64,000 nucleotides of DNA, taken from NCBI RefSeq assembly GCF_000685235.1, contig NZ_ARYH01000001.1, forward strand, positions 1,488,001 through 1,552,000, read 5' to 3'. This DNA comes from Hyphomonas adhaerens MHS-3. Its GTDB lineage: Bacteria; Pseudomonadota; Alphaproteobacteria; Caulobacterales; Hyphomonadaceae. The notes under the pieces were generated by a model. That model was not told where the DNA came from and did no database searches. It was given only the letters and a program-made list of their open reading frames with translations. The translations under genes and the position numbers were made by a program. The first letter of the stretch is position 1. Every line of letters starts with the position of its first letter. Shown one piece after another: positions 1 through 64,000 of the stretch.

Positions 1-1
1 G

Positions 2-676
2 GACCTGGCCCTGTCCTGGACGCGCCGGCGCGAGGCGCTGGTCGTGGACGAGAAGTCAGCCGGGCAGTTCGCCTCCAGCGCAGACCTCGATGTCGAAGCC
101 ATGTTGCGCCGGTCTCTGGCAGAGGAATTCGGGGAAGGGCGTATCATCGGGGAGGAAATGGGCGGCGATCTCGGCGAAGGCATTACCGGCTGGGCGCTCG
201 ACCCGATCGACGGCACGTCGAATTTCCTGCTCGGTCTGCCGCTTTGGGGCATTTCCGCCGGATATATCGAGAAGGGCGGTTCGGCGCTCGGGGCCATCGC
301 GCTGCCGGAACTGGGCTTGCTCCTGTCGGCCGCAAGCGGCACCGGGCTGCGCGTGAACCGGATCGCGCAGCCACGTGCCGCGTCGCGCGGGCCGGTAAAG
401 ATCATGGCGCTCGGAGAGAATGACTTCGAGCCGGGGCCGGAGACCGATGCGCGGGCGCAGACCTTCCGCGACCAGGGTTATGCCGTGGTGCGTTACCGCT
501 GCGCCGTATTCTCTCTGGCATCCGCCGCGCTGGGCAGGCTGGGCGGATATGTCGAGCGGGGCTGCGGCCTGTGGGACGTTGCGGCCGCCGATATCATCTG
601 CCGTGAGGCGGGCATGTCGGTCGAAGCTGGCAGGATTGCACCCGGCCGGTATGGCATCGATGCGCGCTGGGCCTGA
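2..676 (+). CDS. Inositol-monophosphatase-family phosphatase (5' end outside window)
   Basis: The frame is open to the left edge, so the first residues are missing; 224 residues remain of a family usually about 260 long. It carries the Mg2+-binding glutamate (GEEMGG), the signature DPIDGTSNF and the C-terminal WDVAAADI motif of the FIG/IMPase superfamily. Known members dephosphorylate inositol phosphates, histidinol phosphate, 3'-phosphoadenosine 5'-phosphate or fructose-1,6-bisphosphate, and the motifs do not separate these. The next gene, glutamate racemase, starts 58 bp downstream on the same strand, so co-transcription is possible. The family call is firm; the substrate is unknown. Confidence 0.88.
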   Translation, partial: DLALSWTRRREALVVDEKSAGQFASSADLDVEAMLRRSLAEEFGEGRIIGEEMGGDLGEGITGWALDPIDGTSNFLLGLPLWGISAGYIEKGGSALGAIALPELGLLLSAASGTGLRVNRIAQPRAASRGPVKIMALGENDFEPGPETDARAQTFRDQGYAVVRYRCAVFSLASAALGRLGGYVERGCGLWDVAAADIICREAGMSVEAGRIAPGRYGIDARWA

Positions 677-734
677 AAATCGCCCCGGATCCTGCCCCGT
701 TTTCGCCGCCCGCGAATGCGATTAGGTTTTCATC

Positions 735-1604
735 ATGTCTGAGATGCTGCCTGGAAATTTCGTTCCGTCGCCCGCCCGCGGGCGGGTGCTGGTGTTCGAT
801 TCCGGGGTAGGGGGCCTCACCGTGGCGGAGGAGATCCGCGCGCTCGGCCCGGCGCTTGGCGTGCACTATGCCGCCGATTCCGGCTTCTTTCCTTATGGCG
901 ACAAATCCGACGAGGCCCTGCGCGAGCGCCTGCCGAAAGTGGCAAAGGCGCTGTGCGACCGGGTTCGCCCTGACGTGTTCGTCATCGCCTGCAATACGGC
1001 CTCGACGCTGGCGCTGTCCGACGTGCGCGCGGTGCTGGATATTCCGGTCGTCGGCACGGTGCCTGCGATCAAGCCCGCCGCCCAGTTCACCCGCACCGGT
1101 ACGATCGGCCTGCTGGCGACCCCCGGCACGATCCGCCGGGCCTATACATCGGAACTGATCGAGACATTCGCCGGCCATCTGCATGTCATCATGCATGGCA
1201 GTATCGAGCTTGTCCGCCTGGCCGAGGCGCATGCCCGCGGTGAGGACATTCCCATCGACCGGTTTGCAGAGGCGCAGGCACCGCTGTTCGATGTGCCGGG
1301 CGGGGAGAAGATCGATACGGTCGTGCTCGCCTGCACGCACTTTCCGCTCGTGCGCGGCCAGCTGATCGCCAGCGCCCCCCAGTCTGTCAGCTATGTCGAT
1401 TCAGGCGCCGCCATCGCGCGCCAGACGATCCGTGTGCTGCCGGTTGAGACCGAGGCACGCGGCATTGGCGGGCACGCCTATCTGACCAGCGAACCAGAGG
1501 ACGAGGCGGATCTCGCCCTCGTCCTCAGGCGATACGGTTTTCCAGAGCTTCAGCGGGTCGCCATCGACCCGATGGACACGACTTCTGCACCGACAGACCC
1601 GTAA
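735..1604 (+). CDS. murI: Glutamate racemase MurI
   Basis: It makes D-glutamate from L-glutamate for peptidoglycan synthesis in the cytoplasm. All diagnostic blocks are present: VFDSGVGGLTV near residue 22, the first catalytic cysteine in ACNTAST (about 87) and the second in ACTHFPLV (about 200). Length, 289 aa, is slightly above the usual 265-285 because of a short N-terminal extension before the GRVLVFDSG strand. Its last 55 nt overlap the 3' end of the opposite-strand decarboxylase, so both genes code in that stretch. Confidence 0.96.
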   Translation: MSEMLPGNFVPSPARGRVLVFDSGVGGLTVAEEIRALGPALGVHYAADSGFFPYGDKSDEALRERLPKVAKALCDRVRPDVFVIACNTASTLALSDVRAVLDIPVVGTVPAIKPAAQFTRTGTIGLLATPGTIRRAYTSELIETFAGHLHVIMHGSIELVRLAEAHARGEDIPIDRFAEAQAPLFDVPGGEKIDTVVLACTHFPLVRGQLIASAPQSVSYVDSGAAIARQTIRVLPVETEARGIGGHAYLTSEPEDEADLALVLRRYGFPELQRVAIDPMDTTSAPTDP

Positions 1605-2743
1605 AGGCTCGGCCACGGCGCGTCCTGCACTTCCACCACTTCGGTTTCGCCGAAGCCGTTGAAGCGGCTGGACATGGCGCGGCCATAGGCCCCGAGGTTG
1701 CCGAACTCGATATAGTCGCCTTCGGACAGGCCGGCCGGCAGCATGATCTCGTCCGGGAACTTGTCGGTTGAATCGCAGGTTGGGCCGTAGACGCGATAGG
1801 CTTCCATGCCGTGCAGCTTGCGGCCGTCGCCGGCAATCGCGCGCTTTGGGAATTTCCATTGCTCGTGCACGGCATCGTAGAGGGCGCCATAGGAGCCGTC
1901 ATTGATGTACAGTGCACCGTTTTTCGACAGTTCGATGCGGCACAGCAGGCTTTCGGATTCGGCGACCAGCGCGCGGCCCGGCTCGCACCACAGGTCTGCG
2001 TTTTCGAGAACGTACATGTTCTCGAACGAGGCTTCGACCATTGCGGCATAGGATTCGAGCGCCGGCGGGGCGCCATCGGCGTATACGGACGGAAAGCCGC
2101 CGCCGACATCCACGATGTCGACCGTGACAGCGGCCGAGATGATGATGCGCGAAACGTCTGCCATGGCGGTGGCCCATGCCGTCGGCTTCAGGGCCTGGCT
2201 GCCGACATGGAACGACACGCCCAGCTCGTCCGCATAGCGGCGGGCTTCGCGCAGGATCTCTGCGGCGTCGTCTGCGCTCGCGCCGAACTTGCCGGCCAGC
2301 GGCAGGGCGGCGCCGTCGCAGGAGACCGCAACGCGCACGATGATGGTCAGGTCCTTGGCGTAGCCGGTTTCCTCAAGAATCTTGTTCAGCTCTTCCATCG
2401 TGTCGGTGACGAAGATGCGGACGCCGAATTCCTTGTAGGCGCGGGCAATCGCCCGGCGGTTCTTCACCGGGTGCAGGAACGCGATGCGGGCTTCCGGGAA
2501 CCGGGTACGGATCAGTTCGACTTCGGTGTCGGAGGCGCAGTCGAAGCTGTGCACGCCGCCAGCCCAGAGGGCGTCCAGCACGTGCACGCCGGGGTTTGCC
2601 TTCACGGCATAGAACGGCTCGGCAGAGAACGACTCACGGAACCATTTCGCCGACGCGGTGACGCGTTCCGGACGAAAGCACCAGACAGGGACGTCCGGCT
2701 GGATCTCGCGAACAATATGTGTCGGGGTAGCATAGGAGTGCAT
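1550..2743 (-). CDS. Ornithine/lysine decarboxylase, fold-type III PLP enzyme
   Basis: Alanine-racemase-fold decarboxylase of the eukaryote-like ODC family, 397 aa, giving putrescine (or cadaverine) for polyamine synthesis. The PLP lysine lies in FYAVKANP, phosphate contacts in HVGSQ and GGGFP, EPGRALVAE follows, and the active-site Cys-Asp pair is in GPTCDSTD near the C-terminus. The ATG at 2743 is preceded by a clear GGAGG about 9 nt upstream; the frame stays open for another 43 codons, but that part shows no domain and lies in the leader. Substrate preference between ornithine and lysine cannot be read from the motifs. Its stop lies inside murI. Confidence 0.93.
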   Translation of the reverse strand: MHSYATPTHIVREIQPDVPVWCFRPERVTASAKWFRESFSAEPFYAVKANPGVHVLDALWAGGVHSFDCASDTEVELIRTRFPEARIAFLHPVKNRRAIARAYKEFGVRIFVTDTMEELNKILEETGYAKDLTIIVRVAVSCDGAALPLAGKFGASADDAAEILREARRYADELGVSFHVGSQALKPTAWATAMADVSRIIISAAVTVDIVDVGGGFPSVYADGAPPALESYAAMVEASFENMYVLENADLWCEPGRALVAESESLLCRIELSKNGALYINDGSYGALYDAVHEQWKFPKRAIAGDGRKLHGMEAYRVYGPTCDSTDKFPDEIMLPAGLSEGDYIEFGNLGAYGRAMSSRFNGFGETEVVEVQDAPWPSLYGSVGAEVVSIGSMATR

Positions 2744-2872
2744 GACACCTAACCTCCAAAGGGCTTTTAACCAGCTTTGGGCGTTAGTACGGGGGCCCCC
2801 ACCGAGTGGGTTAGCGCAGAGTGTCCGCCACATCTCTATATTTCGAGGGGGCATGTAGGGGACTCTGTTCAC
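2744..2872 (-). promoter_or_regulatory. Structured 5' leader of the ornithine decarboxylase gene
   Basis: Reading toward the decarboxylase start, the leader holds a CCCAC/GTGGG hairpin (2798-2810, 3-nt loop) next to a GGGGGCCCCC palindrome (2791-2800). A second pairing, CCAAAG with CTTTGG (2756-2761 with 2775-2780, 13-nt loop), uses the two Gs that begin the GGAGG ribosome binding site. Pairing there would hide the site. Alphaproteobacterial ODC genes are known to carry a 'speF' leader RNA; whether this leader belongs to that family is inference. The rest of the 277-bp gap to the next gene shows only an AT-richer stretch at 2880-2920. Confidence 0.45.
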
Positions 2873-3020
2873 GCACGCAAGGGGATTTTTTTGCGCGAAC
2901 TGAATTTTTTCACGAAACCTTCTTCGACGCGGCCTGTAGCAGTTATTGAAGAAGCCCTACGATGTTTGGCGTCGCCCCGGATTCCGGATAGATGCAGGCG
3001 CAACTGGGAAAGCATTCGGC

Positions 3021-4139
3021 ATGACACGCGCACTTCCTCCGGCCTTTGCGCCTATCCTTGCTGCGGCGGCCTTGCTGCTGTCGGCGGCGTGCGGGCGCAC
3101 GGATCTGTCCGAACTGGAAGTGGGCGACCGGATCGTGACGCCCGCTATCACCGGCATTGATGTGGAGAAGATCAAGATCGTCGGCTCCTCCACGGTCTCG
3201 CCCTTTGCCACGGCGGTTGCCGAACAGTTCGGTGCGGTCACCGAATGGCCGACGCCCGTGGTCGAAACGACCGGCACGGGGGGTGGGTTCAAGGCATTCT
3301 GCTTGGGGACAGGACCGTCGCGGCCGTCGATCTCGGATGCCTCGCGTCCGATCAAGAGCGGAGAGCTGGCGCTGTGCGCCGCGAACGGCGTCAACGATCC
3401 TGCCGAAATCCGTGTCGGGTATGATGGCATCGTCATCGCCAATTCCAAGGCGGGGCCGGATTTCGATATTACCAAGGCGGAGCTTTATCGCGCTCTCGCC
3501 ATGGACCTGCCGGACGGGCAGGGCGGGTTCGTGCCCAATCCCTACAAATCCTGGAACGAGGTGAGCCCCTCCCTCCCGGATGAGCCGATCCTCGTCTTCG
3601 GGCCGCCGCCGACTTCCGGCACGCGCGATGCCTTTGTCGAGCTGGGCATGGAGCATGGCGCGCTGGAGGACCCGCAGATGGCGGCCTTGCGCGATGCGGA
3701 CGAAACCACCTTCCTGCAACGGGCCCGGACGATCCGCACCGATGGGGCCTGGATCGATTTCGGCGAGAACGACGCGGCAGTGGTCCAGGCGCTGACAAAG
3801 ACACCCACCGCGATCGGCATTCTCGGCTTTTCCTTCCTGGAACAGAATTCAGACCGCGTGAAAGCCGGTCTGCTGTCGGGGGTTCCACCGGATTTCGTGC
3901 ACATCAAGGATGGCGACTATGGCCTTTCCCGCATGCTGTTCATTTATGTGAAGCGGGAGAATCTGGGCTTCGTGCCCGGTATTGCCGAATTTGTGCAGGA
4001 ATTCGTGTCGGATGGCGCGATGGGCCCCGATGGTTACCTGCTGGACAAGGGCCTGATCCCTCTGACCGATGAAGATCGCGCGGCAGAGCAGGTGCGGGCG
4101 GCGCAGCTGAAAGTGGCGCCGGAAGACGGCGCGGACTGA
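3021..4139 (+). CDS. PstS-like phosphate-binding lipoprotein
   Basis: Periplasmic substrate-binding protein of the PstS class, 372 aa from the ATG chosen here; an upstream in-frame start would put about 25 residues before the signal peptide. The N-terminus has a hydrophobic signal ending in LLLSAAC, a slightly atypical lipobox. Phosphate-site blocks are VGSSTVSPFA, ETTGTGGG, SDASRPI, VGYDGIV and PTSGTRDAF. No permease (PstCA), ATPase or PhoU gene is adjacent, so it either serves a transporter encoded elsewhere or acts as a stand-alone high-affinity binder. Its TGA is followed directly by the opposite gene's stop (TGATCA, zero gap). Confidence 0.9.
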   Translation: MTRALPPAFAPILAAAALLLSAACGRTDLSELEVGDRIVTPAITGIDVEKIKIVGSSTVSPFATAVAEQFGAVTEWPTPVVETTGTGGGFKAFCLGTGPSRPSISDASRPIKSGELALCAANGVNDPAEIRVGYDGIVIANSKAGPDFDITKAELYRALAMDLPDGQGGFVPNPYKSWNEVSPSLPDEPILVFGPPPTSGTRDAFVELGMEHGALEDPQMAALRDADETTFLQRARTIRTDGAWIDFGENDAAVVQALTKTPTAIGILGFSFLEQNSDRVKAGLLSGVPPDFVHIKDGDYGLSRMLFIYVKRENLGFVPGIAEFVQEFVSDGAMGPDGYLLDKGLIPLTDEDRAAEQVRAAQLKVAPEDGAD

Positions 4140-5318
4140 TCAGGACTTTTCGTCAGGTCCATCCGGCGTGTCCGGGCCTTTCCTGGGCTTCGGGCTGAGG
4201 TCCAGCAGCGGCGGGATCACAAGTTCCAGCGGTTTCTTGCGCCGCCGCAGGCGGATCTTCTGCCAGAAACGTTTCCGGGCCGGAGCCGGAAGGGGCTGGA
4301 GGTTCTCGATGAACGCCTCGGCGCAGGCCCGCCAGCTGTAGCCTTCGGCATATTTCCGGCAGGTGTCCCGGTCGAGCTCGAGGCAGGCGACCGCGCCGGC
4401 CGCGAGGTCCCCGCCGACCGGTGTGACCGTCCCGGCATTCGAGCCCGGGATGACATCACGCGGGCCGGTGGCATCGAAGGCGGCAACCGGTGTGCCGGAG
4501 GACATGGCTTCCAGAACGACCAGGCCGAACGTGTCAGTCAGGCTGGGGAAGACGAAAACGTCGGCGCTGGCATAGACGGTTGCGAGATCTTCATTGAACC
4601 GCGCGCCAAGGAATTTCACGTCCGGATAGCGCTTCTGGAGTTCCTCGCGCTGGGGCCCGTCGCCGACGATCACCTTTGTGCCCGGCAGGTCCAGTTCGGC
4701 AAAGGCTTCGATATTCTTTTCCACAGCCACGCGGCCGACATTCAGGAAGATCGGGCGCTGCAGGCCCTCGAACGGGTCGCCCGGCTGGCCTTCCTCTATC
4801 CGGCGGGACGGGTGGAAGAGGTCTGTATCCACGCCCCGGCCCCAGGCGACGAGGTTGATGAATTTCTTGGCCCGGAGTTCCTCCACCATGGAGGGCGTCG
4901 GCACCATCACCTTGCCAGAATATTTGTGGAACCAGCGTACGAAATTGTAGCCCCAGGACAGCGGGATCGGCAGGCGGGCGCTGACATATTCCGGGAAGCG
5001 CGTGTGATAGGCGGTCGAGAAGGGGTGTTTGATCTTCAGGCACATGGCTCGGCCCGCCATGCCGAGCGTCCCTTCGGTCGCGATGTGGACCGCGTCCGGC
5101 TCGAATTCGTTGAACCGCTCTTCGATTTCGCCGCGCGCGAACAGGGCGAGCTTGATTTCCGGATAGGTCGGAAGAGGGGTGGTCAGGAATCCCTGTCCGG
5201 GGTGCACAATTTCCCATTCATGGCCCATCGCCTCGGATTCGGCGATGACGCGCTTCATGGTGCGCACGACGCCGTTGACCTGAGGGTCCCAGGCGTCTGT
5301 CACGAGCATGATCCGCAT
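4140..5318 (-). CDS. GT4-family glycosyltransferase (MgtA/SqdX-like)
   Basis: GT-B glycosyltransferase, 392 aa. The N-terminus MRIMLVTDAWDPQVNGVV is typical of the mannosyl- or sulfoquinovosyl-transferase branch. The C-terminal nucleotide-sugar domain has GRVAVEKN, VGDGPQRE and the EX7E region in DTFGLVVLEAMSSGTP. The start at 5318 follows GGGAG at good spacing; 40 further open codons upstream look non-coding. After the fold the protein ends in an unusual strongly basic, then Pro/Asp-rich tail of about 45 residues, which may touch the membrane surface. A glycolipid role is inferred from the family only. Confidence 0.87.
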   Translation of the reverse strand: MRIMLVTDAWDPQVNGVVRTMKRVIAESEAMGHEWEIVHPGQGFLTTPLPTYPEIKLALFARGEIEERFNEFEPDAVHIATEGTLGMAGRAMCLKIKHPFSTAYHTRFPEYVSARLPIPLSWGYNFVRWFHKYSGKVMVPTPSMVEELRAKKFINLVAWGRGVDTDLFHPSRRIEEGQPGDPFEGLQRPIFLNVGRVAVEKNIEAFAELDLPGTKVIVGDGPQREELQKRYPDVKFLGARFNEDLATVYASADVFVFPSLTDTFGLVVLEAMSSGTPVAAFDATGPRDVIPGSNAGTVTPVGGDLAAGAVACLELDRDTCRKYAEGYSWRACAEAFIENLQPLPAPARKRFWQKIRLRRRKKPLELVIPPLLDLSPKPRKGPDTPDGPDEKS

Positions 5319-5533
5319 GTGGACTCCCATCGATGCCACGCAGCCGCGCGCAACATGGCGGGCTTGGGCGGTATGGTAAAGGCCTGAATCTCCTTCGCCT
5401 TCCGGTGCCTCTTGTGGCGATATCTGTACAGGCCGCAACCCCGCAGCGCAGGCCGTCAGCGCGGACAGCCTGCCCGGATTTGCCGTGACGGCGGATAAAA
5501 TATTCTACATCAGCGAATTTTTAAGTAATATCC

Positions 5534-6355
5534 GTGCATTCTCGCATGATGAGCCGGGTGCACCCTCAGTTGAGAATTGACTGGTCGGCCAGGGGCCGCG
5601 CCCGTGTCTGGGCCTTCACGGCCATCGGCACGGCCGTCTGCATCGCATTTGCCTTCGCGTTCGACAGCTACAATTTTTCCAGTGGCGGCTGGAATTGGGG
5701 CAAGGACCCGTTCAATAATCTGGTCATCCCGCTCCTCCTGGCGCCGCCATTTTTCTACATACTACTCAGCAAGATGCAGCAGCTGGCCGTGGCACACACG
5801 GAGCTGATGACGGTCGCATCGACCGACAGCCTGACAACCCTTCTGAACCGCCGGGCCTTCACCGAGATGGTCGATGGCTACATGAAGCGGGTCGAGGAAG
5901 CCGAAAAGTCCGAAAGCAGGAACCAGGGCGGTGCCCTGCTGGTGATCGACGTTGACCACTTCAAGCGCGTGAACGACAGGTTCGGGCACGTCACGGGCGA
6001 CGAGGCGCTGAAGCTCATTGCCGGGACGATCCGGTCCGCCGTCCGCGAGACAGACCTTGTCGGCCGTCTGGGCGGCGAGGAATTCTGTGTCTTCATTCCG
6101 GGTCAGTCCCCGGAGCTTGCCTCTGCAACAGCAGAACGGATCCGCAGGGCTGTTGCCGCGGCGGACTTCAGCCCCGGCGGCGCGCGGCACGAATTGTCCG
6201 TCAGTGTCGGCGGCGTTGCCTATGACAGCCAGGTGCCCTTCAGCGACCTCTACCGGAAGGCTGACGAAAGGCTCTATGCCGCCAAGCACAATGGCCGCAA
6301 CAGGGTCGAATTCGTGCGCCACGAACAGGCTGGCTGCCAGCCAATGATGCACTAG
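5534..6355 (+). CDS. Membrane-anchored diguanylate cyclase (GGDEF)
   Basis: Makes the second messenger c-di-GMP from two GTP. Two hydrophobic segments (about residues 25-45 and 62-78) precede a GGDEF domain of about 165 residues starting at STDSLTTLLNRR. The signature loop is GGEEF, an active variant, and RETD five residues before it is an intact inhibitory I-site, so product feedback is expected. There is no sensory domain beyond the short periplasmic loop. The start is uncertain: GTG at 5534, or ATG at 5546 or 5549, none with a good ribosome binding site. The 215-bp divergent gap upstream is AT-rich near 5495-5530 and probably holds the promoter. Confidence 0.93.
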   Translation: MHSRMMSRVHPQLRIDWSARGRARVWAFTAIGTAVCIAFAFAFDSYNFSSGGWNWGKDPFNNLVIPLLLAPPFFYILLSKMQQLAVAHTELMTVASTDSLTTLLNRRAFTEMVDGYMKRVEEAEKSESRNQGGALLVIDVDHFKRVNDRFGHVTGDEALKLIAGTIRSAVRETDLVGRLGGEEFCVFIPGQSPELASATAERIRRAVAAADFSPGGARHELSVSVGGVAYDSQVPFSDLYRKADERLYAAKHNGRNRVEFVRHEQAGCQPMMH

Positions 6356-6478
6356 GCCGTCATTACCGGTTTTCCGTAAAATCCAGCGTAAGTCCTCAGT
6401 GCCCGCCATTGACGCGCACGGGGCTGGCACGCCACATGGAAGGTCACCCTTATCATTTGGCAACAAACGGAACCCCAT

Positions 6479-9400
6479 ATGGCCGATACACTCGTCACAA
6501 CCCAGTATGTCTGGGATGCGCTCGATTCAAACAAGTTCGTCGATGAAGAAGCCCTGCTGGAAGAGCTTCTGAAAGAGACGCCGGTCAGTGACGATCTTCG
6601 CCAGTCGGCGATGCGGCGTGCGCTGGACCTTGTTGAAACGGCGCGGGCGACGGGACGGCGCAAGGGGATGATGGAAAGCTTCCTTGAGGAGTTTGGCCTG
6701 TCCAACGCCGAGGGGCTCGCCCTCATGTGCCTTGCCGAAGCACTGCTGCGTGTGCCGGATGCTGAAACACGCGACGACCTGATCGCCGAGAAGATCCGTT
6801 CCGGCAATTGGGGCGCCCATCAGGGCCAGTCGGAATCCTGGCTGGTCAATGCCTCCACTTGGGGATTGATGTTGACGGGCCGCGTGATCGGCGTGCCGGC
6901 GGCGGCCAAGAAGGGACCGGGGCAATTCGTTTCCGGCCTTGTGCGGGAAAGCGGCGAGCCGGTGATCCGCGCGGCCATGATGCAGGCGATGCGGATCATG
7001 GGCGAGCAATTCGTCCTTGGCCGGAGTGTGAAGGACGCGCTGAAGCGCGGCGGCCGCATGGTGCGCCAGGGCGATGCCGCACATTTCAGCTTCGACATGC
7101 TGGGGGAGGGCGCCCGCACCACCGCCGACGCCGAACGATACCTCAAGGCCTATCAGAGCGCGATCGAACAGGTCGCCGCCAGCAAGGACAAATCGGCCCC
7201 GCCGGAAGCGTCCAATGGCGTGTCGGTGAAACTGTCTGCGCTTCACCCGCGGTTCGAGGCGGTGAATGAAGACCGCGTTCTGGCCGAGATCTATCCCGGC
7301 CTGCTCGGCCTCTGCCAGCAGGCGGCCAAGGCGAATATCGGTCTTTGTCTCGATGCGGAGGAAGCGGACCGGCTGGTGCTGTCCCTGAAGCTGTTCGAAA
7401 GCCTGGCGCGTGAACCGTCGCTGAAAGACTGGACCGGGCTCGGCATTGCCGTTCAGGCCTACCAGAAACGCGCCCGCGGCGTGATCGAGAAACTGAAGCA
7501 GCTGGCAGGCGATACGCGCCAGCGCTTCATGGTGCGCCTTGTGAAGGGCGCCTACTGGGACAGCGAGATCAAGCACGCCCAGGTCGAGGGCTTCCCGAAC
7601 TTCCCGGTCTTCACCACCAAACAGGGTACGGACTTTCACTATCTCGCCTGCGCGAAGCAATTGCTGGAGGCGAGCCCGGTGCTCTATCCGCAATTTGCGA
7701 CCCACAATGCCCACACGCTGGCCACGGTGGACCTGATGGCGGACTCCATGGGCGTGACGAAGTTTGAATTCCAGCGCCTGCACGGCATGGGTGAGGCGCT
7801 GTATGGCGCGGCGAAGGCTGGCAAGCGGGTGCGGGTCTATGCACCGGTCGGGGCGCACAAGGACCTGCTGCCCTATCTTGTCCGCCGCCTGCTGGAGAAT
7901 GGCGCCAATACCAGTTTCGTGCACTCCTTCCTCGATCCGGACGTACCGGCCGAACAGGTCGTCGCTGATCCGATCACCAAGGTGGAAGCCGGGCCGCGCC
8001 GCCATCCGCGCATTCCAACACCGCCACGCCTTTACGGGCCGGAGCGCCGCAACTCGTCCGGCATGGACCTGTCGCAACAGAATGTCCGCGACGATATCGC
8101 TGCAGCGATCCGTGTCTTCCGCGACAGCCCGGCCATTGCGGCAGGCGCCATCGTGTCCGGCAAGCCGGAGACGGGCGGGGGAGAGCTTTGCCGCGTGCCC
8201 TTCCATACGGAGACGGTTCTGGGTGCCTGCAAGGAAGCAAGCGAAGCGGCGATGGACCGCGCCCTTGATGCCGCCGTCAAATTCCAGCCGGACTGGGACA
8301 AGCTGGGCGGGCCGCAGCGCGCGAGCCATCTGCGCGCCATGGCCGAAGCGCTGGAAGACAACATGTCCCGCCTCATCGCCCTGATGGCGCGGGAGACCGG
8401 CAAGACGCTGAATGACGGCATCGCCGAAGTGCGCGAAGCGGTCGACTTCCTGCGCTACTACGCGATGGGGGCGGAGAAGGATTTCGCAGCCCCCATGCGC
8501 CTGCCGGGACCGACGGGGGAGACCAATCACCTGTCCCTGCACGGCCGGGGCGTGTTCTGCTGTATCAGTCCGTGGAATTTCCCGCTGGCCATCTTCACCG
8601 GCCAGCTCGCGGCGGCGCTGGCGGCCGGCAACACGGTTGTTGCCAAGCCGGCCGAGCAATCGCCGCTGATCGCGTTCGAGGCGGTGAAACTGTTCCACAA
8701 GGCCGGCCTGCCGGTCGACGCGCTGCACCTGCTGCCCGGCAAGGGCGAGACGGTGGGCGCGAAGCTGACATCCGATCCCCGGATATCCGGTGTCTGCTTT
8801 ACCGGCGGCACGAATACCGCCCGCATGATCAACCGCACGCTGGCGGAACGCGACGGCCCGATCATTCCGCTGATCGCGGAGACCGGCGGCCTGAACGGTC
8901 TGTTTGTCGACACGACCGCCCTGCGCGAGCAGGTGCTGGACGACATGATCCTTTCCGCCTTCGGATCGGCTGGCCAGCGCTGTTCGGCGCTGCGCGTCGC
9001 CTTCCTGCCGAAGGCCACCGCCGACCATCTGATCGAAGGCCTGAAAGGCGCGATGGATCAGCTGAAGCTGGGCGACCCGGCCTTGCCCGAAACGGATATC
9101 GGCCCGGTCATCGACGAAGAGGCCCGCAGCATGCTGCAGGAACACCTCAAGGACATGAAATCGCGCGCGAAAGTGCTGCACCAGGTCGACGCCGGGATCA
9201 TCGGACAGGAGGGGTATGGCTTCGGCCCGGCCCTGGTCGAGATTTCCTCGCTCGATCAGATTACGGAAGAGAAGTTCGGCCCGATCCTCCATGTGATCCG
9301 CTACGATCCGGACGACATTGACGAAGTCGGCGGCAAACTCCACGCCAAGGGCTATGGCCTGACGCTGGGCGTGCATTCGCGCCTCGACAGCTTCTACAAG

Positions 9401-9613
9401 GAGGTCCGGGCCGCCTGTCCGGTGGGCAACACCTATGTGAACCGGTCGATGACCGGGGCCGTGGTGGGGGTCCAGCCCTTCGGCGGGGAAGGGCTTTCCG
9501 GCACCGGGCCCAAGGCGGGCGGGCCGCATTATCTTCACCGCTTCGCCGCAGAAAGGGCGCTGACGGTGAATATCACGGCACAGGGCGGTGACGCCGAACT
9601 GCTCAGCCTGTAG
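6479..9613 (+). CDS. putA: Bifunctional proline dehydrogenase / glutamate-semialdehyde dehydrogenase PutA
   Basis: Oxidises proline to glutamate in two channelled steps. The 1044-aa length fits a short PutA without the N-terminal ribbon-helix-helix DNA-binding domain. FAD-dependent proline dehydrogenase part (about 90-480): VRLVKGAYWDSEIK, FATHN, FQRLHGMGE, RVYAPVGAHKDLLPYLVRR. Aldehyde dehydrogenase part (about 540-1010): ISPWNFPLAIFTGQ, catalytic Glu in AETGGLNG and catalytic Cys in SAGQRCSALR. No PutP permease or PutR regulator is adjacent. A lipoprotein gene follows after 10 bp and may be co-transcribed. Confidence 0.98.
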   Translation: MADTLVTTQYVWDALDSNKFVDEEALLEELLKETPVSDDLRQSAMRRALDLVETARATGRRKGMMESFLEEFGLSNAEGLALMCLAEALLRVPDAETRDDLIAEKIRSGNWGAHQGQSESWLVNASTWGLMLTGRVIGVPAAAKKGPGQFVSGLVRESGEPVIRAAMMQAMRIMGEQFVLGRSVKDALKRGGRMVRQGDAAHFSFDMLGEGARTTADAERYLKAYQSAIEQVAASKDKSAPPEASNGVSVKLSALHPRFEAVNEDRVLAEIYPGLLGLCQQAAKANIGLCLDAEEADRLVLSLKLFESLAREPSLKDWTGLGIAVQAYQKRARGVIEKLKQLAGDTRQRFMVRLVKGAYWDSEIKHAQVEGFPNFPVFTTKQGTDFHYLACAKQLLEASPVLYPQFATHNAHTLATVDLMADSMGVTKFEFQRLHGMGEALYGAAKAGKRVRVYAPVGAHKDLLPYLVRRLLENGANTSFVHSFLDPDVPAEQVVADPITKVEAGPRRHPRIPTPPRLYGPERRNSSGMDLSQQNVRDDIAAAIRVFRDSPAIAAGAIVSGKPETGGGELCRVPFHTETVLGACKEASEAAMDRALDAAVKFQPDWDKLGGPQRASHLRAMAEALEDNMSRLIALMARETGKTLNDGIAEVREAVDFLRYYAMGAEKDFAAPMRLPGPTGETNHLSLHGRGVFCCISPWNFPLAIFTGQLAAALAAGNTVVAKPAEQSPLIAFEAVKLFHKAGLPVDALHLLPGKGETVGAKLTSDPRISGVCFTGGTNTARMINRTLAERDGPIIPLIAETGGLNGLFVDTTALREQVLDDMILSAFGSAGQRCSALRVAFLPKATADHLIEGLKGAMDQLKLGDPALPETDIGPVIDEEARSMLQEHLKDMKSRAKVLHQVDAGIIGQEGYGFGPALVEISSLDQITEEKFGPILHVIRYDPDDIDEVGGKLHAKGYGLTLGVHSRLDSFYKEVRAACPVGNTYVNRSMTGAVVGVQPFGGEGLSGTGPKAGGPHYLHRFAAERALTVNITAQGGDAELLSL

Positions 9614-9623
9614 GGATAGACCG

Positions 9624-10484
9624 ATGAAACACGCCCTGTTCCTGTCCGCCGCCCTTTTGACGGCGACCGTTCCCGGTGCCTGCGGACAGGCGGGCGACAC
9701 CGCTGAAATGCCCGGCGCGACCGTCCAGCTGGCCGGAACAGACGACGCGGCGGCCGATCCGCAGGTGGCCAGCACCGCGGACATGCCGCGCTTTCTGCTG
9801 GTGGATAATGACGTGCTGAAGGCCGACGCCCGCTTCGAGGAGGCGATTTTCGCATTCGATCCTGCCATCGCGGCAGACCTCATCGAAGACGCGAACAGCC
9901 GGATCGAGGTGATGCAGCAGGATGCGCTGGCCTACAAAGAGGCCGATCCGGAATATTTCCGGCCCTACGGCCTGAAGATCGACTGGCGCGTGACGGGCGC
10001 GGCGGGATCGCTGGCGGGGCTGGAAGGCTTCATCTTCACCTTTACCGGCGGCGCGCACGGCAATTACATGACCGATGCCCGCATCTACGATACGGCGACC
10101 GGGGACAGGCTGCAGGCCGGAGACTTGTTCACCGACAAGGAAGCCGCAGCCAGCGCCCTTGCGCCGGATGTGTTCGACGGCATCGCCTCCGCCAAGGCAG
10201 CGCGCAGCGGGTCGCCTGACAACCGGGAGACGTTTCGCGGTGAGGCGGAAGACGCTCTCGCCGGGTCAAACCTGTTTGCCGGAGAGGTCAGCCTGGCCGC
10301 GTCCACGGAAGAGGGCAAGCTGGGCGGTCTCGTCCTGCACTATGCCCCTTATGAAATCGGTTCGTATGCGGAAGGGGCGTATCACATCACCCTGCCGCAG
10401 GCGGATTTCCATGATTTGTTGAAGCCGGAATATGCAGACCTGTTTGGCGGGGAACCGGCGGACATTCAGCGTTTCGGCGACTGA
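9624..10484 (+). CDS. DUF3298-family lipoprotein
   Basis: Secreted lipoprotein of 286 aa: signal peptide with lipobox PGAC, a low-complexity Ala/Asp linker, then a DUF4163-like N-terminal region with the FTGGAHGNY block and a C-terminal DUF3298 region (HYAPYEIGSYAEGAY...ITLPQADF). In other bacteria these domains occur in envelope proteins such as the RsiV anti-sigma family, which binds lysozyme. Here there is no membrane helix or sigma-factor partner, so no such role is claimed. The ATG is set by AGGGA 9 nt upstream; placement 10 bp behind putA suggests an operon. Confidence 0.78.
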   Translation: MKHALFLSAALLTATVPGACGQAGDTAEMPGATVQLAGTDDAAADPQVASTADMPRFLLVDNDVLKADARFEEAIFAFDPAIAADLIEDANSRIEVMQQDALAYKEADPEYFRPYGLKIDWRVTGAAGSLAGLEGFIFTFTGGAHGNYMTDARIYDTATGDRLQAGDLFTDKEAAASALAPDVFDGIASAKAARSGSPDNRETFRGEAEDALAGSNLFAGEVSLAASTEEGKLGGLVLHYAPYEIGSYAEGAYHITLPQADFHDLLKPEYADLFGGEPADIQRFGD

Positions 10485-10500
10485 CGGTCAGTCCCGGCCC

Positions 10501-10941
10501 TTAATTCTGGCAAGCGCGGAACGCGAAGCCCTGGCCCTTTGAGCCATCCAGCAGGGAAATTTCCGCCGTCATCCGGTTGCCCTCGCGCGCATAGCGGATG
10601 CGCTGGGGGTAATCATGGTCCGCGTCTGCGAAGACGATATGCGCCGCACCGCGTTCGACTTCGGTGAAGCGGGCAGGGCCCTTGCCGGCCGGATAGGCAT
10701 TGAATGTATAGGCGGCGCCGGGATCGATACGCGATTGTTCGAAAAAGGTGACCGCATCTCCCTTCAGGGCCAGGGCGTAACCGAACAGGTAGCCATGATC
10801 CGGCGCGGACCAGACTTCGCGATAGTCTCCATCGGCATTTTCCCAACAGCCGCTGATCCAGCCGAGCGGATGCCCGCTGTCCATGTCCGGCGCTGCAGTG
10901 CAGGCCCCCAGCAGGAGCGTGGCGGCCAGGGCGCGTTTCAT
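10501..10941 (-). CDS. DUF6265-like small lipoprotein
   Basis: Protein of 146 aa with a short signal peptide and lipobox LLLGAC, then a lipocalin-like stretch beginning GWISGCWE and continuing REVWSAPDHGYLFGY, the pattern of DUF6265 proteins. Function unknown. Its ATG overlaps the TGA of the upstream gene by 4 nt (ATGA), so translation of the two is probably coupled. It ends 16 bp from the convergent DUF3298 gene. Confidence 0.72.
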   Translation of the reverse strand: MKRALAATLLLGACTAAPDMDSGHPLGWISGCWENADGDYREVWSAPDHGYLFGYALALKGDAVTFFEQSRIDPGAAYTFNAYPAGKGPARFTEVERGAAHIVFADADHDYPQRIRYAREGNRMTAEISLLDGSKGQGFAFRACQN

Positions 10942-11270
10942 GGTTTGACCAATGTGCAGCCAAGGCCCGGCGTGAACTTCGCCTGCGCACTGACCTGGCC
11001 GTCATGCGACGACGCGCGGGTTATATTGTTTTCGTCCGTATAGGTTATACCGGTCATGTCGAAGGTGAAGTCACCCTGGCAGCTCTCCATTTCCCGTCCG
11101 GCGACATGAAGGCAGGAACAGACCTGCTTGGCACCCAGCGAGACCAGAATCTCCGCATGCGCGAGTTCGTCCGCATGCGCTACCTGCTGGTTGGGGTAAA
11201 AAGCTATTCCCGCTGCGGTTGCGAGCGAAATAATCCCAGTTGCGACCAGAAGTGCTTTGACGTTCTTCAC
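10938..11270 (-). CDS. Small secreted protein, stand-alone version of a serine-hydrolase N-terminal domain
   Basis: Protein of 110 aa with a GTG start backed by AGGGG 6 nt upstream, an N-terminal hydrophobic segment (about residues 6-24), then CSCLHVAGRE...SCQGDF and a C-terminal PGLGCTL. The spacing of these Cys, VAG and GCT blocks matches the first part of the serine hydrolase at 32291-33844 (CSDTFVAG...PGFGCTQL). Four cysteines are consistent with periplasmic disulfides. It is divergent from a serine hydrolase lacking this region, with only 44 bp between starts. Function unknown. Confidence 0.72.
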   Translation of the reverse strand: MKNVKALLVATGIISLATAAGIAFYPNQQVAHADELAHAEILVSLGAKQVCSCLHVAGREMESCQGDFTFDMTGITYTDENNITRASSHDGQVSAQAKFTPGLGCTLVKP

Positions 11271-11314
11271 TTTTTTCCCCTATGTCCGGAGTAGGACAAT
11301 AGGAGATAGGCGCC

Positions 11315-12490
11315 ATGGTGCGCAACATATTCCTCTTCTGCTTTATGTTCGTTCTGGCGCCGCTGGCTTCGGCACAGGCTCAGGATCACGCGCTGGTGCC
11401 GCTGCCGGCCCAGCCGGAGGGGGTGGCCTGGCCGACCCGGGGCTGGGAAACGGGCGACCTTCCACCAGAAGCAGCCGACAGGGTGCACGAACTGCTCGAC
11501 ATCGCGATGGTTGGCGGACGCGGTGACCTTGGCGGCGAGACACGGGCCGTCGTCATCATCCATCGCGGGAAACTCGTGGCCGAGGTCTACCGGGATGGCT
11601 TTGGTCCGGAGACAAGGCAGATGTCGTGGAGCCTCGCCAAGTCGGTGACATCGGCACTGGTGGGGCGTGCCAGCCAACTCGGCCTGATCGACGATATCGA
11701 CGCGCCCATGCCAGGCCTGTTCGACACGGATGATCCGCGTGCGGCCATTACATGGCATCAATGGATGACCATGACGGACGGGCTGGACTATCTCGAATTC
11801 GAGTCCGACATCCTCGAGGACAATGATGTGGCCCGGATGATGTACGGGGCAGGGCAGTTCGATGTGATCGAATATATCCGCGAGCATTTCCCGCTGAAGT
11901 ATGACCCCGGCACGCACTGGAACTATTCGACCGCAAGTTTCAGTCTTGTTGGCCGGGCCCTTCAGGGGCTGATCGGGATCGAGAGCCGGTGCTCAACTGC
12001 GCTGGTGGAGGCTGCGCCGGAGGCCGGGGCGCCGGATAGCGCCTGCCCGCCCGCAGATGTACCCATGACGGCATGGATCCGTCAGGTCCTGTTCGATCCG
12101 CTCGGCATGGACGCCCAGCCGGAGTTTGATCTCGCCGGCACCTATCTCGGCGGGTCGCATGTCTGGGCCACGGCGCGGGACTATGCGAAATTCGGCCTGC
12201 TCTACCTGCGTGACGGAGTGTGGGAAGGCGAGCGTCTGTTACCGGAAGGCTGGGTTGATATGACCCGCACACCGCCGCCGGACGCGGCAATTGATTTCTA
12301 TGGCGCGGGCTTCTGGCTGGTCCCCGGCGGCGAAGGCGCGTTCTATGCCCAGGGACATGAAGGCCAGACAATCTGGATCGCGCCGGGCCGGGATCTGATC
12401 ATCGTCCGCCTCGCACTGATGGAAGAGAACGATGCCAACTGGAACGCAGACCTTGAATGGAACAAGACCCTGACACGCGCTTTTCCGTAA
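11315..12490 (+). CDS. Beta-lactamase-family serine hydrolase
   Basis: Class C beta-lactamase / penicillin-binding-protein-fold hydrolase, 391 aa, with a signal peptide ending near ASAQAQ, so periplasmic. Catalytic SxxK is SLAK in MSWSLAKSVTS (about residue 110); the second motif is NYSTASF, and GHEGQ near the C-terminus stands at the KTG position. AGGAG 9 nt before the ATG fixes the start. Members include esterases, D-aminopeptidases, 6-aminohexanoate-dimer hydrolase-like enzymes and true beta-lactamases; the substrate here is unknown. It lacks the N-terminal Cys domain of its paralogue at 32291, but a free copy is encoded divergently next door. Confidence 0.9.
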   Translation: MVRNIFLFCFMFVLAPLASAQAQDHALVPLPAQPEGVAWPTRGWETGDLPPEAADRVHELLDIAMVGGRGDLGGETRAVVIIHRGKLVAEVYRDGFGPETRQMSWSLAKSVTSALVGRASQLGLIDDIDAPMPGLFDTDDPRAAITWHQWMTMTDGLDYLEFESDILEDNDVARMMYGAGQFDVIEYIREHFPLKYDPGTHWNYSTASFSLVGRALQGLIGIESRCSTALVEAAPEAGAPDSACPPADVPMTAWIRQVLFDPLGMDAQPEFDLAGTYLGGSHVWATARDYAKFGLLYLRDGVWEGERLLPEGWVDMTRTPPPDAAIDFYGAGFWLVPGGEGAFYAQGHEGQTIWIAPGRDLIIVRLALMEENDANWNADLEWNKTLTRAFP

Positions 12491-12501
12491 AAGACGCGCC
12501 G

Positions 12502-12534
12502 TATAGAGGGTCTATAGAAGGTCTGTAGAGGGTG
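12502..12534 (+). repeat. Triple 11-bp tandem repeat (copy 1)
   Basis: Three head-to-tail 11-mers, TATAGAGGGTC, TATAGAAGGTC and TGTAGAGGGTG, in the 80-bp gap between a serine hydrolase and a convergent thioesterase gene. The same three-unit array occurs in reverse orientation at 37216-37248. Eleven bases is about one helical turn, so the units would present the same face to a protein. Confidence 0.7.
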
Positions 12535-12570
12535 TTCTTGAGTGTCTGGCGGGGGCGTTTATCGACCCCC

Positions 12571-13002
12571 TCAGTCGCCGCCCACCTTGAAATGCGCCAG
12601 AAGGCTGGTGACCGGTTTTGACCGCTCGTCCTGCCAGGCCTCGGCCCGGACCGAGCACATGCGCCGGCCCATCTTGGTGATGGTTGCGCGGGCAAACGTG
12701 TCCTTGGCGTGGCCCTGGCGGAGATAGTCGATCGTGATGTTGATCGGCCGGGGCGGGCGTTCCAGGTGCTCGGTCACGAGGTAGACCTGTGCCATGGCGG
12801 TCAGCTCCAGGAAGGTGGCAATGGCGCCGCCGTGCAGGGCCTGAATCGTGAAATTGCCGATCAGTTTCTGCTGGAACGGCATGACCGCTGTCATCTCGTC
12901 GCCCATGACTTCGCAACGCATGCCGATTTCCTGCGCGATCGGGGTCCGGGCCAGGAAGGCCTGTACCTGTTCGCCGCGGGTGGGGAGGTGTTCGTCAGCC
13001 AT
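12571..13002 (-). CDS. PaaI-like hotdog thioesterase
   Basis: Acyl-CoA thioesterase of the 4HBT/PaaI hotdog family, 143 aa, with the family block ALHGGAIATFLE and a following PRPINITIDYLRQG strand. The start is the ATG at 13002; a TTG one codon earlier is less likely. The ATG overlaps the upstream TGA as TGATG, and GAGGAAA lies inside the end of the upstream gene, so the two thioesterases are translationally coupled. They may act as a hetero-oligomer or on related substrates; this is inferred from coupling only. Confidence 0.85.
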   Translation of the reverse strand: MADEHLPTRGEQVQAFLARTPIAQEIGMRCEVMGDEMTAVMPFQQKLIGNFTIQALHGGAIATFLELTAMAQVYLVTEHLERPPRPINITIDYLRQGHAKDTFARATITKMGRRMCSVRAEAWQDERSKPVTSLLAHFKVGGD

Positions 13003-13493
13003 CAAGATTTCCTCAGCGATTCAACCGAGCGCGGCTTGTTGATGGCGAAGGCACCTGCCGCGGTGGCGATCACCTTGTCCCGGCTCTCGTGATAGGCCCA
13101 GGCACGGGTGAAGCAGACACTGCGGGTGATGTGGTAGCATTCCGCCTCACCGAGGATTTCCCGGTGCGGTTCGGCCGCGCGCATATAGTCGATACGTAAG
13201 TCCAGCGTGGAAACGAAGCGGGCCTTGTCGAGCGCGGAACTCGCCGCCATGCCGCAGAGGTTGTCGAGGAATGAGGTCAGCACGCCGCCATGGATCACGC
13301 CTGTGTCCGGATCGCCGACAAGGCGTTCTTTCCAGGGCTGAACGCCCCAGACGTGGCCTTTTTCCAGCTTGGTGACGCGGAAACTCATCCGGCGTCCCCA
13401 AGGGATGCCGCCGGTCATGATTTCCAGGTTTTCTCCCATGACCTGCCAGGGTTCGGCAGTTGGCGTCGCGTCATCTTCCATCTGGGGCCTCAT
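13002..13493 (-). CDS. PaaI-like hotdog thioesterase (first of pair)
   Basis: Second 4HBT-type hotdog protein, 163 aa, with VIHGGVLTSFLDNLCG as the active-site block and STLDLRIDYMRAAEP as the following strand. It is only distantly similar to its downstream partner, so the pair is not a recent duplication. Either ATG 13493 or ATG 13481 could be the start; the first has a weak AGGCAGG. It is divergent from the FAD monooxygenase gene with a short 78-bp gap. Confidence 0.83.
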   Translation of the reverse strand: MRPQMEDDATPTAEPWQVMGENLEIMTGGIPWGRRMSFRVTKLEKGHVWGVQPWKERLVGDPDTGVIHGGVLTSFLDNLCGMAASSALDKARFVSTLDLRIDYMRAAEPHREILGEAECYHITRSVCFTRAWAYHESRDKVIATAAGAFAINKPRSVESLRKS

Positions 13494-13571
13494 TCATTTG
13501 ACCTGCCTTTCGCCTCGGATAACATCCGGGCAGAAAAGAACATACACATGACCGCAGGTCAGGAGGAAGCT

Positions 13572-14903
13572 ATGGCATTCGAGGGAACGGGCAAACCGAA
13601 GACCTGCATCATTGGTGCAGGATGTTCGGGCTTTACAATGGCCAAACGCTTGAAAGACCGGGGCCTGCCTTATGATTGTTTCGAAATGTCGGACGATATC
13701 GGCGGGAACTGGTACTACAAGAACCCCAATGGGGCCTCGTCCTGCTATCAGTCGCTGCACATCGACACGTCCAAATGGCGCCTGGCCTTTGAGGATTATC
13801 CCGTTCCGGAGGACTGGCCGGATTTCCCGCATCACGCCCAGCTGTTGCAGTATTTCCATGACTATGTGGACCATTTCGGCCTGCGCGAGACGATCACTTT
13901 CAACACGGCGGTGACCAATGTCGAGGACCTGCCGGGCGGCCGCTGGAAAGTGACGCTGTCGACCGGGGAGACGCGCGAATATGATGCCGTCGTGGTCGCC
14001 AATGGCCACCACTGGGACCCGCGCACGCCGACCTATCCCGGGCATTTCGATGGTTACCAGGTTCATTCCCACAACTACACTGACCCGTTCGAGCCCTATG
14101 ACTTCCGCGGCAAGCGCGTGATGATCGTCGGGGCCGGAAACTCCGCGATGGATATCTCGTCGGAACTGTCCCAGCGTCCGCTGGCGGAGAAACTGTTCAT
14201 CTCCATGCGCCGTGGTGTCTGGGTGATGCCGAAATACATGGACGGCAAACCGGCCGACAAGGCGGTGCTGCCGTCCTGGATGCCGTCCAGCCTCGGTCGC
14301 AAGCTCGCCCGCGCCAAGATCAAGAAAACCATCGGCATGATGGAAGACTATGGCTTGCCGAAGCCGGACCATGAGCCGCTGGAGGGCCACCCCTCCGTAT
14401 CGGGGGAGTTCCTGACCCGTGTTGGCTGCGGCGACATCACGCCGAAACCCGGCATCGAAAAGCTGGATGGCGACGGCGTCGTCTTCACCGATGGCACGCG
14501 CGAAAAGGTCGACGCGATCATCTGGGCGACTGGCTATAATGTGACCTTCCCGTTCCTCAAGCAGGATGACCTGACGCCGAAGGAAAATGTCTTCCCGCTG
14601 TACAAACGCATGGTGAAACCGGGACGGGAGACGATCTTCTTCCTGGGCCTTGCCCAGCCCCTGCCGACGCTTGTGAATTTTGCCGAGCAGCAGTCCAAAC
14701 TGGTGGCCGCCGCCCTTGATGGCGAGTACGCTTTCCCCGATGCTGCCGAAATGGAGCGCATCACGGTCGCAGACGAGAAAGAGCACCTCGGGCACTTCTA
14801 TGACAGCCCGCGCCACCGCATGCAGGTGGACTTCAACCTCTATTGCCGCGACCTGCAGAAGGAGATCGAGAAGGGCATGAAACGCGCGAAAGTTCACGCA
14901 TGA
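13572..14903 (+). CDS. Flavin-containing monooxygenase (FMO/BVMO type)
   Basis: NADPH- and FAD-dependent class B monooxygenase, 443 aa. FAD fingerprint GAGCSG at the N-terminus, FMO identifying sequence FDGYQVHSHNY (FxGxxxHxxxY) near 150-165, NADPH fingerprint GAGNSAMD near 190, and ATGY near 318. The ATG at 13572 has a textbook AGGAGG 7 nt upstream. Such enzymes oxygenate N- or S-nucleophiles or do Baeyer-Villiger oxidations; the identifying sequence fits the N/S-oxygenating FMO group better, but no substrate is named. The stop overlaps the next ATG (ATGA). Confidence 0.93.
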   Translation: MAFEGTGKPKTCIIGAGCSGFTMAKRLKDRGLPYDCFEMSDDIGGNWYYKNPNGASSCYQSLHIDTSKWRLAFEDYPVPEDWPDFPHHAQLLQYFHDYVDHFGLRETITFNTAVTNVEDLPGGRWKVTLSTGETREYDAVVVANGHHWDPRTPTYPGHFDGYQVHSHNYTDPFEPYDFRGKRVMIVGAGNSAMDISSELSQRPLAEKLFISMRRGVWVMPKYMDGKPADKAVLPSWMPSSLGRKLARAKIKKTIGMMEDYGLPKPDHEPLEGHPSVSGEFLTRVGCGDITPKPGIEKLDGDGVVFTDGTREKVDAIIWATGYNVTFPFLKQDDLTPKENVFPLYKRMVKPGRETIFFLGLAQPLPTLVNFAEQQSKLVAAALDGEYAFPDAAEMERITVADEKEHLGHFYDSPRHRMQVDFNLYCRDLQKEIEKGMKRAKVHA

Positions 14904-15568
14904 GGCAGCTGCTGGGGGCTGCACTCACACTGGTCTTCCTTGCTGGCTGTGCATCATCGCCAGCCCCCACTCGGGTGCGGACTTATACGCCGCCGCCAGG
15001 CCCGCCGCAGGTCTCCGCCGCGCAGGGCAGCTTCCAGCCGAATGCCTACCTCCGGTCCTGCGGGGGCATTTACGTCACCAACGCGCCGCCCATGGACAAG
15101 GATTTCTGGGTGGTCGACTACAAGCCGATCATCGTCGTGGGCTCTGTCGTCATGGCGACCGCGCCCTCGAACGATGTCTGCCTGTCATCCGGGTTCGGCA
15201 TTCGCTCTGCCAGGCGCCATGACGGGATCGACCTGCAATCCATTCCGGCCGGGCCGATCTATGCGGCGGCTCCGGGGCGTATCCTCGAAGCGCGGGTTTC
15301 AACCGGCTACGGAAACATGATCCTGATCGACCATGGCGGCGGCGTCTACACCCGCTACGCCCATCTCGCTTACTTTGCAGACGGGATACGTGCCGGTTCC
15401 GAAGTGGGCTTCGGCCAGCAGATCGGCATGATGGGCCAATCCGGCAATGCGACCGCCATTCATCTCCATTTTGAAATCCTGACCGGCAACTACAACAATC
15501 CGAGAGGGTCCAAAGGGCTTGCACCGCGCAATCCGTTCGAGTTTCCGGCCTATAATCCGGGCAGCTGA
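14900..15568 (+). CDS. M23-family peptidase lipoprotein
   Basis: LytM/M23 domain lipoprotein, 222 aa, with lipobox FLAGC. The domain spans about residues 95-205: SGFGIRSARRHDGIDL supplies the first zinc His and Asp, and HLHFE the last His, so all metal ligands appear present and the protein may be an active peptidoglycan endopeptidase. The ATGA overlap with the monooxygenase suggests a shared transcript, although the functions look unrelated. Confidence 0.88.
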   Translation: MRQLLGAALTLVFLAGCASSPAPTRVRTYTPPPGPPQVSAAQGSFQPNAYLRSCGGIYVTNAPPMDKDFWVVDYKPIIVVGSVVMATAPSNDVCLSSGFGIRSARRHDGIDLQSIPAGPIYAAAPGRILEARVSTGYGNMILIDHGGGVYTRYAHLAYFADGIRAGSEVGFGQQIGMMGQSGNATAIHLHFEILTGNYNNPRGSKGLAPRNPFEFPAYNPGS

Positions 15569-15588
15569 CAGATGACGAACAAACCGGA

Positions 15589-16287
15589 ATGAACCGCTTT
15601 TTCGATCCTGACCTGTTTGCCCGGGCCTATCGTGATCCGATGGCCTGGCTGACCCTGCTGGTCGATCTGCTGCCTGTGATCGCCGTGGTGTTCTTCGGCT
15701 GGAAAGCTGTGCCTCTGGTCGCGCTCTACTGGCTGGAAAACCTGGTCATTGGGGCGTTCACCGTCCTGCGCATGCTGGGCACGATTGCCGCCAATCTGCT
15801 CAACATTCCCATCGCGCTGTTCATGGTCCCGTTTTTCACCGTACATTACGGCATGTTCTGCTTCGGCCACGGCATCTTCCTGAGCGCCTTTGCGGGCGGC
15901 GATGTCGGACATGCCGCGCCAGGGGTCAGCGGCATGCAGACGCTGATCGACTGGGCGCTCGGCACCGGGCCCTACATGCTTTGGTTCGTGGGGGCGATCA
16001 TCCTCGTCAACACCCTCTTTTACCTTGTCGATTTCATCGGGCGCGGCGACTTCCGGAACACGCAGCTGCCCGTGGAAATGTTCGCGCCTTATGGCCGGAT
16101 CGTGACGCTGCACGTGGCGATCATCCTCGGCGCAGGCCTGATGCTGGCGTTCGGACAGCCGCTGATGGGCGTGTTGATCCTGATCATGCTGAGGGTCGGG
16201 TTCGGCATGTTCCTGAACATGCTTCGCCAACGGAAGATCGAAGGTGCCGGCAGCAAGACCCTGAATGCCGTGGCAGAAGCGGGGTAG
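15589..16287 (+). CDS. DUF6498 membrane protein
   Basis: Integral membrane protein of 232 aa with about five hydrophobic segments, including a block centred on LYWLENLVIGAF that is characteristic of DUF6498. No enzymatic motif is visible. It lies 20 bp after the M23 gene and 4 bp before the next gene, so it is an internal member of a four-gene run. The ribosome binding site is poor (CCGGA close to the ATG). Confidence 0.75.
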   Translation: MNRFFDPDLFARAYRDPMAWLTLLVDLLPVIAVVFFGWKAVPLVALYWLENLVIGAFTVLRMLGTIAANLLNIPIALFMVPFFTVHYGMFCFGHGIFLSAFAGGDVGHAAPGVSGMQTLIDWALGTGPYMLWFVGAIILVNTLFYLVDFIGRGDFRNTQLPVEMFAPYGRIVTLHVAIILGAGLMLAFGQPLMGVLILIMLRVGFGMFLNMLRQRKIEGAGSKTLNAVAEAG

Positions 16288-16291
16288 GGAC

Positions 16292-17326
16292 ATGACGCTG
16301 AATATTCCCGCGATCGAGGCGCAGGCCGAACTGCATCACCAGTACCTGCTGGGCCTTGAGCTGATGGTCGCCACGCGCGAAGGGCCGGAAGTTGTCGGCG
16401 ACTGGATGTTCCGCCTGTTCCGCCGCCAGCATGAGGACAAGTTCCTCTCAAGCTTCCGCAAACTGGGGCTCGACGGCCTGCCGGATGCTGTGGCGTGTGC
16501 GAAATATCACGTCCTGTCCAATGGCGTCGGCGGCGTGGCCGTCGAATACATGGAAGAGAGCGACACGAAGGCCTGGGTCCGCTTCCGGTATCCGCGCTGG
16601 ATGTATGACGGCGCGGTGATTTGCGGTGTGCCGGTGGAGGCGAGCCGGGGGTTCCTGCGCGGCTGGTATGGCCAGAATGGCGTGTCGCTTGGCAATCCGC
16701 GGCTTGGCTTTGTGTGCGTGTCGGAGGACATGACCGGCCAGTTCGGCCTCTGTGGCTATTTCCGGGAATATGATCACGACCTCACCGAAGACGAACGCCT
16801 CGTCTTTGCGCCGGATGAGCGTCCGCCGCCTTTCGATCCGGCGAAACAGCCCGAGCCGCCGCCCGGGGAATGGAACGCGGAACGCCTTGCCAAGGCCAAC
16901 CGGAACTATGCCGTGGAATATATCCGCAATGGCGTGCGCGAACTGGTGAATGTGCTCGGGCGTGAACGTGCGCTGGAACTCTGTCATCTCGCGGCACGGC
17001 TGACGGGCCTGCAGCACTACCGGCACATGGCAGAGGCGGTTGGCGGCAGGGATGGCGGCCCGGAAGAGGCGGCAGGCTTCCTCGCTGCCATGTTCGCCGG
17101 CATGGGGGACGAGTGCCGGGTGGACCCCTTTGATGACGGGGCCGTCCTGCACCAGACCGGCCTGCGGATCGTCCGCGGGCTGGAGGGTGCGGAGCGCGAT
17201 ACGCTCCTGTCTTGCTGGATCGAGATCTGGCGCGGTGCGGTACATTCGCAGAGGATGTTCATGGACGTGGATTGCAGCGTCTCTGAGACGGGCCTTGTCT
17301 GGAGAGTCACGGGGTCGTCCCGTTAA
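16292..17326 (+). CDS. Conserved hypothetical cytoplasmic protein, unrecognised
   Basis: Soluble 344-aa protein with no signal peptide or membrane helix; start set by GGGGTAGGG 5 nt before the ATG. I do not recognise the family. Visible features are an N-terminal helical part (HHQYLLGLELMV...), a Trp/Gly-rich middle (WVRFRYPRWMYDG, RGWYGQNGVSLGNPRLG), a Pro-rich linker near residue 185 and a C-terminal helical part ending in a cysteine-containing strand (MDVDCSVSETG). The middle loosely recalls hydrolases annotated as L-2-amino-thiazoline-4-carboxylate hydrolase, but not strongly enough to name it. Last gene of the monooxygenase run. Confidence 0.65.
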   Translation: MTLNIPAIEAQAELHHQYLLGLELMVATREGPEVVGDWMFRLFRRQHEDKFLSSFRKLGLDGLPDAVACAKYHVLSNGVGGVAVEYMEESDTKAWVRFRYPRWMYDGAVICGVPVEASRGFLRGWYGQNGVSLGNPRLGFVCVSEDMTGQFGLCGYFREYDHDLTEDERLVFAPDERPPPFDPAKQPEPPPGEWNAERLAKANRNYAVEYIRNGVRELVNVLGRERALELCHLAARLTGLQHYRHMAEAVGGRDGGPEEAAGFLAAMFAGMGDECRVDPFDDGAVLHQTGLRIVRGLEGAERDTLLSCWIEIWRGAVHSQRMFMDVDCSVSETGLVWRVTGSSR

Positions 17327-17379
17327 GCCGTCCGGATCCCTGACAATACGTAATTCCCTGAATTTTTTGAGATGAAGTG

Positions 17380-17397
17380 CATCGCAGCTATGCGATG
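17380..17397. promoter_or_regulatory. Palindrome upstream of tetR, probable operator
   Basis: Inverted repeat CATCGCA-GCTA-TGCGATG with perfect 7-bp arms, 63 bp before the TetR gene and inside an AT-rich stretch (TTTTTTGA before it, TTATAAAG and TTGACA after it). The size and position suit a TetR dimer site for autorepression. No other copy was noticed in the window. Confidence 0.5.
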
Positions 17398-17460
17398 TTA
17401 TAAAGTTGACACATGATGACGCCTTCGGCCACGATGGTTTGCAGGTGAGGATGGCAAGTC

Positions 17461-18084
17461 ATGACAATCGGCATGAAAACGGTAGAAAATTCCGGCAAGA
17501 GAGCCCGTTCCAAGGCAGCGAACCGGCGGGCGATTCTCGATGCCGGCCGGCGCGTGTTCGCGCGGATCGGGTTCGAGGCCACGACAGTGCGCGACATTAT
17601 CCGGGAGACCGATCTCGCGGCCGGCACGTTCTACAATTACTTCAAATCCAAGGAAGAAGTCTTCGAGGCAATTGCCGAAGACTCCACACATCGCTTTCGC
17701 GGCATGTTGAAAGATGTCCGCGCCACGGCCCGCACCGCACATGACTATATGCATGATGCTTATCATGCCTATTTCAGCTTCATTGCCGATGAGAACCGTC
17801 AGGCCCTGTCCGAAGGGGCGCCCCATATGGCGCTGATCGGCGTGCGGGTGGATACGCCGGAAATGCTGGCGGTTGCCGCGGAGATCCGGTCGGACCTTGA
17901 GCGAATCCTGTCGGCAGACACATCCTCGACCATCGACATCGAGTTTCTCACGGCCGCCGCGATTGGAACGGCCCGGGAAATGGGAGAAATCATGCTGCTC
18001 CGCCGGCCGGTCGATGTCGACGGTGCGACCGAGTTTGCCTCCCGGATGCTGATGGCCGGCGTGAAGGAGCTTGCCGCGAAGTAA
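17461..18084 (+). CDS. TetR/AcrR-family transcriptional regulator
   Basis: Regulator of 207 aa with the N-terminal TetR helix-turn-helix (RRAILDAGRRVFARIGF...TVRDIIRETDLAAGTFYNYF, residues about 20-66) and a divergent ligand-binding C-terminal half. GAGG upstream supports ATG 17461; an internal ATG at codon 5 is possible. A 7-bp palindrome sits just upstream. The following hydrolase and two MDR reductases on the same strand are the likely regulated genes, suggesting a lipophilic xenobiotic or fatty-acid-type inducer; this is inference from context. Confidence 0.9.
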   Translation: MTIGMKTVENSGKRARSKAANRRAILDAGRRVFARIGFEATTVRDIIRETDLAAGTFYNYFKSKEEVFEAIAEDSTHRFRGMLKDVRATARTAHDYMHDAYHAYFSFIADENRQALSEGAPHMALIGVRVDTPEMLAVAAEIRSDLERILSADTSSTIDIEFLTAAAIGTAREMGEIMLLRRPVDVDGATEFASRMLMAGVKELAAK

Positions 18085-18156
18085 GGCGCTTGCCCTCTTG
18101 GCGAGCGAGGCGCGGCAGGTCTAAGCTTCCCCCGAGAATACAACAGGGGAGCGGCC

Positions 18157-19191
18157 ATGAGCCTTCAGCAGACCATCACCAAGCTCGTCATGAAACTGCC
18201 GGGCGGCCTGCTCGTGAAAATGGCAGGCGGCAAGCCGCTGACAATTCGGGACCGTACCCTGGAGCCGCAGCTGCAGCTGATGGCGTGGAACGGACGCAAT
18301 GCGCCGCCGCTCTCCAGCCTGCCGGCGGAAACCGTTCAGGCCGTGACCAAGGAAACCCTGGCATCCGTCGAGGCGCCCATCGAACCCGGTGTGCGCACCG
18401 AGGACCTGACCATTCCCGGCCCCAACAAGAACCAGATTCCGGCCCGCATCTACCGCCCGGACGGGCAGGATCCGAAGGCGCCGCTGATGGTTTACTACCA
18501 TATGGGCGGCGGCGTGATCGGCGATCTGGAGACCTGTCACGCCTGGTGCTCCATTCTGGCCAGCCGGGTGAAATGCCCTGTCCTGTCGGTCGACTACCGC
18601 CTGGCACCGCAGCACAAATTCCCTGCCGGCATCGATGATTGCTGCGCCGCTTATGAATGGGGCATGCGCAATGCCGCCAAATTCGGTGCGCCGGAAGGTG
18701 TTGCCGCCGTGGGCGGAGATTCCATGGGCGGCAATTTCTCGGCGATCATCGCGCAGGAGATGCAGCGCGAGGACAAGCCGCTGCCGGCGATGCAGCTGCT
18801 GATCTATCCGGCCATCGACCTTGTCGAGGAATTCCCCTCCCGCAAAGAGTTCAGCCAGACTTTCTCCCTGTCCACCGACACGATGGACTGGTTCATGCAG
18901 GAATACCTGCCGGAAGGGTTCGACAAATCAGACAGGATGCTGTCGCCCGGGCAGACGGGGCATCTCGATGGCCTGCCGCCGGCCGTCGTCATCACGGCCG
19001 GTCATGATCCGCTCTGCGATGAAGGCGATGATTATGCCCGCCGCCTGAAGGATGCCGGCGTGCCGGTGATCCACAAACGCTATGACAATCTTGCGCACGC
19101 CTTCACGGCGTTCACCCTGATTTCGCCCGGCTCACGCAAGGCCTGCCTGGAAATCGCGGACATGGTCCGCACCGTCTATTCAAAACTCTAG
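18157..19191 (+). CDS. HSL-family alpha/beta hydrolase (esterase)
   Basis: Hormone-sensitive-lipase-family hydrolase, 344 aa. Nucleophile in GGDSMGGN (about residue 191), acid in HDPLCDEGDDYA, base His in NLAHAFT. The oxyanion motif reads HMGGGVIGD instead of the classical HGGGFVIG, so this is a variant branch. No signal peptide is visible. TetR lies upstream and a quinone oxidoreductase 9 bp downstream. Carboxylesterase activity is expected; the substrate is unknown. Confidence 0.88.
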   Translation: MSLQQTITKLVMKLPGGLLVKMAGGKPLTIRDRTLEPQLQLMAWNGRNAPPLSSLPAETVQAVTKETLASVEAPIEPGVRTEDLTIPGPNKNQIPARIYRPDGQDPKAPLMVYYHMGGGVIGDLETCHAWCSILASRVKCPVLSVDYRLAPQHKFPAGIDDCCAAYEWGMRNAAKFGAPEGVAAVGGDSMGGNFSAIIAQEMQREDKPLPAMQLLIYPAIDLVEEFPSRKEFSQTFSLSTDTMDWFMQEYLPEGFDKSDRMLSPGQTGHLDGLPPAVVITAGHDPLCDEGDDYARRLKDAGVPVIHKRYDNLAHAFTAFTLISPGSRKACLEIADMVRTVYSKL

Positions 19192-19200
19192 GAGCGCGGC

Positions 19201-20175
19201 TTGAAAGCGCTTGTCTGTCACCAGATTGCGGATGACTTCTCCGGGCTGGAAGTGCGGGATATTGCCGTGCCGGAGCCGGGGGAGGGCGAGGTCCGGGTTC
19301 GCGTGAAGGCGGCCGGGGTGAATTTTCCCGACCTTCTGATGAGCCAGGGCAAGTACCAGTTCAAACCGGAGCTGCCTTTCACGCTCGGCATGGAAGTCGC
19401 GGGCGTGATCGACGCGGTCGGCGATGGTGTGTCGGAGTGGACGCCCGGCGACGAAGTGATCGGCGGCAACAAGACCGGCGCGTATGCGGAATATGCCGTG
19501 CTTCCGGCGGCCAGCCTGTCCCGCAAACCGGGGCCCTTCACGTTCGCCCAGGCCGCGGCCTTTCCGGCAGCCTATATCACGGCTTATGTGGCGCTTGTCG
19601 TTCGGGCCAATTTGCAACCGGGCGAAACGCTGCTTGTGCATGGGGCGAGCGGCGGGGTTGGCATGGCCGCCGTGGATGTCGGCAAGCTGCTCGGCGCGAC
19701 GGTCATCGCGACTTCGGCATCCGATACCAAATTGAACAAGGTGCTGGAATACGGCGCGGACTACGGCATCAACGTGACCCAGGGCTTTCGCGACAAGGTC
19801 AAGACGCTCACCCAGGGACGCGGCGCGGACGTCATCTTCGATCCGGTCGGCGGGGATGTGTTTGACGAAAGTGTCCGCTGCATCGCCTTTGACGGGCGGC
19901 TTCTGGTTGTCGGTTTCACTTCCGGGCGTATTCCTTCGATCAATGCGAACATGCCGCTGATCAAGGGGTTCTCGGTCGTTGGCGTGCGGGCGGGGGAGTA
20001 TGGCCGCCAGTTCCCGGAGCGGGGGCTGAAGAACAAGGCCGCGATCGGCCAATGGGCAGAAGAGGGCAAAGTGCGCCCCCACGTCTTCAAGGAGATCCCG
20101 CTGGATGACTGGCGGGAAGCGTGGCGCCTGATGACCGACCGCGAAGTTGTCGGTAAGGTCATCATCAGACCCTGA
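19201..20175 (+). CDS. NADPH:quinone oxidoreductase-like MDR protein
   Basis: Zinc-independent medium-chain dehydrogenase/reductase of the quinone oxidoreductase type, 324 aa. Features: GVNFPDLLMSQGKYQ in the catalytic domain, the NADPH-binding LLVHGASGGVGMAAV (about 143-157) and no structural zinc cysteines. It begins with TTG, supported by TAGGAG 6-7 nt upstream, and follows the hydrolase stop by 9 bp. Likely reduces quinones, enones or acryloyl-type substrates. Confidence 0.88.
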   Translation: MKALVCHQIADDFSGLEVRDIAVPEPGEGEVRVRVKAAGVNFPDLLMSQGKYQFKPELPFTLGMEVAGVIDAVGDGVSEWTPGDEVIGGNKTGAYAEYAVLPAASLSRKPGPFTFAQAAAFPAAYITAYVALVVRANLQPGETLLVHGASGGVGMAAVDVGKLLGATVIATSASDTKLNKVLEYGADYGINVTQGFRDKVKTLTQGRGADVIFDPVGGDVFDESVRCIAFDGRLLVVGFTSGRIPSINANMPLIKGFSVVGVRAGEYGRQFPERGLKNKAAIGQWAEEGKVRPHVFKEIPLDDWREAWRLMTDREVVGKVIIRP

Positions 20176-20215
20176 GACCGATAAAACAATTTACACCTTA
20201 AGAGAGGAATACCCG

Positions 20216-21355
20216 ATGGCTGAGCAACTTCCCGAGACAAGCCTTCAAATCCGCACGCTGGTGACACCGGAGGGCAAACTGGAATTGTCCCTCACCGAAG
20301 CGCCGGTGAAGGCGCCGGGCCCGGATCAGGTGCTTGTGCGGATTCAAGGCACACCGATCAACCCGTCCGACCTCGGCCTTCTGGTTGGCGGGGCCGACAT
20401 GTCGACCGCCGTGCAGGGCGGAACGAAAGACAATCCGACGATCACGGCCGATGTGCCGGAAGGCGGCCTGCGCGCCATGAAAGCCCGGCTTGGCCAGTCG
20501 CTGGCCGTGGGCAATGAAGGCGCAGGCATCGTGGTCGCCGCCGGGGATTCCCCTGAGGCACAGGCGCTGCTTGGCAAGATGGTCACCTGCCTGGGCGGGA
20601 ACATGTACCAGCAATACCGTACACTACATGTCTCGCAGTGCATGGCCCTGCCGGACGGCACGACGGCAGAGCAGGGGGCGTCCTGCTATGTGAACCCCCT
20701 GACCGCGCTCTCCTTTGTGGAAACGATGAAGGCAAAAGGGCATTCCGCCCTCGTGCACACTGCGGCCGCATCGAACCTTGGCCAGATGCTGAACAAGATC
20801 TGCCTCAAGGATGGCGTGCCGATCCTCAACATTGTGCGTAAGGAAGAACAGGCGGAGATCCTGCGCGGTATCGGTGCCAAGCACATCGTCAACTCGACCT
20901 CGCCGACTTTCATGGAAGACCTGATCAAAGGCCTGATGGAAACCGGCGCGACAATGGGCTTTGATGCCATCGGCGGCGGACCGCTGGCCGGCCAGCTGCT
21001 CATCGCCATGGAAGCTGCGGCCAGCCGCAAGATGAAAGAATATTCCCGCTATGGGTCCGGCACGGAAACGCAGGTCTACATCTACGGCCGGCTCGACATG
21101 TCGCCGACCATCGTGCCGGCCGGCGTCGGCTTTGCCTGGAACCTCAGCGGCTACCTGCTGACACCGTTCCTGGAGAAGGCGGCCCCGGAAGTGCGTGCAC
21201 GCATGTACAAGCGCGTGATCGACGAACTGGATACGACCTTTGCCAGCCACTACACGAAGACGATCTCGCTGGCCGAGGCGCTCGATCTGGACACGCTGCA
21301 CGCCTATAACGCCAAGGCGACGGGCGAAAAATACCTGATCGATCCGAGCCTCTAG
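20216..21355 (+). CDS. Zinc-binding-dehydrogenase-like MDR protein (enoyl reductase-like)
   Basis: Second MDR-fold oxidoreductase, 379 aa, of the sub-branch related to enoyl-reductase-like proteins: TPINPSDLGLLVGG, NEGAGIVVAAGDSP, then a Rossmann part in which the usual Gly-rich loop reads HTAAASNLGQMLNK. It is longer than its upstream neighbour and only weakly similar to it, so the two are not a recent duplication. AGAGAGGA precedes the ATG. It ends 4 bp from the convergent kinase gene. Confidence 0.82.
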   Translation: MAEQLPETSLQIRTLVTPEGKLELSLTEAPVKAPGPDQVLVRIQGTPINPSDLGLLVGGADMSTAVQGGTKDNPTITADVPEGGLRAMKARLGQSLAVGNEGAGIVVAAGDSPEAQALLGKMVTCLGGNMYQQYRTLHVSQCMALPDGTTAEQGASCYVNPLTALSFVETMKAKGHSALVHTAAASNLGQMLNKICLKDGVPILNIVRKEEQAEILRGIGAKHIVNSTSPTFMEDLIKGLMETGATMGFDAIGGGPLAGQLLIAMEAAASRKMKEYSRYGSGTETQVYIYGRLDMSPTIVPAGVGFAWNLSGYLLTPFLEKAAPEVRARMYKRVIDELDTTFASHYTKTISLAEALDLDTLHAYNAKATGEKYLIDPSL

Positions 21356-21359
21356 GCCG

Positions 21360-22100
21360 TCAGAGCAGCCTGTCTTCTGCGATCGTTACAGAGTGATCGC
21401 GGGTCTTGTAGAGAACGATGTCGGCCCGCTGTTTCAGCGGGCCGATGTTCTCCCGCAGGTTTGGCAGGTTGATCCGCTCCCAGACAGATTGTACGAATTC
21501 CAGGAGCTCCGGCTCTGACATGTGCAGGAAGTTCGCATAGAAGGATGCCGGGTCTTCCCGCGCGGCGTTCCACAGGCGCAGGAAGCGTTCCAGGAACCAG
21601 GCAAGCAGGTCGTCTTCGCTGGCATCCAGATATATCAGCAGGTCCGGCTCGTGCGTTTCGCGCGGGGGCGGCGACAAGGGCCGGAAGCCGAGCCCTTCCA
21701 GGATCAGCACATCCGGCCGGGCAATGACGCGCGTCAGGGCCGGGTCCACATCGTAGGTGACGTGACTATAGGTGGGGAACGCCGCCTCACCTGTTCGAAT
21801 GGCGCTCAGGGCATTGCCGAGCGCGTGATGGTCATAGGTTTCCGGGAAACCCTTGCGAAGCGTCAGGTCACGCTCGGTCAGCACGCTGTTGGGGAACAGG
21901 AAGCCGTCGGTCGAAACGGTTTCGACGTCCAGCGTATCATCCAGCACACCGGCAAGTGCCGCGGCAAGGGTTGTCTTGCCGGAGGCAACGGAGCCGGTGA
22001 GCCCGGCGATCAGGCCGGCCCGTTCCGATTGCAGTTCAGAGAGGCGGGCGGCCAGGGCGTGAATGCCGTCCCCATCGGTGTTCTGCGTTCCTGCTGTCAT
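21360..22100 (-). CDS. Pantothenate kinase, CoaA type I-like (short form)
   Basis: P-loop kinase, 246 aa, matching the type I pantothenate kinase pattern: GSVASGKTT (Walker A), STDGFLFPN, LTLRKGFPETYD, YSHVTYDV, VLILEGL and the C-terminal WERINLPNL...ILPT-like segment. If correct it phosphorylates pantothenate, the first step of CoA synthesis. E. coli CoaA is about 316 aa; this one lacks most of the N-terminal part and is also shortened elsewhere, so a related kinase specificity is possible. The ATG has a weak GGA only. A perfect 11-bp hairpin lies inside its 3' coding region. Confidence 0.75.
   Translation of the reverse strand: MTAGTQNTDGDGIHALAARLSELQSERAGLIAGLTGSVASGKTTLAAALAGVLDDTLDVETVSTDGFLFPNSVLTERDLTLRKGFPETYDHHALGNALSAIRTGEAAFPTYSHVTYDVDPALTRVIARPDVLILEGLGFRPLSPPPRETHEPDLLIYLDASEDDLLAWFLERFLRLWNAAREDPASFYANFLHMSEPELLEFVQSVWERINLPNLRENIGPLKQRADIVLYKTRDHSVTIAEDRLL
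21421..21445. promoter_or_regulatory. Perfect 11-bp hairpin inside the kinase coding region
   Basis: TCGGCCCGCTG and CAGCGGGCCGA flank a 3-base loop, all within codons near the C-terminus of the CoaA-like gene and 66 nt past the stop of the convergent MDR gene. Without a T-run it is not a classical terminator for either strand, but it could pause or stabilise the 3' end of the plus-strand transcript. Confidence 0.4.
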
Positions 22101-22137
22101 TCCGGTCCATTCTGATAATTGCGAAACGCTTGCGAAC

Positions 22138-23037
22138 CTACACAGTTCGCTTCGCCTTGTCCTCCGCATTTGCGCCCTCAATGGCGTCGCGGGCGGCGGC
22201 CCATTGCTCGTCGCTCCATGCAGCCAGGGCGCTGAAATTTCCGCCGGATGCATTGTACATGGCCCCATCGATCGCGATGGTCTGGCCGTTGATGTATTCG
22301 CAGCCGGGCGCCATCAGCAGGACGGCAAGATTGACCAGTTCGTGCATCTCGCCGACGCGGTCCATCGGGTTGGCGACGCCGCGCTCCATGCTGCTTTCGC
22401 CCGAGTCCGGTGACAGGCGCGCCCAGGCGCCCTTGGTCGGGAAGGGGCCCGGGGCAATCGCATTGAAGCGCAGGCCATACCGGCCCCATTCGACGGCGAG
22501 GGATTGCGTCATCGTATTCACAGCGGCCTTCGACATCGCCGAAGGTACGACGAACGGTCCGCCATTCCACACCCAGGTCGTGAGAATGGAGCAGACATTG
22601 CCTTTGTGCTTCTGGTCGATCCAGCGCTTGCCGATGTCGTGCGTCATGTAGAAGGAGCCGCGGAAGACGATGTTGGAAATCGCATCGAAGCCGCGAATGG
22701 AGAGGTCTTCCGTGCGCGAGATGAAATTGCCGGCGGCATTGTTCATCAGGCCGGTGAGCGGGCCGTGCTTGGCCCAGATTTCGTCATTCATGTCTGTGAT
22801 GGCCTCGGCGACGCGGATATCGCAGGCATGCGGCACGACCTTGCCGCCATGCCTGTCCATCAGTTCCTTCGCGGTTTCCTCGCACACGCCGCCACGCCGG
22901 CCACAGATGTGAACCTCGGCGCCGAGTTTCAGGAAACCTTCGGCCATTTCTTTCCCAAGGCCGGTGCCACCGCCTGTGATCAGAATACGTTCGTCCTTCA
23001 TCAGGCCGTCGCGAAACATGAGTTTGGATGTGTCCAT
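22138..23037 (-). CDS. SDR oxidoreductase, 2,4-dienoyl-CoA reductase (DECR)-like
   Basis: Short-chain dehydrogenase/reductase, 299 aa. NADP(H) motif TGGGTGLG, NNAAGNF, and the segment FVVPSAMSKAAV...SLAVEWGRYGLRFNAIAPGPFPTKGA, which closely follows mitochondrial-type 2,4-dienoyl-CoA reductase and its bacterial relatives. DECR reduces dienoyl-CoA during oxidation of unsaturated fatty acids. Lys of the active site is present (SAMSK). In the relatives I recall, the tyrosine sits in a TTYAWTG-type block; here the same place reads TTWVWNG, so it seems replaced by Trp. GGGAGG before the ATG makes the start certain. Confidence 0.85.
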   Translation of the reverse strand: MDTSKLMFRDGLMKDERILITGGGTGLGKEMAEGFLKLGAEVHICGRRGGVCEETAKELMDRHGGKVVPHACDIRVAEAITDMNDEIWAKHGPLTGLMNNAAGNFISRTEDLSIRGFDAISNIVFRGSFYMTHDIGKRWIDQKHKGNVCSILTTWVWNGGPFVVPSAMSKAAVNTMTQSLAVEWGRYGLRFNAIAPGPFPTKGAWARLSPDSGESSMERGVANPMDRVGEMHELVNLAVLLMAPGCEYINGQTIAIDGAMYNASGGNFSALAAWSDEQWAAARDAIEGANAEDKAKRTV

Positions 23038-23136
23038 GATGTCCTCCCGGGATCTCTTCTTGTTTTGGAGGGATCATAGGACAGGCAGGCAAGCTGACCA
23101 GCCCAAATCGGGGCGCCAGCACGAACACTTCGCCTG

Positions 23137-23490
23137 CTATTTGCGGAACGGCAGGCTGATCAGGCGCCAGAGGACCCAGAGCGGGACAACGATTGTGGCC
23201 CCCGCGAGGGCGGGTTTCCAGAAATTGCGGACTGCCCAGCCTGCTGCCGCCAGCGTCTGCTTCGCAATTGCGGCCAGTGCGGCCGGAATGTTCGCATCCT
23301 GAGCGGCCGGATTGAAGTTCGCGGCCATGACAAAGAAGCCCACCAGAATGCACAGCCCGGTCAGTTTCACGCCGCCCCAGAAGCTGATGCCGAACAGGCG
23401 CCGCAGAAGCGGGCGTTTCGGCGGCTTACCGGTCTTGTCCGGCGGCCCAGCGGGCGGTTCCGGGGGATCGACGGGAGGTGTGTCAGTCAT
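23137..23490 (-). CDS. DUF6460-like small membrane protein
   Basis: Protein of 117 aa: Pro-rich cytoplasmic N-terminus (about 25 residues), a hydrophobic segment about 38-58, and a second one about 88-110 with ATIVVPLWVLWRLIS, the pattern of DUF6460. Its start overlaps the 3' end of the upstream MscS gene by 8 nt, so it is translated from the same message and may work with that channel. Function unknown. Confidence 0.72.
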   Translation of the reverse strand: MTDTPPVDPPEPPAGPPDKTGKPPKRPLLRRLFGISFWGGVKLTGLCILVGFFVMAANFNPAAQDANIPAALAAIAKQTLAAAGWAVRNFWKPALAGATIVVPLWVLWRLISLPFRK

Positions 23491-24613
23491 CGTCCGGTGG
23501 AGTCATCGGTGGACGCGCCGCGGCCGTATCACCGGTATCGCTGCCGGGGGCCTTGTACGGAACATAGACCACATGCTGGAACGGGATCGTCACGCCGTTT
23601 GCATCGAAGGCCTCTTTCACCGCCTTGGTGATATCTGCGCGGACATTGACGAATTCCGGCGTGGCAACGAAGGCGCGCAAGCGCACCTGAACGCTGGAGG
23701 CAGCCAGCGCGTGAATTCCGACCCAGGTTTCGTCATCTGACAGGATACGCGGGTGCGCGTCGGCCACTTCCCGGACCAGACGCAAGGCGAGGTCCATATT
23801 GTCATCGTAGGAAATATCGAAATAGAGATCGAGCCGCCGCCGTGTCTGGCGGGTGTGGTTGATCAGCGGTTCCGCCCACACACTGTCATTGGTGATGGAG
23901 ACCACCTTGTTGTCGATCTGCTTTACCTGCGTGAGGAAAGGCGTGACGTCGATCACTTCGCCGTCGAGCCCTGCAACGGTGACATAGTCGCCGATCCGGA
24001 AAGGCCTGAAAACAGCCAGCATGATGCCCGCAGCGACGGCTTTCAGCGTGTCCTGCAGGGCGAGGCCGATGGCAAGGCCGGCAGCGCCAAGCAGCGCGGC
24101 GAGCGATGCCGTTGGAAAGCCAAGTTGCGTCAGCGCAAAGACGATCGCGACGGCGAAGATCAGGTATTTGAACAGCGAGGCCGCAAAGGCGAACAGCGTG
24201 TCGTCCGCCCCGGAGCGCCGGTGAGCCTTCCGCCCGAACCGCCGCAATGACCGGGCGACGCCATTGGCGATGATAACCGCCACCACGAGGATCGCGACGG
24301 CCCCGACCGCGCCGGGGCCGCGCTGCTCCACCATGGCTTCCCAGTCATACCCGGCCAGGCCGAGTGGGATGGGACTGAGCAGGATCAGGGCGAACATGCG
24401 GGTGACCGACGCGGCGAGGTCCCAGTTCGATCCCTCGAACTCCTTGTCCTTGGAAATCGACCTCTTGCCGATCAGCAGGACGAGGCGCCGCAGAAGGCTG
24501 GCAACGATCCAGACGACCACGACCGACAGGAGCACCAGCCCCCATCGTTCGGCATAAGGTTCAGCCGCTGCGGCCCATGGCGGCCAGCCTGTGGTGTCTA
24601 TCTGAAGCATCAT
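23483..24613 (-). CDS. MscS-family mechanosensitive channel
   Basis: Channel of 376 aa with several N-terminal membrane helices (about 25-50, 70-95, 105-130, 150-180) and the pore/beta region GLALQDTLKAVAAGIMLAVFRPFRIGDYVTVAGLDGEV, where RPFRIGDYV is the MscS family signature, followed by the alpha-beta cytoplasmic part. It releases solutes on hypo-osmotic shock. Ribosome binding site weak (GATTCGGATG). It is followed by an overlapping DUF6460 gene and preceded 41 bp upstream by another MscS gene. Confidence 0.93.
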   Translation of the reverse strand: MMLQIDTTGWPPWAAAAEPYAERWGLVLLSVVVVWIVASLLRRLVLLIGKRSISKDKEFEGSNWDLAASVTRMFALILLSPIPLGLAGYDWEAMVEQRGPGAVGAVAILVVAVIIANGVARSLRRFGRKAHRRSGADDTLFAFAASLFKYLIFAVAIVFALTQLGFPTASLAALLGAAGLAIGLALQDTLKAVAAGIMLAVFRPFRIGDYVTVAGLDGEVIDVTPFLTQVKQIDNKVVSITNDSVWAEPLINHTRQTRRRLDLYFDISYDDNMDLALRLVREVADAHPRILSDDETWVGIHALAASSVQVRLRAFVATPEFVNVRADITKAVKEAFDANGVTIPFQHVVYVPYKAPGSDTGDTAAARPPMTPPDDD

Positions 24614-24654
24614 CCGAATCTTGTGTCACGCAGTGTGAGGCGCTTCAACTGACT

Positions 24655-25491
24655 TCAGCTGACCTCCCGCGTGATATTGACCTGATGCGGATACGGAATG
24701 GAGATCCCGGCAGCGTCGAGGGCTTCCTTGACGGTTCTGGTCAGGGTCCAGCGGACTTCCCAGTAATCTGACGTTTTCACCCATGGGCGGGCGATAATGT
24801 CCACCGAGCTGGCGCCCAGCGTGTTGACGCGGACCACCGGTGCCGGATCTGCCAGGACACGGTCATCGGCCTTCACCGCCCGTTCGATCACTTCCATCGC
24901 ATTCTCCAGGCCATCGCCATAATCCACGCTGAAGACGAGATCGACACGGCGGGTCGGGTAACCGGCATAATTCCGGATCACGCCGGAAATCGCCTGGCTG
25001 TTGGGAACGATGATCTGAACATTGTCGGGGGAGGCGAGGATGGTCTGGAACAGGTTGATGTCCTTTACCGTACCGCCTTCGCCGGCAAGTTCGACATATT
25101 GGCCGACACTGTAGGGACGGAAGAGCATGACCATGATGCCCGATGCGATGTTTCCGAGGGCGCCCTGCAGCGACAGGCCAATGGCCAGAGTCATGGCACC
25201 GAGGATGGCGACAAAGCTGGTGGCCTGAACGCCGAACAGTTGCAACGCGGCAATGATTGTCGCCGCCGTCAGCAACCAGCGCGTGATGGACGCGAAGAAG
25301 CTTCCCAACGTGTTGTCGATATCGTCGCGTTTGAGGGCCTGCTTGCGCACAAGCGATGCCACCCAACCGGAAACCCGCAGACCGGCAATCAGCACAATGA
25401 AGGCACCGACGGCCTTCAGGGCATATCCGGCAAGCATCGGCCAATGTTCGGCCAGCTGTGCTTCCCAGTCGATATTGTTCAGAAATTCCAT
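24655..25491 (-). CDS. Small-conductance mechanosensitive channel (MscS/YggB-like)
   Basis: Closer in size to canonical MscS (278 aa versus 286 in E. coli). Three N-terminal helices, then the pore helix LSLQGALGNIASGIMVMLFRPYSVGQYVEL with the family Gly/Ala packing pattern, and the cytoplasmic vestibule ending in VNITREVS. The ATG at 25491 has GGAG 7 nt before it; 30 more open codons upstream are Cys-rich and non-coding in appearance. Second of two adjacent, clearly diverged MscS genes, suggesting different tension thresholds. Confidence 0.94.
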   Translation of the reverse strand: MEFLNNIDWEAQLAEHWPMLAGYALKAVGAFIVLIAGLRVSGWVASLVRKQALKRDDIDNTLGSFFASITRWLLTAATIIAALQLFGVQATSFVAILGAMTLAIGLSLQGALGNIASGIMVMLFRPYSVGQYVELAGEGGTVKDINLFQTILASPDNVQIIVPNSQAISGVIRNYAGYPTRRVDLVFSVDYGDGLENAMEVIERAVKADDRVLADPAPVVRVNTLGASSVDIIARPWVKTSDYWEVRWTLTRTVKEALDAAGISIPYPHQVNITREVS

Positions 25492-25510
25492 GTCGTACTC
25501 CGTAGTGAAT

Positions 25511-26269
25511 TCAGGCGGGGACAGTGGTTCCGTCTGCGCCGCGCAACAAGCGCAGGCAGAGGACCAGGCTGCCGGACACACCGGTCATGATGGCGAGCCA
25601 CGTCATTCCCGTCACCGTCCAGTTATTGGCGATGACCCCCATCAGGCCCCATGCCAGGGCCGCAAAGAACCATAGGCTGCGGCTGATGTAACGGGCAAAA
25701 ACCCATGAACCAAACGCAATAGTTCCCAAAGAGATCCATAGCATCTGCCATGGAAGGTCCGTCGGCCCATAGCTCGTGAGGTTACGAATCAGCAGAGGCA
25801 CAGAGATCCCGATTGCGACAAGGATCCAACCCGAAAGCAGTCCGGTTGCGGCATCGGCGACGAGTTTTTTCATGCTTCCGCCCATCCCGCGCATCCGGTC
25901 AAACCGCGCTGCGGCAGTCCATGACAAGGCGGCAATGGGAAACAGGAGCAGAAAGTCGACGGGCTGGCGCGCGATGAGTTGTGCGCTCAACATCCACACA
26001 ATATTGGCGCCGCCTGCCAAAGCGAGGGGTTTGCCGACGCGCAACATCCATGGCTCACATTGGCGCCATGCGGCGAAGGCAAAGGCAATATATGCCCCAA
26101 AAATAAGGCTCCAGATCGAAAAGTAGGCGGGAAGCGGTTGTTCCGGTGCCTGTATTCCGCGCGTTGCCTCGCCGATGGGTGTGCCAATTCCAAGGACCGG
26201 CGCCAGCGCACCAGACAGCGGCTGAAGGATTCCGAGTGCGATCAGGATCAGGGGAAGACGTGATTTCAT
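25511..26269 (-). CDS. TspO/MBR-related multi-helix membrane protein
   Basis: Membrane protein of 252 aa with about seven hydrophobic segments rich in Trp; YFSIWSLIFGAYIAFA near residue 50 resembles tryptophan-rich TspO-like proteins, which usually have five helices and about 160 aa. It is therefore an extended relative, not a typical TspO. It ends 19 bp before the first MscS gene and probably heads that operon. The ATG at 26269 starts directly on a signal-like segment; the ribosome binding site is weak. Confidence 0.6.
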   Translation of the reverse strand: MKSRLPLILIALGILQPLSGALAPVLGIGTPIGEATRGIQAPEQPLPAYFSIWSLIFGAYIAFAFAAWRQCEPWMLRVGKPLALAGGANIVWMLSAQLIARQPVDFLLLFPIAALSWTAAARFDRMRGMGGSMKKLVADAATGLLSGWILVAIGISVPLLIRNLTSYGPTDLPWQMLWISLGTIAFGSWVFARYISRSLWFFAALAWGLMGVIANNWTVTGMTWLAIMTGVSGSLVLCLRLLRGADGTTVPA

Positions 26270-26328
26270 GGACACTGTGTGGCAGGGTTCGTGTGTGAAG
26301 AAAATTGCGCCGAACTGAAAAAAAGCAA

Positions 26329-26377
26329 GGCAGGCGGGCATTTTTACGCTATTCGCCTGCCGACTCATTTGAGTCGG
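26329..26377 (+). promoter_or_regulatory. Two overlapping inverted repeats in the HU leader
   Basis: GGCAGGCG (26329-26336) pairs with CGCCTGCC (26354-26361) across a 17-nt loop, and CCGACTCA (26360-26367) pairs with TGAGTCGG (26370-26377) across two bases. They share bases 26360-26361, so as RNA stems they compete at the junction; as DNA the second is an 18-bp operator-like palindrome. They end 12 nt before the HU ribosome binding site GAGGA. Confidence 0.5.
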
Positions 26378-26394
26378 AATAGAGGAATTTGCTC

Positions 26395-26841
26395 ATGGCA
26401 AAGAAACCTGTGGCCAAGAAGGCCGCTGCGAAACCCGCCGCCAAAGCGGCAACGACCACTCGTCGGACTGCTGCTGCCAAGCCAGCTGCAAAACCGGCCG
26501 CAAAGCCGGCTACACGCACAGCTGCGAAACCGGCTGCACGTGCGGCTGCGGCTCCGAAGAAGGTCGTTACCGTCACCCTGCGCCAGCTGGCTGCTGAACT
26601 GGCCGAAGCGCATGGCATGACGAAAAAGCAAACTGAAGCCGTTCTGGGCGATCTGGTCTCCATGACCACGAAGCGCCTGAAGAAGGGCGAAAAAGTCCGT
26701 TTCACGGGCCTTGGCACGATGGAAGTGCGCAAGCGTCCGGCCCGCATGGGCCGCAACCCGGCAACCGGCGAAGCCATCAAGATCAAGGCTTCCAAGAAAG
26801 TTGCGTTCCGCGTTGCGAAGGAACTCAAGGAATCCGTCTGA
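26395..26841 (+). CDS. HU-family nucleoid protein with lysine/alanine/proline-rich N-terminal tail
   Basis: DNA-bending protein of 148 aa. Residues about 1-57 are a low-complexity tail built from AAKP/AAKPA-like repeats with many Lys and Arg; the HU domain follows (VTLRQLAAELAEAHGMTKKQTEAVL...GLGTMEVRKRPARMGRNPATGE). GRNPATGE is the HU/IHF arm signature. Ordinary HU is about 90 aa. The tail resembles eukaryotic H1-type tails; actinobacterial HU proteins carry a similar tail at the C-terminus instead. Start set by GAGGA 9 nt before ATG 26395. Strong bidirectional terminator follows. Confidence 0.93.
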   Translation: MAKKPVAKKAAAKPAAKAATTTRRTAAAKPAAKPAAKPATRTAAKPAARAAAAPKKVVTVTLRQLAAELAEAHGMTKKQTEAVLGDLVSMTTKRLKKGEKVRFTGLGTMEVRKRPARMGRNPATGEAIKIKASKKVAFRVAKELKESV

Positions 26842-26866
26842 TAACAGACGAATTTCCAGATATACT

Positions 26867-26900
26867 AAAGGCCGGGCGTCTCAGGCGCCCGGCCTTTTCT
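26867..26900. terminator. Bidirectional intrinsic terminator after HU
   Basis: A 12-bp perfect stem (AAAGGCCGGGCG with CGCCCGGCCTTT, 7-nt loop) followed by TTTTCT on the plus strand; on the minus strand the stem is followed by TTTAGTAT. It lies between HU and the convergent DNA ligase gene and should serve both. Confidence 0.9.
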
Positions 26901-28501
26901 TATTCGGGTAACATGGCTTCCAGCGTTTCCAGCCGGTCTGCTTCTTCTGCGGGCTTGTCCCAGCGGATCCGGTTGATGCGGGGGAACCGCATGGCGACGC
27001 CGGATTTGTGGCGGGCAGACCGCTGCAAGCCCTCGAAGGCGACTTCCAGCACAATCTCCGGCGTGACGGAGCGCACGGGGCCGAAGCGCTCGACCGTGTT
27101 TTCACGGACGAATTTGTCGAGCGCTTTCAATTCCTCATCGGTGAAGCCGAAATAGGCCTTTCCGACAGGCGTCAGTGTCTCGCCGTTCCACACACCGAAC
27201 GTGTAATCGGAATAGTAGCCTGAACGCTTGCCGTGCCCGCGCTGGGCGTAAAGCATGACGGCGTCGATCAGGAACGGGTCACGCTTCCATTTGTACCAAA
27301 GGCCCGCCGGGCGCCCGGCGACATAGGCGCTGTCCCAGCGCTTCAGCATCAGGCCTTCGATTTCCGGGGCGGGCGGGTTCATGCGGAGCGCATCAAGATC
27401 CTGCAGGCTGGTCACAGGCACCAACGGAGACAGATCAAGCTGCGCCGTTCCGTGTTGCGCAAGGAAGGTTTCGAGCGCGGTGCGCCGATCCCGGAAGGGC
27501 AAGGCGCGCAGGTCAGCCTCTCCATCGTGCAGAAGGTCATAGGCACGGATGAAGGCAGGGTGCGTTTGCATCTGCCGTTTGGTGACGGTCTTCCGGTTCA
27601 GCCGCTGTTGCAGCGCATTGAACGGCGCGACGCCTTCGCCGTCTTCCGCGCGGATCAGCAGTTCGCCGTCCAGCGTGCCCTGGAAATTCAGGCCGGCCAG
27701 GACATCCGGGAATGTGTGGGAGATATCGTCGCCCGTGCGGGTGTACAGGCGCCGGACTGTGCCCTCAACGGAGGCCTGTATGCGGACCCCGTCATATTTC
27801 CACTCTGCGGCAAAGCTGCCCGGCGTAATGAGAGACGGGTCCACCGCGTCCGGAGTCTCCCTGTCTGCCTTCGGGATCAGCGGGTGAGCCAGCATCACCG
27901 GCCTGAATGGTGCGTCAATGTCCGGTGACGGACGGCTTGTCTTGCCTTCCAGCCAGGCGAACAGCGTTTCGTAAGGCACGGCAAGGCCGTGCCAGATCTC
28001 CTCGATGTCCTTGATGTCGACGCTGCCAAAGTCTGCCAGCGCGATTTTCGCCATGCGGGCCGATACGCCGATGCGCAGCCCGCCCATGATCAGTTTCAGC
28101 AGGGCCCACCGGCCGGTGGCATCCAGTCCATCCAGCCAGCCCGCAACAAGGCGCGGCGCTTCGGCCCGTGTCGTGTCCTGCAGGGTTTCGACGATTTCGG
28201 ACAGCGGCGGCGTCCGGTTTGCACCACGCGTCTCCTGCCAGACGAGGCTGACTGTGTCGGCGAGGTCTCCGACATAATCGTACGACATGTTGAACAGGAC
28301 GGGGTCCATGCGCTCTTCGGCAAGGGCGCGGACGGCGGCGGGCTTTATGCTTTTCAGGTCCAGTTCGCCGGTGAGCGCGGCGAGGGCATAACCCCGGTCA
28401 GGGTCCGGCGCGGTGCCAAAATATCCGGTCAGCAGGCGCAGCTTGCCATTCCGCGACGGCGTCAGCAGCAGGCGTTCCAGCAGGTCGGCAAAAGCTTGCA
28501 T
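26900..28501 (-). CDS. ATP-dependent DNA ligase, ligase-associated DNA-damage-response type
   Basis: ATP-dependent ligase of 533 aa: N-terminal DNA-binding domain (LTPSRNGKLRLL at the start is typical of the group), adenylation domain with catalytic Lys in EWKYDGVR (about residue 235), DGELL, EGLMLKRW, WYKWKRD, then an OB-fold. In many bacteria this ligase is encoded together with an Lhr-like helicase, an MBL nuclease and a PdeM phosphoesterase; all three are within 11.5 kb here. The ATG at 28501 gives the family N-terminus MQAFADLLERL; an ATG four codons upstream is the alternative. Neither has a good ribosome binding site. Confidence 0.93.
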   Translation of the reverse strand: MQAFADLLERLLLTPSRNGKLRLLTGYFGTAPDPDRGYALAALTGELDLKSIKPAAVRALAEERMDPVLFNMSYDYVGDLADTVSLVWQETRGANRTPPLSEIVETLQDTTRAEAPRLVAGWLDGLDATGRWALLKLIMGGLRIGVSARMAKIALADFGSVDIKDIEEIWHGLAVPYETLFAWLEGKTSRPSPDIDAPFRPVMLAHPLIPKADRETPDAVDPSLITPGSFAAEWKYDGVRIQASVEGTVRRLYTRTGDDISHTFPDVLAGLNFQGTLDGELLIRAEDGEGVAPFNALQQRLNRKTVTKRQMQTHPAFIRAYDLLHDGEADLRALPFRDRRTALETFLAQHGTAQLDLSPLVPVTSLQDLDALRMNPPAPEIEGLMLKRWDSAYVAGRPAGLWYKWKRDPFLIDAVMLYAQRGHGKRSGYYSDYTFGVWNGETLTPVGKAYFGFTDEELKALDKFVRENTVERFGPVRSVTPEIVLEVAFEGLQRSARHKSGVAMRFPRINRIRWDKPAEEADRLETLEAMLPE

Positions 28502-28536
28502 GTGCAGATACATAGGGCCAAATGCGATGCATAACA

Positions 28537-28555
28537 GCGCCGGATGCCCCGGCGC
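28537..28555. promoter_or_regulatory. Inverted repeat between ligase and GST
   Basis: GCGCCGG-ATGCC-CCGGCGC, 7-bp perfect arms, in the 88-bp divergent gap between the ligase and glutathione transferase genes. It could be an operator for either. No GTTC-N7-GTTC alphaproteobacterial LexA box was seen in this gap. Confidence 0.3.
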
Positions 28556-28589
28556 GTGATAAAATCAACGCATCCAGAGGAAACGCCAC

Positions 28590-29204
28590 ATGACGCTGAA
28601 GCTCCACCACCTCAACGCCTCCCGGTCGCAGCGGATCGTCTGGTTGCTTGCCGAACTCGGCGTGCCGCACGAGATCGTGCACTACAAGCGCAATGAAGAG
28701 ACCAACCTCGCGCCGCCGGATCTGCTGCAGATCCACCCGATGGGAAAGTCGCCCTTGCTGGAGGATGGGGATGTCGTCATCGCCGAGACGGGCGCCATCG
28801 CGGAATACCTCATGGGCCGGTATGACACGGATTACAGCCTGCACCCGCGCCCCAGTTCTCCGGAATTTCCGCGATATCTTGAGTGGGTCCACGCCGCCGA
28901 AGGTGCTGTGTTCCTTCCAGGCTTGCTGCAGGTCTATTTTGCCCGGGTCGACATGACCGGCAATCCTGCGCAGGCCATGATGGCGGCCGAGCGCGAGAAG
29001 GCGGCGGCGACGATCGAAGCGCACCTGTCGAAATATCCGTACTTCGCAGGCGAACGGTTCACTGCGGCAGACTGCCTGATGGGCTTCCAGATCCTGATGT
29101 CGAACGCGCAGGGCGGTCTGGAAAACCGGCCCGCCACCAAGGCATGGTTCGAAAAGATGCAGGCCCGTCCGGGCTGGCAGAAGATGATGGAAGTCGGAAT
29201 CTAG
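28590..29204 (+). CDS. Glutathione S-transferase
   Basis: Cytosolic GST fold, 204 aa. The thioredoxin-like N-terminal half has the catalytic-serine region NASRSQRI, the cis-proline in MGKSPLLED and the glutathione-contacting ETGAI; the C-terminal helical half has FTAADCLMGFQ, the usual capping-box-like block. Conjugates glutathione to electrophiles or reduces peroxides. GAGGAAA precedes the ATG at good spacing. Divergent from the ligase. Confidence 0.93.
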   Translation: MTLKLHHLNASRSQRIVWLLAELGVPHEIVHYKRNEETNLAPPDLLQIHPMGKSPLLEDGDVVIAETGAIAEYLMGRYDTDYSLHPRPSSPEFPRYLEWVHAAEGAVFLPGLLQVYFARVDMTGNPAQAMMAAEREKAAATIEAHLSKYPYFAGERFTAADCLMGFQILMSNAQGGLENRPATKAWFEKMQARPGWQKMMEVGI

Positions 29205-29215
29205 ACAGGACTCGT

Positions 29216-29246
29216 CCGGCTTCCGGAGGCTGAAACCGGAAGCCGG
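29216..29246. terminator. Hairpin between convergent GST and lipoprotein genes
   Basis: CCGGCTTCCGG and CCGGAAGCCGG form a perfect 11-bp stem with a 9-nt loop, centred in the 54-bp gap between convergent genes. There is no T-run on either side, so it is either a Rho-assisted or processing-stabilising 3' end, not a classical terminator. Confidence 0.55.
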
Positions 29247-29258
29247 GAATCCGGTTAT

Positions 29259-29828
29259 CTACTCTTCGTCGCCCATGTCGTCCTCCAAGGTAACAGCCCC
29301 TTCGAAAATATGGGTGAGGTCTGTCATTTCCGCCAGAGCCTCCGTCACGAATTTTACGCGGCGGGCATCGAGTGAGCCGGAACAGCCTGTGTCATAGTCG
29401 ATCCGCTGGCCTGTCTCGCCTCGGCCAAGATGGATGTAATAGACTTGGCCGCGCTTCAGGTATTGCGGGCACAGGGCCGGATTGTCCTTGGTGATGTCCA
29501 GCACGCTGTCCGTGTCGTCAAAGCCCTGGTCTTCGAATGCCGCTTGGACCGAGGCATAAAGATCCCCCGGGGCGATGCCGGAATAGGCGCCATCTTCGGC
29601 TGTGCGCTGCCAGTAATTGTCCGGGTCCAGCAGAACATTCACGACCGGGCATCCGCCTGCCTCGCAGTCCATTATGGCGATGCTGATCGAGTGCGGGCCG
29701 CCGGTCGGCAATTCGTAGGCTGCTGCCGGCTGTGCGGGCAGGGAGGCGTAGCGGCCGGCCTCGTCCGCATTGCGGCTGGCGCACGCCGCGAGGGCAAAGC
29801 CTGCGGCCAGCAGAACGGCGGCGCGCAT
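29259..29828 (-). CDS. Hypothetical lipoprotein downstream of trypsin-like protease
   Basis: Protein of 189 aa with a signal peptide and lipobox ALAAC, then a soluble acidic domain containing four cysteines (MDCEAGGC, ALCPQY, TGCSGS) that may be disulfide-linked. No known domain recognised. ATG 29828 overlaps the upstream TGA by one base (TGATG), with AGAGG 10 nt before; a GTG three codons earlier is too close to that site. Tight coupling to the protease suggests an accessory, inhibitor or substrate-recognition role, which is inference. Confidence 0.7.
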   Translation of the reverse strand: MRAAVLLAAGFALAACASRNADEAGRYASLPAQPAAAYELPTGGPHSISIAIMDCEAGGCPVVNVLLDPDNYWQRTAEDGAYSGIAPGDLYASVQAAFEDQGFDDTDSVLDITKDNPALCPQYLKRGQVYYIHLGRGETGQRIDYDTGCSGSLDARRVKFVTEALAEMTDLTHIFEGAVTLEDDMGDEE

Positions 29829-31024
29829 CACCGGCACGCCTCTTCATCGCTGTCGCACAGGGTCATCACATCACTAAGCCAGCCGGTGTAGCCCTGCAGG
29901 TTTGTGTAGCGGCCATTATAGTCTCCGGCGCAGAACTGGCCGGTCTCCCGGTTCTGTTCGACGACGGACAGAATGCCGATGGCGGTCTTCGAACCGTCCG
30001 CTTCGGTCACATAGAGCGGGCCGCCGCTGTCACCCACACAGGGGCCAGCCCCCGCCTGGCTGGCGACATAGATCGTCGCCGGGCCCGTGCCGGTGATACG
30101 GATGCTTGCGGACAGCAGGCTGTTCGACAGTTTCCCGCCGAAATGTGTCAGGCCCCAGCCAGCCATGTCGGCGGTGGGGTAATTTGCAGGCGCCAGCGGT
30201 TTGTCGGTTGCGCCATACCGGGCCACCGGGACATCTCCGAGGGCCTCGACTTCCTCATCGGACAGGCGGATCAGGGCGAGATCATTGGCATAGCCGTTCG
30301 CTGTGCCCGCATACCCGCCATGGCAGATGGCGAGTTCGCCTTCCGTTGTGTGGGCAAGGGGCGAGCGCAGGTTTTCGGCCGTGCCGATGATGCGCAGCTG
30401 ATCGAAGGGTTCGTCCACGCAATGGGCTGCTGTCGCCAGCCAGTGGTCCGCGATGCGCACGGCGCCGCAATGGCCCGTGGCGATCATGCCGCCCTCGGCG
30501 GGCTTCACCGGCTCCAGTTTCACGATGCCGGGGAAATTGGCGAGGCTGGCGGCGAGGGCGTTGACCGCTTCTGCGCCGACGGCGGCGTCTTCTGTCTGCG
30601 TGGCGCCAGCGACCGCGCCGACCGTCGGGGTCGGCGGGGCATCGGCCGGCAGGCCGCACGGTACGGCATTCAGTTCGGCCAGCGTCAGTCCGGAGGATTC
30701 GATTCCGGCCGTGTCGAGATCGCTCGCCTCGGGCGCGGGGGTGGCTGTCTCGTCGATAAGGCTTTCCGGAGAGACGCGCACGTCATCCGGCGCCAGCGGC
30801 GCAACCGCGTCGCGGTCGACGGTGGGTGTTTCCCCCATGTCTGCAGCATCTGTTTCAGGTTCCGCCGCCAGCACCTGCGAATCGCTTTGGGTCATGCCGG
30901 TGGCGGGTGCGGCAGCGGCCGTTTCCTGGCCAGAGGGATTGATCCCCGGCAGGCGGACTGCATCGCAGGCGGGCAGGGCTGTCAGCGCCATCAGCGCAGC
31001 CCCGGCAAGCAGGTGGCGTTTCAT
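29828..31024 (-). CDS. Trypsin-like (S1) serine protease lipoprotein
   Basis: Lipoprotein of 398 aa: signal peptide with a lipobox ending ALPAC, a long acidic Ala/Glu/Asp-rich linker (about residues 25-150) and a chymotrypsin-fold domain with the full triad, His in ATAAHC, Asp in NDLALIRL and Ser in GDSGGP. Cysteines flank the active site as in S1A enzymes. The ATG at 31024 has AGGGG 8 nt upstream; over 70 codons of open frame further upstream are not protein-like. The linker would let the protease reach across the periplasm or outward from its membrane anchor. Confidence 0.9.
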   Translation of the reverse strand: MKRHLLAGAALMALTALPACDAVRLPGINPSGQETAAAAPATGMTQSDSQVLAAEPETDAADMGETPTVDRDAVAPLAPDDVRVSPESLIDETATPAPEASDLDTAGIESSGLTLAELNAVPCGLPADAPPTPTVGAVAGATQTEDAAVGAEAVNALAASLANFPGIVKLEPVKPAEGGMIATGHCGAVRIADHWLATAAHCVDEPFDQLRIIGTAENLRSPLAHTTEGELAICHGGYAGTANGYANDLALIRLSDEEVEALGDVPVARYGATDKPLAPANYPTADMAGWGLTHFGGKLSNSLLSASIRITGTGPATIYVASQAGAGPCVGDSGGPLYVTEADGSKTAIGILSVVEQNRETGQFCAGDYNGRYTNLQGYTGWLSDVMTLCDSDEEACR

Positions 31025-31083
31025 TCTGAAATCCCCTTCTGGAACACCGTAGAACGCAGTTAATGCCGGTGCCGCGTGCGGGG

Positions 31084-32112
31084 TCAACCAGCCTCTTCTT
31101 CGTAACCCACCAGACGCAGTGGCCGGGCGCGGCGTCCTTCCAGCATGGCCCAGCGCACAAGCGCGTCTTCCCGGCCATAAGTGACCCAGAGTTCGTCGGG
31201 GTTCACCTCCCGCACGGTATCGGTCAGCTCGTCCCAATCGGCATGGTCGGAAATGATCAGCGGCAGCTCAACGCCGCTGGCCTTCGCCCGCTGGCGCACG
31301 CTCATCCAGCCGGACGCAAAGCCGATCAGCGGGTCCGGGAAGCGCTGCGCCCAGGTCCCTTCGAAAGAACCCGGCGGGGCGATCACGACCTGTCCGCGAA
31401 AGGCTTCCCGCGCGGCTTTGGATGTATCGTCCATCGTCGCCGGGCGCAGGTCGCCCATGGGCACCCCGGCGTCTTCATAGACCGCGCAGAGCTTTTCCAG
31501 CGCGCCGTGGATATAGATCGGTGCGTCATGCCCGGCGAGACGCAGGTGGCGGATCATCCGCTGCGCCTTGCCGAGGGAATAGGCGCCGACACAGTGCGTG
31601 CGGTCCGGGAAATCCGCGATGTTGCGCAGGAGTTTCGCCATCTCGTGTTCGGTGGGTGGATGGCGGAACACGGGCAGGCCGAAGGTCGCTTCGGAGATGA
31701 AGATATGGGTCCCGTCCACCGGCTCGAAACGGGCGCAGGTCGGGTCGAAGCGGCGCTTGTAGTCGCCCGTGAAGGTCATCCGCAGGCCCTTGTACTCCAC
31801 CGTGATCTGGGCAGAGCCGAGAATGTGCCCGGCAGGCGTCAGCCAGACCGAGACGCCATTGATGTCGATCACTTCGCCATATTCCACCGCCTGCGTGGAC
31901 TTCGCGAAATTCTCGCCATAACGCGCCGCCATGATGGCCAGCGTGTGCGGATGGGAGAGCACGGCGCCGTGGCCGCCGCGGGCGTGATCGGAGTGGCCGT
32001 GACTGATGACGGCCCGCTCCACCGCGCCGCGTACGGGGTCCAGATAGAAATCTCCCGGCGGGCAATACAGGCCCTTCGGCGTCGGCTGCAGAAGGAGGTC
32101 CGGGCGGAGCAT
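31084..32112 (-). CDS. Ligase-associated DNA damage response exonuclease (MBL/beta-CASP type)
   Basis: Metallo-beta-lactamase-fold nuclease of 342 aa, the SNM1/Artemis-like member of the bacterial ligase-associated repair set. Metal motif SHGHSDHARGG, then LTPAGHILGSAQ, TFTGDYKRR, SEATFGLP and a C-terminal SDHADWDEL motif. Known homologues belong to the Lhr-helicase operon involved in DNA damage tolerance. The protease gene begins 59 bp downstream on the same strand. The 178-bp gap upstream is divergent with the second serine hydrolase. Confidence 0.92.
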   Translation of the reverse strand: MLRPDLLLQPTPKGLYCPPGDFYLDPVRGAVERAVISHGHSDHARGGHGAVLSHPHTLAIMAARYGENFAKSTQAVEYGEVIDINGVSVWLTPAGHILGSAQITVEYKGLRMTFTGDYKRRFDPTCARFEPVDGTHIFISEATFGLPVFRHPPTEHEMAKLLRNIADFPDRTHCVGAYSLGKAQRMIRHLRLAGHDAPIYIHGALEKLCAVYEDAGVPMGDLRPATMDDTSKAAREAFRGQVVIAPPGSFEGTWAQRFPDPLIGFASGWMSVRQRAKASGVELPLIISDHADWDELTDTVREVNPDELWVTYGREDALVRWAMLEGRRARPLRLVGYEEEAG

Positions 32113-32290
32113 GGTGTCAATGTAGCTGCCAGAAACCGGCAGGGAAGGCAGGTTCCGCTTTGTTTATGCGGGGGCGGAAACACCTCTCCCTGAATTTTCA
32201 AGGATTTTTCCTGATCCGAACTGACTTGCCACACTTGCGACACGAAAACCTGCGCATAGACTTCGCCCGGTGTTGAGGGAGTTTTTTGAT

Positions 32291-33844
32291 ATGCAGCCAT
32301 CCCGTTCCGTTTTTGCCTCCGCCATCGCGCTGGCCCTGATGGCGCTGCCATCCCTGGCCCAGGAAGGCGGGAATTCGGCCTTGATGGATAAGTCGCTGGC
32401 CGCAGGCTGGAAAGCGAGCTTCGTTTGTTCCGACACGTTCGTGGCGGGCATGGATCTCAATACCCTCGAAGACAATGATCTGGACGGCATCTACACGGAC
32501 TACCGCCGGGCCTATGACCAGCTGCCGGAAGCCCGCATCGACCTCAGCGAGCAAACCGTGAGCGTGCTCTACGACCCGTCCATGCCGCCGCGCATTGCCG
32601 CCTACCGGCCGGGCTTCGGCTGTACCCAGCTGCCTGCCGGCGCCGACGAGACCATGATCGGCTACCTGCCGCGCTTTGCCGCCTGGCCGGACGTGACGGG
32701 GGAGGACCGGGGCAGCGCCATCGGCTCCAACGTACAGGTCAGCCTGCGGACCGAAGAGGCCGAGCGCCTCGATATCCCGGTCTCCTTCGCGTTCGACGAG
32801 CGCACCTATGGCAATGGCACGCGCACCAGCGCCGTGGTCGTCGTCAAGGACGGCCAGATCGTGGCCGAGCGGTATGCCCGCGGGATTGATCACGAGACAC
32901 CGCAGCGCACCTGGTCTGCCGCCAAGTCGATTACCGCCACCGTGATCGGCGCCGCGCGCCGTCAGGGCATGGTCGACATCGACTACCCGGCGGTGCTGGA
33001 CGCATGGGAGTCCGGCGCCGATCCGCGGCGCAAGATCACCCTCCGGAACCTGCTGAACATGGCGAGCGGCCTGGACAGCGGCGAAACCGGTTCACGCACC
33101 GACCGGCTGTATTTCGGCGGCGGGCGCGTAGTGGACCAGGCTGCCTCCAAAGTGCTGGAAGCGATGCCCGGCAAACGCTTCAAATATGCCAATGACGACA
33201 CGCTGATCGCCATGCGGGCCCTGCGCGAGGCAATCGGCGATGACAGCAAGTTCCACAGCTTCCCGTACGAGTCCGTGCTGCACAAGATCGGCGCGCGCCA
33301 CACGACGATGGAAGTGGACTGGAATGGCGATTTCATCTCGTCCAGCCAGGTCTGGTCGACGGCGCGCGACCTTGCCCGTGTGGGCCAGCTCTACCTGCAG
33401 GACGGCATGTGGGGCAGCGAGCGGATCCTGCCGGAAGGCTGGGTCGATTTCGTCCGCACGCCGGCCCCGGCCCAGCCTGCCAGCGGCGCAGGCTATGGCG
33501 CGCAGTTCTGGCTGATGAACAATGCGCCGGGGGTCCCGGCCGATGCGTTCTACATGGCCGGCAATCGCGGCCAGTATGTCGTCATCGTGCCCAGCATGAA
33601 TGCGATTGTCGTGCGCCGCGGCTTCGATGTGATCGGCGGGGCCCGATTCGACATCAACAGCTTCACGCGCGATGTGCTGCTCGCCCTGCAGGCCGCAGCA
33701 GACGAGCGGGCGGCGATCACCGCCCAGCGTGACGCCGCCGAGGCAGAAATCGAAGCCGAGATCGACCGCCGCCGCGCCCGCAGCGAAAAGGCCATTCAGG
33801 CGATCCGCGAAGAGATTTTCGCCAAGTACGGCCTCACCGAATAA
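32291..33844 (+). CDS. Serine hydrolase with N-terminal Cys domain and C-terminal coiled coil
   Basis: Periplasmic class C beta-lactamase-fold hydrolase, 517 aa, much longer than the paralogue at 11315. After the signal peptide (ALPSLAQ), residues about 35-130 form a domain with CSDTFVAG and PGFGCTQL that matches the small free-standing protein at 10938. The hydrolase part has SxxK in WSAAKSIT, tyrosine motif KYANDDT and NRGQY at the KTG position. The last 50 residues are charged and heptad-like (AEAEIEAEIDRRRARSEK), an unusual C-terminal coiled coil. GGAG precedes ATG 32291. Substrate unknown. Confidence 0.88.
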   Translation: MQPSRSVFASAIALALMALPSLAQEGGNSALMDKSLAAGWKASFVCSDTFVAGMDLNTLEDNDLDGIYTDYRRAYDQLPEARIDLSEQTVSVLYDPSMPPRIAAYRPGFGCTQLPAGADETMIGYLPRFAAWPDVTGEDRGSAIGSNVQVSLRTEEAERLDIPVSFAFDERTYGNGTRTSAVVVVKDGQIVAERYARGIDHETPQRTWSAAKSITATVIGAARRQGMVDIDYPAVLDAWESGADPRRKITLRNLLNMASGLDSGETGSRTDRLYFGGGRVVDQAASKVLEAMPGKRFKYANDDTLIAMRALREAIGDDSKFHSFPYESVLHKIGARHTTMEVDWNGDFISSSQVWSTARDLARVGQLYLQDGMWGSERILPEGWVDFVRTPAPAQPASGAGYGAQFWLMNNAPGVPADAFYMAGNRGQYVVIVPSMNAIVVRRGFDVIGGARFDINSFTRDVLLALQAAADERAAITAQRDAAEAEIEAEIDRRRARSEKAIQAIREEIFAKYGLTE

Positions 33845-33858
33845 GGGCGGAAAAGCGA

Positions 33859-34563
33859 CTAGCGCTGGCCGAGGGCCGTGTCCGCTGACGTGCCGGGCAG
33901 GGCGACCAGATTGGTCACCTCGCGCCGCTCGGACTGGCTGAAGGCCTGCATCATTGCATTGCCGCTGACGTCCAGCGCCAGGTCCTGCACATAGGTGCGT
34001 CCATCCGGGGCGCGGCCGCAATTCGCTGTCATGCTGAAGCTGTCGATCCTGGCGACCATGGCCGGTTTGAACGGTTTTTCGGCGAACATTTCAAAGGCGA
34101 GAATGGCGGGCTTTTCCTTGGAAACCGTCACCCGGCCGGTGAGGTGTTTGTAGACCTTGGCGGTCTCCTTGTCCTCACCGGGCAGGGGCGTGAAGCTGTA
34201 GACAGCGGCGTCGCCGGATTCGGAAATCATCTTCGCGTCGGCAGGAATGTTCTGATTGAAATTGTTGCACCAGATCTTGTCGCCGGACGTGTTCTCTTTC
34301 AGCTCGGCGTAGCGCTCGGCAGCCTTGCCTTCCAGCGTGTCGGCTGCCGGGGAAATCAGCGTCAGATGTTCGCCTTCCGGCCGGGACGGGTCGACCTGCG
34401 CCTCCGCTTTCAGGTCATTGTCCTCGATTTTCAGGTCAAACCGGTAGGTCGGTCCCTCGGTCGGAGCGGCAAGGGCCGCTTCCAGCGGCGTTTCGGCGAA
34501 GGCCGGAAAGGCCAGCAGCGGCAGGGCGATCAGAGACAGGCGGGGCAGACAGGCAGGGCGCAT
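33859..34563 (-). CDS. Hypothetical periplasmic protein
   Basis: Protein of 234 aa with a signal peptide cleaved near AFAET and no membrane helix. It looks like a beta-rich envelope domain (TYRFDLKIEDNDLKAEAQ, YSFTPLPGEDKE, FEMFAEKPFKPAMVARIDSFSMT). I do not recognise a named family; two cysteines (IWCNN, TANCGR) may pair. The start at 34563 places the signal peptide at the N-terminus and has GGAAA 6 nt upstream. Divergent from the Lhr-like helicase and convergent, 14 bp away, with the serine hydrolase. Confidence 0.72.
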   Translation of the reverse strand: MRPACLPRLSLIALPLLAFPAFAETPLEAALAAPTEGPTYRFDLKIEDNDLKAEAQVDPSRPEGEHLTLISPAADTLEGKAAERYAELKENTSGDKIWCNNFNQNIPADAKMISESGDAAVYSFTPLPGEDKETAKVYKHLTGRVTVSKEKPAILAFEMFAEKPFKPAMVARIDSFSMTANCGRAPDGRTYVQDLALDVSGNAMMQAFSQSERREVTNLVALPGTSADTALGQR

Positions 34564-34662
34564 CGGGTTTCCATCAGTTGGAGGAGACGCGCTCACCTTG
34601 CCGGAAAGTGACTGGAAAAAAACCCGCAAATGCCGTGTCTTGCGGTAGTTTAATCTGAAGCC

Positions 34663-37170
34663 ATGCCAGACAGCGCCCATCCTCCCGCATTTACCTTGCC
34701 CGAGCCCTTTGCAGGCTGGTTCGGCGCGCGCGGCTGGTCGGCGCGCCCGCACCAGCTGGCGCTTGCGGGCGCTTCCCTCGCCGGGGAGAGCGCGCTGCTG
34801 ATCGCCCCGACCGGCGGCGGCAAGACGCTGGCAGGCTTCCTGGGCAGCCTGATCGAACTCAGCCGGGAAAAGCCAAAAAAGAACTCCGGCATCCCGGCGC
34901 TGCACACGCTCTACATCTCGCCGCTGAAGGCGCTGGCGACGGATGTGCAGCGCAATCTGATGATGCCGGTCGAGGAAATGGGCCTCGGCCTGCGCATCGA
35001 AACGCGCACGGGCGACACGCCGAGCCATGTGCGCCAGCGCCAGCGCAAGACCCCGCCGGACGTGCTGCTGACGACGCCGGAACAACTCGCCCTGTTTATC
35101 GCGTCGGACCATGCGAAAGAGTTCTTCGCGGACCTCAAATGCGTGATCGTGGACGAGATCCACGCCATCGCCGCCTCGAAACGTGGGGACCTCTTGTCCC
35201 TTGGCCTAGCGACGCTGGCGAGCTGGGCGCCGGCCTGCCGCTTCCTCGGCCTGTCCGCCACCGTACGTGACCCGCAGGGCCTTGCCGACTGGCTGGATGT
35301 GCGTGGCGACGGCAAGGGTGTGCGCATCCTGCAGGCCGAAGGCGGCGTTTCAGCGGACGTCGACATCCTCATTTCGAACAAGCGCATTCCGTGGTCCGGT
35401 CATTCCGGGCGCTTCGCCGTGCCGGAGGTGTATGAAGCCATCAAAAAGGCGACGATGACGCTGGTCTTCGTCAACACGCGCAGCCAGGCGGAGCTGATGT
35501 TCCAGGAGCTGTGGAAAGTGAACGAGGACGGCCTGCCGATCGCGCTGCACCACGGCTCCCTGTCGCGGGAGCAGCGCACCAAGGTCGAGGCGGCCATGGC
35601 GGTGGGCGTGCTGAAAGCCGTCGTCTGTACCTCGACGCTGGATCTCGGCATCGACTGGGGGGAGGTGGACCTCGTCATCCAGATGGGCGCGCCCAAGGGC
35701 GCCGCGCGCCTGATCCAGCGCATCGGCCGGGCGAACCACAGAATGGACGAGGCCAGCCGTGCCGTGCTGGTGCCGACCAACCGGTTCGAAGTGCTGGAAT
35801 GCCGCGCGGCAGAGGCCGCCGTGGAAGCCGGAGAGATCGACGGCGAGGGTCTGCGCACCGGCGCGCTGGACGTGCTGGCCCAGCATGTCATGGGCCGTGC
35901 CTGCGGCGACGGGTTCGACCTCGCCGAGCTCTACGACGAGATCGTCCGTGCCGGGCCGTATCAGGATCTGGACTGGGAAGCCTTTGAAAGGATTGTCGAT
36001 TTTGTCGCCACTGGCGGCTATGCCCTGAAGACCTATGACCGCTATCACCGCATCGTGCGCCGGCCGGACGGGCGCTGGGTGGCGCGCACGCCGCGGGATG
36101 CGCAGGCGCACCGGATGAATGTCGGTGCCATCGTCGAGGCGCCCATGCTGTCGGTGCGGATGGCGAGCTTCATCGGCAAACCGAAACCGGGGGAGCAGCG
36201 CGCCGTGCGCGCCGGCTACAAGCTGGGCGAGATGGAAGAATACTTCCTGTCCCAGCTGACGCCCGGCGACACATTCCTGTTTGGCGGCGAAGTGCTGCGC
36301 CTTGTCGGCATTGAGGGGCTGGACGCGCTGGTCGTGCGGGCCACCGGCGACCGGCCCGCCATCCCCAGCTATAATGGCGGCAAGTTCCCGCTGACGACCT
36401 TCCTGGCCGACCGCGTACGGCACATGATCCACAACCCTGACGAATGGCGCCACCTGCCGCAACCAGTCCAGGAATGGTTCGAGATCCAGCGCCTGCGCTC
36501 GGAGATCCCCCCGCCGGATCACCTCCTGGTCGAGACCTTCCCGCGCGGCGACCGGCACTATCTTGTCACCTATCCCTTCGAGGGGCGGCTGGCGCACCAG
36601 ACGCTGGGCATGCTGCTGACCCGGCGGCTGGAGCGGATGGGCGCCAAACCGACCGGATTTGTGGCCAGCGAATACGCCATGGCCGTCTGGGGCATGGAAG
36701 ACTTGAGCCCTGTAAACATGGAAGAATTATTCCATCCGGACATGCTGGGCGACGACCTCGAAGCCTGGCTGGACGAAAGCGCCCTGATGAAGCGCACCTT
36801 CGGCCAGTGCGCGCAAATCTCCGGCCTGATCCACCGCAATCTGCCCGGCAAGGAGAAGAACTCCAGGCAGGTCAGCTTCTCCACCGACCTCATCTATGAC
36901 GTGCTGCGCAGCCATGAGCCGGATCACGTCCTGCTGCAGGCGGCGCGGCAGGATGCGGCGACAGGCCTGCTGGATGTGCGGCGGCTGGGCGAAATGCTCC
37001 TGAGAATTCAAGGCAAGATCGACCATGTGCCGCTGGAACGGATCAGCCCTTTCGCCGTGCCTGTCATGCTCGAAATCGGCAAGGAGCCCGTCTTCGGCGC
37101 CAGCGTTCAGGACGCGATCCTCAGCGAGGCGGAAGACACGCTGGTGCGCGACGCCATGCGCATCGACTGA
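34663..37170 (+). CDS. Ligase-associated DNA damage response DEXH-box helicase (Lhr-like)
   Basis: Superfamily 2 helicase of 835 aa, the Lhr core type. RPHQ (about 28-31), Walker A APTGGGKT (48-55), DEIH (about 164-167), SAT (about 198), motif V/VI in STLDLGIDW and QRIGRANH, followed by the winged-helix and Lhr C-terminal core region. Such proteins are 3'-5' ATP-dependent helicases on DNA or RNA-DNA hybrids and are genetically linked to the ligase, MBL exonuclease and PdeM. Here PdeM follows 145 bp downstream, while ligase and exonuclease lie upstream on the other strand. Confidence 0.94.
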   Translation: MPDSAHPPAFTLPEPFAGWFGARGWSARPHQLALAGASLAGESALLIAPTGGGKTLAGFLGSLIELSREKPKKNSGIPALHTLYISPLKALATDVQRNLMMPVEEMGLGLRIETRTGDTPSHVRQRQRKTPPDVLLTTPEQLALFIASDHAKEFFADLKCVIVDEIHAIAASKRGDLLSLGLATLASWAPACRFLGLSATVRDPQGLADWLDVRGDGKGVRILQAEGGVSADVDILISNKRIPWSGHSGRFAVPEVYEAIKKATMTLVFVNTRSQAELMFQELWKVNEDGLPIALHHGSLSREQRTKVEAAMAVGVLKAVVCTSTLDLGIDWGEVDLVIQMGAPKGAARLIQRIGRANHRMDEASRAVLVPTNRFEVLECRAAEAAVEAGEIDGEGLRTGALDVLAQHVMGRACGDGFDLAELYDEIVRAGPYQDLDWEAFERIVDFVATGGYALKTYDRYHRIVRRPDGRWVARTPRDAQAHRMNVGAIVEAPMLSVRMASFIGKPKPGEQRAVRAGYKLGEMEEYFLSQLTPGDTFLFGGEVLRLVGIEGLDALVVRATGDRPAIPSYNGGKFPLTTFLADRVRHMIHNPDEWRHLPQPVQEWFEIQRLRSEIPPPDHLLVETFPRGDRHYLVTYPFEGRLAHQTLGMLLTRRLERMGAKPTGFVASEYAMAVWGMEDLSPVNMEELFHPDMLGDDLEAWLDESALMKRTFGQCAQISGLIHRNLPGKEKNSRQVSFSTDLIYDVLRSHEPDHVLLQAARQDAATGLLDVRRLGEMLLRIQGKIDHVPLERISPFAVPVMLEIGKEPVFGASVQDAILSEAEDTLVRDAMRID

Positions 37171-37215
37171 GGGGCGGCAAGGTGTTGGATAGGGCGCCCC
37201 GCAGACCCTCACAAA

Positions 37216-37248
37216 CACCGTCTATGGACCGTCTATAGACCTTCTATA
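37216..37248 (-). repeat. Triple 11-bp tandem repeat (copy 2)
   Basis: On the minus strand the units read TATAGAAGGTC, TATAGACGGTC and CATAGACGGTG, the same three-unit array as at 12502-12534, in opposite orientation. It lies in the 145-bp gap between the helicase and pdeM genes. Both copies end in a unit with the last C changed to G. Confidence 0.7.
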
Positions 37249-37315
37249 GCGGGCCTTCTTCCGCCCGCCGCATTCCGAAATTGACCCGCCCGGCGGGGCA
37301 GGCCAGACTTCCCCC

Positions 37316-38041
37316 ATGACCGCAGCCCTCGCAAACCGGCGTGAAGAGACCTTCCTGCATCTTGCGGGCGAGCTGCTCGTGCCGCTGCCGGAGGGCGGCC
37401 TCTGGTGGCCGGAGCAGCGCCTTCTGGTCGTCTCGGACCTGCACCTTGAGAAAGGCAGCGCCTATGCCGCGCGCGGCCAGATGCTGCCGCCCTATGACAC
37501 GGGCGCAACGCTCGCCGTGGTCGAGCGGCTCTCGGCGCAGCTGATGCCGCAGACCATTATTTCCCTCGGCGACAGCTTCCATGACCGCGCGGCCGAGCTG
37601 CGCCTGCCGGAAGCCTATGCGGAACGCATCCGCGCGCTGACCTCCGCCCATGACTGGATCTGGGTGGAAGGCAATCACGACCCCGACCCGCCGGCCCATC
37701 TCGGCGGCCGCGCGGAAAAGACTGTGCGCCTCGGCCCGCTCGTCTTCCGGCACGAGCCGGAAGGGGAGGCAGGCGAAGTCTCCGGCCACCTCCACCCCGT
37801 GGCCAAGGTAAAAGGCCGTGGACGGAATGTCCGCCGCCGCTGCTTCGCCAGCGACGGCGCCCGCCTCGTCATGCCCGCCCTGGGCGCCTTCACCGGCGGC
37901 CTCAACGTGCTGGACGAGGCGTTTGGGAAAGTGTTCCCGGAGGGGCTGACGGCGTTTGCGCTCGGCGAAGGGAAAGTGTTTGTGCTGTCAGGCGGGAGTT
38001 TGCTCGGGGATGTCCCGCGCGGGGCGCAGTGGAAGTTGTAA
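37316..38041 (+). CDS. pdeM: Ligase-associated DNA damage response phosphoesterase PdeM
   Basis: Calcineurin-like metallophosphoesterase of 241 aa with the complete metal set: SDLHLEKGS, GDSFHD, GNHD, FRHEPEG and SGHLHP. It belongs to the PdeM group found with the Lhr-like helicase, ATP ligase and MBL nuclease. Likely a phosphodiesterase acting on DNA ends or nucleotides; the substrate is not established from sequence. An intergenic tandem repeat separates it from the helicase, so it may also have its own promoter. Confidence 0.9.
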   Translation: MTAALANRREETFLHLAGELLVPLPEGGLWWPEQRLLVVSDLHLEKGSAYAARGQMLPPYDTGATLAVVERLSAQLMPQTIISLGDSFHDRAAELRLPEAYAERIRALTSAHDWIWVEGNHDPDPPAHLGGRAEKTVRLGPLVFRHEPEGEAGEVSGHLHPVAKVKGRGRNVRRRCFASDGARLVMPALGAFTGGLNVLDEAFGKVFPEGLTAFALGEGKVFVLSGGSLLGDVPRGAQWKL

Positions 38042-38102
38042 TCGGGCCACCGCGCTCCGATATGGCATGTGCAGACAATTTTTTCAAAGGAAGGAGTTCG
38101 GA

Positions 38103-38300
38103 ATGCCACTTCCAGGACATGTGAGTCGGAACGGCTGGGGGGTCGTCCGTATGGCGCCTTGGCACCTAGCTGGTGTCTATGACACACGAGAAGAGGCGGA
38201 GAAGGTCGCAGCGCGTCTCGGTTCAGACTATGAGATCCACTTTGGCGAACAGAAGGTTGGCTCGGATGATTTTATTTGGAGTGGGGAATCAAGTGAGTAG
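38103..38300 (+). CDS. Small hypothetical protein (65 aa)
   Basis: Small gene supported by AAGGAG 8 nt before the ATG. The protein is a compact alpha/beta pattern with a Trp-rich start (NGWGVVRMAPWHLAGVYDTREEAEKVA) and an acidic end. Family not recognised. It begins an approximately 0.9-kb segment visibly richer in A/T than its neighbours. An imperfect inverted repeat with GGGT and ACCC ends follows the stop (about 38298-38333). Confidence 0.55.
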   Translation: MPLPGHVSRNGWGVVRMAPWHLAGVYDTREEAEKVAARLGSDYEIHFGEQKVGSDDFIWSGESSE

Positions 38301-38372
38301 GGTGAGTTGAGCGAAGCGATATCAACCCTACGAGTGCGTCACGCAAATTCCAATTCCACCTTGCGCTAATCA

Positions 38373-38996
38373 GTGGTTGACCGCGCAACAACCGATCAGC
38401 AAGTGAGCAAACGGGTTCAGGAGTTCCGGATGTCGGACGACGCGTTACAGGATATTCTTGATCAACTTGAAGCGCTCCCAATGCGGAAGCATGCTACTGA
38501 GCTTGGCATGATTTCAATACTCTGGTCGCGACTGGAACTTCAACTTGATATTCTTCTTTTGGGGTTGATGCAGCTCAGAGAGCCGGAAGCGGCAAGTATT
38601 ATTTTAGGTAGTATGGACCTCAAAAACAAAATATCTGCGATTCTTGCCATGGGGTTCGTTCGAAAACCTAATGACCGTTGGTACTCGGATTTAAAAAAGC
38701 TTCTCGATGAGATCAACACAGACCTGAGGAATAAACGCAATCGCTATATGCACGATTATTGGCTTGGCAGCGAAGATAAAGTGTTCAGGCTCAACATGGC
38801 GCCCAAAGTTAAGCGCCCTCAGTCTCGTGAATTCGCTATCGAATATCACAAAGCAGAAGAAACAGCGATCGGAACATTAAAGGCTTTCCAAATCCAGTTG
38901 CTTGCGGCCGCAGGAAAGATCATGTCGTTGATCTCAGAAGCAAAGTTGCCATACGAGTTGAATGAGCCGCCTAGTGACCCGCCCGAAACGAAATGA
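38373..38996 (+). CDS. HEPN-like hypothetical protein in AT-richer insert
   Basis: All-helical protein of up to 207 aa. A GTG opens the frame; ATG 38430 (MSDDALQD, 188 aa) is an equally possible start, and neither has a strong ribosome binding site. The segment RNKRNRYMHDYW contains an R-N-x3-H motif, the catalytic signature (Rx4-6H, Asn after Arg) of HEPN RNases, after a WSRLELQLDILLL helix. Codons use far more A and T than neighbouring genes, which with the 65-aa gene suggests horizontal gain between pdeM and the nitrilase. Toxin or defence function is possible but unproven. Confidence 0.55.
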   Translation: MVDRATTDQQVSKRVQEFRMSDDALQDILDQLEALPMRKHATELGMISILWSRLELQLDILLLGLMQLREPEAASIILGSMDLKNKISAILAMGFVRKPNDRWYSDLKKLLDEINTDLRNKRNRYMHDYWLGSEDKVFRLNMAPKVKRPQSREFAIEYHKAEETAIGTLKAFQIQLLAAAGKIMSLISEAKLPYELNEPPSDPPETK

Positions 38997-39032
38997 GCTT
39001 GCATTTGGCGTCACCAACGTTGATGAGCGCCA

Positions 39033-39149
39033 CTAGGACAATATTCCTTCCTCGCTTGACCGTAGGCAAATAATCCCGCCGCGCCAGCTTCCGCGAAAAC
39101 AGCGGAGTGTGGCCTCATGCGGCATCGGGATGTCCAGCGCGCCGGGTAG
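39033..39149 (+). pseudogene. Diverged duplicate of the S24 repressor promoter and first codons
   Basis: This stretch aligns without gaps to 40175-40291 at an offset of 1142 bp. The first 45 positions differ at one base, and AGCGGAGTGTGGCCTCATGC is identical just at the start codon. Here the reading frame gives MRHRDVQRAG and a TAG, against MRHQDIWRG in the intact gene, so only a 10-codon stub remains. The TATAGC that may be the intact copy's -10 hexamer is CGCCGC here. Confidence 0.65.
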
Positions 39150-39228
39150 GGCGGGACGATGCGCCGCGTGACGGGTGGGGGAGATTGTCGTAATCGGTTT
39201 CCTGCATGCTTCGTCAGGGAAACGCCAG

Positions 39229-40143
39229 ATGCCGAAATTTACCGTTGCCGCCGTACAGGCCGGGTCAAAGCTGTTTGACACGCCTGCCACGATCGCCCTC
39301 TTTGCCGACAAGCTGAAAGAGGCGGCGAAGACCGGCGCCGACCTCGCAGTGTTTCCGGAGGCGTTCATCGGCGGCTATCCGAAGGGGATCGATTTCGGCG
39401 TGCGCGTCGGCATGCGCCAGCCGGAAGGGCGGGAGCAGTTCCGCCAGTATTTCGATGGCGCCATCGAACGGACCTCGCCGCAGATGGCGGACATACAGGC
39501 GCTGGTCAAAGAGGCGCAGATCAATACCGTGCTCGGACTAATCGAGCGGGACGGCGGAACGCTCTATTGTTCCAGCGTGGCGATGGGGCGGGACGGAGAG
39601 ATCCTGTCCTGGCACCGCAAGCTGATGCCGACGGCGATGGAAAAAGTCATCTGGGGGCAGGGGGACGGATCGACCATGAAGGTCGCGAAGTCCGACATGG
39701 GTGTGCTGTCCATGGCCATCTGCTGGGAAAACTACATGCCGCTGTTCCGCTCGCATCTCTACGATCAGGGGACGCAGGTGCATTGCGTGTCGACCGTGGA
39801 TGACCGCGATGTCTGGCTGCCGACAATGCAGACGATTGCGCTGGAGGGCCGGTGCTTCGTCGTCAGTGCCTGCCAGTACATGACGGTCGGTGATGTGCGC
39901 GCCGATTGGTTCGAGCCGGTCCAGGGCACGGCGCCGGACACGGTTCTGATCCGGGGCGGCAGCTGTATCATCTCGCCCATGGGGGAGGTGCTGGCGGCGC
40001 CTGTGTTCAATGAAAGCACAATCGTCTCGGCCGAGATCGACCTCGACGATATCAAGCGGGCGAAATTCGATCTGGATATCAGCGGCCATTACAGCCGCCC
40101 GGACGTGTTCCGCCTGTCGGTTGACACCGCGCCGCAAAGATAA
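39229..40143 (+). CDS. Nitrilase (branch 1, plant/bacterial nitrilase-like)
   Basis: Carbon-nitrogen hydrolase of 304 aa with the catalytic triad: Glu in FPEAFIGGYP, Lys in HRKLMPT and Cys in AICWENYMP. GGYPKG and the CWENYMP block place it with true nitrilases and cyanide hydratases rather than amidases. It would hydrolyse a nitrile to acid and ammonia. AGGGA 10 nt before ATG 39229 fixes the start. The gene sits between two diverged direct repeats copied from the downstream repressor's 5' region, so it may have been inserted there. Confidence 0.93.
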   Translation: MPKFTVAAVQAGSKLFDTPATIALFADKLKEAAKTGADLAVFPEAFIGGYPKGIDFGVRVGMRQPEGREQFRQYFDGAIERTSPQMADIQALVKEAQINTVLGLIERDGGTLYCSSVAMGRDGEILSWHRKLMPTAMEKVIWGQGDGSTMKVAKSDMGVLSMAICWENYMPLFRSHLYDQGTQVHCVSTVDDRDVWLPTMQTIALEGRCFVVSACQYMTVGDVRADWFEPVQGTAPDTVLIRGGSCIISPMGEVLAAPVFNESTIVSAEIDLDDIKRAKFDLDISGHYSRPDVFRLSVDTAPQR

Positions 40144-40174
40144 GGTGTGGCGGCTTGAAACCGGTATGCAGGGT

Positions 40175-40291
40175 CTAGGACAATATTCCTCCCTCGCTTG
40201 ACCGTAGGCAAATAATCCTATAGCGCTGATGTCCGCGACAATAGCGGAGTGTGGCCTCATGCGGCACCAGGATATCTGGCGGGGAATTGAC
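40175..40291 (+). repeat. Direct repeat copy B: promoter and 5' end of the S24 repressor
   Basis: Partner of 39033-39149. It holds CTAGGACAATATTCC, then TTGACC (40199-40204), 15 bases, and TATAGC, a plausible if short-spaced promoter, and runs into the first codons of the repressor. The strongest conservation is over the upstream 44 bp and the 20 bp around the start codon, which points to a protein-binding site and the translation start as the constrained parts. Confidence 0.6.
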
Positions 40292-40876
40292 CAGCTGGCC
40301 GAACATCATGGCCTGACGGCGTCGGGCCTGGCGCGCCGGGCGGGGCTGGACCCGACGGCATTCAACAAGTCGAAACGCGAAGGCGCCGATGGCCGCCCGC
40401 GCTGGCCGAGCACCGAGAGCCTCGCCCGCGTGCTGGAGGCGGTCGGCTCCGGCTTTGACGATTTCGCCGCGCTGATCGATGGCCGCCGGGGCGCAACCGC
40501 GCCGCTGATCGGCTTCGCGCAGGCCGGCCGCGACGGCTATTTCGACGATGCCGGCTTTCCCGCGGGGCAGGGCTGGGAAGAGGTGCGCTTCCCCGGGCTT
40601 GGCACCGAAACCGTCTACGCCCTCGAAATCAGCGGCGATTCCATGGAACCGGCCTACCGGGCGGGCGACCGCATCATCGTTGCCCCCGGGGCAGAGGTGA
40701 AAAAGGGCGACCGGGTCGTCGCGAAAACAACGGGCGGCGAGGTCATGGCCAAGGTGCTGGCGCGCAGGAACAGCCGCACGGTCGCGCTCGCCTCGCTCAA
40801 TCCGGACTATCCGGTGCGGGAGTTCAAACCGGGCGAAATCGCCTGGATCGCGCGAATTTTATGGGCCAGCCAATAG
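40259..40876 (+). CDS. S24-family (LexA/CI-like) transcriptional regulator
   Basis: Protein of 205 aa: N-terminal helix-turn-helix (RGIDQLAEHHGLTASGLARRAGLDPTAFNKSKRE) and a C-terminal LexA/CI-type peptidase domain with the Ser in SGDSMEP and Lys in VVAKTTGGEVMAKV; an Ala-Gly in FAQAGRDG could be the self-cleavage site. Chromosomal members are widespread in alphaproteobacteria and are not tied to a prophage; no phage genes are nearby. An in-frame ATG 30 nt upstream is less likely than this start. Targets unknown; the duplicated upstream element is a candidate autoregulatory site. Confidence 0.88.
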   Translation: MRHQDIWRGIDQLAEHHGLTASGLARRAGLDPTAFNKSKREGADGRPRWPSTESLARVLEAVGSGFDDFAALIDGRRGATAPLIGFAQAGRDGYFDDAGFPAGQGWEEVRFPGLGTETVYALEISGDSMEPAYRAGDRIIVAPGAEVKKGDRVVAKTTGGEVMAKVLARRNSRTVALASLNPDYPVREFKPGEIAWIARILWASQ

Positions 40877-40943
40877 GAATTATTGACACCCATGTGACAT
40901 CCGGTGCTTTGCAAACGCCTCAAAAGTGGGTGATTACGCGCAC

Positions 40944-42443
40944 ATGACTGACAAGCCCATTGAAGAGCCAACTCCGCAGGAATCCCTCGACCCGGAAAAC
41001 TGGGACGAATTCCGCGCGCAGGCCCGCCACATGCTGGACGCCGCCATCGACCGGCTGCAGGACGCACGGCAGGGCCGCGTGTGGACCGAGCTGCCGGGCG
41101 AGATCAAGGAGACGCTGAAGGCGCCGCTGCCCCGCGAGGGCTGGGGTGTGCCGGACGTGATGGGCCGGATGGAGGCGCTGCTGCCCTATGGCGCTGGCAA
41201 TACCAATCCGCGCTTCTTCGGCTGGGTGCATGGCTCCGGCACGCCGGCGAACCTGCTGGCAGAGATTGCCGCCTCCGCGATGAACGCCAATGTCGGCGGG
41301 CGCGACCATGGCGCGATCTATGTCGAGAAACAGGTCGTGCGCTGGTGCCGGGAACTGTTCGACTTCCCGGACACCGCCAGCGGCATTGTCGTCTCCGGCA
41401 CGTCCATCGCGACGATCATTGCGGTGAAGGTGGCGCGCGATACGCGGCTGAACTTCCTGAGCCGCAAGGACGGCATCTGCGGGCATGGCCTGGTTGGCTA
41501 CACCTCGACCGAGACGCATTCCTGTGTGGCCCGCGCATTTGACCTGCTGGGCCTCGGTACGGACGCCCTGCGCAAGATCCCCGCCAATGACCGGTTCGAG
41601 ATCGACATGGATGCCCTGAAGGCCGCCATCGCCGCCGACCGGGAAGCGGGCCTGACGCCTTTCATCGTGATCGGTACGGCCGGTACGGTGAATGTCGGCG
41701 CGATCGACCCGCTGGAGGAGCTGGCCGACCTCGCGGCAGAAGAGAGCATGTGGTTCCACATCGACGGTGCGTTCGGATCGCTCGGTGTGCTGAGCGACCG
41801 GGTGAAGGACCGCCTGACAGGCGTGAAACGCGCGGACTCGCTGGCCTTTGATTTCCACAAATGGCTGCATGTGAACTACGATGCCGGTTTCGCGCTGATC
41901 CGCGAAGAGAAGCTGCACCGCGCTGCCTTCACAGACCGGCCGGACTATCTGACGGCCAAGGAACGCGGCCTTGCGGGTGGTAATCCGTGGCCTGTCGAAT
42001 ATGGCCCGGAGCTGTCACGGGGCTTCCGTGCCCTGAAGGTCTGGGCGCAGATCGCAGAGTTCGGCACCGACCGGCTTGGCCGCATGATTGAGCGCAATTG
42101 CTACCAGGCCTCGTACCTGGGGGAGCAGGTGGAGAAGACGCCGGGCCTCGAATTGCTGGCGCCGGTGGCGCTGAACATCTGCTGTTTCCGCTATACCGAG
42201 CCGGGGCTTTCCGACGCCGTGCTGGACGCGATGAACGACGAGATCGTCATCCAGTTGCAGGAGCAGGGGAGCGCCGCGCCCTCCACCACGCGCCTGAAGG
42301 GGCGGCTCGCCATCCGCGTGAACATCACCAACCACCGCACGGCCCGCGCCGACCTCGATATCCTGCTGGAAGAAGTGCAGCGCGTCGCCGCGTCGCCGGA
42401 AGTTGCGGCGGTTCGCGACGCGGCCATCCGGGATGCAGGCTAG
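40944..42443 (+). CDS. Group II PLP-dependent decarboxylase (aromatic amino acid/glutamate type)
   Basis: Fold-type I decarboxylase, 499 aa. PLP lysine in DFHKWLHVNYD, with the preceding WFHIDGAFG; the N-terminal NTNPRFFGWVHGSGTPANLL shapes the substrate pocket. These enzymes decarboxylate aromatic L-amino acids, glutamate or related compounds; the motifs do not decide which. A TTGACA (40883-40888) with GCTTTG 17 bp downstream lies in the short gap before the gene and may be its promoter. LysR follows 39 bp after the stop. Confidence 0.9.
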   Translation: MTDKPIEEPTPQESLDPENWDEFRAQARHMLDAAIDRLQDARQGRVWTELPGEIKETLKAPLPREGWGVPDVMGRMEALLPYGAGNTNPRFFGWVHGSGTPANLLAEIAASAMNANVGGRDHGAIYVEKQVVRWCRELFDFPDTASGIVVSGTSIATIIAVKVARDTRLNFLSRKDGICGHGLVGYTSTETHSCVARAFDLLGLGTDALRKIPANDRFEIDMDALKAAIAADREAGLTPFIVIGTAGTVNVGAIDPLEELADLAAEESMWFHIDGAFGSLGVLSDRVKDRLTGVKRADSLAFDFHKWLHVNYDAGFALIREEKLHRAAFTDRPDYLTAKERGLAGGNPWPVEYGPELSRGFRALKVWAQIAEFGTDRLGRMIERNCYQASYLGEQVEKTPGLELLAPVALNICCFRYTEPGLSDAVLDAMNDEIVIQLQEQGSAAPSTTRLKGRLAIRVNITNHRTARADLDILLEEVQRVAASPEVAAVRDAAIRDAG

Positions 42444-42482
42444 GCTCTTGCCGCAGATAGAAGAAACGGTCACAAGTCATTG

Positions 42483-43388
42483 ATGGACTGGGGTAAGCTA
42501 CGTTCTTTCCACGCTGCAGCGGAAGCTGGCAGCCTGACGTCCGCCGGAGACCGGCTGGGCATCTCGCAATCGGCTGTCTCGCGCCAGATTGCCGCGCTGG
42601 AGGAGACGTTGGGCGTCTCGCTGTTCCAGCGCCACGCCCGCGGCCTGGTGCTGACCGATGCCGGCCACACGCTGTTCCGCTCCACGATGGAGATGGCGCA
42701 GGCGGCCCAATCTGCGAACACGGCCCTGCGCGACCAGCAGGAAACCCCGCAGGGCGAGCTGATCGTCTCTGCGCCGGTGGCCTTCGGCTCCACCTGGCTG
42801 GTGCCGCGCCTCGGCAATTTTGCGAAGAAACACCCGGACCTGCACCTGGATCTGCGCCTCGAAGACCGGGAATACGACCTGCTGAAGCTGGAGGCCGAGT
42901 GTGCCATCCGCCTCTGGGCCGCTGACAAGGCAGACCTGATCCAGCGCAAGCTCGGCACGGTGGCGACAAACCTCTACGCCTCGCCGGAATACCTGAAGAC
43001 CGCAGGCATGCCGCGCACGCCGCAGGACCTCGATAATCACCGCATCATCGCGTATGGCGACGAAAATTCGCCGCTGCAGGAGATGAGCTTTGCCTGCCGT
43101 GTGGGCCGCGACGATGCCCCGCCGCGTCCGGCGACTTTGAAGGTCAACAATGTCTTCGCCATGCTGCGCGCCGTGGATGCCGGGCTCGGTATTGCCGATG
43201 TTCCGGACTATATGGCCTCGACCATGCCGCGGCTGGTGAAGGTTTTGCCGGATAATGTCGGCCCGATCTTCGATCTGTACTTTATCTACCCAAGCGATTT
43301 GCGGCGGTCCAAGCGGGTTTCCGCATTCCGGGACTTCGTAACAGCTGAAACAGAACAGCTCCGCCGCGCAGCCATGCGGCAAGTCTAA
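42483..43388 (+). CDS. LysR-family transcriptional regulator
   Basis: Regulator of 301 aa: LysR winged helix-turn-helix in residues about 1-60 (AAEAGSLTSAGDRLGISQSAVSRQIAALE) and the periplasmic-binding-like effector domain (STWLVPRLGNF, LRLEDREYDL, ATNLYASPEYL). It most resembles the GcvA/DsdC-like branch. ATG 42483 lacks a clear ribosome binding site, but translation could follow from the decarboxylase gene. A 7-bp palindrome of LysR type lies 15 bp after its stop and upstream of a candidate sRNA promoter. Confidence 0.92.
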   Translation: MDWGKLRSFHAAAEAGSLTSAGDRLGISQSAVSRQIAALEETLGVSLFQRHARGLVLTDAGHTLFRSTMEMAQAAQSANTALRDQQETPQGELIVSAPVAFGSTWLVPRLGNFAKKHPDLHLDLRLEDREYDLLKLEAECAIRLWAADKADLIQRKLGTVATNLYASPEYLKTAGMPRTPQDLDNHRIIAYGDENSPLQEMSFACRVGRDDAPPRPATLKVNNVFAMLRAVDAGLGIADVPDYMASTMPRLVKVLPDNVGPIFDLYFIYPSDLRRSKRVSAFRDFVTAETEQLRRAAMRQV

Positions 43389-43403
43389 ATGAACGGCTGT
43401 TAA

Positions 43404-43421
43404 TTATGCAGTATTGCATAA
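43404..43421. promoter_or_regulatory. LysR-type palindrome upstream of candidate sRNA
   Basis: TTATGCA-GTAT-TGCATAA, perfect 7-bp arms, containing the T-N11-A core of LysR sites. It lies about 55-72 bp before the predicted sRNA start, where LysR proteins usually anchor, and just behind a LysR gene. Confidence 0.55.
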
Positions 43422-43441
43422 GTGATCTGACACAGTGGTGG

Positions 43442-43469
43442 TTGTGCGAGTGCGAAAAGGGACTATCTA
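43442..43469 (+). promoter_or_regulatory. Predicted promoter of the candidate sRNA
   Basis: TTGTGC, 16 bases, then TATCTA; the -10 region GACTATCT resembles the alphaproteobacterial housekeeping form. It would start transcription near 43476, about 110 nt before the terminator. Confidence 0.5.
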
Positions 43470-43475
43470 GGCGTC

Positions 43476-43587
43476 ATGCCAAGGGTCCCGGGCATTACCC
43501 AATCCTTCCTCCGATTGGGCGTTTCCTCCCCCTACGGGACCCGATACTTACAAGCCCGGCGCGTTAATCGCAGCCGGGCTTTTTTTT
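43476..43587 (+). ncRNA. Candidate trans-acting small RNA with UUCCUCC stretches
   Basis: No protein is encoded here. The RNA folds cleanly: an outer stem GGGTCCCG/CGGGACCC (43483-43490 with 43535-43542) encloses a 7-bp hairpin CCCAATC/GATTGGG (43498-43504 with 43513-43519) whose 8-nt loop is CTTCCTCC, and an unpaired TTTCCTCCCCC (43522-43532). An intrinsic terminator ends it. Exposed C/U-rich CUCC motifs complementary to Shine-Dalgarno sequences are typical of alphaproteobacterial regulatory RNAs. It has its own predicted promoter and is convergent with dps. I cannot assign an Rfam family by eye. Confidence 0.72.
43552..43587 (+). terminator. Intrinsic terminator of the candidate sRNA
   Basis: AAGCCCGGC and GCCGGGCTT form a 9-bp stem with a 12-nt loop, followed directly by a run of T; a canonical Rho-independent terminator on the plus strand. 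Confidence 0.9.
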
Positions 43588-43613
43588 GGCCAATTCCGGG
43601 GAAGCAGCGTTCC

Positions 43614-43648
43614 AAAAAAGAATGGGCGAGCCATGCGGCCCGCCCATT
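43614..43648 (-). terminator. Intrinsic terminator of dps
   Basis: Read on the minus strand, AATGGGCG and CGCCCATT form an 8-bp stem (12-nt loop) followed by CTTTTTT. It begins 22 nt after the dps stop and faces the sRNA terminator 26 bp away. Confidence 0.85.
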
Positions 43649-43670
43649 CCTTCGTGTCGGATCAAGCAGC

Positions 43671-44135
43671 TCAGATGCTGGCGCGGAGCATCCAGGCAGT
43701 TTTCTCGGCAATCGTGGCCCGTTGGGTCATCAGGTCGACCGTCACGGCATCGCCTGCTTTCTCGGCGATATCGATGCCTGCCTTGGCGACCCGGCTGATC
43801 GCTTCATGGCCTTTGACCAGATTGGCGACCATGTCGTTGGCGTCCGGAATGCCATTGTCTGGTTTGATTGTGGCCAGGTCCATCATCTCGCCCGGCGAGC
43901 CCGGCGCGAAATGCCCGAGGGCGCGGATACGCTCGGCAATCTCGTCCAGCGAAGCCCAGAGGTCGTTGTACTGCGTCTCGAACATGGTGTGCAGCGCCTG
44001 AAAGCGCGGTCCGGTCACGTTCCAGTGGTACCCGTGGGTCTTGGCGTAGAGCGCATAGGTCTCGCCGAGCAGCTTCTTCAGGGCGTCGACCGAAGTCTGC
44101 CGTTCTTCTTCTGTCAGTCCAATATCGATCGGCAT
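43671..44135 (-). CDS. dps: Dps-family DNA-binding ferritin-like protein
   Basis: Twelve-subunit mini-ferritin, 154 aa, that oxidises and stores iron and shields DNA during starvation or peroxide stress. Ferroxidase-site residues appear in KTHGYHWNVTG and FETQYNDLWASLDEIAERIRALG, as in Dps. AAGGAG 9 nt upstream makes the ATG at 44135 certain, although the frame continues open far upstream inside the aminotransferase gene. The short N-terminal tail (MPIDIGLTEEE) lacks the Lys-rich DNA-binding extension of E. coli Dps. Confidence 0.95.
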   Translation of the reverse strand: MPIDIGLTEEERQTSVDALKKLLGETYALYAKTHGYHWNVTGPRFQALHTMFETQYNDLWASLDEIAERIRALGHFAPGSPGEMMDLATIKPDNGIPDANDMVANLVKGHEAISRVAKAGIDIAEKAGDAVTVDLMTQRATIAEKTAWMLRASI

Positions 44136-44156
44136 GAAAATTCTCCTTCTGATTAC

Positions 44157-44194
44157 CCCCATCATATGGGGATTGGCTGGCGTTGCAGCCAATC
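44157..44194 (-). promoter_or_regulatory. Two adjacent hairpins in the dps leader
   Basis: Between the aminotransferase stop and the dps ribosome binding site are GATTGGCTG/CAGCCAATC (44171-44179 with 44186-44194, 6-nt loop) and CCCCAT/ATGGGG (44157-44162 with 44166-44171, 3-nt loop). They share base 44171. They could be an end structure of the upstream message or a regulatory dps leader. Confidence 0.45.
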
Positions 44195-44224
44195 GAATGG
44201 TCGCAGGTGACCTATAGAAAAATT

Positions 44225-45619
<1,395 letters not shown>

Positions 45620-45691
45620 CTATGGCGTGGCATGTTGCAGGCTGCCTGGTGGGGCGTCTTCCGCGTGGAAGAATGTTAAGGCAGTAAGGAA

Positions 45692-46021
45692 ATGTGGTCT
45701 CAGACTGTATTTGACGAGGCAAAGCGCGAATTCTTCGACCTGGTCAGAGATCTGGTGAGGGATTTGACGCATTGGTTCAGCCGGTTGTCCGACCTGGAGC
45801 GGCTGGTGGGCCTTGCCGCCTTCATCCTGATGCTGTTCCTGCTGGTGGTCGTCAAAGCAGGCACGCGGGAACACAAACCCGCCAAGAGCCGCAATTTCGT
45901 GAGTTCGCTGGTGCTGGTCGTCGTGTTCGGCTTCTTCGTGGGCATGTTGCTCGAAACGCCTTTTGACCCGCGCGATTTCCTGAACGAAGACGTCATCCGC
46001 AACATACGCAACGCCGTCTAA
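45692..46021 (+). CDS. Small membrane protein, unknown
   Basis: Protein of 109 aa: an amphipathic charged N-terminus with a repeated LVRDLVRDL motif, a first membrane segment (about 38-54), a basic loop (KAGTREHKPAKSR), and a second segment (about 70-86) followed by an acidic tail. No family recognised. It lies 39 bp before uvrC on the same strand. The ribosome binding site AAGGA is close to the ATG, so expression may be low. Confidence 0.6.
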   Translation: MWSQTVFDEAKREFFDLVRDLVRDLTHWFSRLSDLERLVGLAAFILMLFLLVVVKAGTREHKPAKSRNFVSSLVLVVVFGFFVGMLLETPFDPRDFLNEDVIRNIRNAV

Positions 46022-46060
46022 AGCTCGCATAAATGCGGCGGCTCGCCTATTTTGCAGATC

Positions 46061-47935
46061 ATGGAGACTGAATCGCCGGGCGCGGCCCCCTTCCGGGGCG
46101 TTGACGTCATCAAGGACAATCTGACCCGCCTGCCGGCGAAGCCCGGCGTCTACCGCATGTACGGGGACGCTGACGAAGTGCTGTATGTCGGCAAGGCGCG
46201 GAACCTGAAGGCGCGCGTCTCGAACTATGCCCGCCTCGGCGGCCATACCCAGCGCATCGCGCGGATGATCGCCCTGACGCGGCGGATGGAATTCGTTGTC
46301 ACCGAAAGCGAGACCGAGGCGCTGCTGCTGGAGGCAAGCCTCATCAAGAGCCTGAAGCCGCGTTTCAACGTGCTGCTGCGGGACGACAAATCCTTTCCCT
46401 ACATTCTGATCCGGCGCGATCATGAGGCGCCGCAGATCAAGAAGTATCGCGGATCCAAACAGGACCAGGGCGACTATTTCGGCCCCTTCGCCAGCGCCGG
46501 GGCGGTGATGCGCACACTCGACACGCTGCAGAAGGCCTTCCTGCTGCGCACCTGTGAGGACAGCGTCTACAATGCCCGCACGCGGCCCTGCATGCTGCAT
46601 CAGATCAAGCGCTGTGCGGCGCCCTGTGTGGGGCTGATCTCGACGAAGGATTATCAGGACCTGGCCGACGAGGCGGCAGACTTCCTGCGCGGGAAGGGGG
46701 CAGACCTTCAGAAGCGCCTCGCAAGGGAAATGGAAGAGTCCGCCGACGCGATGGATTTCGAACGCGCGGCATCCCTGCGCGACCGCATCCGCGCCATCGC
46801 CCATGTGCGCGGCAGCCAGGATGTGAACCCGGACGATATCGAGGAAGCCGACATCTTCGCCATTTCGATGGAGGGAGGGATCTCCTGTGTGCAGGTCTTC
46901 TTCATCCGGGCGGGCCAGAACTGGGGCGCGAGCGCGCACTATCCGCGCCATGAACGTGATCAGACGGCAGAGGAAGTGCTGAGCGCCTTCCTCGCGCAAT
47001 TCTATGACAAGCGCCCGCCGCCGCGGATGATCCTTGTTTCCGACATGCCGGAACAGGCCGAGCTGATTGCCGAGGCGCTGAGCCTGAAGGCGAGCCGGAA
47101 GGTCGAGATCCGCAAGCCCGAACGCGGCAGCAAGAAAGACCTCGTCGCGCAGGCGACCCGCAATGCGAGCGAAGCGGTGACGCGGAAACTGTCGGAGACC
47201 GCCAGCCAGGCACGCCTGCTGAATGAAGTGGCGAAAGTGTTCGAACTGGAAAAGCCGCCGGAACGGATCGAGATTTACGACAACTCTCACATCCAGGGCA
47301 CCAACGCCGTGGGCGGCATGGTGGTGGCCGGCCCCGAAGGCTTCATGAAGAACGCCTACCGCAAGTTCAATATCAAGGACACGACCGTCGAGCCCGGCGA
47401 CGATTACGGCATGATGCGCGAAGTCATGCGCCGCCGCTTCAATCGCGCCAAAAAGGAACGGGAAGAGGGCGATCCCTCCAACTGGCCGGACCTTGTCCTG
47501 ATTGACGGCGGGCTTGGCCAGCTGAACGCGGTGATCGAGGCGCTGAAGGAAATTGATCTGACGCCGGACGATGTGACGCTGGTCTCCATCGCCAAGGGGG
47601 TGGACCGGAATGCGGGCCGGGAACAATTCTTCCGGCCGGGCCGGGCGCCGTTCAAGCTGCCGGAAAATGCGCCGGTGCTCTACTACCTCCAGCGCCTGCG
47701 CGACGAGGCGCACCGCTGGGCCATCGGCGCGCACCGGCAGAAGCGTTCTGCCGCCATCGGCAAGTCACCGCTGGACGAGATCGAAGGCATCGGCCCGGCG
47801 CGCAAGAAAGCGCTGCTGCATCATTTCGGTTCCGCCAAGGGCGTCTCCCGCGCCAAGGTCGCGGACCTGATGGAAGTGGACGGCGTGAACGAAGCGCTGG
47901 CCGAGCGCATCCATGGCCATTTCAACGGCGGCTAG
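46061..47935 (+). CDS. uvrC: UvrABC excision nuclease subunit C
   Basis: Makes both incisions in nucleotide excision repair with UvrB. 624 aa in canonical order: GIY-YIG nuclease ([26 protein letters not shown]), Cys cluster ([26 protein letters not shown]), UVR domain near 215-250, RNase H-like endonuclease ([30 protein letters not shown]) and C-terminal helix-hairpin-helix repeats. No LexA-type box was seen directly upstream. The TAG overlaps the convergent TetR stop within CTAG. Confidence 0.98.
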
Positions 47936-48534
47936 GCACCCGCGCGTTCGGCGAGGTTTGCGATATAGCTTTCCATCAGGTGGACCAGTTCGTCCTCCAA
48001 CCGCTGGGGGTCGAGTTCCAGTTCAGGTTCCATGATCGTCGCGCGCAGCAGGTAGACCACGGTATGGGTGAGGATAAAGGACGCTTCCTTGCCGAGGACA
48101 AATTCGTACTCCCCCCGCGTGCTGAGGGCATCCATGAACGCCGAATGCTGGCGGCTGACTTCTGCGCCGCCGCGGGTCTGAAAGATGGTATTGGACAGAA
48201 CGAGCTGGGTTTCGGGTGAGCCCTCGACGCCCTGCATGGCTGCGCGGATGACAGTCCGCACGCTGCTCAGCTCCGGCTCTTCGAGCAGCAACTTCGTGAT
48301 CCGCTCGCGCAGGGCATCGCTGTAGCGCTGGCTGAGTTCCTGCAGGATTGCATCGCGGTCGTCGAAATACTGGTAGAGCGTGCCGATGGACACGCCGGCC
48401 CGCTTGGCGATGCGGCTGGTCGTGAATTTGGCGTATCCGTTTGTATCCAAAACCTGAAAGGCGGCTTCGAGAATCGCGTCCACCGTTGCGCGGGCGCGGG
48501 CTTGTTTTGGATTTCTTCTATTGATTTCAACCAT
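47932..48534 (-). CDS. TetR-family transcriptional regulator
   Basis: Regulator of 200 aa with a TetR helix-turn-helix near residues 15-65 ([38 protein letters not shown]) and an effector domain of no assigned ligand. It is divergent from the MpaB-like oxygenase gene with a 111-bp gap and probably controls it; no convincing palindrome was found there. Confidence 0.9.
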
Positions 48535-48645
48535 TTGACTTCATTTCGGGGCCGCTGATCTTCGCCGTTTGAGATGCGAATGGTAAATATGAGGATTTCT
48601 TACATTATGGATGTGACTGCGTCTGAAATGCAACCGGAGATCCGA

Positions 48646-49971
48646 ATGACCGCATCCCTCGAAGATGTGCACGAGCGCATTTCGCACCAGAAAACGGCTC
48701 TGCCGGTGATGTATGGAGACATCGACTTTTCGCTGACGCCGGAGCGTTACACCGACGATCTCTCCGTCAGCTCCATGAAGGATTATGCGACGAAATTCCC
48801 GCCGCCGCCCGCCGATATGGTCGAGCGTGTGAAAGCCTACACGATGCTGGGCGACGTGACGGCGGATGCCTATGCGGCCCTGATGCCGGAATATGGCTTC
48901 AAGCGCGTGGTCGATATGCTGACCACGGCCTGTGACCAAGGGATCGAGGCCGTGCCCGATGCACCGCCGGAACTGGCCGCCCTGATTGCCGAAATGGAAG
49001 CGAAGCCGGACTGGCTGGACATGGACCTCGTGCGCGAAGGCGCCCGGCTCAACCGGCTGCCCATGGCGGAAAGCGCCCCCTGGATGATCCGCGGCGCATT
49101 CCTTGCCACATTCCTCAACAAGTACACGGCCCTGCCGATGGCGCTGACCGGCACCCTCAGCCATTCGAGCGCCTCGCGACGGGTGAACGAAACGGCGACC
49201 TTCTTCACGGTCACGACCCTGCCGGGCGCGCTGGAGCCGCGCGGGGAAGGATTCAGGGCCGCCGCCATGGTGCGCCTGATGCACTCGATGGTGCGGTTCA
49301 ACGTCCTGCACCGGATGAAGAGCTGGGACCAGTCCGTCTACGGCATTCCGATTCCGCAGGTCGACCAGATGCCGGCGGGCCTGATCGATGTCTTCCTGCT
49401 GGCGTTCAAGATGGTGGAAGAGGGGCGGACGGAATTTACGCCGGAGGAACGCGCCCGCGTCGAATTCAGCCGGTACCGTTGCTACCTGCTGGGCCTGCCG
49501 GAAGACCTGCTGATGGATACGCCGCAGGGCATTATCGACATCATGAATGCGCGCAGCGGGTCGATCCGTGCCGGGTTTGACGACGAGACCTGCGGGGCGC
49601 TGGTGCGGGCAACCCTGTCGACCTATCTGCCGCCCGACAAATCGCTGGGGAACCGGATCCACAATGCCCTGGAACGCCGGCTGGCGCGGCTGGTCCTGGT
49701 ACAGCATTTCCTGGGCGGGAACAGCCAGATGGCGCGCGATATCGGCGTGCCGGTCGGCCCGCTGGACTATGCGGTTGCCGCGGTTCTGTTCCCGGTCATC
49801 GCGGCGAAAATGGCCATCTACAACACGGCCCTGAAAGTGCCGGGTCTGCGCGGGCTGGTGGATCGTCACCTCGTCGCCAAACTCCGGCGCTTGCTCGCGC
49901 GCTATGGCCATGCCGAGTTCACGACGGATGCGTCGGCCTATCGGCCGGCAAAGCCCGTCCCGGCGGAATAG
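48646..49971 (+). CDS. MpaB/rubber-oxygenase-family (DUF2236) protein
   Basis: Oxygenase of 441 aa of the MpaB / latex-clearing-protein fold: RLPMAESAPWMIRGAF, RLMHSMVR with the probable haem-ligand His, and the IPIPQVDQ block after it. No signal peptide or clear membrane helix at the chosen start. GGAG 8 nt before ATG 48646 selects this start over several ATGs upstream. Characterised relatives cleave polyisoprene or prenyl side chains; the substrate here is unknown. A TetR gene is divergent. Confidence 0.8.
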   Translation: MTASLEDVHERISHQKTALPVMYGDIDFSLTPERYTDDLSVSSMKDYATKFPPPPADMVERVKAYTMLGDVTADAYAALMPEYGFKRVVDMLTTACDQGIEAVPDAPPELAALIAEMEAKPDWLDMDLVREGARLNRLPMAESAPWMIRGAFLATFLNKYTALPMALTGTLSHSSASRRVNETATFFTVTTLPGALEPRGEGFRAAAMVRLMHSMVRFNVLHRMKSWDQSVYGIPIPQVDQMPAGLIDVFLLAFKMVEEGRTEFTPEERARVEFSRYRCYLLGLPEDLLMDTPQGIIDIMNARSGSIRAGFDDETCGALVRATLSTYLPPDKSLGNRIHNALERRLARLVLVQHFLGGNSQMARDIGVPVGPLDYAVAAVLFPVIAAKMAIYNTALKVPGLRGLVDRHLVAKLRRLLARYGHAEFTTDASAYRPAKPVPAE

Positions 49972-49977
49972 GGGGGA

Positions 49978-50019
49978 AACAGCGGCCGGCTTCTTTGGGG
50001 GGAAGGGCCGGCTGCTGTT
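49978..50019. terminator. Long hairpin between convergent oxygenase and peptidase genes
   Basis: AACAGCGGCCGGC and GCCGGCTGCTGTT form a 13-bp stem with a single mismatch and a 16-nt loop, filling most of the 68-bp gap. No long T-run; a bidirectional 3'-end structure. Confidence 0.6.
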
Positions 50020-50039
50020 ATTCCGCTAACGGAGCATAA

Positions 50040-51527
50040 TCAGTCGCCCTGGTCCATCGCGACGATGATCTGCGCGAAGCCGTTTGAAATGCGTCCCATG
50101 TTCTCGACAGACATCCGCTCGTTCGTGCCGTGGAACCCGGTCAGGTCCACCGGTGTGATCACGGCTGGCGAGAAGCGGTAAACGCGCGGCGTGATCGCCG
50201 TGGCATAACGCCCGTCGGTGGCGCCGATCACCAGCGCCGGGGCAACCGGGGCCCCGTCACCGGCCGCTTCAGCGACACTGGCCAGCACGGCATAGGGGCG
50301 GCCATCGGTAGGCGAGACAGGGGACGCTTCGCCGCTGCCTTCTTCCGGGGCGCTGACCTGGATGCCTTCAATATCGCCGGTCACCTGTTTCACATGGTCG
50401 ACCACATCGGCGACGGTGTCGTTCGGGTGGACGCGGAAATTGACGATAGCGGTCGAACGCTGCGGCAGGACGTTTTCCTTGGCCGATCCGGCCAGCATGG
50501 TCGGGGCGGTCGTTGTACGTACCATCGCATTGCCGGCAGGCGTTGCAGAGAAGGACTTCTCCACCATGCCGCCGAACAGCCACATATTGGCGAGGGCCAT
50601 TTTCTGCATGAAGGGCATGTCGGCGGCAGACGCGAGCAGCAGGTCCGAGACCGGCGGCTTTGAAAAGTCTGCCGGCATCTGGTTCTCGTCGAGGGCGACG
50701 ATGGCCTTGCCGAGCTGCACGTTCGCGGAATCGCGCGGCGGCATGGACGAGTGGCCGCCTGCGCCCAGCGAAGTGACCTGCAGCGTGACATAGCCTTTTT
50801 CCGAAACGCCGATCATGCCCATCTTGGCGCCGGTCAGCGGCGACGGATCGAGAATGGCAAAGCCCTCATCGACTGCCATGACCGGCTCGATGCCGCGGGA
50901 TTTCAGAAGGGCGATGCTTTTTTCCGCGCCGGAGCCGAGGACTTCCTCGTCATGGCCGAATTGCAGGATCACGGTGCGCTTCGGCTGGAAGCCCGAGGCG
51001 GCGAGGGCGTCCACAGCTTCCATGATGCCGATCAGGTTGCTTTTGTCGTCGAGCGCGCCGCGGCCATAAACATAGCCATCGATGATGTCGCCTTTGAACG
51101 GCGCACCGGTCCAGTCGCCCTCGGTGCCGATGTTCACCGGCACCACATCCTGGTGCGCCATCAGCAGCAGCGGCTGAAGAGACGGGTCGGAGCCCTGCCA
51201 CGTGTAGAGCAGGGTGAGCGTGCCGGGCACGATTTCCTTCGTCATCGCGGCGTGGGCAGCCGGATAGGTCACTTCCAGCCAGTCGTGCAGTTCCAGCCAC
51301 GGGCCTTCCTGTCCGGGGCGCGGATCGCCGCCAGACAGCGTGATGGTCCTGAACTGGATGGCCTCGGACAGGTGTTCCGCAGCGACGTCGGCCGAGATGG
51401 CCGGCACGTCCGGCAGCTCCACCCGGCCGCCGACTGGGGCGCCGCCATAGGTGAATGTGCGGTACAGGACCACGGCCACAATCAGCACGAGCAGGGCCGC
51501 AAGGCCCATCAGAAATTTCTTGAACAA
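50040..51527 (-). CDS. M20-family metallopeptidase (CPS1/PM20D1-like)
   Basis: Zinc peptidase of 495 aa with an N-terminal membrane anchor (MGLAALLVLIVAVVLY). Metal ligands in LLMAHQDVVP and YGRGALDDKS, catalytic Glu in GHDEEVLGSG, lid domain in the middle. Relatives are yeast carboxypeptidase S and animal PM20D1, which cleave or form N-acyl amino acids. The start is TTG, backed by GGAGGG 8 nt upstream. Likely periplasmic-facing by the anchor. Divergent from the MFS carrier. Confidence 0.9.
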   Translation of the reverse strand: MFKKFLMGLAALLVLIVAVVLYRTFTYGGAPVGGRVELPDVPAISADVAAEHLSEAIQFRTITLSGGDPRPGQEGPWLELHDWLEVTYPAAHAAMTKEIVPGTLTLLYTWQGSDPSLQPLLLMAHQDVVPVNIGTEGDWTGAPFKGDIIDGYVYGRGALDDKSNLIGIMEAVDALAASGFQPKRTVILQFGHDEEVLGSGAEKSIALLKSRGIEPVMAVDEGFAILDPSPLTGAKMGMIGVSEKGYVTLQVTSLGAGGHSSMPPRDSANVQLGKAIVALDENQMPADFSKPPVSDLLLASAADMPFMQKMALANMWLFGGMVEKSFSATPAGNAMVRTTTAPTMLAGSAKENVLPQRSTAIVNFRVHPNDTVADVVDHVKQVTGDIEGIQVSAPEEGSGEASPVSPTDGRPYAVLASVAEAAGDGAPVAPALVIGATDGRYATAITPRVYRFSPAVITPVDLTGFHGTNERMSVENMGRISNGFAQIIVAMDQGD

Positions 51528-51645
51528 CGAAACACCCTCCAGTCCGTTCGGGGCGGACGGTCGCGGCTCTCCCCGGGTTCGTCAAGGCGTCCAGCGGCAA
51601 AAAAATGACTTGGCCGTCACGATTTTGCACGGCAATCATGCATTT

Positions 51646-53013
51646 ATGAATGACGCTCCGGCCAAGCGCCTGTCCCTGCCAAGGGTCCTTGCATTTTCAT
51701 CACTGAGTATCCCGCTGGCTGGCGTCGGCTTGCCTGTCGGTGTGTACCTTGCGCCGCTTTATGCGCGGGAAGTCGGGCTGGGCCTGGAGCTGACCGGCAT
51801 CCTGTTCATGCTGCTCAGGTTCTGGGACATCTTCACCGATCCGGTGATGGGCTATCTGGTCGACCGCTACCGCAGCCCGTGGGGCCGCGTGCGCCATTGG
51901 GTTGTGCTGTCGGTGCCGATCCTGGGGCTCGCCACCTATTTCGTCTACATGCCCAGCGTCGGGCAGGGGCCGGGCTATTTCGTCGGCTGGATGATCCTGT
52001 TCTATATCGGCTTTACCCTGCTGCAGACGGCGCGCTCGGCCTGGGTGCCGGCGATCGCGGTCGACTATGATGACCGGTCGCGCTTCTTCCAGTGGGCCGA
52101 GATTGTCAGCGTTCTGTCGATGCTGTTCCTGCTGGCAATCCCGGTGGTGCTGGAGCTTGCCGGCTTTGGCGTCGGGCGGATGGGGCAGGTCGCTGTCATG
52201 GGCTGGGTGCTGCTGATCGCGCTGCCGATCTCGGCTTTCCTGGCATGCACATTCGTGCGCGACGAACCTGTGCGCGGCGACAAGGGACACACAGAGAAAT
52301 TCCGGTTGCGCCCTTTCATTGCTGCCCTGCGCAACAAGTATCTGGGCCACATCCTGCTCCTGGAGCTGCTGTCCGGGACGGCGATCGCCGTGACCTCGGC
52401 GAACTATCTGTTCGTTGCGGAATTCGTGTTCGGCCTGTCGGACGGCATGAGCAGCCTGGTCCTGATGTTTTTCTTCATCATGGCGGTCTGCGCCCTGCCA
52501 CTCTGGCTGAAACTGGCCGAGCGCACCGAGAAAAGCTTTGCGTTCAAGGCCGCGGCGCTTTTGTCCTTTGGCAGTTTCATTATCTATTACATCGCCGGTC
52601 AGGTCGGCGGGTTCTGGCCGCTTTTCATCGGCGCCTTCTTCAACGGCGCGGCGTTCAGCGCGCCCATGGTGCTGGCCCGGTCGATGACGGCGGATGTCGT
52701 GGAATGGCAGGTTTCCCAGACCGGGGAGAACCGGTCCGGCATCTATTATTCCCTCATCACCAGCGCCTACAAGGTCGGCAGCAGCCTGGCCCTCGGCGTC
52801 GGCTACCTGATCCTTGGTCAGTGGGCCGGGTTCCATCCGAATGAGGAGAACTCGCCGGAAGCGATCCATGGCCTGTTGCTGGTGTTCTGCCTGTTGCCGG
52901 GCACGCTCTACCTGCTGGCTGCGCTTGCCGCCTCGCGCTATCCGTTTACGCGGGCCATGCAGCAGGAAGTCGCCAAATCCCTCGACCCGCGCGGGCCGGA
53001 GATCATGGACTAG
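51646..53013 (+). CDS. MFS transporter, GPH (glycoside-pentoside-hexuronide:cation) type
   Basis: Carrier of 455 aa with about twelve membrane helices. The RFWDIFTDPVMGYLVDRYRSPWGRVRHW block after helix 2 is the GPH signature (DxxxDPxxGxxxDR), and DVVEWQ after helix 8 is also typical. Expected to import a glycoside or related solute with a cation. No ribosome binding site is visible before ATG 51646. The stop overlaps the DUF924 stop in CTAG. Confidence 0.9.
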   Translation: MNDAPAKRLSLPRVLAFSSLSIPLAGVGLPVGVYLAPLYAREVGLGLELTGILFMLLRFWDIFTDPVMGYLVDRYRSPWGRVRHWVVLSVPILGLATYFVYMPSVGQGPGYFVGWMILFYIGFTLLQTARSAWVPAIAVDYDDRSRFFQWAEIVSVLSMLFLLAIPVVLELAGFGVGRMGQVAVMGWVLLIALPISAFLACTFVRDEPVRGDKGHTEKFRLRPFIAALRNKYLGHILLLELLSGTAIAVTSANYLFVAEFVFGLSDGMSSLVLMFFFIMAVCALPLWLKLAERTEKSFAFKAAALLSFGSFIIYYIAGQVGGFWPLFIGAFFNGAAFSAPMVLARSMTADVVEWQVSQTGENRSGIYYSLITSAYKVGSSLALGVGYLILGQWAGFHPNEENSPEAIHGLLLVFCLLPGTLYLLAALAASRYPFTRAMQQEVAKSLDPRGPEIMD

Positions 53014-53621
53014 AAGCCGCCGCCTTCGGCCAGCCATTCCTTTTCTTCGTCCGTCGAGTCACGTCCCAGCGCCTTGTTGCGATGCGGGAAGCGGCCGAAC
53101 TGGTCGATCACCTTCTTGTGGTCCTTGGCATATTGCAGCGTGCTCTCGATCAGGTCGCGGAAACCTTCACGGGACTCCACGAGCAGGTCTGTGAAGATCG
53201 AAACAGAGCGCTCCTGGTCTTCCGGCGCTTCGGAATGTTCGAGCGGCAGATAGAAGAAGATCCGCTCCACTTCCGACAGGCCCTTGTCCTGTTTCAGGGC
53301 GAGGCCGTCCTTGCAGAGGAGGAGGGCGAGATCGTCCTGTTCAAAGGCGCGGGCATCGTCACGGAAGAGGTTCCGTCTGAACTGGTCGAGCACGATGATG
53401 ACGGCCAGGCGTTCGCGAGGTCCGCGGGCGGCCCAGTCCTCCGCCGAAGGCAGGTCCGACAGCGTTTCCACCAGCGCGCCGAAGCGGTCGCGGATCTCCG
53501 CGTCAGTCTCTTCCGATTTGCCGAACCAGAGCTTGTGCTTTTCGCCCGCCGCGTCCGGGGAGGCAGACGCCTCGCCAATCCAGTAGTCAATGACGTCTTG
53601 CGGGGTGGGAAGTTCGCTCAT
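53010..53621 (-). CDS. DUF924-family protein
   Basis: All-helical 203-aa protein of the DUF924 family: DVIDYWIGE, KLWFGKSEETD, IIVLDQFRRNLFRDDARAF, FFYLPLEHSE and QFGRFPHRN are family blocks. The fold is TPR-like; function is not established. It lies 11 bp after ubiG on the same strand and is probably co-transcribed with it. Confidence 0.9.
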   Translation of the reverse strand: MSELPTPQDVIDYWIGEASASPDAAGEKHKLWFGKSEETDAEIRDRFGALVETLSDLPSAEDWAARGPRERLAVIIVLDQFRRNLFRDDARAFEQDDLALLLCKDGLALKQDKGLSEVERIFFYLPLEHSEAPEDQERSVSIFTDLLVESREGFRDLIESTLQYAKDHKKVIDQFGRFPHRNKALGRDSTDEEKEWLAEGGGF

Positions 53622-53632
53622 TTATCGGGGCC

Positions 53633-54409
53633 TCACGGTTCAGGTCTGGGGGCAACAATCATGTAATTGACCGACGTGTCCTCGGTAATCCGCCAGGCCC
53701 CGGTCAGCGGCGCATAGGAAACGCCGGCCGGGGTTTCCGGTTCCAGACCCGCAGCAGCAAGGGCATCGCGCACGTCTTCCGGCGGCAGGAATTTCGACCA
53801 GTCATGCGTGCCGCGCGGCAGCCAGCCGAGGATGTATTCGGCGCCGACCACAGCCGTCGCCAGCGCCTTTGCGGTCTTGTTGAGCGTTGCCACGATCATC
53901 AGCCCGCCGGGGCGGACCAGGCTGGCGGTGTCTTTCAGGAACTGAATCGGGTCTGCGACATGTTCGACCACTTCGAGGTTCAGGACGATGTCGAAAAGCG
54001 GCTCGCCGGCGTCGATCAGGCCTTCGGCGGTTCCAGCCCGGTAATCGATGGAGAGGCCTTCCTCCTGGGCATGGGTCAGCGCGGTCTTGATATTGGCTTC
54101 CGATGCATCGACGCCGGTCACGGCGGCGCCCAGCCGGGCCATCGGCTCGCAGACGAGGCCGCCGCCGCAGCCAATGTCCAATAATCTCAATCCTTCCAGG
54201 GGTTTAACCTTGCCCGGATCTATCCCGAAATGCCGCTCGGCCGTCTCGCGGATGAAGCGCAGGCGGACAGGGTTGAAACGGTGCAAAGGGCGGAATTTGC
54301 CCTTTGGGTCCCACCACTCTGCGGCGATGGAGGAAAATTTTTCCACCTCGTCCGGGTCGATGCTCGGGGTCCTGGGTGCCCCAAGGGAGCCTTCAATTGT
54401 TTTCACCAT
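53633..54409 (-). CDS. ubiG: Ubiquinone biosynthesis O-methyltransferase UbiG
   Basis: SAM-dependent enzyme of 258 aa that does both O-methylations of ubiquinone. SAM motif [21 protein letters not shown]-terminal [26 protein letters not shown] and the LEVVEHVAD block are diagnostic. It is divergent from lysC with an 89-bp gap holding an inverted repeat. Confidence 0.96.
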
Positions 54410-54443
54410 GGTCTATCAAACCTGTTTGATCCGGCTGAGAACA

Positions 54444-54469
54444 GCCCCTATGAGGGCGCTTATAGGGGC
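54444..54469. promoter_or_regulatory. Inverted repeat between ubiG and lysC
   Basis: GCCCCTAT and ATAGGGGC (8-bp arms, 10-nt spacer) in the 89-bp divergent gap. The right arm's TATAGG could overlap a -10 element for lysC, so it may be an operator or a leader hairpin. Confidence 0.4.
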
Positions 54470-54498
54470 ATACCCGTTTCTACAGGATATAGGGCGAA

Positions 54499-55746
54499 AT
54501 GGCGCGCACGGTACTCAAGTTTGGCGGAACCTCGGTGGGAGACCTCGATCGCATTGCGAACGTGGCCGACATTGTGGCCGCCCGCGCAGAGCAGGGTGAA
54601 CAGATCGCTGTGGTCGTTTCGGCCATGGCGGGGGAGACCAACAAACTGGTTGCGCTGGCTGAAGGCGCGGCAGGCAATGGCCTCGCGCGGGAACAATATG
54701 ACGACGAATATGACGTCGTCGTTGCCTCCGGCGAGCAGGTGACGGCCGGTCTCCTGGCGCTGGCCTTGCGCAAGCGCGGCCTGAAGGCGCGGTCCTGGCT
54801 CGGCTGGCAGCTGAAGCTGAAAACCAACAAGAGCCACGGCAAGGCCCGGATCATGGGCTTTGACGATTCCAGCCTGCCGGATTCGATGGATGCGGGCGAG
54901 ATCGCCGTGATTGCCGGTTTCCAGGGCGTCACCGAGGATGAGCGTGTCGCCACGCTTGGCCGGGGCGGCTCGGATACCAGCGCCGTGGCCGTGGCCGCCG
55001 CGCTCAATGCCCAGGGCTGCGATATCTATACCGATGTCGACGGCGTCTACACGACCGACCCGCGCATGGTCCCGAAAGCGCGGCGGATCAAGAAAATCTC
55101 GTTCGAGGAAATGCTCGAAATGGCTTCGCTGGGCGCCAAGGTCCTCCAGACCCGCTCGGTCGAAATGGCCATGAATCATAACGTGCCGGTGCGCGTGCTC
55201 TCCAGCTTCCTGAAGCCCGGAGAGCCCAATCCCGGAACCCTAGTGTGCGCAGAGGAAGAAATCGTGGAAAAGCAGGTTGTCAGCGGCGTCGCCTATTCGC
55301 GTGATGAGGCGAAGATCACCCTTTTCGGAATGCCGGACAAACCGGGCGTGTCGGCGAAACTCTTCGCCGTGCTCGCGCAGTCGGGCATCAATGTCGACAT
55401 GATCGTGCAGGCCAATGCCCGCGGTCCGGACCGGGCCAACATGGTGTTTACCTGCACCGACCGCGACAGCCCGTTCGCGAAAGAGACGCTGGAAAAGATG
55501 AAAGACGAGATCGGCTTCGACTCCATGGAAGTCACGCGCGATGTCTCCAAGGTCTCGATTATCGGGGTTGGCATGAAGAGCCATACCGGCGTCGCCGAGA
55601 CCATGTTCCGCGCGCTTTCGGAGAAGAACATCAACATCGATGTCATCGCGACGTCCGAAATCAAGATTTCGGTCCTCATCGCAGCGCCCTATACGGAACT
55701 CGCCGTGCGGGCCCTGCACACGGCCTTCGGCCTTGACGCCGAGTAA
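54499..55746 (+). CDS. lysC: Aspartate kinase (aspartokinase)
   Basis: Phosphorylates aspartate, first step to lysine, threonine, methionine and diaminopimelate. 415 aa: KFGGTSVGD at the N-terminus, GRGGSDTSAVA in the kinase domain, and two ACT domains near the C-terminus (VSIIGVGMKSHTGVAETMF), so feedback inhibition by lysine and/or threonine is expected. A ribosome binding site inside the coding region for a separate beta subunit was not evident. AGGGCG precedes the ATG. ptsP follows 25 bp downstream. Confidence 0.97.
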   Translation: MARTVLKFGGTSVGDLDRIANVADIVAARAEQGEQIAVVVSAMAGETNKLVALAEGAAGNGLAREQYDDEYDVVVASGEQVTAGLLALALRKRGLKARSWLGWQLKLKTNKSHGKARIMGFDDSSLPDSMDAGEIAVIAGFQGVTEDERVATLGRGGSDTSAVAVAAALNAQGCDIYTDVDGVYTTDPRMVPKARRIKKISFEEMLEMASLGAKVLQTRSVEMAMNHNVPVRVLSSFLKPGEPNPGTLVCAEEEIVEKQVVSGVAYSRDEAKITLFGMPDKPGVSAKLFAVLAQSGINVDMIVQANARGPDRANMVFTCTDRDSPFAKETLEKMKDEIGFDSMEVTRDVSKVSIIGVGMKSHTGVAETMFRALSEKNINIDVIATSEIKISVLIAAPYTELAVRALHTAFGLDAE

Positions 55747-55771
55747 GACCGCCTGCGACAAGCAGGACTAG

Positions 55772-58036
55772 ATGGCCTACAATCTACCTGCCACGCGTCT
55801 GCTGATGAATCGCCTCCGCCAGATGATGGCAGAGGATGGGGAAACACGTTCGCGGCTCGACAACGTGGTCCGGCTGATCGCCTCCACCATGGTGGCGGAT
55901 GTCTGCTCGATCTATCTGCGTGAACCGAGCGGCCAGCTTATCCTCATTGCGACGGAGGGCCTGAAGCCGGAAGCCGTCGGAAATACGCGCCTGTCTTCCT
56001 CGGAGGGTCTCGTTGGCCTCGTGTCGCGCCGGGCCGAACCGATGGCGATTCAGGATGCGCCGCGCCATCCTTCCTTCTCCTACCGCCCGGAAACAGGGGA
56101 AGACCCGTTCCACGCCTTCCTGGGTGTGCCGATCCTGCGCGGCGGCCGGGTGATCGGCGTGCTCACCGCCCAGAACCGGACCGAGCGCGTCTATGGCGAT
56201 GAAGAGATCGACACGCTGCAGACCATTGCCATGGTGCTGGCGGAGATCGTGGACCGGATCGATCCCGAACATCTCGACAATGGTCACGGGCATCAGCGGA
56301 CACGGAAACTGGCCACGCTGCGCGGGCGGGTGTTTTGCGAAGGTCTCGGCTATGGCCGCGCCGTGCTGCACGATCCGGTCGTGCCGGCGGCGAAATTCTT
56401 TGCCGGTGATCAGGAAATCGAAGCGGAGCGGCTGACCCGCGCCCTGATCGGCCTGAAAACCTCCATCGACCGGATGATGGCCATCGACGGCGCTGTGCTG
56501 GGCGATGACCCGCGCGACGTGATGGAAACGTACCGCTTGCTGGCGCACGACCCGTCCTGGGCGGAAAAGCTGCAGGAAGGCGTCCGGTCCGGCCTGTCGG
56601 CGGAAGCCTCCATCGACCGTGCCCGCCGGGAACACCGCGCCCGCCTGCAAAGTGCGCGCGACCCCTATCTGCGTGAGCGGCTGCACGACCTCGAAGACCT
56701 CGACAACCGCCTGTTGCGCATTCTTGGAGGCGATGACGGCCGTCCGGAGATCAGCGAGGAACGCAGCGTTCTGGTCGCCCGCCGTCTCGGCCCGGCCGAA
56801 TTGCTGGAATATGCCAATGCGGGCCTGCGCGGCATCCTTATGGAGGAAGCGGCAGCCTCGTCCCATGCGGCCATCGTGGCCCGCGCGCTCGGCATTCCGA
56901 CACTGGGCGGCATCGAAGGGCTGACCACAAGGATCGATCAGGGCGACTGGCTGATCGTCGATGCGGAGCAGGGCGTGCTGCACGTCCGCCCCGATGACGC
57001 GCTCTACGATGCCTACAAGGACCGCGTGGCCCTGCGCTCAGAACGTCAGGCCGCCTATGCCGCCCTGCGCAACAAGCCCGCCCGCACCCGGGACGGGACC
57101 GATGTGAGCCTGATGTTGAATGCGGGCCTCGAACTCGACCTCGACACGCTGGAGCAGACCGGCGCGGACGGGGTGGGCCTGTTCCGCACCGAATTCCAGT
57201 TCCTCGTGTCCGAGACGCTGCCGCGGCTGGACGATCAGGTGCAGCTCTACCGCCGCGTGCTCGACAAGGCGCCGGGCAAGCCGGTGATTTTCCGGACGCT
57301 GGACCTTGGCGGCGACAAGGTGCTGCCTGCGCTGAACCTGCAGCGTGAGGAAAACCCCGCGCTCGGCTGGCGCTCGATCCGCTTTGCGCTGGATCATCGC
57401 GGCCTGTTCCGCCGCCAGCTGCGGGCCCTGATCCGTGCGGCCGGGGAGAACCCGCTGACGGTCATGTTCCCGATGGTGACGGTGCCGCAGGAGTTTTTTG
57501 CAGCCAAGGACCTCCTGATGAAGGAGGTCGAATGGACTGCCGAGACGACCGGCAAACGCCCCTCGCGCATCGAAGTCGGCGTCATGCTGGAAACCCCGGC
57601 ACTGGCCTTCAGCCTGAAGGAACTGGCAGGGGAGGCGGAATTCCTGTCCGTCGGCACCAACGACCTGATGCAGTTCTTCTACGCGGCAGACCGGATGACG
57701 CCCTCTGTCTCGGATCGGTACGACCTTGTTTCACCGAGTGCCTTGCGCTTCCTGAAAATGGTTTCCGAAGAGTGCCGGACGCACGGAATCCGGATGTCGG
57801 CATGCGGGGAGGCGACCGGATCCAGCCTCTCGGCGCTCTGTTTCGTTGCGCTCGGGTTTACCAACCTGTCAATGTCCGCTGGATCGATCGGTCCAGTAAA
57901 ACGTATGATCAGAAGCCTTGATCTTGCAGCGTTTCGGGCCGATTTCATTGAGGCGCTCGATAAACCGAACGATGCGTTCCGTAACCAGTTGTTAGCTCTT
58001 GCGGCTGAACATGGCGTGGAACTGGCGGAAGGTTGA
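55772..58036 (+). CDS. ptsP: Phosphoenolpyruvate-protein phosphotransferase PtsP (EI-Ntr)
   Basis: First enzyme of the nitrogen-related PTS, 754 aa: N-terminal GAF domain (about 20-160), PEP-utiliser N-terminal domain, the swivelling domain with the phosphorylated His in ASSHAAIVARALGIPT (about 367), and a C-terminal PEP-binding barrel (GVGLFRTEFQFL, SVGTNDLMQ, MSACGEATG). It passes phosphate from PEP to NPr and then EIIA-Ntr, a regulatory chain for nitrogen and potassium status. Placement behind lysC is common in alphaproteobacteria. Confidence 0.97.
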   Translation: MAYNLPATRLLMNRLRQMMAEDGETRSRLDNVVRLIASTMVADVCSIYLREPSGQLILIATEGLKPEAVGNTRLSSSEGLVGLVSRRAEPMAIQDAPRHPSFSYRPETGEDPFHAFLGVPILRGGRVIGVLTAQNRTERVYGDEEIDTLQTIAMVLAEIVDRIDPEHLDNGHGHQRTRKLATLRGRVFCEGLGYGRAVLHDPVVPAAKFFAGDQEIEAERLTRALIGLKTSIDRMMAIDGAVLGDDPRDVMETYRLLAHDPSWAEKLQEGVRSGLSAEASIDRARREHRARLQSARDPYLRERLHDLEDLDNRLLRILGGDDGRPEISEERSVLVARRLGPAELLEYANAGLRGILMEEAAASSHAAIVARALGIPTLGGIEGLTTRIDQGDWLIVDAEQGVLHVRPDDALYDAYKDRVALRSERQAAYAALRNKPARTRDGTDVSLMLNAGLELDLDTLEQTGADGVGLFRTEFQFLVSETLPRLDDQVQLYRRVLDKAPGKPVIFRTLDLGGDKVLPALNLQREENPALGWRSIRFALDHRGLFRRQLRALIRAAGENPLTVMFPMVTVPQEFFAAKDLLMKEVEWTAETTGKRPSRIEVGVMLETPALAFSLKELAGEAEFLSVGTNDLMQFFYAADRMTPSVSDRYDLVSPSALRFLKMVSEECRTHGIRMSACGEATGSSLSALCFVALGFTNLSMSAGSIGPVKRMIRSLDLAAFRADFIEALDKPNDAFRNQLLALAAEHGVELAEG

Positions 58037-58047
58037 TAGATTGGCTC

Positions 58048-58064
58048 CGTGAGTTAACCTCACG
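58048..58064. promoter_or_regulatory. Short inverted repeat between ptsP and the rodZ-like gene
   Basis: CGTGAG-TTAAC-CTCACG, 6-bp arms, 12 bp after the ptsP stop and 64 bp before the next start. No T-run follows, so an operator is as likely as a processing hairpin. Confidence 0.3.
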
Positions 58065-58127
58065 CATGGACCGTTTCTTGCGCGATGGTGGGACGACACA
58101 CGACCATCACGGCTTTACTGGACGAAC

Positions 58128-59042
58128 ATGGCACACGACGACACGCTTCCTGAACAGGCCGGTCCCGAGACAGGGACCGACGACAAGGTATTGACGGATT
58201 CCGAACGCTTCCTGAAGGCCAAGGAGGTCTTCGAAACCCGCTCCTATGAGGGCGAAGACCTGCGCATGGGCCAGGTCCTGCGCCGCGTGCGCGAGATCAA
58301 GGGTCTGGAATTGCAGGATGTGTCCAAGGCGACGCTCCTGCGCAAGGACTACCTCATGTGGCTCGAGCGCATGGAAGTCGGCGAGCTGCCGAAGGGTGGC
58401 TACCTGACGGCCATCCTCGGTACTTATGCGAAATATCTCGGCCTGCCCGAGAAGGACGTCGTCGCGGTTTACACCAAGGAATGCGGCGCCGTTCAGGAAG
58501 TCAAAGAAGCGGCGCCTGTCCCGAAAATGGGCCAGATTGCAGCCGAACGGGCCCGCTGGCCGCTGGCCCTGGCATCCGCTGCGGCGCTTGTGGCGCTGGC
58601 GGCAGGCGCAATCGGCGTGTCGCAATTCATGCGGCCTGCGCCGGAAGTCACCGAAGCCGCCGCGATCGTGGCCGTGAACGGCGCCCGCGACAGCCTGTTT
58701 TCCGAAGCCGAGTCCCAACGCCCCGTGCCGGACACGCTGCCGCTAGAACTGGTCGCTGTGCGCCAGGGCTGGCTGGAAGTGCGCGGCGCCGACGGCACCA
58801 TTTTCCGCAGCCGCGTCATGGCGGAAGGCGAGACCTATTTCCCGCGCCTGAACGCGGGCTGGACCGTGTCTGCCCGCGATGGCGGCGCGTTCGAATGGCG
58901 TGTCGGCGATATCGTCGTCAGCCCGCTCGGCCCGGATGGCGCGGAAATGTTTTCCGTCAGCGTGGACGAGCAGCTGGCCCGCGCCGCGGAAGTTTCTGCT
59001 CCGGCCATGGCGGCCAATGGCGGCAGCAAGGCGACCCGCTAG
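58128..59042 (+). CDS. RodZ-like protein with HTH and DUF4115 domains
   Basis: Single-pass protein of 304 aa: cytoplasmic helix-turn-helix of the RodZ type (MGQVLRRVREIKGLELQDVSKATLL, about 45-110), one membrane helix (about 142-162, LALASAAALVALAAGAIGV), and a periplasmic DUF4115 beta domain (GWLEVRGADGTIFRSRVMAEGE). RodZ links MreB to the cell-wall elongation machinery. As in E. coli, ispG lies downstream. Confidence 0.88.
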   Translation: MAHDDTLPEQAGPETGTDDKVLTDSERFLKAKEVFETRSYEGEDLRMGQVLRRVREIKGLELQDVSKATLLRKDYLMWLERMEVGELPKGGYLTAILGTYAKYLGLPEKDVVAVYTKECGAVQEVKEAAPVPKMGQIAAERARWPLALASAAALVALAAGAIGVSQFMRPAPEVTEAAAIVAVNGARDSLFSEAESQRPVPDTLPLELVAVRQGWLEVRGADGTIFRSRVMAEGETYFPRLNAGWTVSARDGGAFEWRVGDIVVSPLGPDGAEMFSVSVDEQLARAAEVSAPAMAANGGSKATR

Positions 59043-59125
59043 CGCAGTTGAAGTTTCCGTAAACGCATTGCCGGATGGGCGCGAACGCGCCATCTAGGGG
59101 CCAACAGGCACCAGAGGCACATGAC

Positions 59126-60259
59126 ATGAGCCACAATCCGATCCGTCCCTGGCGTGACATCACGCGGCGCAAGTCCCGGCAAATCCGCGTTGGCGATGTT
59201 CTGGTTGGCGGGGATGCCCCCATCGCCGTGCAGACCATGACCAACACGCCGACAGAGGATGCCGCCGCAACCATTGCGCAGATCCAGCGTGCGGCAGAGG
59301 CCGGCGCCGACATCGTGCGCGTCTCCTGCCCGACGGAAGAGGCGACCGCCGCCATGCCGGAGATCTGCAGGGCCTCGCCCGTGCCGATCGTGGCCGACAT
59401 CCATTTTCACTACAAACGCGGTATCGAGGCGGCAGACGCCGGCGCGGCCTGCCTGCGGATCAATCCCGGCAATATCGGGTCTGAAGCGCGCGTGAAGGAA
59501 GTTGTCGCCGCGGCCCGCGCCAATGGCTGTTCCATCCGGATCGGCGTGAATGGCGGCAGCCTGGAGCGGCACCTGCTGGAGAAATATGGCGAGCCATGCC
59601 CGGACGCGATGGTGGAAAGCGCGCTGGACCATGCCCGCATTCTCGATGATTTCGGCTTCCACGATTACAAGATTTCGGTGAAGGCCTCCGACATGTTCCT
59701 CACCGTTGCGGCCTACCAGCAGCTGGCCGAAGCGACCGACGCGCCGCTGCACCTCGGCATTACCGAGGCGGGCGGGCTTCGGACGGGGACGGTCAAATCC
59801 TCCATCGGCATGGGCGCGCTGCTCTGGGCCGGGATTGGCGACACGATCCGCGTGTCTCTGTCGGCCGATCCGGTCGAAGAGGTGAAGGTCGGCTTTGAAA
59901 TGCTGAAATCGCTCGGCCTGCGCACACGCGGCGTGAACATCGTTGCGTGCCCCAGCTGCGCCCGTCAGGGTTTCGACGTCATCAAGACGGTCGAGATTCT
60001 GGAACAGCGTCTGTCGCACATCCACGAACCGATTTCGCTGTCCATTATCGGCTGCGTCGTCAACGGCCCGGGCGAAGCGGCCCTGACCGATCTCGGCTTT
60101 ACCGGCGGCGGCAAGGAAAGCGGCAAAATGTTCGTGGCCGGACGGCCGGACCACAATGTCTCCAATGACGAGATGATCGAACACATTGTCGACCTGGTCG
60201 AGCAGAAAGCCGAACGCCTGCGTGCCGAACGCGAAGAGGCTGAGGTCGCGGCGGAATAA
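59126..60259 (+). CDS. ispG: 4-hydroxy-3-methylbut-2-enyl diphosphate synthase IspG (GcpE)
   Basis: Iron-sulfur enzyme of the MEP isoprenoid pathway, 377 aa. TIM-barrel part with [11 protein letters not shown] and DIHFHY; [4Fe-4S] cysteines in CPSCARQ and GCVVNGPGE. Size fits the two-domain bacterial type without the plant insert. AGAGG precedes ATG 59126. Follows the RodZ-like gene by 83 bp and ends 3 bp from the convergent DUF1254 gene. Confidence 0.97.
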
Positions 60260-60262
60260 CGA

Positions 60263-60796
60263 CTAGAGCGGCTTGCAGCTGCTTTCCGGGATCAGCGCCG
60301 CCGCTGCATCATAGGCATCCTGCGTTGGGGCGAGACGGCGGATCAGGGCCAGCGCTTCCGGCGCTTTCACACGAACGATTTCCGTTTCACCGGTCTCCGG
60401 CACAGACTGGTCTTCCATTGCGACGATGACATGCCGCACAATCGGTGTGCCCGGCGTGCGCGCATCGAGCGAGCCTGCATAGACATTGTCCGTCGTGGCG
60501 GCGAACACCGACAGGGATGCATAATCGGTCCAGGCCGGGGCGGTGAGTTCGACCGGCCCGTCCGACAGGTCAATCAGGCAGATGGCGTAGGCAAGGTCCG
60601 GTGCGGGGCGCACGACGGTCTGCGTTTCCGGGCTGGTGCGCGGGGTCATCTGCCAGGCATTCTCCGTCAGCCCGCGTTCCATCATCCGGTCACGGACTTT
60701 TGACATGATCTTGCCGGGCAGGGCGTTGAGCACGACGAAATGCGCGAGTGCGCCAGTGATCAGGAAGGCGGCAAGGCCGGTCAGGAAGTTTTTCAT
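60263..60796 (-). CDS. DUF1254-type membrane-anchored protein
   Basis: Protein of 177 aa with one N-terminal membrane segment, then a short DUF1254-like domain: DNVYAGSLDARTPGTPIV matches the family's NVDTLYA-type block, and WTDYASLSVFAATTDN the following strand. Its ATG overlaps the TGA of the DUF1214 gene by 4 nt (ATGA). In many bacteria DUF1254 and DUF1214 occur in one polypeptide; here they are split over two coupled genes. Function unknown. Confidence 0.82.
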   Translation of the reverse strand: MKNFLTGLAAFLITGALAHFVVLNALPGKIMSKVRDRMMERGLTENAWQMTPRTSPETQTVVRPAPDLAYAICLIDLSDGPVELTAPAWTDYASLSVFAATTDNVYAGSLDARTPGTPIVRHVIVAMEDQSVPETGETEIVRVKAPEALALIRRLAPTQDAYDAAAALIPESSCKPL

Positions 60797-61398
60797 GATC
60801 CTTGCCCTCCGCAGGACAGCCGCTCGACAGAAGGCGCGGGCAGGGTGGCTTCCGGATCGGACAGCAAGGCTGCGGATGGTTTGTAGAGGCGCAGCGTCAG
60901 GTCGAACTTGTCCGCAGCCCGGCTCGACACCCATCCGCCCTCAGCCGGGCGGGAGGGGGAGACGGTAAAGCTCCACGCGTCCGCGTCGCCTTCGGCGGCC
61001 GCCTTGGTGAGATCGTAAGACAGGGCCTTGTCCGTGTTGGGCGGCAGGCGGCTGTCGCCGTCATACAGGGTGACAGACCACCAGAGCGCGGGCATGGCCG
61101 TGCCGCTGACCCGGTAGGTGCAGGCTTCCATGAGCGGCTTGCCGTCATCATCACTCGCCCGGGTGAAATAGACCGCCTCCTCTTTTGTCAGCGCCAGCAG
61201 GCCGTGGCGGGCGATGCGGGCCCGCGTCCACGGATTGGCGGCGGCTGACCCGATGGTCCAGTCGCTCTGCCAGTTCTCGACGTCGACATCGCCTGACAGG
61301 CGGATGCCGGAGCCGACCATGCCCGCCATCACCATGGCGGACGCGGCACCCGCGGCGAGGCCGAGGATGCCGCCAATCAGAAGAGGCGCCAGTTTCAT
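60793..61398 (-). CDS. DUF1214-type membrane-anchored protein
   Basis: Protein of 201 aa: N-terminal membrane segment (LLIGGILGLAAGAASAMVMAG), then the DUF1214 domain with ALWWSVTLYDGDSRLPPN and a C-terminal LTLRLYKPSAALL, both family blocks. First gene of the coupled DUF1214/DUF1254 pair. Function unknown; both domains face the periplasm by the signal-anchor pattern. Confidence 0.85.
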   Translation of the reverse strand: MKLAPLLIGGILGLAAGAASAMVMAGMVGSGIRLSGDVDVENWQSDWTIGSAAANPWTRARIARHGLLALTKEEAVYFTRASDDDGKPLMEACTYRVSGTAMPALWWSVTLYDGDSRLPPNTDKALSYDLTKAAAEGDADAWSFTVSPSRPAEGGWVSSRAADKFDLTLRLYKPSAALLSDPEATLPAPSVERLSCGGQGS

Positions 61399-61464
61399 TC
61401 CGGCAAGCTAGCGGCCCCATCCGGCCGGGCAAGCACATTCTGGCCGCCAAGTCCTGTTCTGCTC

Positions 61465-62670
61465 CTATTCCGCCGGAGCCGCCACGCGCCGTACCTTGAT
61501 CATGGGCTTCAGGCCGAACAGGGGCCGCAGGTAACCCACGCGGCGGATGACGAGTTCGTGCAGCAGGGCGCAGCCCCCGAAGGTGGCCAGGATCACCAGC
61601 GGTGCCTCGACCCAGACGCCGAGGCCCTGACGGGTCAGCCAGTAGCCGGCCATGACGGTGATCGTCTGGTGCAGGATGTACCAGGGGAATATCGCCTCGG
61701 TCATGTAGGTCAGCACGCGGCTGGGCCGGTTCAGGTAGCGCTGGGCGAGGCCGAGCATGGTCACAATGGCCAGCCAGGCATAGAAGATCCGCGCGATGCG
61801 GGCCGGCCAGATCAGCCAGTTCCAGTCGCTGTTTTCCGCCATGGCGTTCCAGTTCGACCAGAGTGGGGCGAGCACCGCGCCGAGCACCAGCACGCTCGCG
61901 ACGGCGAAGGGCAGGGCCCGGCGGATTGCGCTCCAGAAGTTGCGGTCCTTGGCGAGCAGGAAGCCGATCATAAGAATGGTCAGACTGTGGGCATGATTGG
62001 CCCAGTCATTCGTCAGGTCATGCGTCGTCCTGAAATAGGGATCGAGCGTGAAGCGGTAGAGGATGAACGGGGTCACCGGCAGGACAAGGGCGGCAAGTGG
62101 CCCCCAGCGGCCGGCGAACAGGAATTCGGTGATGCGGGCACCGGTGCCGGTCATGAACCGGGCCAGCGGACCCGCGACCGGTGCGAGCATCAGCGTGTAG
62201 ACCAGCAGGTAGACCACATACCAGAGATGGTTCCAGGTCGGCGTTGTGATCGAGAAGGCCGACCCGAAATCGAGATAGTGCGGCCAGAACTGCCAGAAAC
62301 TGCCGCTGAACTCGCCGTTCTCCACCAGCTGCAGCCAGCTTTGCGGGGCGACGATCACAACCATGCCGAACAGGATGGGCAGGCCGAGCCGGACCGCCCG
62401 CTCACGCGCCAGCGTCGATCCACCGAGCTTGTCAGCCGCAAAGCGCAGCGCGACGCCGGAGATGAAGAAAAGCAGGGCGAGGCGCCACGGGTTCAGCAGC
62501 ATCATCAACCATTCGGCGCCGGGGCTGACATGCACGCTTTTCACGTGCCAGCCCCACGTCACGTAGAACATGCCGGTGTGGTAGAAAATGAGCAGGCCAA
62601 AGGCGATGATGCGCAGCCAGTCGAGATCGTAGCGGCGGGGGAAGGCGGGCGCCGGAGACGGTTCGGTCAT
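61465..62670 (-). CDS. Acyltransferase-3-family membrane protein (OpgC-like)
   Basis: Integral membrane acyltransferase of 401 aa with about ten helices. The N-terminus DLDWLRIIAFGLLIFYHTGMF contains the conserved R and H of the acyltransferase-3 family, and FFISGVALRFA follows. Members O-acylate glucans, lipopolysaccharide or other envelope sugars. AAGGAG 8 nt before ATG 62670 fixes the start despite a long open frame upstream. Divergent from a LytTR regulator. Confidence 0.9.
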   Translation of the reverse strand: MTEPSPAPAFPRRYDLDWLRIIAFGLLIFYHTGMFYVTWGWHVKSVHVSPGAEWLMMLLNPWRLALLFFISGVALRFAADKLGGSTLARERAVRLGLPILFGMVVIVAPQSWLQLVENGEFSGSFWQFWPHYLDFGSAFSITTPTWNHLWYVVYLLVYTLMLAPVAGPLARFMTGTGARITEFLFAGRWGPLAALVLPVTPFILYRFTLDPYFRTTHDLTNDWANHAHSLTILMIGFLLAKDRNFWSAIRRALPFAVASVLVLGAVLAPLWSNWNAMAENSDWNWLIWPARIARIFYAWLAIVTMLGLAQRYLNRPSRVLTYMTEAIFPWYILHQTITVMAGYWLTRQGLGVWVEAPLVILATFGGCALLHELVIRRVGYLRPLFGLKPMIKVRRVAAPAE

Positions 62671-62704
62671 GGGGAAACTCCTTGTTCTGGAGCGCAGACT
62701 GAAA

Positions 62705-62722
62705 GACGCCCGGCCAGGCGTC
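62705..62722. promoter_or_regulatory. Inverted repeat in the acyltransferase/LytTR divergent region
   Basis: GACGCC-CGGCCA-GGCGTC, 6-bp arms, 35 bp upstream of the acyltransferase start and 128 bp from the LytTR start. A candidate control site; LytTR proteins usually prefer direct repeats, so the binder is uncertain. Confidence 0.3.
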
Positions 62723-62850
62723 ATGTGCCAAGGGGTATCCGGTGGGTGCAGGGGACAAACGGCCCCCGCCGGGGATGAATGGCGGCGATCCGGGACGAAA
62801 TTCCGCCAATAGCCTTCCGGTTCGTACGCGGTTTGTGGCAGGACACAGCG

Positions 62851-63699
62851 ATGGTGACAGAGACGCAGCATCCCGAGATCAGGGCCGACGCCCGGGCCGA
62901 CCGGCGGACCTGGTTCTTTTTCGGTTTGTTCATGGTCGCCTCCTTTTTCGAGAAATCCCTCTCGGATCATGACGACCTTGTGCGGGCAGGCTCGACGCAT
63001 CCGAACCTGCCATGGCTGAGCCAGGCAACATCGCATCTGGTGATCCTGGCCATGGTGCCGTTCATCACCTTCATGTTGAGCCGGTTTCCCTTCACATCAG
63101 ACCGCTGGCGCCAGAACCTGGCGATCCACGCGGCGGCGACGGTCGCGTTCTCCGCGGTGCACATCTTCCTGATGGTGTGGTTCAGAAAACTGCTGACCCC
63201 GCTTGTGTTCGGCTTTCCATACGATTTCGGTCTCACGGACCTGTCGCTCTGGCTGTATGAATACCGCAAGGATGTGCTCAGCTACACGCTGATCGCGGCG
63301 ATCTTCTGGATGAACCGGGTGGCAGAGCAGAAGGCCATGGAAGCAGAGGCCGCCCGAAGCGAAGCGAAAGACCGTCACCGGCTGACGCTGAAATCCGGTG
63401 GACGAACCTTTTTCGTGACCGCCGATGATGTGATCTGGGCGAAGGCCGCGTCCAATTATGTGGAAGTGGTCACGCCGGCGAAAACCTATCTGGCGCGGAT
63501 GACGCTGACGGAGCTGGAACGTCTTCTGGAGGAGGCCGGCGGTCATCATGTGCGCGTGCACAGGTCCCACATAGTCAATCTTGATCATGTCAGGGTCATC
63601 ACGCCGACAGGGGAAGGGGATGCCCTGATCGAGCTGGATTCCGGCGACACCGTGCCGGGCTCGCGCCGGTACCGGGAGCGCTATGCGCAAACGGCATAA
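62851..63699 (+). CDS. Membrane-bound LytTR-family transcriptional regulator
   Basis: Protein of 282 aa with about four N-terminal membrane helices (residues 25-165), a short helical linker (MEAEAARSEAKDRHR) and a C-terminal LytTR DNA-binding domain (TLKSGGRTFFVTADDVIWAKAASNYVEV, HRSHIVNLDHV, SRRYRERY). It senses something in the membrane directly, without a receiver domain. AGGA 8 nt before ATG 62851 fixes the start. The divergent acyltransferase is the obvious candidate target. Confidence 0.9.
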   Translation: MVTETQHPEIRADARADRRTWFFFGLFMVASFFEKSLSDHDDLVRAGSTHPNLPWLSQATSHLVILAMVPFITFMLSRFPFTSDRWRQNLAIHAAATVAFSAVHIFLMVWFRKLLTPLVFGFPYDFGLTDLSLWLYEYRKDVLSYTLIAAIFWMNRVAEQKAMEAEAARSEAKDRHRLTLKSGGRTFFVTADDVIWAKAASNYVEVVTPAKTYLARMTLTELERLLEEAGGHHVRVHRSHIVNLDHVRVITPTGEGDALIELDSGDTVPGSRRYRERYAQTA

Positions 63700-63784
63700 G
63701 CACTATTTCGTGAGCGGGCTGGCCCGGACAGGGAATATCGCTAGGTTCCGCAGCGGTGAGGCAGTTGATGAATAAAGGATGCCG

Positions 63785-64000
63785 ATGATCCGCCCCATTC
63801 TCTGGTTTCTCGCCCGTCTGCCGCTTCTCGTCCTGATCCTCGTCATGGCGCTTGTCATGTCGAGTTGCACCATGCTGGGCATGAATTATGCGAGCCTCGA
63901 AACAGACAACAAACCCGCTCCGGCGCCCGCGCTGGACCTGCCCGCCATCACGGAGGAGGGCAGCCCTGAGCGTGAAGCCCTGAAGCAGAAGTTCGAGGAC
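63785..64000 (+). CDS. Hypothetical secreted or lipoprotein, cut by window end
   Basis: Only 72 codons are present. AAGGA 6 nt before the ATG, then a hydrophobic signal segment ending in VMSSC, a possible lipobox, a GMNYASLE block, a Pro/Ala-rich linker and REALKQKFED at the edge. The block recalls the start of some alpha/beta hydrolases, but the catalytic part is outside the window, so no function is assigned. Confidence 0.55.
   Translation, partial: MIRPILWFLARLPLLVLILVMALVMSSCTMLGMNYASLETDNKPAPAPALDLPAITEEGSPEREALKQKFED

Follow-up and report, generated by a model that had tools for sequence, protein, structure and literature searches.

Does the gap between a LysR-type regulator gene and a convergent dps gene in Hyphomonas adhaerens MHS-3 encode a regulatory RNA in its own right, and how would such an RNA relate to the known small RNA (sRNA) families of the Alphaproteobacteria? 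Within the window (the whole stretch of 64,000 nucleotides that was analysed), the original prediction had placed in this gap a promoter, an 8-bp outer stem, a 7-bp inner hairpin, two anti-Shine-Dalgarno (anti-SD) stretches and a terminator. The gap holds the elements named, and direct reading of the sequence locates both stems, both anti-SD stretches and the terminator at the place given. The features of the locus are as follows.

42480 to 43388, + strand: LysR-type regulator gene, LsrB/VtlR orthologue, directly upstream of the sRNA (Pfam HTH_1 and LysR_substrate; structure match)
43406 to 43419, strand not assigned: palindrome ATGCA-GTAT-TGCAT, putative LysR-type site centred at about -63 (motif count upstream of relatives)
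43416 to 43428, + strand: LsrB box GCATAAGTGATCT (GCAT-N3-TG-N3-T, the published consensus), -60 to -48 of the predicted start
43442 to 43469, + strand: probable promoter TTGTGC-N16-TATCTA, by eye (TTGTGC 43442-43447, TATCTA 43464-43469)
43476 to 43587, + strand: sRNA gene, predicted transcript of about 112 nt (sequence read, fold, blastn, 25-sequence alignment, covariance model)
43476 to 43495, + strand: S1 helix, AUGCC 43476-43480 with GGCAU 43491-43495 (a double change, and other S1 helices in other genera)
43483 to 43542, + strand: S2, the outer stem of 8 bp, GGGTCCCG / GGGUCCCG 43483-43490 with CGGGACCC 43535-43542 (two double-change pairs)
43498 to 43504 with 43513 to 43519, + strand: inner hairpin CCCAATC / GATTGGG, 7 bp (sequence read, predicted fold, alignment)
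43505 to 43512, + strand: anti-SD loop of the inner hairpin, CUUCCUCC / CTTCCTCC (sequence read)
43521 to 43532, + strand: single-stranded anti-SD core GUUUCCUCCCCC, within GTTTCCTCCCCC (invariant in 25 same-genus sequences)
43553 to 43587, + strand: Rho-independent terminator, stem 43553-43580 (8+3 bp, one unpaired A), T8 43580-43587
43671 to 44138, - strand: Dps (ferritin-like) gene, convergent downstream neighbour (Pfam PF00210)

Measured against the consensus, the promoter is a weak one: a strict scan for sigma-70 sites found none. The TTG and TA..TA letters of the promoter read by eye are invariant in the 25 aligned same-genus sequences. The same scan left the sRNA terminator unflagged, presumably on account of a main-stem loop longer than the limit of 8 that it applies. 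A coding reading of the ATG-led frame at 43476 was ruled out because relatives carry indels of 1-2 nt inside the frame. The comparison with Rfam that had been proposed for this supposedly novel RNA gave no match at gathering scores across the whole window, and the sRNA has no match in the plasmid collection. Among the matches listed in literature searches on Hyphomonadaceae sRNAs, LsrB/VtlR, AbcR and anti-SD pseudoknots, which covered few subscription papers, no title or abstract describes it.

The sRNA is a regular component of genomes of this genus. Blastn against 41 genomes detected it in all 25 same-genus genomes, the source genome included, with E at most 3.0e-19, and among the 16 other genomes of the order the best match (7.9e-4) covered 26 bases. 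A covariance model, R1, built from the 25 same-genus sequences recovered the sRNA in 41 of 42 Hyphomonas genomes, the sole miss being a genome that is 74% complete, and in 83 of 105 genomes of the same family (Hyphomonadaceae). These comprise matches in Henriciella (g12; 28 of 29), Ponticaulis (g35; 7 of 7), g37 (3 of 3) and g34 (1 of 1), with weaker matches in all three genomes of Hirschia (g14); searches of the g13, g32, g33 and g36 genomes gave no convincing match. Tandem copies are present behind LsrB in two g14 genomes (L135 from G122, and L136 from G181, Hirschia maritima). Five weak matches (L137-L141) were rejected as members, their core being poor or missing and their fetched stretches holding no LysR gene, so that none of the five has the LysR orthologue beside it; other weak same-family matches (for example G211 and G214) lie outside the inspected set.

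The best match of the LysR protein in the PDB is 9hh1 (E 7.3e-71), the structure of A. tumefaciens LsrB (PMC11975290), and a reverse search with A. tumefaciens LsrB ranks the window gene first in the source genome (1.9e-71; next 3.1e-29). By these sequence and structure comparisons the LysR protein is an LsrB/VtlR orthologue. The sRNA lies directly behind the orthologous LysR gene in 58 of 60 fetched members, and for the remaining two the contig stops at that point. Taken from the side of the regulator, an R1 RNA (E <= 3.7e-5) is present downstream of 67 of the 79 named LysR relatives, which are the best 79 of 91.

Sites that may link the regulator to the RNA lie directly upstream of the predicted promoter. 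In S. meliloti, the LsrB consensus GCAT-N3-TG-N3-T is located at -61 to -49 of PabcR1, and removal of the motif caused a more than 22-fold drop (PMC8844928). Of the 24 loci of the genus whose upstream sequence is complete, 17 have a strict match to this consensus at -59/-60 and seven lack it, as do all 36 rows taken from other genera; 0.27 matches were expected by chance over all rows. The palindrome, which overlaps the LsrB box, belongs to a more widespread pattern: 41 of 60 rows have TGCA-N4-TGCA or TGC-N5-GCA upstream, in most cases near -69, compared with about one expected from shuffles. This survey used 60 rows after one contig-end row (L126) was dropped from 61, the shuffle expectations still including it, and at tandem loci the offset of the first copy was applied to both copies here and in the S1 survey. 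The regulatory anti-SD role in the original prediction is supported by the layout of the RNA, the synteny with LsrB and the LsrB box, all of which are as in AbcR1.

The fold of the RNA is more elaborate than two nested stems. For the 117-nt stretch the predicted folding energy is -48.9 kcal/mol, compared with -33.25 +/- 3.38 kcal/mol for 200 dinucleotide shuffles (z -4.63), none of which folds as well. The predicted ensemble leaves the loop seed unpaired with a probability of 1.0 and the second seed mostly unpaired, with probabilities of 0.48 to 0.94 per base. Compensatory changes among relatives, the absence of which had been named beforehand as grounds for abandoning the prediction, occur in the outer stem, S2, at two pairs of the alignment of 25 same-genus sequences (A1): U-A/C-G in 5 of 25 and C-G/U-A in 10 of 25. 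The S1 helix has one double change (C-G to G-C in 3 of 25), the terminator stem has one double-change pair, and the inner hairpin is conserved, with only a one-sided A-U/G-U change within the genus. Parsimony on the LysR gene tree gives at least five double changes in S2 and at least one in S1; the tree was a single FastTree of 24 neighbouring LysR genes and two outgroups (L018 has no LysR gene), with branch support unexamined. Four of five covariation measures exceed those of shuffles, including paired cells (98.9% versus 96.9), double-change pairs (4 versus 1.9) and double-change cells (17 versus 4.6), but further pair types show no excess (7 versus 7.9). Controls in which the register was slid have zero or one double-change pairs, compared with four at the true register.

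Because the loop of S1 holds the 5' strand of S2, the two helices interleave, and the fold is best read, on the comparative evidence, as an H-type pseudoknot of S1 and S2; their geometry suggests that both would be formed at once. An automated search of 62 sequences found a mean of 12.2 bp for the best S1 plus S2, versus 8.2 bp in controls with letter-shuffled leaders and tails (60 shuffles each), and taken singly, 42 of the 62 sequences lie at or below 0.05 and 20 above. With S2 chosen before S1, 48 of 65 sequences have an S1 of at least 5 bp, 14 have 3-4 bp and three have less. The 17 sequences with 4 bp or fewer are mostly from a Henriciella subgroup that has only GCC/GGC, and include L258, which is mis-scored because the automated choice of S2 is spurious there: by eye it has UCGCGC/GCGCGA and GCCUC/GAGGC. 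The letter sets of S1 are many and unrelated between genera. Helices include GUGUU/GACAC in Henriciella, UAGCC/GGCUA in L105 (g37), GCAUGA/UCAUGC with GUCUC/GAGAC in Ponticaulis, AGCGAG/CUUGCU with UGCCUC/GAGGCA in g14, and UGCGCGG/UCGCGCA with GCCUCG/CGAGGC in L259, from another family of the order. The MAFFT alignments A5, in which S1 is mis-registered in L103 and L105, and A6 were left out of the counts. The architecture thus appears mostly to stay across genera while the letters change, and on these comparisons support for the pseudoknot is good in most lineages, the knot being weak or reduced in the Henriciella subgroup. No pseudoknot with an anti-SD sRNA of this class was found among the literature matches listed.

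Several other explanations of the locus have to be weighed. S1 and S2 might be alternative folds of a switch, which would be in keeping with the presence of S2 in the predicted minimum, with the -4.3 kcal/mol of S1 alone and with the members that keep only a 3-bp S1. However, the letters that form S1 are not those that form S2, whose 5' strand lies inside the S1 loop in distant genera with unrelated letters, with connectors most often of 2 nt and 0 nt (from a search that permitted 0-4 and 0-2 nt only, other spacings being undetectable by it), so that a switch seems rather unlikely beside a simultaneous pseudoknot. It is considerably less probable that there is no RNA of its own here but only the 3' untranslated region of lysR with its terminator. 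The predicted start is on the same strand and only 87 bp past the lysR stop (43388), and an RNA of that origin is described in R. sphaeroides, where SorX derives from the 3' UTR of RSP_0847 (PMC9438474), but conserved promoter elements and a site for a LysR-type regulator intervene between the stop codon and the RNA, and a conserved anti-SD core and covarying helices are present in addition to the terminator. A cis effect on dps, the convergent gene, was rejected as very improbable: dps comes next downstream here and in many relatives, but it is an inconstant neighbour, the sRNA being kept where dps lies outside the fetched flank (e.g. L015-L017 and L102-L104), and the sRNA and dps do not overlap.

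A more serious alternative, possible but with the balance against it, is that the sRNA is a diverged paralogue of alpha-r8 (MmgR, SisA-D) that came to lie behind lsrB and acts by way of the alpha-r8 10-mer, with no descent from AbcR; this would be compatible with control by LsrB. The best permissive Rfam match of the sRNA is to suhB (RF00519), at 26.5 bits and E 0.0011, and suhB is also the top match in three of six relatives scanned (L208, 31.7 bits; L202, 31.6; L192, 27.5), but the gathering score of 41 is reached by none of these, and L171, L172 and L186 have no match. Because terminators of the same genome that lack the UUUCCUCC core reach 29.2 bits, the match does not rise above background, and membership in alpha-r8 on the basis of the 26.5-bit score was withdrawn. 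The genome has a separate canonical alpha-r8 (SisA/MmgR) gene (L061:1501-1574, at C1:1210528; 54.9 bits) beside FGase, as described for SisA (PMC12559287), and the locus and promoter of the window sRNA are those of abcR1. On the other hand, the 13-mer GGCGUUUCCUCCC, followed by ACUU and a terminator, is common to the sRNA and that canonical copy. Outside the family, at least 8 of 11 R1 matches at E <= 1e-3 and at least 24 of 43 at E <= 0.01 overlap canonical suhB loci, counted in genomes present in both samples; one of the three remaining matches at E <= 1e-3, L258, is itself LsrB-linked. The shared 13-mer and these overlaps make a common origin of the sRNA and alpha-r8 plausible. The RNA resembles MmgR and SisA-D in having the core UUUCCUCCC after a hairpin and then ACUU and the terminator. 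In alpha-r8 the 10-mer UUUCCUCCCU is single-stranded after a weak hairpin; UUUCCUCCCC of the sRNA agrees with it at nine of ten positions and follows a 7-bp hairpin. The sRNA differs from alpha-r8 in its tenth base (C instead of U), in lacking linkage to FGase, and in the 3' strand of S2 that lies between core and terminator.

The preferred reading is that of a stand-alone RNA acting in trans under the control of LsrB, which would operate as follows. LsrB/VtlR would bind the palindrome and the GCAT-N3-TG-N3-T site at about -60 and activate the sRNA. The two anti-SD seeds, that of the hairpin loop and the single-stranded one, would base-pair with ribosome binding sites and so keep targets from being translated, as the precedent of AbcR leads one to expect; Hfq would probably bind the U-rich tail. 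According to the covariation, the 5' end and the stretch past the second seed would be tied into the H-type pseudoknot, with the seed region held in its long third loop, an arrangement that may protect the 5' end or tune access to the seeds.

The likely targets would be uptake genes. The pattern GGGAGGAA-N4-11-ATG has 36 matches in the source genome versus three for the backward control; the number is high partly because GGAGGAA is a normal Shine-Dalgarno sequence, and two of the 36 are one site with two ATGs, while some lead into very short frames. Five of the 36 precede TonB-dependent receptors (L285, L290 and L291 assigned by Pfam, L297 and C3:418760 by position before receptor matches), a count to which the strong Shine-Dalgarno sequences of receptor genes may add. 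With 45 TonB-dependent receptor matches in the genome, about 0.5 of the 36 would be expected if there are some 3,500 genes, the gene number being assumed. The five receptor genes may be considered candidate targets, matches to the core being commoner there than expected, on weak evidence from pattern counts.

Elsewhere in the Alphaproteobacteria, 28 LsrB loci of other families (L225-L252) were fetched from outside the genus, out of 214 genomes with matches. In 16 of the 28, a AGCCTCCC-type RNA motif is found 196-398 nt behind LsrB and is followed by a T-run, most cases having, by eye, a preceding hairpin with a CTCCC loop. Another kind of RNA follows LsrB in Hyphobacterium (L214 and L216), in a similar MAG (L213) and in one Oceanicaulis MAG (L218): its loops read CTCCTCCCC or CTTCTCCCC, and no pseudoknot can be seen in it; that of L213 scores 35.4 bits for ar14. 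In a scan of 20 of the LsrB loci, one matched Rfam SorX, at L244:1161-1230 on the - strand (47.0 bits versus a threshold of 46.6). Since the AGCCTCCC-type motif lies behind LsrB in 16 of 28 loci, an anti-SD RNA behind LsrB may be a class-wide unit with changing RNA parts. A more far-reaching proposal, offered tentatively and at somewhat less than even odds, is that a conserved H-type pseudoknot presents the anti-SD seeds within its long loop and serves as a clamp or gate on the second seed, and that LsrB and its anti-SD RNA form a relay, ancient in the Alphaproteobacteria, by which redox state acts on nutrient uptake, the regulator having been kept and the RNA remodelled or replaced between orders.

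The pseudoknot, the link to LsrB and the relation to AbcR and to MmgR/Sis are additions beyond the original prediction. With them, the LsrB-AbcR circuit, known from work on plant symbionts and pathogens, would reach budding bacteria that live free in the sea, in which LsrB, the stress regulator encoded next to the sRNA, probably activates it and the sRNA can probably prevent the translation of its targets. A pseudoknot supported by covariation in a base-pairing sRNA makes the use of such a fold for an anti-SD regulator directly testable, and the RNA is a possible bridge between alpha-r8 and AbcR, families that are separate in Rfam.

Among other known RNAs, ar14 (RF02344) has CUCCUCC loops in its model and is weakly matched by the sRNA (23 bits), but the threshold is 58.8 bits and the ar14 model has no pseudoknot. 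SorX (RF02784) is likewise an RNA of the anti-SD type, but the sRNA does not match its model. The model of the CrfA (RF01527) sponge has no match in the source genome at E <= 1, and its scores at the locus, 15.2 and 11.6 bits, one per strand, are below the cut-off of 38.

The closest comparison is with AbcR1 and AbcR2 (alpha-r15; RF02345) of Sinorhizobium, Agrobacterium and Brucella. The Rfam ar15 model does not match the sRNA up to E 10, and its best score in the whole genome, 18.6 bits elsewhere, is not convincing against a cut-off of 40. A class-wide search with this model was silent everywhere, the controls included, and so carries no weight. The seed letters differ, and the sRNA has a pseudoknot, of which the available portions of PMC8844928 and PMC5461406 make no mention for AbcR. 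Activation of abcR1 by VtlR is described in A. tumefaciens, and under the conditions of the same study, in its available portion, S. meliloti abcR was not under LsrB control (PMC7486931). The likenesses are otherwise extensive: the gene lies directly downstream of lsrB/vtlR, the LsrB box occupies the same position in the promoter as in that of abcR1 (about -61 to -49), the length of about 112 nt is close to the 121 and 114 nt given for S. meliloti, and some members have tandem copies, as abcR1 and abcR2 are. One anti-SD seed is in a hairpin loop and one is single-stranded, the arrangement of the AbcR seeds, both of which have been probed with mutants in S. meliloti and Brucella (PMC8844928, PMC5461406). 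The sRNA gene is therefore likely to encode a stand-alone, trans-acting, LsrB-activated anti-SD sRNA, its transcription, control, pairing and targets being predictions, and to be the Hyphomonadaceae counterpart of AbcR1 equipped with a new pseudoknot clamp.
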